From the IMG/VR virus record IMGVR_UViG_3300030107_003870, positions 1-25,702 of that record: 25,702 bases of DNA, one strand, 5' to 3'. The notes under the pieces were generated by a model that saw only the letters and a program-made list of their open reading frames with translations, was not told where the DNA came from and ran no database searches. Positions 1 to 25,702 of the stretch are shown here, piece after piece; the first letter of the stretch is position 1, and each line of letters starts with the position of its first letter. The DNA is from a virus. Position numbers and translations under genes: made by a program.

Positions 1-1
1 T

Positions 2-508
2 ATTCTCATGCATCCTTTCCATATGCTCGGTGTTGCAGGGGTATTCGGTGGAGCTTTATTCGCTGCTATGCATGGAAGTCTCGTTACTTCCTCACTTATT
101 CGTGAGACAACTGAGAATGAGTCGCAAAATTATGGCTACAAGTTTGGTCAAGAAGAAGAGACATATAATATTGTCGCTGCTCACGGCTACTTCGGTAGGT
201 TAATTTTTCAATATGCGAGCTTTAATAATTCTCGTGCTTTACATTTCTTTCTTGCTACTTGGCCAGTCGTTTGCATATGGTTTACATCCATGGGAGTCGC
301 CACTATGGCGTTCAATCTTAACGGGTTTAACTTCAATCAATCTATTGTAGATGCAAATGGTAAGGTTGTTCCTACTTGGGCTGATGTTCTAAACAGAGCT
401 GATCTTGGAATGGAAGTAATGCATGAAAGAAACGCACACAATTTTCCACTAGATTTAGCTTCAGTTAAAACATCTGAGGTTGCTCTAGCTACACCTTCAA
501 TAGGATAA
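2..508 (+). CDS. psbA: Photosystem II D1 protein, C-terminal part (start lies outside the window)
   Basis: This is the reaction-centre protein D1 of photosystem II, a thylakoid membrane protein that binds chlorophyll, plastoquinone, non-haem iron and the manganese cluster. The reading frame enters from the left edge at residue I192 in standard D1 numbering. That numbering fits throughout: H198 in PFHMLG, H215 in AAMHGSL and H272 in RALHFF (iron ligands), S264 in YASFNN, and the cluster ligands H332, E333, H337, D342 and A344 in [16 protein letters not shown] 15-residue extension follows A344, where the CtpA protease normally cuts, so total length would be 359 residues, normal for D1. Cyanophages carry psbA to replace host D1 that turns over quickly during infection. 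No damaged key residue is visible, so the product should be functional. The gene ends 4 bases before the next one. Confidence 0.98.
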
Positions 509-512
509 TAAA

Positions 513-683
513 ATGCAAGGACCAGTACTACCTAAAGAAACCAGTGGTGGTGGATACAAAGGAAGTGGTAAACCCACAGATCCTAAAGATACTAAGCTAC
601 CCAAAGAAGGGTTAGCAAGAGGAAGAAGACTTAAAGGAAAATACGGAAAAGCATTCACTGATCATAGTAAAAATTATGCCTAG
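513..683 (+). CDS. Small Gly/Lys-rich protein of unknown function (56 aa)
   Basis: I do not recognise this gene. It starts with ATG 4 bases after the psbA stop and encodes 56 residues rich in glycine, lysine and proline (early GGGYKGSGKP, then a basic GRRLKGKYGK stretch near residues 37-46). No membrane segment or signal peptide is seen, and the composition suggests a disordered, possibly nucleic-acid-binding peptide. Its stop overlaps the start of the next small gene by 8 bases, which points to translational coupling. Support for it as a real gene is its snug fit between psbA and the next frame; there is no family assignment. Confidence 0.6.
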   Translation: MQGPVLPKETSGGGYKGSGKPTDPKDTKLPKEGLARGRRLKGKYGKAFTDHSKNYA

Positions 684-813
684 ACCTAATTATGCTGCTG
701 ATGCTAAAAAGTATGGGAAATTTGATGCTAAAGTTAAATCTTCAGCAGGTACTAGTGGTACTAGAAAAATTAAAATACTTTTAGATGCAGCACAAATTTA
801 TAAAGGAGTTTAA
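676..813 (+). CDS. Small basic protein of unknown function (45 aa)
   Basis: This 45-residue protein starts at an ATG inside the tail of the preceding gene (8-base overlap ATGCCTAG). It begins MPRPNYAADAKKYGKF and ends with a possible amphipathic helix, ILLDAAQIYKGV. It is lysine-rich and has no signal peptide or membrane segment. I do not recognise a family. The overlap with the previous gene and the clean end before the structured hli leader make it a credible member of the psbA-hli transcript. Confidence 0.55.
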   Translation: MPRPNYAADAKKYGKFDAKVKSSAGTSGTRKIKILLDAAQIYKGV

Positions 814-820
814 TTCCTTA

Positions 821-848
821 GCGGCGACCCGAACTTTCGTCATCGCCC
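821..848 (+). promoter_or_regulatory. Stem-loop in the leader of hli
   Basis: A nested hairpin is visible: GGCGA (823-827) pairs with TCGCC (843-847), and inside it CGA (830-832) pairs with TCG (837-839) around the loop ACTT. It ends 23 bases before the hli start and has no T-run, so it is not a simple terminator. Known structured RNAs in cyanophages near photosynthesis genes include the PhotoRC and wcaG motifs, the latter noted near high-light-inducible genes. Membership in either family is my guess and was not tested. Confidence 0.4.
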
Positions 849-870
849 AGTACATTTATTTTAAACCATA

Positions 871-1032
871 ATGTCTCAAAACAAATTCGCAACAGAACCC
901 CAAGTAGAAGTAATTGATCAACCTTACTTTGAAAATGCAGAGCGTGTCAATGGACAACTTGCTATGCTTGGGTTCCTTGCAGCAATCGGTTCATATATAT
1001 TTACTGGACAAATCATACCTGGAATATTCTAG
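871..1032 (+). CDS. hli: High-light-inducible protein (single-helix LHC-like)
   Basis: This 53-residue protein carries the chlorophyll-a/b-binding motif of the Hli/HLIP family: AERVNGQLAMLGFLAAIG at residues 23-40, followed by the typical ending YIFTGQIIPGIF. Hli proteins are single-span thylakoid proteins that bind chlorophyll and carotenoid and protect photosystem II while D1 is replaced. Residues 30-44 form the membrane helix. E24 and N27 of the ExxNGR-type motif are present, but the usual arginine is glutamine (Q29). The pairing with psbA is characteristic of cyanophages. Here psbA precedes hli with two small genes between; as I recall, P-SSP7 has hli first. The length is typical for a phage Hli, so the gene appears complete. 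Confidence 0.93.
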   Translation: MSQNKFATEPQVEVIDQPYFENAERVNGQLAMLGFLAAIGSYIFTGQIIPGIF

Positions 1033-1040
1033 GAAACACT

Positions 1041-1139
1041 GGCGGCTCGGTTCGACCCAGTAGAAGCCACCTTAATACCACGTCCGTTCATTCTTCTTTG
1101 AAGAACGCATGAAACCACATCATGGAACGGGGGTGTGGT
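1041..1139 (+). ncRNA. Highly structured, possibly pseudoknotted RNA segment downstream of hli
   Basis: Three helices can be drawn in under 100 bases. Helix B: GGCGGCT (1041-1047) with AGCCACC (1065-1071), one mismatch, enclosing GGT-TCG-ACC (1049-1057). Helix C: CGTTC (1085-1089) with GAACG (1103-1107), continued by TTC (1094-1096) with GAA (1100-1102). Helix D: ACCACA (1114-1119) with TGTGGT (1134-1139). CCGTTC (1084-1089) can instead pair with GAACGG (1125-1130) inside the loop of helix D, giving a pseudoknot that excludes helix C. A GGAG ribosome-binding site (1143-1146) follows directly, so folding could control translation of the mini-gene at 1154. The structure is drawn by hand; the regulatory role is inferred. 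Confidence 0.5.
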
Positions 1140-1153
1140 ACTGGAGTATTACA

Positions 1154-1207
1154 ATGACTGTAACACTAAGGTATCGTGGTGTTGAGTACACAAAAACTAC
1201 AAAGTAA
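1154..1207 (+). CDS. 17-aa peptide with a YRGV core, resembling the start of DUF4278 proteins
   Basis: An ATG at 1154 is preceded by GGAG (1143-1146) at 7-base spacing, one of the better ribosome-binding sites in the left half of the window, and opens a 17-codon frame reading MTVTLRYRGVEYTKTTK. The LxYRGVxY core resembles the N-terminus of cyanobacterial DUF4278 proteins, a short family of unknown role that I recall for its conserved YRG motif. The frame is also open from an upstream ATG at 1109, giving 32 residues beginning MKPHHGTGVWYW, but that start lies between two hairpins with no ribosome-binding site. It could be a host-derived remnant, a leader peptide or a functional microprotein. 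The stop is 10 bases before the next gene. Confidence 0.5.
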   Translation: MTVTLRYRGVEYTKTTK

Positions 1208-1217
1208 TTAACTTAAC

Positions 1218-1574
1218 ATGAAAAAAATTGCACTAGCCCTAGCGGCATCTCTCGCTTCAGCTCCTGCAATGGCTGGCGTTTTTGTAAACGTTGAGTCAAA
1301 CGCATCTTATACAGGCAATGACTATACTTCCCGTACTACTGATCTACATGTAGGTTACGAGGGAGAAGTAAACGATCTTGGATATTATATTCAAGGTGGA
1401 CCAGCTCTCGTAAACGGCGATGCTGTAGACGGATCAACTGAATTCTCAGGCAAAGGTGGTGTGACCATCGCTGCTTCAGAGAAGTTTGATGTGTATGGTG
1501 AAGTATCATTCATTACTGATGGAGATGCTGACAATACATATGGCACTAAACTTGGTGCTAAGTACAAGTTCTAA
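1218..1574 (+). CDS. Secreted small beta-barrel-like protein (118 aa)
   Basis: The first 19 residues (MKKIALALAASLASAPAMA) are a clear Sec signal peptide with an AMA cleavage site, leaving about 99 mature residues. The mature part alternates short strands, rich in glycine and aromatic residues, with charged turns (for example LGYYIQGGPAL and DVYGEVSFIT). It ends in YKF, a terminal phenylalanine as in outer-membrane beta-barrels folded by the BAM machinery. Eight strands would be a small barrel of OmpA/OmpX size. I recall similar small proteins in other marine cyanophages but not a proven function. It is expected in the host periplasm or outer membrane and may alter the infected cell surface. 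It is the last gene before a strong terminator. The fold is inferred from pattern alone. Confidence 0.75.
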   Translation: MKKIALALAASLASAPAMAGVFVNVESNASYTGNDYTSRTTDLHVGYEGEVNDLGYYIQGGPALVNGDAVDGSTEFSGKGGVTIAASEKFDVYGEVSFITDGDADNTYGTKLGAKYKF

Positions 1575-1581
1575 ATTCACT

Positions 1582-1606
1582 GGGGGCGGCGGAACCGTCC
1601 CCTTTT
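1582..1606 (+). terminator. Intrinsic terminator after the photosynthesis module
   Basis: GGGGGCGG (1582-1589) pairs with CCGTCCCC (1595-1602) over eight base pairs, one of them G-T, around a CGGAA loop, and is followed by TTTT at 1603-1606. It lies 7 bases after the stop of the secreted-protein gene and separates the psbA-hli module from the capsid block. Confidence 0.85.
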
Positions 1607-1622
1607 ATTCCTCATTAATACA

Positions 1623-2117
1623 ATGCCTTTTTATACTAATGCTGCTAATAACAGCACAGTCTATTCTTCTGGTGAAGATAACTACAAATCTATCTTAGCT
1701 GCTGATTCTTCTGCGGTAAATAATAGCACAACTGTTGTAGCTATCCCTGAGTTTAAAATTGCTTTAGGTAAGTATGAAAGAATCGTAGGAGAAATCAAAG
1801 GTTTCTTCGATACTGATGCTAGTGCTGATCTTAAAGTACAATTCACTGGACCAGCTTCTTCTGTATTTAAAGTCGCCGTAACAGGTGTCGATCCAGCTGA
1901 TGCTGAAACTTCTGGAGTTGTTGTCGCAACTAACGGAGATCCTGCTGCTATTGCTGTAGCTTCTGCAGGTTCAGACGATGGATTTTTACAAGTAAATTTT
2001 GTAGTTGAAACAGCTGGTACTGCTGGTGATGTTGACTTCAAGTTTGCACAGAATGCTGCTCATGCTTCAAACACTATCTTCTATGAAGGTACATCTCTGA
2101 AGTATTCAAGATTCTAA
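1623..2117 (+). CDS. Probable virion decoration/structural protein (164 aa)
   Basis: The protein has no signal peptide, is rich in Ala, Val and Asp, and looks all-beta. Residues 43-80 (EFKIALGKYERIVGEIKG, then FFDTDASADLKVQFTGPASS) match a pattern I know from many phage structural proteins, where a line such as YxIxGxIxFxxxxxADLKxxFTGP is followed near the end by a strand like GTSLKYSR. Those proteins are usually annotated as virion or decoration proteins of unknown detail. Its position, one gene before the major capsid gene and after a terminator, supports a capsid-associated role. No ribosome-binding site is evident (TTAATACAATG). An additional fibre or stabilising role is possible. The function is inferred from pattern and position. 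Confidence 0.6.
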   Translation: MPFYTNAANNSTVYSSGEDNYKSILAADSSAVNNSTTVVAIPEFKIALGKYERIVGEIKGFFDTDASADLKVQFTGPASSVFKVAVTGVDPADAETSGVVVATNGDPAAIAVASAGSDDGFLQVNFVVETAGTAGDVDFKFAQNAAHASNTIFYEGTSLKYSRF

Positions 2118-2288
2118 ACTACCCAGGAAGAGAGACACCTCAGAGTCGGACCTCTCTTTCATTGGCTTATGGCCCGTTAAAATTACGGATACCCATTTAA
2201 GCTGTCTAGACGGTGGGAGAGACCACAAAAATAAAACAAAAAATTTTCTCAAGCTTGAGAGTCTGTAAACTATACTCTCGAAAAGATA
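2118..2288 (+). promoter_or_regulatory. Structured leader of the capsid gene, possible promoter and RNA-processing region
   Basis: This 171-base gap holds no gene. AAGAGAG (2128-2134) pairs with CTCTCTT (2152-2158). CTCAAGCTTGAG (2248-2259) is a perfect 12-base palindrome. GAGAGT (2257-2262) can pair with ACTCTC (2274-2279), which competes with the palindrome and ends 9 bases before the capsid start. A stretch at 2161-2180, ATTGG followed by CCCGTTAA, recalls the known Syn5 RNA polymerase promoter ATTGGGCACCCGTAA but contains extra bases in the middle, so it is at best a diverged relative. T7 has a strong promoter and RNase III-type hairpins ahead of gene 10, making a similar role plausible here. 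No convincing sigma-70 promoter was found. Confidence 0.4.
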
Positions 2289-3302
2289 ATGGCTAATGCC
2301 ACACAAACCGTACTAGGTACCCTGAATAAGGCGGTAACCTCAACCGCAGGTTCTAACGCCTACAATACCAAGTACGCAACCTATTTGAAGCTGTTCTCAG
2401 GTGAGCTATTTAAAGCTTATGAGTCAGCTACAGTTGCACGTGAAACTGTGCAAAGACGTACCTTGAAGAATGGACGCTCATTGCAGTTCATCTTTACTGG
2501 TCGCATGGAAGCCGCCTATCACACCCCAGGAACTCCTATATTAGGTTCGGGCGATCCTCCAGTTGCAGAGAAAACAATTGTCTGTGACGATCTACTTGTA
2601 AGTTCAGCTTTCGTTTATGATTTAGATGAGACACTTGCACACTATTCTTTAAGGGGAGAAATCTCTAAGAAGATTGGTCATGCTCTAGCTGAAGCTTATG
2701 ATAAAAAAATCTTCCGTACAATTGCTTTAGCAGCAAGAGAAGCACATCCTATTACTGCATCTCCTGGTCCTGAGCCTGGTGGTACAATCATCAAGCTTGG
2801 TTCTGGTAAGCAGTATGATGCTCAAGCATTAGTTGATGCCTTCTTCGAAGCAGCAAGTGTGCTAGATGAAAAGAATGTACCTAAGCAAGGACGTACTGCT
2901 GTATTAGCTCCTCGCCAATACTACGCCTTGATATCTCAAGTAGACTCTAACATCTTAAATAGAGACTTTGGAAACAGCCAAGGTAATCTAAATTCTGGTG
3001 AAGGTCTAGTTGAAATTGCTGGTATTTCTATCAAGCGTTCTAACAACCTACCTTTCCAAGCTGGTACTGTTAATGCAGTAACAGGTGAGAATAATACTTA
3101 CTCTGGTGACTTCACTCATCACGCAGGACTTATCTATCAGAAAGATGCTGCAGGTATTGTTGAAGCTGTTGGTCCTCAAGTTCAAGTAACTTCTGGGGAT
3201 GTATCAGTTTTATACCAAGGAGATGTATTGCTCGGACGTTTAGCTATGGGTGCTGGAACACTTAACCCTGCTGCTGCGATTGAATTACAATCTACAACTT
3301 GA
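2289..3302 (+). CDS. Major capsid protein (T7 gp10-like)
   Basis: This 337-residue protein is the HK97-fold major head protein of the T7 type; T7 gp10A has 345 residues. Recognisable segments are the N-terminal region ending FSGELFKAYESATV (about residues 36-49), ARETVQRRTLKNGRSLQFIF, DDLLVSSAFVYDLDETLAHY (about 100-119), and the helix EISKKIGHALAEAYDKKIFR. The C-terminal part, QVTSGDVSVLYQGDVLLGRLA, is the closing strand region of the family. Several hundred copies assemble the icosahedral head around the scaffold, whose gene is expected upstream of the window. Codons are relatively rich in the forms used by highly expressed genes, as expected for the most abundant virion protein. There is no strong ribosome-binding site; the long structured leader may compensate. 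Confidence 0.97.
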   Translation: MANATQTVLGTLNKAVTSTAGSNAYNTKYATYLKLFSGELFKAYESATVARETVQRRTLKNGRSLQFIFTGRMEAAYHTPGTPILGSGDPPVAEKTIVCDDLLVSSAFVYDLDETLAHYSLRGEISKKIGHALAEAYDKKIFRTIALAAREAHPITASPGPEPGGTIIKLGSGKQYDAQALVDAFFEAASVLDEKNVPKQGRTAVLAPRQYYALISQVDSNILNRDFGNSQGNLNSGEGLVEIAGISIKRSNNLPFQAGTVNAVTGENNTYSGDFTHHAGLIYQKDAAGIVEAVGPQVQVTSGDVSVLYQGDVLLGRLAMGAGTLNPAAAIELQSTT

Positions 3303-3313
3303 GGTAAGCTGAA

Positions 3314-3688
3314 ATGGCTGTACGTCAAGTTAATGAAAACGCTATTGGATCAATTGATAGTAGCGAAACTTGGTACCCTATGCCTCCAGTGGAATGGGGT
3401 AGAGCAGGTGGAGCCGTAGCTAGCCTTACCTTAGTTGGTAATGGTGGTAGTGGCGGCACAAACGGCGCAAGAAATGACAAGGCTACAACCACAGATGGTA
3501 ATGGTACAGGTCTCGTTGTAGACCTTACCATTGCTGGTAATGTGTGTTCAGCTATTGCTGTTTCTGGAGATGCCGATCATGACGGTAATGGATACCGTAT
3601 TGGTGATTTAATCACCGTATCTGCTACGGATGCAAGCACAGCTTCTGCTGTAACTGCTACTGTAGCCTCACTAGAATATGAAGACTAA
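3314..3688 (+). CDS. Small structural protein with a Gly-rich beta module (124 aa)
   Basis: This gene begins 11 bases after the capsid stop and has GAGG at 3301-3304 as its ribosome-binding site. After an N-terminal linker, residues 34-122 form a glycine- and threonine-rich beta module with the signature NGTGLVVDLTI ... GYRIGDLITV ... VTATVASLEY. The same signature occurs inside tail tube protein B of this phage (its residues 208-286), so the two share a module. Such modules are common in cyanophage structural proteins. I infer a virion-associated protein, perhaps a head decoration or head-tail joining component, since it is co-transcribed with the capsid gene. Its exact role is unknown. The stop overlaps the next start as TAATG. 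Confidence 0.65.
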   Translation: MAVRQVNENAIGSIDSSETWYPMPPVEWGRAGGAVASLTLVGNGGSGGTNGARNDKATTTDGNGTGLVVDLTIAGNVCSAIAVSGDADHDGNGYRIGDLITVSATDASTASAVTATVASLEYED

Positions 3689-3852
3689 TGGCAGTATCTA
3701 ACGCAAAAGGAATCTGCACAACTGATGCATCTCGTATCTCTGTGTGCAAATCCAAGACTGGTTCTGCTGGAACTGACTCCGCTGTGAAGTCAGAGACAAA
3801 GAATCTTCGTCTTGCTTATCCAGCCATTGAGTGTAACATCACCAATGTCTGA
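3688..3852 (+). CDS. Small Cys-containing protein of unknown function (54 aa)
   Basis: The start shares its first base with the previous stop (TAATG). The 54-residue product begins MAVSNAKGICTTDASRISVC and has three cysteines (10, 20 and 49), notable because cysteines are scarce in the surrounding structural proteins. No membrane segment is present. I do not recognise a family. It is the last gene before the strong terminator at 3858, so it is made together with the capsid protein and may be a minor virion component. Confidence 0.6.
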   Translation: MAVSNAKGICTTDASRISVCKSKTGSAGTDSAVKSETKNLRLAYPAIECNITNV

Positions 3853-3857
3853 TCTTT

Positions 3858-3887
3858 AGGGGGGTTATCAACACTCCCCTTTTTTTC
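3858..3887 (+). terminator. Intrinsic terminator after the capsid operon
   Basis: AGGGGGGTT (3858-3866) pairs with the segment ending CTCCCCT (3874-3880), with one G-T pair and a small bulge, and is followed by a run of seven T (3880-3886). It lies just downstream of the capsid operon, equivalent to the T7 late terminator after gene 10. It would set capsid transcripts apart from tail and core transcripts. Confidence 0.9.
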
Positions 3888-3902
3888 TTTACAATAATTA
3901 AT

Positions 3903-4538
3903 ATGACCTTTCCTACTTATGCTGTGTCCACCGAACTGGATGCTATAAATCAAATACTTAGCTCTGTGGGACAGGCACCTGTCACCACTTTAGACTTACA
4001 AAACCCTGAAGTTGGTATAGTTCTAGGTACACTACGAGAAGTTAATAGAATGGTTCAAGCTGATGGCTGGACATTTAATAGAGAAAATCATTATGAACTA
4101 TTAGCAGATTCAACAACTTTTGAAATACAGTATCCTCAAAATGCTTTACAAATAGATACTACTCGTTATCAACATTATGATGATTACGATCCTGTACGTC
4201 GTAATGGTAAATTATACGATCGTGGAGAACATACCTTTTTATGGAAAAACGAAGATGGTACACCAAAGAAAATAATATGTGATGTAATTTGGTATTTTGA
4301 TTTTCCCGATGTACCTCCTGCAGTACAGGCATATATAACAGCAAGAGCTGCTAGAATGTGTGCAACAAAAATGATAGGAGATCAAGAAATAAGTGCATTG
4401 TTAGCTGAACAAGAATTACAAACAAGAGCCTCAGCTTTAGAGTATGAGACTAAACAAGGAGATTATACTATGTTTGGTTTCAAAGATGGTGACAATTATT
4501 ATAACAGTTATCAACCTTACGCAGCCTTACAACGATGA
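3903..4538 (+). CDS. Tail tubular protein A (T7 gp11-like gatekeeper)
   Basis: At 211 residues this is close to T7 gp11 (196). The N-terminus TELDAINQILSSVGQAPVTTL is diagnostic for the family, followed by VGIVLGTLREVNRMVQADGWTFN, a central RNGKLYDRGEHTFLWK segment and the helix PPAVQAYITARAARMCATKM. In T7, twelve copies form a ring between the portal and the gp12 nozzle, closing the DNA channel after packaging. It directly precedes tail tube B and overlaps it as ATGA, the standard arrangement. It is the first gene after the capsid terminator. Confidence 0.95.
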   Translation: MTFPTYAVSTELDAINQILSSVGQAPVTTLDLQNPEVGIVLGTLREVNRMVQADGWTFNRENHYELLADSTTFEIQYPQNALQIDTTRYQHYDDYDPVRRNGKLYDRGEHTFLWKNEDGTPKKIICDVIWYFDFPDVPPAVQAYITARAARMCATKMIGDQEISALLAEQELQTRASALEYETKQGDYTMFGFKDGDNYYNSYQPYAALQR

Positions 4539-7500
4539 CAACACTTACCCAGAAGATTCCAAACTTTTTATTAGGAATCTCTCAACAGCCTGATAGTCTT
4601 AAATTCCCTGGACAAGTTACAGACTCATTAAATACATATCCAGACTATGCGCTAGGTTTACTAAAAAGGCCAGGTGGTAAGTTTGTTACTGAACTATATA
4701 ATGCAACTCCTAGAGGTAAATGGTTTTCAATATTAAGAGATGCTAATGAAAAGTATGTTGGTCAATATGACGACACCGATAATACCTTTAGAATTTGGAG
4801 TATATTTGATGGTAGTCCAAGAAAAGTTGATATGGGTACTAATACAGGTGTACCAGGTTCCTGTAATTATACCAATTTACAAACAGATCTTGTAGCATAT
4901 AATATAGCTCAAGCAGATACACGTGCTAAATTAGCTCTATTACATACTGCACAAGCAGATTATTCTGAATGTTTTGCTGGACAGAATTGGACTATTGAAG
5001 CATTATTTGGAGTAAATTATAGCTATAATACTTCTCAAGGTACTATAGATCAAACTTTAACATCTGGAATTATTCACCAAGAGAATCAAAATACATATAC
5101 AATTAAAGATAATAACCAAATTATTAGTGTTAATCCTGGTGAAATCATTGCACCAGTTGCAGAGTTAATAATTGTAAATGGTGGTACAGGGTATTCAAGT
5201 GGTACTGGAATTGCTACAACAGCTAATGCTAATGGAACTGGATGTACTGTTGATATAACAGCTACTGCTGGTGTTATTGACTCAACTATAACAATTAATA
5301 ATTCAGGTAATGCGAACTATAAAATAGGTGAAATTTTAACAATAGCTGGAGGCGGAGGAAATGCTACATTTAGGGTTAGTAAATTAACTTATAAGATAGG
5401 AAGTGAGCGAACAGATGAGCAACCAAATTTAGCTTCAACTGGAGTTAGATTCTATGAAGCAATAAAAAACATAGCACCTATCAAAACCCCAACTCAATTG
5501 ACAGCAGCCACCACTGCAATGAATACAGCTCAAACTAATTATAATAATTCTGTAACTGCAGAAGCAACTGCAAAGACAAATTACGATGCTGAGATTACTA
5601 ACTGCAATATATCTGCTATACCTAGTGGGGGTTATCTTAATGGTGCTACTGCTGATGACATCGAATTGCTCACCCTTAATGATTATACGTTCGTCTTAAA
5701 TAAAAAGAAAACTGTACTTATGAAATCTACAACTGTACCTGCTTTACCTAAGCAAGCGTATGTTGTTATATATGCATTACAGTTTGACGCTAAATATCAA
5801 ATAAAACTTACTGATAATAGTGGGACTGTAGCAACAGTTACGTATACCACACCTAGTTCAGGTTCAGCAGTAGATTCTGAAATAATTGCTTCAAATCTAG
5901 CTACAGCTGTGAATAACTTAACTGGATATACAGGAGTTAGAATTGCTGATGGTATTTATATTACTCATAGTGGTACTTCATTTACATTAGAAACTGTTGG
6001 TCCAGGTACCGATTCAATATACGGTTTCCAAGATGAAATACAAAACGTATCAAGATTACCAGCTCAATGTAAAACTGGATATAGAGTTAAAGTTAAAAAT
6101 GCTGATGATATAAACGTTGATGATATGTGGGTTGAGTTCCAAGCAAAAACTACATCTTATAATGGTGTAGGTGTTTGGGTTGAAACTAATGCTCCTGGTA
6201 CTGAATATCAATTTGATGAAACAACTTTACCACATCAACTTGTAAGAGAAGCTGATGGATCATTCAAGTTTGGTGTAGTTGACTGGAATGACAGGTTAGT
6301 AGGAGATGATATTACAAATAGAAAACCAAGTTTTGTTGGACAGCAACTTAGAAATTTATTTTTCTATAGAAACCGTTTTGGATTTCTTGTTGGTGAAACA
6401 ATTGTTTTAAGTCAAGCTGGTGATTTCTTCAATTTTTGGAATAATTCAGCACAAAGATCACAGTTAGATGATCCAATTGATATTACTGTATCATCAACTC
6501 GACCTCAATTTTTGAATTTCGTTGAGGCTTCTAGTGTTGGATTAGTTATATTTGGACAGACTGAACAGTTTATGCTCAGTACTGACTCTGACATTTTAAG
6601 TCCTACAACTGCAAAAGTAAACAGAATTGCTTCTATTGAATGTGATGGTAAAGTTAATACTGTCTCACTAGGTACGTCTCTTGGCTTTGTATCAAAGACT
6701 ACATTATATAGTAGAATCTTTGAATTGATGGATATCAGCAATGCTGAACCTCCTACTATATTAGACCAAACTGAACCTGTACCTGAGTTAATACCTAGTA
6801 CAATTGATTCTATGATTGCTTCTGCTGGATTATCTATAATTTCAGTTGGAACAACGGGTTCTAGTTCGATTTATCAATTTAGATATTCACAAAGAAAAGA
6901 TAGAAGGCAAGCTTCTACATGGTATAGATGGGAATTAACAGGTACTTTACTTGATCAATTCTTTGATATCAGTACATATTATGCTACTGTTGGTAATGGT
7001 AGTAAGGTATATTTAGAATCATTAGATTTAACACAAGCTGCTGAAGCAGGATTTTTGACTTTACCAACTGGTGAAAAAACAGATGCTTGTATTGATTTAT
7101 GGGATGCAAATCCTTATAGAACATATGATAGCTCTACAGGAAATACCCGTATATTCCTACCATTTGATCACATAGCAGATAAGACATTTACAGTTTTAGC
7201 ATTAGGTAATTATATAGGTAGTACTGGTGTTATAACTGGTGCATCTGCAGGATCAGTTGAATACCCAACTGTCAGTGGTTCAACAGGAAATTACTATGCA
7301 GATATACCTGGTGACTTTAGAGGAAGAGATATATTAATTGGTTATATTTATAATATGGAAGTGCAGATACCTAAATTCTACTATAAACAAACTAATCCAC
7401 AAACAAATAGTTCTAAAGCAGATTATACTGCTGATTTGATTATGCATAGAATGAAGGTTTATACAGGATTAAGTGGACCATTGAAATATGAAATAGGTAT

Positions 7501-7723
7501 AAAAGGTCTTCCTACTAGATCACAAGTTGTTAATGTAACACAGCCAAATTCTTACGCATTAAATAATGTTAATATTGCAGCTGAAGCATTACACAATGTA
7601 CCGTTATATCAAAGAAATGAAAACCTAACTATTAAAATTGTTGGTGATTCACCCTTTCCAGTTAGTTTATTAAGTATGATTTGGGAAGGTAAATATACTA
7701 CAAACTTCTATACTCGTGCATAA
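4535..7723 (+). CDS. Tail tubular protein B (T7 gp12-like nozzle) with a large insertion
   Basis: This is the nozzle protein at the tip of the short tail, six copies per particle in T7. The N-terminus QKIPNFLLGISQQPDSLKFP and the downstream stretches FRNRFGFLVGETIVLSQAGDFF-like (residues about 605-635) and LVIFGQTEQFMLS are family hallmarks. At 1062 residues it is roughly 270 longer than T7 gp12 (794). The excess lies mainly between residues 110 and 365, before the conserved LNDYTFVLNK at 381-390. The insert has Ala-rich helices at about 114-147 and 318-356 flanking a beta module at 208-286, which resembles the module in the 124-aa protein at 3314. The start overlaps tail tube A as ATGA. The insert may be an outward-facing addition to the nozzle. 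Confidence 0.93.
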   Translation: MTTLTQKIPNFLLGISQQPDSLKFPGQVTDSLNTYPDYALGLLKRPGGKFVTELYNATPRGKWFSILRDANEKYVGQYDDTDNTFRIWSIFDGSPRKVDMGTNTGVPGSCNYTNLQTDLVAYNIAQADTRAKLALLHTAQADYSECFAGQNWTIEALFGVNYSYNTSQGTIDQTLTSGIIHQENQNTYTIKDNNQIISVNPGEIIAPVAELIIVNGGTGYSSGTGIATTANANGTGCTVDITATAGVIDSTITINNSGNANYKIGEILTIAGGGGNATFRVSKLTYKIGSERTDEQPNLASTGVRFYEAIKNIAPIKTPTQLTAATTAMNTAQTNYNNSVTAEATAKTNYDAEITNCNISAIPSGGYLNGATADDIELLTLNDYTFVLNKKKTVLMKSTTVPALPKQAYVVIYALQFDAKYQIKLTDNSGTVATVTYTTPSSGSAVDSEIIASNLATAVNNLTGYTGVRIADGIYITHSGTSFTLETVGPGTDSIYGFQDEIQNVSRLPAQCKTGYRVKVKNADDINVDDMWVEFQAKTTSYNGVGVWVETNAPGTEYQFDETTLPHQLVREADGSFKFGVVDWNDRLVGDDITNRKPSFVGQQLRNLFFYRNRFGFLVGETIVLSQAGDFFNFWNNSAQRSQLDDPIDITVSSTRPQFLNFVEASSVGLVIFGQTEQFMLSTDSDILSPTTAKVNRIASIECDGKVNTVSLGTSLGFVSKTTLYSRIFELMDISNAEPPTILDQTEPVPELIPSTIDSMIASAGLSIISVGTTGSSSIYQFRYSQRKDRRQASTWYRWELTGTLLDQFFDISTYYATVGNGSKVYLESLDLTQAAEAGFLTLPTGEKTDACIDLWDANPYRTYDSSTGNTRIFLPFDHIADKTFTVLALGNYIGSTGVITGASAGSVEYPTVSGSTGNYYADIPGDFRGRDILIGYIYNMEVQIPKFYYKQTNPQTNSSKADYTADLIMHRMKVYTGLSGPLKYEIGIKGLPTRSQVVNVTQPNSYALNNVNIAAEALHNVPLYQRNENLTIKIVGDSPFPVSLLSMIWEGKYTTNFYTRA

Positions 7724-8153
7724 AATCAGAATCGCCACCCTCTCTGATGTTCCAACAATTGCATTGAATTTAAGAGAAGAGGATTATCGTGAAGTTATTG
7801 AGGGTTTTGGGGCTAATCCATTACTCTCTATTGCTTCCGAAGTGGTAAGTAATTATACAGTTATATTTTATACTCCTGACGGCAAGGCTGCTGGCATGGC
7901 TGGTGTAAGCAAGGACGGATGTATATGGATGTTATGTACTAATGCTATAGATAAATTTCCAATTACATTTATCCGTCAAGCTAAGAACTGGGTTAATACA
8001 TTACCACATAAATTATTATATAATATTGTTGATATTAGAAATTTTCAACATTTAAAATTATTAAAACATCTTGGGTTTAAGTTCTTACGTATTATACCTA
8101 ATGGACCAAATAACCTGTATTTTATTGAATTTGCAAAATTAAAAGAGGATTAA
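7716..8153 (+). CDS. Internal virion protein A, GNAT-like (T7 gp13-like)
   Basis: This 145-residue protein matches T7 gp13 in size (138) and position. It has the outline of an acetyltransferase (GNAT) fold: IRIATLSDVPTIALNL at the start, YTVIFYTPDGKAAGMAGV as central strands, and NFQHLKLLKHLGFKFLR as the C-terminal helix and strand. The acetyl-CoA loop (R/QxxGxG/A) of active enzymes is not visible, so it probably has no acetyltransferase activity and serves in particle assembly, as gp13 does. The start is GTG at 7716, overlapping tail tube B by 8 bases. The next ATG (7747) would remove the first strand, so GTG is preferred. Confidence 0.82.
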   Translation: MHKIRIATLSDVPTIALNLREEDYREVIEGFGANPLLSIASEVVSNYTVIFYTPDGKAAGMAGVSKDGCIWMLCTNAIDKFPITFIRQAKNWVNTLPHKLLYNIVDIRNFQHLKLLKHLGFKFLRIIPNGPNNLYFIEFAKLKED

Positions 8154-8157
8154 ATTT

Positions 8158-8874
8158 ATGATTGGAGCTGCATTGGCAATTGGAGCGGTGGCTGGTGGAA
8201 TTGGATTAATACAAGGTGATAGACAACGCAAATCACAAGAAGCTGCTGCTGCATACAATTCAACGTATCAGAGATTAATGATTGATCATCAAAATAAGAT
8301 GACCGATAAAATCTTTGATATTAAATTATCTCAAGCTAAACAACAAACTCGTTGGAATCGTGAAGCTGCTAATGTTGCTTGGGGTGCTGAATATGATAAA
8401 TTCAATGAGTTATTAAGAGCAGAAAGATTTAGACAAACTGCTGCAGAAAGTCAATTACAACAAGCTATTGGATATACTCAGGCTCTTGATTCTACAGTAG
8501 GAAACCATTCTTTCAATAGAGCATCCATGATAAATAGTCTTGGTTCTTATGGTCGAAGCCAAGCACTATTAGCAGAAGCTGCTTTTTCTAGAGCATCACA
8601 ACATGGTCGCCGTAAAGACGCAATTAAACACAAGTTGTGGCAAGAGAATTATAACGTCCGAGAGCGTGTTTCCATACCTACATTACATAATCTCCAACCT
8701 CCTAAAGCATATATACCTAAGTATGGCTTTGGTGATGCATTATTAGATGTTGGTTCTGCTGCAGTAGGGGCTATCCAAACAGGAATGGCCTTATCACCTC
8801 AAGGGACTACATTATTTCAAGATCCAAACAATCCTGGGCCTTCTTTATTTAAGTTCGGCAATCCCTTTGGTTAA
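8158..8874 (+). CDS. Internal virion protein B (T7 gp14-like)
   Basis: At 238 residues this corresponds to T7 gp14 (196), an ejection protein that leaves the particle first and inserts in the host outer membrane. The N-terminal 20 residues are hydrophobic and Gly/Ala-rich (MIGAALAIGAVAGGIGLIQG), followed by a long Gln- and Ala-rich helical region (about 21-170) with many Arg/Lys residues, as in gp14. A second Ala/Gly-rich stretch (DALLDVGSAAVGAIQTGMAL) lies near residues 195-215. It sits between the gp13-like and gp15-like genes. GAGG occurs upstream, inside the end of the preceding gene. Confidence 0.85.
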   Translation: MIGAALAIGAVAGGIGLIQGDRQRKSQEAAAAYNSTYQRLMIDHQNKMTDKIFDIKLSQAKQQTRWNREAANVAWGAEYDKFNELLRAERFRQTAAESQLQQAIGYTQALDSTVGNHSFNRASMINSLGSYGRSQALLAEAAFSRASQHGRRKDAIKHKLWQENYNVRERVSIPTLHNLQPPKAYIPKYGFGDALLDVGSAAVGAIQTGMALSPQGTTLFQDPNNPGPSLFKFGNPFG

Positions 8875-8889
8875 CTAACTAATAAAATT

Positions 8890-11800
8890 ATGGCGGAAAC
8901 AGAAACCATTTTTCAAAGAAAGCGGTTACCACAACAACAAGTTGGTATAGAAGAAAATAACAACTTAGAACTGCTACAACAAAACGCAACTTCTTTTGAA
9001 GAAGCTCAAAAACACATATTTGATGTTACTCCAGCAATGGAGACAAACAGACAAATATCACAACAAAACTTATTAGCATACGGTACACAAGGCGAAGCAA
9101 ATCTCAAAGCAGAGTTAAAAGGACACGATAAGTTATTTCCTTTTTCTAAGAAGTTAGTAAACTTCATAGCTGACAGATATAAGGCTGGAGCAGAGGATCG
9201 AGTGGCACGTGGATATGCAATAGCTATGTCGCAGGGTATTCCTAGCACATTAACAAATAAGCTAGATACAACCGAGAAGGAGATAGAAAATAGTACTCAA
9301 GAGCAGAGAAGTTTACAATCTCAGTTAGTAAAACAAGGGCTTCTAAATCCTAATACAATGCGAGAGCTTGTAGGTAATGATGCATGGAGTCAGCTTGGTT
9401 ACTTAAGAGGTATAGCAAAAGGGATTGCTGATACTTGGGATCCTAATTCTATGATGACTGCTGATACTGGTACATTTATGTATGACGGTCAGGAGTACGT
9501 AATTAATGAAAATACTAATTATGTAAAAAGTCCTGAGTTAGCAACGGCTGCGTATCAAGCAGCTCTTGCTAATCATATAAAAAGAACTGGTGGAACAAAT
9601 TTAAGTGTTGAGTTTTTATATAAATATGCTAAAGATACGATAGAAGCTAAAAGACGAAATTGGCTTACTCCAAATATAGAAAAAGCTAACGAGGAGCTAG
9701 ATCGGCAAAACCTTGAAATAGCTAACACAAATATTATAGAAACGTTAAAAGATCTAAAAGGTGGAGTAATATCACCAGACAACATAAAGGATATGCTTAC
9801 GGATCTTATGAACAGTCATAACGTAAGTGCAGAAGAAGCAACCCGAATGGTTGGTAACGCTATAGCAGAATATGAAGTAGAAAAGCCAACAGATACTTCT
9901 TATACCGAACTTCTAGGTAAGAGTCTTGAAGCGTTAAGTGAGCTAGATCCAGAAATATGGGGAAAGACTATAAACGTTTTGAATGATATAGAACAAGCTA
10001 GAATTGCTGCAAAATCTGAGAAGTATGCAGAGCAAGAAAATGCAAGAATAAGTGCAATTAATACAGATATTAATGATCTAGAGGGTGAAGCTAGAAGAGC
10101 ACTTAAAGAGGGCGAACCTCTATCAGCATCTGACATTAATCAAAGAATTTTAGATATAGCTAACAAGCATGGTTTAAACCAAACCGATGAGAGATTTAAT
10201 AACATACTATACTTTAGTCTTGAAAATCAAAGTAACTTGAAGCTATATAACGATTTATTACCAAAAGTTAGAGACGGACTTCTACCAAAAACTGTAGCTT
10301 ACTTTTTATACCCAGCCTCAGTAGTTGATAGAATTCCCGAAGAGCTTTGGCCAAAAGAACCTGAAGGAGGAAGTTATGCAAGTCAGATTGCTAATGCTAT
10401 TGCTGATAAAGAACAACTAGAAAGGGGAGAAAAAACCCCTGCTGAAGTGATAGAATCTGCAGACTATGACACACAGCTATTGTATGAAGCTAGTGTTCGT
10501 GAAGTGACAAATACTATTCAAGGCCTACTGGATACACCTGGTAAACTATACAGTGAAGCTGTAGTTGAAGCACTTGAACTCTGGAAGGAACAGTTCGAGG
10601 AAGGTAAAGGAAGATATAAATATGACCCTAGTAGAGGTTGGATATATTATCTAGCTTCTTCTGCGGAAGTTGCGAAGCAAAACCTAGAACTGGGAGATGA
10701 ACGAAAAAAGTTATTATATATTGGAATTGACAATAAACCAGGCTGGTTACAACAAGGTGGTTTAAAATTCTTTGTTAATCTCGGAAGTGAGCATACTCCT
10801 GAAGGTCTTCAAAGTCTAACGGACAGAAATCTTGTAACTAGGTTAGTAACGGAAACAGAAATAGAGGCTATAAAAAATCCAAATTATCCTCCAGGCGGTG
10901 TTACCAGTGAAATAATGAATAATTTAAAAACAAGGCTATCACCAATGGTGAGTGCTTATAATACATTACACGGAACAAATATTAGTGTAGAAGATGCCTT
11001 ACATATGATAGCTCAAGGAGCTGGTATCGAGCGTTCTCCTGCTTATACTAGTGAGTTTTATGAACAAATAAAGGGAGACCAAGAAGACAAAATTGATGCA
11101 GTTATAAACCGATCTACTCTAGAAAATTCTACTTCTAGTTCAAATAGAGCTGGACTATATTTAGGAGGACCACCACCTATTATAAGAAATGAGAGTGATG
11201 TTTTATTAGCAGCAGATTATTTTAAACCAGAAACTGCTGAAGCATCAAGCCCAGCTATAGCAGCAACTTTCAGTGAACTAGGTGGTTTTATAAGTCCAGG
11301 ATCAATTGACAGTAGTGATCTCATCCAATTACCATTCAATAATGAAGAGGTAGTTTCTACAGGATTTGAGCCTACTAAAGCGAATCTAGCAAATTACCTT
11401 AGTCAATTAGAGTCACCTGCTTATGCCCAAGCATTACAAGCCGAAACACCATATGAAGTACTTACTAATTTAAAAGCAGCTGGAATTTCTCAAGATCCTA
11501 ATTTTGTTAGGAATGCTAGTAATAGAATAGCTGCATTAGGTATTAATCCTAGAAAGCCTTATATACCAGATAGAGTCTCAGAAAATCCATTTGGTCGAGT
11601 GGAAACCATGAGTCCTCTTGCTAGACAATTTATTTTGCCTCAGAAAGCAATTAAACCAGAAAAAGGTACAACAGAAGAAACTCAAACTGTTGAAGTAACT
11701 CCTAAACAAGATGGTATTGAAATAGCTACAGCTAAAACAGAATTACCTGTATCAACTGAAACTAAAAAAAGAGATGAAGGTAAATACCTAAATGTAAACG

Positions 11801-12027
11801 GTGTTCCTACGTATAAAAAATATCATACTGATGATCATTATGGTCCAAGAATGGTTGCAACTAGAAAACCTAGTTATACATATACTGCGGGAGAAGGAGT
11901 AAACCCCCTTGGTGAGCTTACTGCATTTACTGGTAAAGTTTTAGGTGTAACAGCAATAGGGCCAGATTCTGTGTCAATAGATTACTTATTACCTAATGGT
12001 GAACCTATTACATTTATTCATACTTAA
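8890..12027 (+). CDS. Internal virion protein C (T7 gp15-like core protein) with a C-terminal M23-like segment
   Basis: By position and overall character this 1045-residue, mostly helical, Glu/Lys/Asn-rich protein corresponds to T7 gp15 (747), a core protein that forms the periplasmic part of the DNA-ejection channel together with gp16. It has no signal peptide or membrane span, as expected for a protein injected from the particle. The last 86 residues differ: from about residue 960 a basic linker leads to KYHTDDHYG and then GELTAFTGKVLGV ... VSIDYLLPNG ... ITFIHT. This resembles the strand pattern of M23 (LytM-type) peptidases (GxxVxAxxxGxV ... YxH), but the protein stops there without the final HxH, so activity is doubtful. 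The next gene starts 2 bases after the stop. Confidence 0.82.
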   Translation: MAETETIFQRKRLPQQQVGIEENNNLELLQQNATSFEEAQKHIFDVTPAMETNRQISQQNLLAYGTQGEANLKAELKGHDKLFPFSKKLVNFIADRYKAGAEDRVARGYAIAMSQGIPSTLTNKLDTTEKEIENSTQEQRSLQSQLVKQGLLNPNTMRELVGNDAWSQLGYLRGIAKGIADTWDPNSMMTADTGTFMYDGQEYVINENTNYVKSPELATAAYQAALANHIKRTGGTNLSVEFLYKYAKDTIEAKRRNWLTPNIEKANEELDRQNLEIANTNIIETLKDLKGGVISPDNIKDMLTDLMNSHNVSAEEATRMVGNAIAEYEVEKPTDTSYTELLGKSLEALSELDPEIWGKTINVLNDIEQARIAAKSEKYAEQENARISAINTDINDLEGEARRALKEGEPLSASDINQRILDIANKHGLNQTDERFNNILYFSLENQSNLKLYNDLLPKVRDGLLPKTVAYFLYPASVVDRIPEELWPKEPEGGSYASQIANAIADKEQLERGEKTPAEVIESADYDTQLLYEASVREVTNTIQGLLDTPGKLYSEAVVEALELWKEQFEEGKGRYKYDPSRGWIYYLASSAEVAKQNLELGDERKKLLYIGIDNKPGWLQQGGLKFFVNLGSEHTPEGLQSLTDRNLVTRLVTETEIEAIKNPNYPPGGVTSEIMNNLKTRLSPMVSAYNTLHGTNISVEDALHMIAQGAGIERSPAYTSEFYEQIKGDQEDKIDAVINRSTLENSTSSSNRAGLYLGGPPPIIRNESDVLLAADYFKPETAEASSPAIAATFSELGGFISPGSIDSSDLIQLPFNNEEVVSTGFEPTKANLANYLSQLESPAYAQALQAETPYEVLTNLKAAGISQDPNFVRNASNRIAALGINPRKPYIPDRVSENPFGRVETMSPLARQFILPQKAIKPEKGTTEETQTVEVTPKQDGIEIATAKTELPVSTETKKRDEGKYLNVNGVPTYKKYHTDDHYGPRMVATRKPSYTYTAGEGVNPLGELTAFTGKVLGVTAIGPDSVSIDYLLPNGEPITFIHT

Positions 12028-12029
12028 TT

Positions 12030-15000
12030 ATGCCAGAAATATTTAAATCTTCTAATTACGAAGGAATCGTAGAATCAATGCAACCTGGTCCTCGACTATC
12101 CGAGGAAGAGAAGAGGGAACAAGAGGAACAAATATTAGAAGATAGAACTAATTATGATACTCATATAAAGGAGTGGAGAGACCGTACTACCAAAGAAGAG
12201 AGAGAACCAACTATACAGAAAATGTTGACTGGTCAGGAATTAACGAATAAAGATTTCGGTCGTCCTGAACAACCAATAGACGGTGAAACTACAAAAGATA
12301 ATCCACAAGGATGGACTCAAGAAGAAATAGATAATGCTAACCCTTTACAAGAAATTGGTACAGCACTATTTGGAAGTGGTATTGATCTAGTAGAAGAAGT
12401 TGGATCACTAACTGAACGAACAGCTAAATTTAAATGGCTTGATAAAGACTGGGAGCCTTCTTGGTTACAATGGGATGATAAAACCGAACCTTTAAATAAA
12501 ACAGTTTGGGGTAATTTCTTTAGATTAGGTTCTGAAGTACTTTTAGATTATGCTATAATATCAGCTGGTGTAACTTTAACAGCTACAGGATTAGGTGCTG
12601 CTGCTGGAGGACCAATGACAGCAATTGGTTTAGCTAGAGTTGGTAGTAAACTGAAAAGAGTTAGCCAAGCTGCTAACTGGTTAAGAAAGACAAAAACAAC
12701 AGCTAGAGGTGCATGGGCTTCTGCGGCTATCTATGGTGGTGCTGTTGATTTTATAAATTCACATTCTAAAGAGAGAACGGCAAATGATGCTTTAAAAGAT
12801 GTAATACCTTGGATGCCTGAGATAACTACAACATCAGATGAATCAAGCCCACTTGAAATTAGACTAAAGAATGTTCTTGAAGGTGGTATAATGGGTGAAA
12901 TAATTGGCAGTCTTGTTAGTTGGAGAAAGGCTTATAGAGTTGCAATAGCTCCTAATAAACGAGCTCAAATTCTTAAAGAATGGGCTAGGATGAATACTGA
13001 TCCTACTGTTGTTAGGAAAGTAGGTTTAGAAATGGAAAGCTTACAAAAAATAATAGATAATCCTAAATCAGTTGAAGAGAAAACTAAAGCCATAGCTCGT
13101 CTGAACAGGCTGCAAAATATGATAGATCAGTGGATGGAGCTTAATCCAGAAGTGGTTTATCAGAATGCAAGGGCTTCATATAGTGAAGCTTTACAAAATG
13201 CTGAAGGCGAAGCCATTCAATTAAAATTATTTGATGATCCTACTCTTAAATATGCTGATCCTACAATACATAAAAACTATTTTGATTCAGTTGATAAAAG
13301 TTTAAGAACTGTTGAGCCTGGATCTATGTATGAACATATGAAAAATATGTTATCTATAGCATCTCGTGGTGATTACCAAATGGGTCGTAGAGTTAATTTA
13401 TTAACTAATGCAGCAATAAAAAGAATAACTAAAGATAATGCAGCTTTAGGAAAACAATTAAGAGCATTTTCAAAAGAGATTGCTAAAGGGCTAACATTAC
13501 GTGCTGGTCAAAATGTTGCTGGTATGGGATTAAATTTGAATGCGGTTAATATCCTTGGTATTTCTAAATATATGGATATTATTAATACATTTCCAGATTT
13601 AGCAGGTACTAATTTTGATCAAATTAAGAAATTACTATTAGAAGATTCAAACAAAGTACGTAATTTAAGTACTGGTACTTTAGAAGAACTACCAAACTCT
13701 GCAAACGCACAAGCATTAGAAATGTTAATGTATGATTTAAATTCTGCTGTTGCAGACAAAGCTACATTTTTACATTCTGTTGTGGATAAAGTACCACATC
13801 AACATGCAATGGATCAGTTATTAGATACCTTAGAAGGTGCTTTAATGATGAATCAAAAAGCTAGTGAATTTGCTGGTTCGATTCTCAGAGCAAGGAGAGG
13901 TTTAGGAGCTTCAGGAACAGAAGCCTTAGAAGCACCACTAGCTAAGGCTGAGAAAATCAAAGAGTTTATGGGTAACTTCCGTAAAGTTATTAAAAGTAAT
14001 CCTGAAATGACTAGAGGTATGCTCCAAGCGTTTGCTGAAACTAATGGTGATGCTGCTAGTATGGAAGCAATTAGAAGATATGCTGTCAAAGCTGTACGTG
14101 GGGATGGTTGGAAACAATTACTTATTTCACCTGGTAAACAGAGTGAATTGATGAAAGGTGTCTTCACTACATTATATAATAGTATTCTAAGTGGCCCTAG
14201 GACTTTAGCAAGAGCTTTTACTGGTACAAATTTATTAGCAATATTAAGACCAATGCAAATTGTTGGAGGTGGTATAATATCTGGAGATAAACGTACAGTT
14301 TCAAAAGGTTTATATATGGGATTCCATAATATGTTTGGAACCATTAGTGAAGCCTGGGAATTAGCTGGTAGAACTCATTATGCTCTAATTAATAATCAAA
14401 CAGGACCGTATGTTAATCAACTAGTAAGCCCAACAGAAACAGCACATTGGAAATCTTTAGGTGCTATTATTGAAGCAACAGGTAATGAAGCTGATAAATT
14501 TTCTTATAGATTAACTTCAACTATCAAAGATTTTAATAATCAAAGTTGGGTTAGATATCCATCAAATGCACTGCAAACAATTGATGCTTTTTCAAGTACA
14601 TTAATAGGTAGACAAGAGGTAAGAGCTAAGGCATTTGATGCTGTATTTGATGCTAGTGATGGTAAGGTTACTAAAGAGTTATTAGAAAAAGTTGAAAAAA
14701 CAATGTATGATCAAGTCTTTAATGAGACAGGTGAAATTGTTGATTTAACTGCTGAATTAGCTGCTAAAGAAGTAGCTTTACAAAAACCATTAAGTCCAAA
14801 GCTTGCTCAAATACAAGCAACTATAGAAGCATTTCCTATATTAAGGCCTTTCTTCTTATTTATGAAGACAGGAGTTAATGCTATAGATGTAGTAGCTCAG
14901 CATACACCAATAATAGCTAGATTTAATGATCAAGTTAATGCTATTCTAAAAGCATCACCTAATGACGTTACTAATGTCATGAAATATGGTATAAGAACAC

Positions 15001-16103
15001 CAGCTGAACTTAGTGCAGCGAAAGCATTAGTTAAAGGTAGAATTGCTACTGGTTATCTGACAATTGGTGGGGCGTTAGGTTTAACAATGACTGGACGATT
15101 AACAGGTAATGGTCCTGCAGATAGAACAACATATAATTCTTGGATACAAAATGGTTGGAGACCTAGATCAATTAAATTAGGAGATAAATGGGTTGATTAT
15201 AGTGGATTAGAACCGTTTGCTAGTATATTAGCAGTTGTAGCTGATATAACTGATATGAGTCAAACAATAGGTTCAGATAGTACAGAAAATCTATTAAGAA
15301 AAGCAGGCTATCTTATTAGCATGAACTTGACAAATAAATCATTCCTATCAGGATTAAGACCATTAAACGATTTATTTAGTTTTGATTTCAATAGATCTGC
15401 TGTATACGGAACTAATTTAATTAATAATTTCATACCATTTTCAAGTGCTAGAAATGAATTAGCAAATATTATAAACCCAGGATTGCGTGAATTAGAGAAT
15501 GATGTATGGTCTACTTTTGCAAATCGTAATCCAATTCTAAGAGGAACTTTACCTGTACAATATGATCCATTAGATGGTAGTATAATTAAAGATTTTGATT
15601 TTCCAACTAGAATGTGGAACTCTATAAGTCCATTTTCTATATCTGGTAAAGATACACCTACTAGAAAACTCCTAAGAGACTCTGGATATGATTTAGCAGC
15701 TACATTTTCAACTGATAGTTTAGGTAATGTACTAAATCCACAACAACGTAGTAGATTACAAGCTTTAATGGGTGGTTATAATATTGAAAAAGAATTAGAA
15801 GAATTATTTAAAAATCCCAAAATCGTAGAAGAATTGAGATGGTATGCTGAGCAAAGAGCTAAGGGAATCGGTGGTGATGATAGAAGTAATCCTAAAAACC
15901 TTCCACTAGAAAATGCTTGGGCTTTTAGAAGAATAGATCAGATTTTCCAAAGAGCTAAGCGTAGAGCTGAAGCTCAACTATTCAAAGAATTCCCAAGTTT
16001 ACGCCAAGAAGCAGCTCAAAGAAATTCAATCAGATTACGACAAAGGAGACCAGGAAATACTCAAAACTTAGAACGTTTCTTAGAGACAATTCCAACTCGT
16101 TAA
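12030..16103 (+). CDS. Internal virion protein D (T7 gp16-like core protein), no lytic transglycosylase domain seen
   Basis: This 1357-residue protein matches T7 gp16 in size (1318) and position and is inferred to be the large ejection protein that spans the cell envelope and pulls DNA into the cell. The first 100 residues are highly charged (EEEKREQEEQILEDR). A hydrophobic stretch at about 168-201 (LLDYAIISAGVTLTATGLGA and on) and another near 1005-1025 (GYLTIGGALGLTMTG) could insert into membrane. T7 gp16 has an N-terminal transglycosylase (SLT) domain with catalytic E37; nothing like it is visible here. The C-terminus is Arg- and Gln-rich. Wall opening would need another component, perhaps the tail of the preceding protein. 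Confidence 0.87.
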   Translation: MPEIFKSSNYEGIVESMQPGPRLSEEEKREQEEQILEDRTNYDTHIKEWRDRTTKEEREPTIQKMLTGQELTNKDFGRPEQPIDGETTKDNPQGWTQEEIDNANPLQEIGTALFGSGIDLVEEVGSLTERTAKFKWLDKDWEPSWLQWDDKTEPLNKTVWGNFFRLGSEVLLDYAIISAGVTLTATGLGAAAGGPMTAIGLARVGSKLKRVSQAANWLRKTKTTARGAWASAAIYGGAVDFINSHSKERTANDALKDVIPWMPEITTTSDESSPLEIRLKNVLEGGIMGEIIGSLVSWRKAYRVAIAPNKRAQILKEWARMNTDPTVVRKVGLEMESLQKIIDNPKSVEEKTKAIARLNRLQNMIDQWMELNPEVVYQNARASYSEALQNAEGEAIQLKLFDDPTLKYADPTIHKNYFDSVDKSLRTVEPGSMYEHMKNMLSIASRGDYQMGRRVNLLTNAAIKRITKDNAALGKQLRAFSKEIAKGLTLRAGQNVAGMGLNLNAVNILGISKYMDIINTFPDLAGTNFDQIKKLLLEDSNKVRNLSTGTLEELPNSANAQALEMLMYDLNSAVADKATFLHSVVDKVPHQHAMDQLLDTLEGALMMNQKASEFAGSILRARRGLGASGTEALEAPLAKAEKIKEFMGNFRKVIKSNPEMTRGMLQAFAETNGDAASMEAIRRYAVKAVRGDGWKQLLISPGKQSELMKGVFTTLYNSILSGPRTLARAFTGTNLLAILRPMQIVGGGIISGDKRTVSKGLYMGFHNMFGTISEAWELAGRTHYALINNQTGPYVNQLVSPTETAHWKSLGAIIEATGNEADKFSYRLTSTIKDFNNQSWVRYPSNALQTIDAFSSTLIGRQEVRAKAFDAVFDASDGKVTKELLEKVEKTMYDQVFNETGEIVDLTAELAAKEVALQKPLSPKLAQIQATIEAFPILRPFFLFMKTGVNAIDVVAQHTPIIARFNDQVNAILKASPNDVTNVMKYGIRTPAELSAAKALVKGRIATGYLTIGGALGLTMTGRLTGNGPADRTTYNSWIQNGWRPRSIKLGDKWVDYSGLEPFASILAVVADITDMSQTIGSDSTENLLRKAGYLISMNLTNKSFLSGLRPLNDLFSFDFNRSAVYGTNLINNFIPFSSARNELANIINPGLRELENDVWSTFANRNPILRGTLPVQYDPLDGSIIKDFDFPTRMWNSISPFSISGKDTPTRKLLRDSGYDLAATFSTDSLGNVLNPQQRSRLQALMGGYNIEKELEELFKNPKIVEELRWYAEQRAKGIGGDDRSNPKNLPLENAWAFRRIDQIFQRAKRRAEAQLFKEFPSLRQEAAQRNSIRLRQRRPGNTQNLERFLETIPTR

Positions 16104-16114
16104 TTTTTTAAAGC

Positions 16115-17086
16115 ATGGCTGTAACACAAAACACATATACAGGAAACAGTAGCACCAACTTGTTTTCTCTTACATTTCCATATATCGACTCGACTGACAT
16201 CTTTGTTTCATTAGATGGTACAGTTATTTCTACAACTGCATATTCATTAGCCAATGCTACACAGATAACTTTTGCTCCAATTGGTTCAGCCACCAGTACA
16301 CAAGAAACTTCAGGAGCACCTAAAACAGGTGTCACTGTTAGAATATTTAGAACAACAGATGATTCTGAGGTAAAAGCAACATTTTACCCAGGATCAGCTA
16401 TTAGAGCGAATGATTTGAATGATAACTTCCTGCAAACGATATATTCGGTTCAGGAACTTGTCAGTAGATATCTTGATACTAGTAATCCAAAATTACTTGG
16501 TAACTTAGATATGAGCACCTACCGTATCACTAATATGGGTGATGGTAGTGGTGCTAATGATGCAGTAACAAAATCACAATTAGATGCAGGTTTAGCAAGT
16601 TCTGGTTATTCAATAGCTTCTGCTAATGCGGCAGCAGCTTCAGCAACAGCAGCAGCTAACTCGGCTACTACAGCAGGTACAGCTGTTACTGATGCACAGA
16701 ATTTTGCAGTCAAACCTCATAACCAAAGTTTTACATATAGTGGTACTTCTTATAAATCAGCATTACACTATTCTGAAGAAGCCGCTGTATCTGCAACGGC
16801 TGCATCTTCATTTGCAGCTAAGACAGTATTCTTTGGGTTTAGTAGAGCTTCAGATGGAAGCTTAAAACTAGATTATTCTGTTGCAGGACAATCAACTGAT
16901 TTTTCAACAGCTGATTATGAAACAGATGGTGAGTCCCACTGGTTTATTGGTGGTACTGACGCCTTGCATACAAGTGCAACAATTACTGCTTTAGGTAGTA
17001 ACACAACCAGACCAGATGGTAGTACTATCACTGTAGGTAGTCCTCGATTTGCTCTAACTAATGGTAATCTAACTCTTTCTATATAA
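16115..17086 (+). CDS. Tail fibre protein with T7 gp17-type N-terminus
   Basis: Residues 1 to about 130 match the T7 tail-fibre anchor domain: YTGNSSTNLFSLTFPYIDST and DIFVSLDGTVISTTAYSL, then GVTVRIFRTTDDSEV, FYPGSAIRANDLNDNFLQ and IYSVQEL. This domain fixes the fibre to the tail tube ring. A typical phage-fibre linker follows (LLGNLDMSTYRITNMGDGSG, then NDAVTKSQLDAGL, residues about 128-165). Next comes an Ala/Ser-rich, probably trimeric coiled-coil stretch (about 170-235) and a short beta-rich tip. At 323 residues it is shorter than T7 gp17 (553), so receptor binding may be shared with the next gene, which starts 2 bases after the stop. Confidence 0.92.
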   Translation: MAVTQNTYTGNSSTNLFSLTFPYIDSTDIFVSLDGTVISTTAYSLANATQITFAPIGSATSTQETSGAPKTGVTVRIFRTTDDSEVKATFYPGSAIRANDLNDNFLQTIYSVQELVSRYLDTSNPKLLGNLDMSTYRITNMGDGSGANDAVTKSQLDAGLASSGYSIASANAAAASATAAANSATTAGTAVTDAQNFAVKPHNQSFTYSGTSYKSALHYSEEAAVSATAASSFAAKTVFFGFSRASDGSLKLDYSVAGQSTDFSTADYETDGESHWFIGGTDALHTSATITALGSNTTRPDGSTITVGSPRFALTNGNLTLSI

Positions 17087-17088
17087 TA

Positions 17089-19836
17089 ATGGCACAAATT
17101 GATTTAGGTAAATTAAAATTTAATTGGAAAGGTACTTATGCTGATGCAACTGCCTATGCAGTAGACGATGTAGTTTACCATAATGGTAGCTCTTGGGTCG
17201 TAACTGCAATAGTAGCTAATAGCAATACAACTGATCCAGAAGCTAATTCTAGCTTCACTAAAATGGCTAACGGCCTAAATAACCGTGGTGCTTGGTCTAA
17301 CTCTAGCACATATTATCAAGGTGATCTTGTAACACATTCTAATGCTTTATACGTAGGTATAATGGCTAGTGGAATTACAGGATCGACTGCTGCTGTAACA
17401 CCAGGAGGTTCAGGTAGTGCATCTAATTGGACTACATTAATACCTGCTCCTGCAGCTGCGACTTTAACAACATCTGGAGACTTATTCACTAAAGATTCAG
17501 ATAACTCAACAAACAAACGTCTTCCTATTGGTGATATTGGAGCACAACTACAAGTTGTATCAACTGCCTTTGAAGACATTACTGATAAAAATACTGTTGT
17601 ATATAGTGTTAATACTACAGGTACTAATACAGCAATCTTAACCTTATCTGGTACTACAACTAATGTAGGTGGTGGTAATAATACTACTAACGCTTCAATT
17701 ACATTAAGTCGTGGTAGGACATACTATTTCCAATTCCCTGCTGATGGACAAACTTATTCTTTCAAAAATCCTGCAGATGGTAGTTATGCTACAACAGGAA
17801 ATGGTGGTAGATTAGGTTCAGGTACTAGCCCTGCATCAATAACAAATGGAGGAACTATAGCATTATCTCCAGATTCAAATACACCAAATACTATAAAAGT
17901 TAGGAACGAAACTGGTGGTGCAGATGAAGTAACAATAACTGTTATTGATCTAAGAAAAGGTATTGCTTGGTCAGGAACATCTAGTAATAATAAACATGGT
18001 GGAGCTTTAGTTAATGATACCTATAATACTTGGACTGAATCATTATCTCCACTACCTTCTTATCAAAAGAAATTTGGCAGAGGTAGTAGTAATGAGTGTC
18101 ATGTTAGTGGTGCTTATAGACAATGTGGGTATATAACAAAATCAGGTCAATCATATAGTCATGGTAATCATTATAATAATGGTTCCCAAGGAATTGCATA
18201 TGGTGGTTCTGCTTTAGGACATTCAATTAATACACATACAAGCCATCAATTGAAAGCTCAATTGAGACTCCCTACATTTTACCTAAGAGCATTAAATGGT
18301 GATGCTAATGAATCTAAATGGTTAACTGATATAAATGGAGCTACTTTAGGTTATTCAGTAGGTTCCATACCTAAAATTAAACAAAGACTTACTGGATATG
18401 GTGAATCATTCTATTTATTAGAAAATGGCATACTAATGTATGCTGGTAGTAATAATTATGGAATGAGAGGAAAAGGTGATAATACTTCACATATATATAT
18501 GGCAGTTCCTGTACAATTCTTTGATTCTAGTGGTACTGCATTGCAAGGTACATCTAGGCCAAAAATTAAACAGTTGATGTCTACATTCTCTCATAGTACT
18601 AGTACAAACACTTATTCTATGGCAATAGCTTTAGATACTGATGGTAAGGTATATACTTGGGGATATAATGGATATGGTCAGCTAGGTAACGGTACTACAA
18701 CAAATAATTATTATGCAAAACAGTTAGCTCAATCTAACTTTAATAATGAAGCAGTTATTTATGTAACATGTTCTACTGGTAGATATACTAATTCTTATGC
18801 TATAACTTCTACAGGTAAATGCTATGGTTGGGGTATAAATGGTGAAGGTCAGTTAGGACTTGGTAATACTACAAATCAAAGTACACCACAAGAAATAACT
18901 GGTGTTTCAGGATCACCGATTGAAGATAAAAAAATCATCCATCTAATGACTCTTGATGGTTCTCAAAATTTACCTAGAACCTATTTCTTAACAGATGAGG
19001 GGAAAGTTTATTTTTCTGGCTATATACAAGATTATGGTTCTTATGCTGGCATATATGTTTCAGGTAATACGGACCAGACAACTCCTATTGAATTAACTAA
19101 TGCATCTACTACTATTAACAGTGGAAGTCAAAAAGTAGTTTCAATGTGGTCTACTGGTGGAAGATATTCTACTCAATATTTTATTACTGATGGTGGTACT
19201 TCTAATCAACCTAAGATGTATTCATGTGGTGCTAATAACCAAGGTGAGCAAGGTACTGGATCATCAATAACTTCTGGTGCATCTGCATCAGCACAAGGAA
19301 ATTGGTTCTTATCTGAATGTGTGTGGCAAGACTTCGGTGACATGGAAAATGGAGCTAATAATTCCAGACCAAATGAGAAGATAGGAACACAATATACATT
19401 TGAGGATTCAAGCCATGCTAATTACAGAGCACTTAAAGTTGGTACTATAGTTAAAGTTATTGGACACGCATATGGTGGTACACATAGTACTAGTGTATGT
19501 GCTTTAGATAGTAACGGTGTTTTATGGTTTACTGGTGAAGCTGTTGATGGTTATGCTCTAAATCACTTTAATGAATACGATGTTAATACCTACTCATCCT
19601 CATTTGAAAATAATGCCGATCACAGCACTCGCTGGGTTCCAGTATGGTCTCAACCAGAACCATTTGAAGATTTTGCTTGGATAAACAACTCCGAACAGGA
19701 TCAGGATGCATGGATTGCTATTGGTAAGTCTGGTGAAGTATATTCTGGTGGTTCCAATCAATGGAGTCAAAACGGCTTGCATGTTGGTACAGGTGGTTTC
19801 CATCCAATTGACTCAAACGGTAAATCAAGTATTTAA
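17089..19836 (+). CDS. Probable receptor-binding protein: carbohydrate-binding-like modules and a seven-blade RCC1-like propeller
   Basis: This 915-residue protein begins with two short modules at about 13-43 (WKGTYADATAYAVDDVVYHN) and 62-92 (RGAWSNSSTYYQGDLVTHSN) that follow the W-x-Y-x-x-GDxV pattern of chitin-binding-like (CBM5/12) modules, then a beta-rich middle. From about residue 439 I count seven RCC1-type repeats. The clearest are VYTWGYNGYGQLGNGTT (521-537) and CYGWGINGEGQLGLGNTT (578-595); the last is EVYSGGSNQWSQNG near the C-terminus. Seven repeats are what a complete RCC1 propeller has. Together with its place right after the fibre gene, this suggests a cell-surface adhesin at the tail. 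No enzyme motif is visible. No ribosome-binding site is evident, so translation is probably coupled to the fibre gene. Confidence 0.82.
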   Translation: MAQIDLGKLKFNWKGTYADATAYAVDDVVYHNGSSWVVTAIVANSNTTDPEANSSFTKMANGLNNRGAWSNSSTYYQGDLVTHSNALYVGIMASGITGSTAAVTPGGSGSASNWTTLIPAPAAATLTTSGDLFTKDSDNSTNKRLPIGDIGAQLQVVSTAFEDITDKNTVVYSVNTTGTNTAILTLSGTTTNVGGGNNTTNASITLSRGRTYYFQFPADGQTYSFKNPADGSYATTGNGGRLGSGTSPASITNGGTIALSPDSNTPNTIKVRNETGGADEVTITVIDLRKGIAWSGTSSNNKHGGALVNDTYNTWTESLSPLPSYQKKFGRGSSNECHVSGAYRQCGYITKSGQSYSHGNHYNNGSQGIAYGGSALGHSINTHTSHQLKAQLRLPTFYLRALNGDANESKWLTDINGATLGYSVGSIPKIKQRLTGYGESFYLLENGILMYAGSNNYGMRGKGDNTSHIYMAVPVQFFDSSGTALQGTSRPKIKQLMSTFSHSTSTNTYSMAIALDTDGKVYTWGYNGYGQLGNGTTTNNYYAKQLAQSNFNNEAVIYVTCSTGRYTNSYAITSTGKCYGWGINGEGQLGLGNTTNQSTPQEITGVSGSPIEDKKIIHLMTLDGSQNLPRTYFLTDEGKVYFSGYIQDYGSYAGIYVSGNTDQTTPIELTNASTTINSGSQKVVSMWSTGGRYSTQYFITDGGTSNQPKMYSCGANNQGEQGTGSSITSGASASAQGNWFLSECVWQDFGDMENGANNSRPNEKIGTQYTFEDSSHANYRALKVGTIVKVIGHAYGGTHSTSVCALDSNGVLWFTGEAVDGYALNHFNEYDVNTYSSSFENNADHSTRWVPVWSQPEPFEDFAWINNSEQDQDAWIAIGKSGEVYSGGSNQWSQNGLHVGTGGFHPIDSNGKSSI

Positions 19837-19838
19837 TT

Positions 19839-20060
19839 ATGGCAAAACTTTACTCATACGAATTAACAGGAAAAACTGAAGAATGGGGAGTTGGTATCTA
19901 TGCTGATGTTGATAAATGGTTTAAAGCCCCAGAAGGCAATTACATTTGGACAGCAGATGATCAAGCTCTTTCTGAATTAGAAAACACTACTATCAAATTT
20001 ACTGAAGTTACAGACGCAGATACTAAAAAGGATTTGTGTGATAAGTGGTCGATAACGTAG
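19839..20060 (+). CDS. Small acidic protein of unknown function (73 aa)
   Basis: It starts 2 bases after the RCC1-like gene. The 73-residue acidic product (KLYSYELTGKTEEWGVGIYA, then DVDKWFKAPEGNYIWTADDQ) has no membrane segment or signal peptide. I do not recognise it. Small genes directly after receptor-binding proteins are often fibre-assembly helpers, which is possible here from position only. Its end overlaps the GTG start of the next gene by 16 bases. Confidence 0.65.
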   Translation: MAKLYSYELTGKTEEWGVGIYADVDKWFKAPEGNYIWTADDQALSELENTTIKFTEVTDADTKKDLCDKWSIT

Positions 20061-20455
20061 CTCCTCCTATACTTCCTTCTATTAATATCCCTACAACTCC
20101 TAATATACCTAGAGTTACATTAGATTTACCTAGTGCTGAAATCCCTAGATATATACCAATGGTCGTTCCTCCAAGTGATCTGGAACGACCTGAAGGAGTT
20201 AAAAGTGATTCAGAAGAGAAAGAAACAAAAACTGAGCAACCTGAAATACCAAAAATAGAGATACCTTTTATCAATATGGAGGTACCTTTACCTACTGCTG
20301 AAGTTGTTACAACTGCTACTTATGCAGCTGTGTCGGCTGTAGCTGTAACTACTTTAGCACAACCGTTTTTTGATCAAATCAAGAAAAAAATACAAAAATT
20401 CCTACAAGGAAAAATTGATAAATGGAAGAAAAACAAAAAGAAAAAAGTCTCTTAG
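20045..20455 (+). CDS. Proline-rich membrane-anchored protein, cyanomyovirus-type structural protein (136 aa)
   Basis: The start is GTG at 20045, inside the preceding gene. Residues 1-45 are a Pro/Ile repeat-like stretch (APPILPSINIPTTPNIP, then VTLDLPSAEIPRYIPMVVPP), followed by an acidic linker (50-65) and more IPxIEIP units. A hydrophobic segment spans about 86-108 (AEVVTTATYAAVSAVAVTTL), and a very basic tail ends KKNKKKKVS. I recall proteins of this build in cyanomyoviruses, annotated as virion structural proteins. A spanin-like role is an alternative given the membrane segment and lysis-region setting, but no lipobox or signal peptide is seen. The end overlaps the next gene by 34 bases. 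Confidence 0.65.
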   Translation: MVDNVAPPILPSINIPTTPNIPRVTLDLPSAEIPRYIPMVVPPSDLERPEGVKSDSEEKETKTEQPEIPKIEIPFINMEVPLPTAEVVTTATYAAVSAVAVTTLAQPFFDQIKKKIQKFLQGKIDKWKKNKKKKVS

Positions 20456-20730
20456 GTAAACTAAAAGATGCTGCTGAGGATCAAGAACATCAAATTCAGA
20501 TCCTTGGAACATTCGTCAGACTTGGAGTTGTGTTATGGTCTGGGGCAATAATAACTTTAAACTACGTAGAAATACCTATGATACAAAAATCAGGTAACTC
20601 AGATATCACGTTCGTGGCAAGTGTGTTTACGGGCGCATTAGCCACATTTGGTTTGACCACTGGTAATAATAAGAATGGTAAGAATGTACCCGTAAATTGC
20701 CCTATGCTCACTAAAAAGAAAGAAGAATGA
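20422..20730 (+). CDS. Holin-like small membrane protein (102 aa)
   Basis: The protein has a charged N-terminus (MEEKQKEKSLLGKLKDAAED), two membrane segments at about 28-48 (LGTFVRLGVVLWSGAIITLN) and 62-80 (ITFVASVFTGALATFGLTT), and a basic C-terminus (TKKKEE). This is the layout of class II holins, which open the inner membrane at lysis. Its place after the tail fibre genes and before the small terminase corresponds to the holin gene 17.5 of T7. I see no endolysin in the window. A structural membrane protein is an alternative, as similar proteins occur in cyanomyoviruses without proven function. It overlaps the next gene as ATGA. Confidence 0.6.
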   Translation: MEEKQKEKSLLGKLKDAAEDQEHQIQILGTFVRLGVVLWSGAIITLNYVEIPMIQKSGNSDITFVASVFTGALATFGLTTGNNKNGKNVPVNCPMLTKKKEE

Positions 20731-21095
20731 AAAAATGGTTAATCCTCTTTTTACTGTTAACACCCTCGGTAGCAAGAGCAAATACAGTGACGCCTCAATT
20801 CACCCAAGGCAGCATGAATGCAACAACCACTACAACCCAGACTGTTACGGAAACGATACAAACACAAGTATTTGGAGGGGATTATTCCAGTTGGAATGGA
20901 AACAATGTTACAGCAACATCTGCAACATCTTCAGGGATTTCTGGAACAGATACAGTATTCACTATAACAGATTCAACTCTACCATTTACTCTAGAAACAG
21001 TCACAAGATCAGCTGGTGTAGTAGAACAAATAGACATCACAAGAAACATTACAACAAACGCTACCACTACATCCTTATCGGTATTCTCTCAATAG
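20727..21095 (+). CDS. Secreted Thr-rich protein, cyanomyovirus-type (122 aa)
   Basis: Residues 1-18 (MKKWLILFLLLTPSVARA) form a standard signal peptide cut after ARA, leaving a mature protein of about 104 residues beginning NTVTPQFTQGSM. It is extraordinarily rich in threonine (ATTTTTQTVTETIQTQ) and ends TTTSLSVFSQ. I recall cyanomyovirus proteins with the same N-terminal TVTPxFTxG and C-terminal TTTSLSVF pattern, usually followed by a second secreted protein, as here. The role is unknown; the product should reach the periplasm. The start overlaps the holin-like gene as ATGA, and its end overlaps the following secreted-protein frame. Confidence 0.75.
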   Translation: MKKWLILFLLLTPSVARANTVTPQFTQGSMNATTTTTQTVTETIQTQVFGGDYSSWNGNNVTATSATSSGISGTDTVFTITDSTLPFTLETVTRSAGVVEQIDITRNITTNATTTSLSVFSQ

Positions 21096-21562
21096 GGAGT
21101 CCTGCTTTTGCTGAAGGTGAAACTAATAATACTAGTAATCCTGTGGCGGCAGCGACTGGAAATGTAACCAATCAAGCCGTACAATTTCAAAACAATGGGG
21201 CTCCATCTAGACAACAATATGGACCCAATATTTCTTGTAATGGTGCGACTATGACATTTTCTCCTTTTTATATGGGGAATGATACTCAACCTTATGATCC
21301 AGAAGGTTATGTAGAAAATGAAAACTGGGGTTTCCAATTGAATTTTATGGTACCTCTAGATGGATCATTAATTGAACGCTGTAAAGCTATAGCTGATCGG
21401 CAACAAGAAAAAATGCGCCTTGATTATGAATTAGTCAGGGCGTTGAAATGTGCAGAACTCCAGCAGAAGGGTTTTACACTAAGACCAGGGTCACGAGTAG
21501 AACATATGTGTTCTGACGTTATCCCTATTTCTGCTTTAACACCTAATCTAATAAAACAATGA
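21056..21562 (+). CDS. Second secreted protein of the pair; start codon unresolved
   Basis: A clear signal-peptide core, KRYHYILIGILSIGSPAFA, is followed by a mature protein of about 149 residues with four cysteines (in ISCNG, ERCKA, LKCAE and HMCSD) and a helical C-terminal half (LIERCKAIADRQQEKMRLDY). The order GNVTNQAVQ, then ISCNGATMTFSPF, then an ERCKAIADRQ-like helix matches my memory of the second member of a conserved cyanomyovirus pair. No ATG, GTG or TTG exists in this frame between 20738 and the signal peptide. In-frame near-cognate codons are ATC at 21008, 21071 and 21077 and ATT at 21083. The left boundary given is only the start of the signal-peptide-like coding. The frame is also open from an ATG at 20735, but that reading looks like shadow protein. 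The end overlaps the next gene as ATGA. Confidence 0.65.
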   Translation, partial: KRYHYILIGILSIGSPAFAEGETNNTSNPVAAATGNVTNQAVQFQNNGAPSRQQYGPNISCNGATMTFSPFYMGNDTQPYDPEGYVENENWGFQLNFMVPLDGSLIERCKAIADRQQEKMRLDYELVRALKCAELQQKGFTLRPGSRVEHMCSDVIPISALTPNLIKQ

Positions 21563-21717
21563 TCCTAGTAATCAAGCCCATCCTTTTCGCCTTTTTAAGA
21601 TCAGATTCAGTTAAAAAGCTAGTAGTTGATCTACTTGAAGCTTATGTAAAAAGAACTGATAATAAACTTGACGACCAGGCATTAGCAATTGTAAAGACAA
21701 AACTATTTGATTCTTAA
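21559..21717 (+). CDS. Small helical protein, third member of the secreted-protein cluster (52 aa)
   Basis: It starts at an ATGA overlap with the preceding secreted-protein gene. The 52 residues have a hydrophobic N-terminus (MILVIKPILFAFLRSDSV) followed by an amphipathic helix (KKLVVDLLEAYVKRTDNKLD). The tight coupling suggests it works with the two secreted proteins, possibly at the inner membrane. I recall a similar short protein (PILFAFL ... TDNxxDD) at the equivalent place in cyanomyoviruses. The function is not known. Confidence 0.65.
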   Translation: MILVIKPILFAFLRSDSVKKLVVDLLEAYVKRTDNKLDDQALAIVKTKLFDS

Positions 21718-21719
21718 TT

Positions 21720-21929
21720 ATGGCTAAAACCTCTGCTGGTAATGAATGGCGTAAAAAGCAGAATAGAAAAATGCTAGAAACGCCTACGCCATCCAAACCT
21801 AAATCTTCAACTCCCATAATTCCTTCTTTAAAGGAAAGATTACGGACAACTGGTGCTGAATCAGATAGGGAGAAACTAAAAGAACTTTTAAAAAAAAAGA
21901 GGAATGAACAAGTTAAAAAAAGCTACTGA
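21720..21929 (+). CDS. Small basic protein upstream of terminase small subunit (69 aa)
   Basis: It starts 2 bases after the preceding stop. The 69 residues are very rich in lysine and arginine (NEWRKKQNRKM, then SDREKLKELLKKKRNEQVKK) with a central Pro/Ser linker. It could bind nucleic acid, but no domain is recognised. Near its end is a run of nine A (21890-21898), and the frame overlaps the small terminase start by 26 bases. The role is unknown; a link to packaging is suggested only by position. Confidence 0.6.
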   Translation: MAKTSAGNEWRKKQNRKMLETPTPSKPKSSTPIIPSLKERLRTTGAESDREKLKELLKKKRNEQVKKSY

Positions 21930-22161
21930 AGAGAAGTTTAATGAGTTACATAACCTTGTCACAGAAGACTTTCTAAGGAGAGTCCGAAGTGGCGAGGCCT
22001 CTACTCAAGACTTAAAAGCTGCGTGTGATTGGTTACGTGCAAATGATATAACAGGCGTTGCTTACGAAGGGAATCCTTTAGATAAGTTAAATCGTATTAT
22101 GCCAAAAGTTAATCCAGAATTAGTACAACGGAGGTTATATGGCAAAACAATCCACAGCTGA
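21904..22161 (+). CDS. terS: Terminase small subunit (T7 gp18-like)
   Basis: This 85-residue protein matches T7 gp18 in length (89) and pattern: an N-terminal helix (EEKFNELHNLVTEDFLRRVR) followed by SGEASTQDLKAACDWLRAND. The second part is the typical S/T-xxDLxAAxxWLxxN segment of small terminase subunits in this phage group. It recognises phage DNA for packaging and directs the large subunit. The ATG at 21904 has GAGG only 1 base upstream, so spacing is poor and initiation is probably coupled to the upstream gene. Unlike T7, five genes separate it from the large subunit. Confidence 0.85.
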   Translation: MNKLKKATEEKFNELHNLVTEDFLRRVRSGEASTQDLKAACDWLRANDITGVAYEGNPLDKLNRIMPKVNPELVQRRLYGKTIHS

Positions 22162-22417
22162 TTACTATAGAACACACCCTGACGCTGCTAAAAATCGTCT
22201 TAAACAGCAGAGTGCTTATCAAAAAACAGCTAAAGGTAAAGCTATTAAAAAAGCTGCTAATGCAGCAAATCGAGCTAAAGGTACATATGGTAATGGTGAT
22301 GGATTAGATGTATCACATAAGCCAGGTAAAGAAGGCAGTAGAAAAGCAAAAGATGTAACTTTACAAAGCCCTTCAAAAAATCGTAAAAGTAGATTGAAAA
22401 TTGGAGGTATCGCATGA
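22139..22417 (+). CDS. Conserved basic phage protein with YGNGDG motif (92 aa)
   Basis: This small, very basic protein begins MAKQSTADYYRTHPDAAKNR and has the central motif GTYGNGDGLDVSHK (about residues 48-61). I have seen that motif in many small phage proteins next to terminase and structural genes, without a proven role. The length and Lys/Arg content suggest DNA or RNA binding, and an HNH-like relationship has been suspected for such motifs but is not evident here. A strong ribosome-binding site, GGAGGT (22130-22135), supports the start. It overlaps the small terminase gene by 23 bases and the next gene as ATGA. Confidence 0.7.
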   Translation: MAKQSTADYYRTHPDAAKNRLKQQSAYQKTAKGKAIKKAANAANRAKGTYGNGDGLDVSHKPGKEGSRKAKDVTLQSPSKNRKSRLKIGGIA

Positions 22418-23871
22418 CATTTAGCTATGATAGAGAAAGTATAAGAAGAGCTCTTTCTGCTTATAGAAATAGGGAGACGTCATCACCAGAAGGAGCAAAG
22501 TTTTTACGTGTTAATTTCCCCACTGAAGCAGGTGTAGAGGGAAGTAGTGTTAAGGTTTATTATCGAGTTAAGCCTGGCTTTGAAGAAGTAGAAAAGGCTA
22601 GTGCTCACGGTTATCCCAGAGTTTTCAGCGGAGTCCGTTACAGCTATCCCAGTTCTAACATCGATCCCTTTCAACCTATAAATGTTGGCAATATTGCCAT
22701 TCCCTATCAAATATTTTATAATGGTGGGTGGGTTGATATAGAGTCCAAAGGAGATTTTGCACTTCAGAACATTGAAAAAAAAGCAATAGAGCTTTACACG
22801 GAGAACAAAGATGGAAGTCGATTTTCTAGTGACTTATCTGAGGTAGATGCTGCCAATTTCCCTGAAGAATGGCTAACTAATAAACCTAATTTTAAGGGTA
22901 CTATAAATGGTCAAGAGGCTGTTGAGGGTTCTTTATTTTATACTTATTACGATGGGGATCAATTAGTAACTTATGTACAAGGAAAAGATGGTGGTGAGTT
23001 TATACCATTAGCGAATGTACCTTCGCATTTAGATGGACTTAGAGGTCAATTAAAGGATATTAATAAGCAACTAGCCGTGCTGGATGGTAGTACCGAAGGA
23101 GCTCAAGAAGGACGTGAGATGATGTTTGAAACAAAAGATGCTTTCATAGAACATCGTAATATGTTAATAATGAACCGAAATAATTTAGAAGCTGCACTTG
23201 GTATGAAATATATACCTAGTAATAAGCCAACTGATCAAGGAGTACTACTCAAGAAGGTAGTAGGCCAGGAGTATACACCGCAAACAGAAGTTCCAGATAC
23301 TACACATTATCGTGTTATTCAATTTGGTGATGAGCTTGTGGAACTTTATAATCTTAGAGATGTTCAAATAGGAGATATGAACTCATTTGATGGAGAGCAA
23401 CATATATATACTCAAAGAACTCTTCGCCATGATCAAGGTGAGATGAAATTGACAGGTTGGTGTAGTACTAATCCAAATACTTATACAGAGCAAAAAACTG
23501 GTACTCCAGAGAGTCGGCTATGTACTGGTGACGAACTTAAGAAACTATTAGACGAGTCAGTTAAAAATGGTGTAATCGAACAAAGGGAAGTGGATAATAC
23601 TATAAATTTAGACGAAACTAAGCCTAAGCCTGTTAATCCATATGAGGGACAAACTCCTATTAAGAAATATGAAGGATATGATATATCTAAAAATATATCT
23701 AATGTAAGGCCTTATAGTGGAATTCTGGATGATTATTCACTAGAAATTCTAAATACTGTAGCTAACAATCCAAAGGAGGAGAATAAATATTATAAAGGTT
23801 ATCTTTCCAAAACTTTTGCTGGACTACCAAAAACATTTAAACCGAAAGAAAAAACTGGAGGTATAGTATAA
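22414..23871 (+). CDS. Unrecognised 485-aa protein in the terminase interval
   Basis: I do not recognise this gene. The start is well supported by GGAGGT at 22403-22408 and an ATGA overlap. The product has an N-terminal basic helix (YDRESIRRALSAYRNRE), a beta-rich first half with many aromatic residues (SSVKVYYRVKPGFEEVEK, PRVFSGVRYSYPSSN), and a coiled-coil-like middle helix (HLDGLRGQLKDINKQLAVLD, about residues 206-225). A beta region (THYRVIQFGDELVELYN) and a Pro/Lys-rich C-terminal tail follow. Two cysteines lie in GWCSTNP and SRLCTGD. No signal peptide or membrane segment is seen. Neither T7 nor the standard cyanopodovirus plan has such a gene here as far as I recall. A virion or packaging-associated protein is possible. 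Confidence 0.75.
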   Translation: MTFSYDRESIRRALSAYRNRETSSPEGAKFLRVNFPTEAGVEGSSVKVYYRVKPGFEEVEKASAHGYPRVFSGVRYSYPSSNIDPFQPINVGNIAIPYQIFYNGGWVDIESKGDFALQNIEKKAIELYTENKDGSRFSSDLSEVDAANFPEEWLTNKPNFKGTINGQEAVEGSLFYTYYDGDQLVTYVQGKDGGEFIPLANVPSHLDGLRGQLKDINKQLAVLDGSTEGAQEGREMMFETKDAFIEHRNMLIMNRNNLEAALGMKYIPSNKPTDQGVLLKKVVGQEYTPQTEVPDTTHYRVIQFGDELVELYNLRDVQIGDMNSFDGEQHIYTQRTLRHDQGEMKLTGWCSTNPNTYTEQKTGTPESRLCTGDELKKLLDESVKNGVIEQREVDNTINLDETKPKPVNPYEGQTPIKKYEGYDISKNISNVRPYSGILDDYSLEILNTVANNPKEENKYYKGYLSKTFAGLPKTFKPKEKTGGIV

Positions 23872-24749
23872 TGGCAAAAGGTAAACTTATTAGTGAATTA
23901 TTTGAAGTTGCAGGAAGATTTTTAGGAAATGCACCACTTCACAAACCACATCAGCAAACATTTCTTTGGAAACCTAAACGTGGTACTGCCTCATGGGCTT
24001 TTGCTGTTGAGGATCATCAACGTTCATTAAATAATCCTAAATGGCTAAAGAATCGTTATGTTGATGATTCTGGTAAAGCATGGTTCTTAGAACCTAAAGT
24101 AAAGAAAGAAGTTAAACCAGATCCATCTGATCATTTAGGTATGACTGACGCTGCTAAAAAATATAAAAGAGAATCTAATTACGATGATGTAAGACAAGAA
24201 TTAATTAGAAAACAGACTGCAGGTGATGATGAGTTCTATATGATGTCTATGGATGAATGGAGAAATAGAGCACGTTTAGAATCTATTAAAGGTGGTCCTA
24301 TACAATTTCGTAGGCATCATAGAGCTGGTTTAGCTAAATGGGGAGTTCTTTATGAAGGTTTAAGTGAAGCTAATTCAAAAAAACTAACAGAATGGATAGA
24401 AGAAAACTATCCTATATTTATGGGTAATCATAAAGGTAATGCGATAGATTTACCAGATGTAGTTCATAGAAAATTCCATGCATGGTTAAGTGACAAAGGT
24501 TGGATGCAACGTACTTTGAAATCTAATAAAACTAAGTTCTCTTCATTAAATTTAAAAGAACGTAAAAAATTAGTAGCTGAACTTGTTGAAGAACAAGCTC
24601 AAGAAGATATTATGGTAAAATATCTTATGGACGAATTCCAAGGTAATGAACCTTTAGAACGATTAGTAGCTGAAATCCAAGGAATGTCATTACGTAAGTA
24701 TAAGAAGCTCAGAGGCGGTTATATAGTGAATACAGGTAAAACTACATAA
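23871..24749 (+). CDS. Putative HNH/LHH-like nuclease (292 aa)
   Basis: The C-terminal half has a histidine arrangement typical of HNH-type nucleases: RRHH (H149, H150), then GNHKGNAIDLPDVVHRKFHAWL, giving N190, H199 and H203. The pattern HH-(about 40)-N-x-I-x-LP-xxVH-xxxH matches the one seen in HNH, LHH and AHH domains, where the paired histidines bind a metal and activate water. The first 140 residues are unassigned, with a conserved-looking KPHQQTFLWKPKRGTASWAF region. The start follows GGAGGT (23857-23862), and the last base of the previous gene is the first of this one. HNH nucleases beside terminase genes are known to help packaging in some phages (HK97 gp74). A toxin-like or homing role is an alternative. 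Confidence 0.6.
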   Translation: MAKGKLISELFEVAGRFLGNAPLHKPHQQTFLWKPKRGTASWAFAVEDHQRSLNNPKWLKNRYVDDSGKAWFLEPKVKKEVKPDPSDHLGMTDAAKKYKRESNYDDVRQELIRKQTAGDDEFYMMSMDEWRNRARLESIKGGPIQFRRHHRAGLAKWGVLYEGLSEANSKKLTEWIEENYPIFMGNHKGNAIDLPDVVHRKFHAWLSDKGWMQRTLKSNKTKFSSLNLKERKKLVAELVEEQAQEDIMVKYLMDEFQGNEPLERLVAEIQGMSLRKYKKLRGGYIVNTGKTT

Positions 24750-24784
24750 AGACTATTTCAACCCCATTAAAATCGATTTAAACT

Positions 24785-24952
24785 ATGTCTAAGAAACTAT
24801 TAATCAGTCCTATTGAAGGGATAAAAGCTAACGGAGCTAAAGCAGTGGGACTACCTAAAGTAAAGAGTAAAAAAGCTAGTGCTGTGAAACGGAGAATTAA
24901 TACACGCAAATTACTAGCTAAAAAAAGTACTCCATATCAAGAAAAAGTCTGA
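24785..24952 (+). CDS. Small basic protein of unknown function (55 aa)
   Basis: Starting 35 bases after the HNH-like gene, this 55-residue protein is strongly basic (KKLLISPIEGIKANGAKAVG, then KVKSKKASAVKRRINTRKLL) with no membrane segment. No family is recognised. It may bind DNA. Its stop shares a base with the next start (TGATG), which supports coupled translation. The short gap before it contains nothing recognisable. Confidence 0.6.
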   Translation: MSKKLLISPIEGIKANGAKAVGLPKVKSKKASAVKRRINTRKLLAKKSTPYQEKV

Positions 24953-25239
24953 TGGCTAAAAAGAAAAATTTAACAATTGCTGCTGTTCCTAATCCAGGCC
25001 CAGAGCCAGTTAGACGTGAAGATGTTCCTACTGTTCCTAGTAGTCCTTATTTACCAGGTAAATCACCTTTTAAAAAAGGGATAGCTGGTTTACAGATTGA
25101 CCCTGAAATTAAAATAGAATTTACATTTCCTAAAAGAGGTAATAAAAGGCGACATGAACCAGGGGGTTATTATTATGGAACACCGCCTAAAGAACCTTAC
25201 TGGAAAAGACGTAAATCAAATACATCCAATATTGCATGA
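24952..25239 (+). CDS. Small Pro/Lys-rich protein of unknown function (95 aa)
   Basis: This 95-residue protein is rich in proline, lysine and arginine (VPNPGPEPVRREDVPTVPSS, then FPKRGNKRRHEPGGYYYGTP), probably largely disordered. It is coupled at both ends: TGATG with the previous gene and ATGA with the large terminase. No domain or signal is seen. The tight link to the large terminase gene suggests that the products are made in step, but no function can be given. Confidence 0.65.
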   Translation: MAKKKNLTIAAVPNPGPEPVRREDVPTVPSSPYLPGKSPFKKGIAGLQIDPEIKIEFTFPKRGNKRRHEPGGYYYGTPPKEPYWKRRKSNTSNIA

Positions 25240-25702
25240 ATACATTACCCAAAGCAACAAATGAAGACGTAGTTAGTGTTCTATGTGATGACTTTAAATT
25301 GTTTCTTCAAGCTTTATGGGAACAATTAGATTTACCCTCACCCACAAGAGCACAATATGCAATCGCAGATTACTTACAAAATGGACCCAAAAGACTCCAA
25401 ATTCAGGCTTTCCGTGGTGTTGGGAAGTCTTGGATTACTGGTGCTTTCGTCCTTTGGACTTTATTTAAAGACCCAGAAAAGAAAATAATGATAATATCTG
25501 CTTCTAAAGAAAGAGCAGATAACATGTCCATCTTCTTACAAAAACTTATCATTGAAACTCCATGGCTAGCTCATCTTCGTCCCAAATCAGACGACTCTCG
25601 TTGGAGTCGCATCAGCTTCGACGTAAACTGTTCACCTCACCAAGCCCCAAGCGTAAAGTCGGTGGGCATCACTGGACAGCTCACAGGAAGCAGAGCCGAT
25701 TT
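25236..25702 (+). CDS. terL: Terminase large subunit (T7 gp19-like), N-terminal part, cut by the window end
   Basis: The first 155 residues of the DNA-packaging motor ATPase are present. Visible features are SPTRAQYAIADYLQNGPKRL, the Walker A motif FRGVGKS (residues 59-65) with K64, the adenine-side segment EKKIMIISASKERADNM, and TGQLTGSRAD at the window edge, which leads into Walker B. T7 gp19 has 586 residues, so about three quarters, including the nuclease domain, lies beyond the window. The motor pumps DNA into the prohead and cuts concatemers. The start is set by an ATGA overlap with the preceding gene. Confidence 0.96.
   Translation, partial: MNTLPKATNEDVVSVLCDDFKLFLQALWEQLDLPSPTRAQYAIADYLQNGPKRLQIQAFRGVGKSWITGAFVLWTLFKDPEKKIMIISASKERADNMSIFLQKLIIETPWLAHLRPKSDDSRWSRISFDVNCSPHQAPSVKSVGITGQLTGSRAD

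Follow-up and report, generated by a model that had tools for sequence, protein, structure and literature searches.

A phage-type glutamine-II riboswitch in T7-like cyanophages with a microprotein reading frame as its likely expression platform

What does the structured RNA that follows hli in this viral DNA sense, and which reading frame does it control? The window, by which we mean the whole stretch of 25,702 nucleotides analysed (positions 1 to 25,702 of IMG/VR record IMGVR_UViG_3300030107_003870), comes from a 40,362-base virus that carries one copy of the RNA family RF01704. A sequence-only reading of it had proposed an undescribed, pseudoknotted RNA with two exclusive folds controlling a 17-codon peptide in a photosynthesis module. 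The motifs it pointed to are in place: CCGTTC at 1084-1089, GAACG at 1103-1107, GAACGG at 1125-1130, within the loop of the hairpin that follows, GGAG at 1143-1146 and ATG at 1154. The layout of a translational switch, an aptamer and then a Shine-Dalgarno (SD) motif and start codon, is also there. The features, in order, are:

upstream of hli: psbA, C-terminal part
871-1032, + strand: hli, 53 aa, upstream neighbour lying outside the switch (PHROG high light inducible protein, E 5.5e-21)
1040-1069, + strand: conserved upstream hairpin, UGGCGGCUCG-N3/4-(G)UCGA-N3/4-CAGWAGAAGCCA, absent from Rfam
1071-1082, + strand: leader, 5' strand of helix P0, pairing with 1175-1186 (conserved core 1075-1082 with 1175-1182)
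1082-1139, + strand: Glutamine-II ("downstream-peptide") riboswitch aptamer, RF01704 (cmscan 59.7 bits, curated threshold 33)
1085-1089 (CGUUC) with 1125-1129 (GAACG): aptamer pseudoknot
1091-1096 with 1100-1105: aptamer helix P1
C1108 with G1130: aptamer long-range pair
1114-1121 with 1132-1139: aptamer helix P2
1137-1175, + strand: helix P3, the initiation hairpin (1140-1142 with 1170-1172, 1145-1147 with 1165-1167, 1149-1153 with 1159-1163, AUG in the loop)
1137-1139 with 1173-1175: P3 extension, which would break the base of P2
1143-1146, + strand: GGAG, Shine-Dalgarno motif of the microORF, by sequence
1154-1207, + strand: 17-codon microORF, MTVTLRYRGVEYTKTTK and stop (TAA 1205-1207); 1175-1186 serves at once as the 3' strand of P0
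1218-1574, + strand: gp222-like cyanophage outer-membrane beta-barrel protein (OMP; Pfam PF24653 Phage_OMP, E 1.4e-41), its ATG 10 nt beyond the microORF stop

A T7-type major capsid protein gene is among the neighbours, after OMP. Two further elements lie nearby: an inverted repeat, GGCGACCCGAACTTTCGTCATCGCC, at 820-850 between psbA and hli, and a second structured RNA at 2118-2250, CACCUCAGAGUCGGACC ... GACGGUGGGA, ahead of the major capsid gene, in its leader. The first stem of the latter covaries across 122 distinct copies, the capsid gene lies downstream in 110/110 copies with enough sequence, and the RNA has no credible Rfam match.

Judged by its sequence, the RNA at 1082-1139 is a Glutamine-II riboswitch of phage type and not a new RNA class, since it belongs to a family with a crystal structure (RF01704; 6QN3, PMC6698751). 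RF01704 was the sole Rfam match in a scan of the whole window, and its E of 1.9e-13 places the fold far beyond chance expectation; in 14 control genomes its covariance model gave no match. The pseudoknotted RNA proposed before is thereby upheld, CGUUC:GAACG (1125-1129) being the true pseudoknot of the class. Every ligand-contact residue named in PMC6698751 is kept in the window, including G1107, C1128 and G1129 as mapped on that paper, and from these intact residues we infer that the phage aptamer would bind L-glutamine selectively. The covariation suggested as a test of structure is present in P1 and P2: across 152 distinct viral aptamers nearly all positions of both helices pair, compensatory changes of several types occur, and shuffled partners pair far less. 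A MAFFT alignment of 56 cassettes, taken from the same loci as our other cassette counts, gives P1 98.7% and P2 99.0% of cells paired; both helices covary there, and the pseudoknot and the long-range C:G pair (C19:G41 of the class) are invariant (56/56). For the complete structure, 93.4% of cells pair in this alignment against at most 49.8% for slid versions, and 203 cells are double changes against 62 after shuffling. Some viruses have insertions of roughly 30-45 nt in P1 (L301, L404, L422, L453, L465, L484; L573:1450-1510), one of which, CGTCAGCCAGGACAAGTTACCAGCATCGG, recurs across several viral contigs. Tandem Glutamine-II-like matches occur at L080:5881-5971 and in the record of L007 (G079:C1:7039-7137), the latter scoring just under the Rfam threshold.

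The element is widespread in phages. An aptamer DNA pattern matched at least 120 stretches in IMG/VR, protein searches brought 75 OMP loci and 80 hli loci, and a pattern for the upstream hairpin added further loci; the riboswitch is present in over 100 viral contigs. Nine cultured T7-like cyanophages have it (P-SSP7, P-GSP1, S-CBP1, 9515-10a, NATL2A-133, NATL1A-7, P-SSP6, P-SSP10 and P-SCSP-R27W), eight confirmed by the covariance model and P-SSP6 by sequence similarity, and in none of the annotated cultured-phage regions inspected is it marked. In P-SSP7 the microORF lies at about 20,592-20,645. All 61 genomes of the Prochlorococcus group searched carry it, each having between one and seven matches. 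According to a review on glutamine synthetase in cyanobacteria, the type-2 glutamine riboswitch is confined to marine picocyanobacteria (PMC6316151); an earlier paper on the motif assigns it to cyanobacteria and to marine samples while it mentions cyanophage in connection with other motifs, and a literature search that covered papers apart from their supplements found none on Glutamine-II in phages. The gene upstream of the cassette differs among relatives, being psbA, hli or many others, which makes the supposed link to a photosynthesis module incidental. One contig of a bacterial and archaeal genome collection (L219) has a phage-type cassette and then an OMP-like ORF, and is probably phage DNA within a host assembly.

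What, then, is being regulated? Riboswitches of this class stand, within the 5' UTR, ahead of a short ORF of 17-100 aa that carries a conserved amino-acid motif (PMC2864571), and the window likewise has its 17-codon ORF downstream. Of 215 distinct viral cassettes, 200 have a YRG-containing ORF downstream, and an SD-like motif precedes 183 of these. In a set of 165 distinct complete viral ORFs every member has the second Tyr (TAC 140, TAT 25), Thr is present in 144 with all four codons used, and Lys or Arg stands in 156; since YRG was required for entry into the set, its own invariance is in part built in. Because these Y, T and K positions lie outside the helices and are conserved with synonymous variation, the peptide appears to be translated and selected as a protein too. 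The short coding frame that had been proposed is therefore real, and its kinship with DUF4278 (PF14105) holds with one correction: what the phage peptides match is the YRG at the C-terminal end of the profile (positions 47-57 of 57), not its start. That match is weak, with phage peptides of 20 and 39 aa scoring 16.7 and 17.7 bits against a gathering cut-off of 25.3; these longer peptides were scanned, the window's 17-mer being too short for Pfam. We thus regard MTVTLRYRGVEYTKTTK as a minimal relative of the DUF4278 motif and not as a member of DUF4278, the scanned peptides falling below the Pfam cut-off.

Behind the peptide, OMP starts a median of 9 nt past the stop, and an SD-like motif precedes it in 0/122 cases, which suggests that it is translationally coupled to the microORF, possibly by reinitiation. 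All hairpin-bearing cassettes with enough sequence (46/46) have OMP downstream. These observations would also suit a microORF that is merely a regulatory leader, with the switch loading ribosomes onto OMP and the peptide functionless. However, at 63 loci found from the riboswitch pattern alone (among the matches listed), OMP follows in 11, another gene in 23 and no ORF within 150 nt in 29, and a leader without function would not account for Y, T and K codons that are kept as amino acids. Moreover, the lack of an SD argues but weakly for coupling: of 15 other ORFs checked in the window, 10 likewise have no SD-like motif. We consider the leader reading improbable, though it survives better than the other alternatives. 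OMP as the general target was rejected, as this is true of hairpin-bearing cassettes but not of every cassette; the SD and ORF counts across cassettes instead point to the peptide as the common target and OMP as a clade-specific second one.

If the peptide is the target, one might ask how its translation is switched, and here the codons themselves come into play. Folding whole cassettes first revealed P0, in which the leader 5' of CGUUC pairs with the Arg-Gly-Val codons of the peptide; its predicted probability in the window is 0.9997 with the aptamer constrained and 0.85 unconstrained. Over 124 distinct short cassettes the predicted register has 7.1 of 9 standard pairs, and no shifted register between -6 and +6 exceeds 4.9. 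The third base of the Arg codon is Watson-Crick with leader position -5 at a frequency of 0.82, against 0.55 shuffled (0/5000; AU 78, GC 24), rising to 0.975 against 0.50 in hairpin-bearing cassettes, and the third base of the Gly codon pairs with leader -8 at 0.65 against 0.41 (0/5000). In one virus (L032) Arg is AGA and the leader carries UCU where others have ACG or GCG. The Arg third-base cell (+0.36) is the largest in the entire leader-by-codon matrix; some off-diagonal cells reach +0.27, so relatedness contributes to this signal. The shuffle controls leave relatedness in, and a sister-pair test had few informative pairs. The predicted probability of P0 is greater than 0.5 for 84% of the 160 cassettes folded and for 100% of the hairpin-bearing ones, compared with 4% when leaders are shuffled; about 16% of short-peptide cassettes are without P0. 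Predicted SD accessibility is 0.39 with and without the leader, and that of the AUG goes slightly up with P0, so P0 alone is not the lock; as a direct SD occluder it was rejected, ensemble folding giving no support. A leader that mimics the 5' strand of P2 was also rejected, as it fits the window alone and not its relatives. In three loci (L022, L033, L105) the leader sequence UUCGUAC could pair along 7 bases with the GUACGAA immediately 5' of the AUG; this pairing would occupy C1 of the pseudoknot and is possibly another solution to the same switch.

The second helix, P3, joins the end of P2 (GGU) and the SD spacer to the Lys/Arg-Tyr-Arg codons. The spacer base and the third position of the codon preceding Tyr are CG in 60, UA in 16 and GC in 8 of 95 cassettes, which is Watson-Crick at 0.89 against 0.46 shuffled (0/3000); 19 cassettes whose peptide has a long N-terminal extension show the pair too (0.84 against 0.38, 0/3000). 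In the 56-cassette alignment the P3 column pair 72:133 shows CG 35, UA 10 and GC 7, with 19 double changes. Codon usage fits both helices: Arg is CGY (CGU/CGC) in 160/165 ORFs against 24% of arginines in this genome, Gly is GGY (GGU/GGC) in 161/165 against 66%, and the first Tyr is TAT in 159/165, whereas the second, outside the helices, is TAC in 140/165; the rows are related, so p-values for these biases are merely indicative. Sequence comparison shows that codon choice in the microORF obeys P0 and P3. The microORF is thus a clear example of selection that apparently acts twice on one very short reading frame, on the peptide and on the RNA. Given the compensatory changes and the codon bias, it is likely to be the expression platform as well as a coding sequence.

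Upstream of all this stands the hairpin at 1040-1069, the first of the three strong helices noted before, which is real and covaries in relatives. Its pattern occurs once in the window and in at least 120 stretches of viral contigs, with 114 distinct contexts among the matches listed; we left out six unrelated GC-rich chance matches without the riboswitch and five at contig ends. In 103/103 usable copies (among the matches listed) it lies 14-16 nt 5' of the Glutamine-II CGUUC, and its first inner pair is found as GC, AU, UA and CG among 19 distinct inner sequences, 100% paired against 56% shuffled. Origin as a tRNA remnant or Rfam element was rejected for want of a credible match, as was a pairing of its CAGUA with the SD spacer UACUG, because a CAGA variant keeps the spacer and CAGU meets several spacers. 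Our guesses are that it insulates the leader from the upstream gene or serves RNA processing. It is also conceivable that the hairpin, P0 and P3 all serve RNA stability or processing, yielding a compact RNA cut from the late transcript, and have no part in ligand switching. The fixed spacing of the hairpin, the closure of the whole unit by P0 and the indifference of predicted SD accessibility to P0 would agree with this. Yet selection for stability alone does not require invariant pseudoknot and ligand-contact bases, and the covariation of P3 is centred on the initiation region; we rate this explanation as unlikely, marginally more so than the functionless leader.

As for the switching step itself, P2 and P3 are mutually exclusive at their bases, because GGU pairs either with ACC (P2) or with UAUC of Tyr-Arg; P0 is compatible with the aptamer, so the step rests on this short overlap. 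The two exclusive folds of the sequence-only reading, in which CGUUC pairs in turn with the 3' strand of P1 (1103-1107) and with the loop at 1125-1130, are very doubtful: the alternation is possible in the window and all 5 of its pairs, G-U counted, can form in 112/152 aptamers, but CGUUC never varies and hence shows no covariation (zero double changes), the alternative is broken in 27/148 aptamers through a changed outer P1 pair (A-U, G-U or G-C), it is a near-automatic product of P1 and the conserved CGCA, and by itself it leaves the SD untouched. P2 against P3, with P0, are the better-supported candidates. For the class, PMC6698751 deemed a translational mode probable and expected, without identifying it, a second fold in which the ribosome-binding site (RBS) is occluded. 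P3 is a candidate for that fold; P0, P3 or both may have been described earlier. In-line probing cited in the same paper found P2 formed without ligand, which counts against P2/P3 switching.

Taken together, we think it likely that a phage-type glutamine-II riboswitch controls translation of the microprotein, via P0 and P3 and as an ON switch, the direction being taken from the class literature (PMC6698751, PMC6316151). At low glutamine, the P0/P3 fold would keep the SD and AUG within a hairpin, with P3 extended into GGU at 1137-1139 at the cost of the base of P2. In a glutamine-rich host the ligand would stabilise P1, the pseudoknot and P2, and GGU would be held in P2; P3, deprived of its base, would let the SD open and the peptide be made. 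OMP, about 9 nt downstream and without an SD of its own, would probably be fed by reinitiation after translation of the peptide. By analogy with what DUF4278 proteins are thought to do, the peptide, which is a stripped C-terminal version of that motif, would most likely act on the nitrogen metabolism of the host. More tentatively, and at somewhat short of an even chance, we propose that T7-like cyanophages have a distinct riboswitch architecture, with microprotein codons as the platform (RGV with the leader, and K/R-Y-R with the spacer in competition with P2) and an undescribed upstream hairpin, that reads host glutamine to adjust the microprotein and OMP in infection.

Our comparison suggests that cyanophages read the nitrogen state of their host in infection, and with cultured carriers such as P-SSP7 the proposed sensing is directly open to experiment. 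It also offers, in the phage version, a concrete candidate with compensatory changes for the RBS-hiding fold expected in PMC6698751. How does this element compare with known systems? It shares with RF01704 and 6QN3 the consensus, the P1-pseudoknot-P2 fold, the long-range C:G pair, the ligand contacts, the short downstream ORF and the position just upstream of the SD; it differs in its phage operon, and what it appears to add to the known motif are P0, P3 and, in a subset, the covarying upstream hairpin. The few host leaders inspected are without P0-like complementarity, and several have an NtcA-like GTAN8TAC box just upstream. In picocyanobacteria, DUF4278 proteins stand under glutamine riboswitches and usually accompany the Glutamine-II class, as with PMM1846 and the N-terminus of IF17 (PMC6316151). 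The phage peptides share their YRG core and riboswitch class (a host paralogue scores 42.9 bits), but are mostly 12-20 aa long (others 33-65 aa) and match the C-terminal end of the profile only, below the cut-off. Finally, Glutamine-I (glnA, RF01739) riboswitches occur in the T4-like cyanophage S-CREM1 and the methylophage Melnitz (PMC9964418, PMC9004378); these too are phage-borne glutamine riboswitches, and they differ from ours in aptamer class, architecture, phage type and associated genes.
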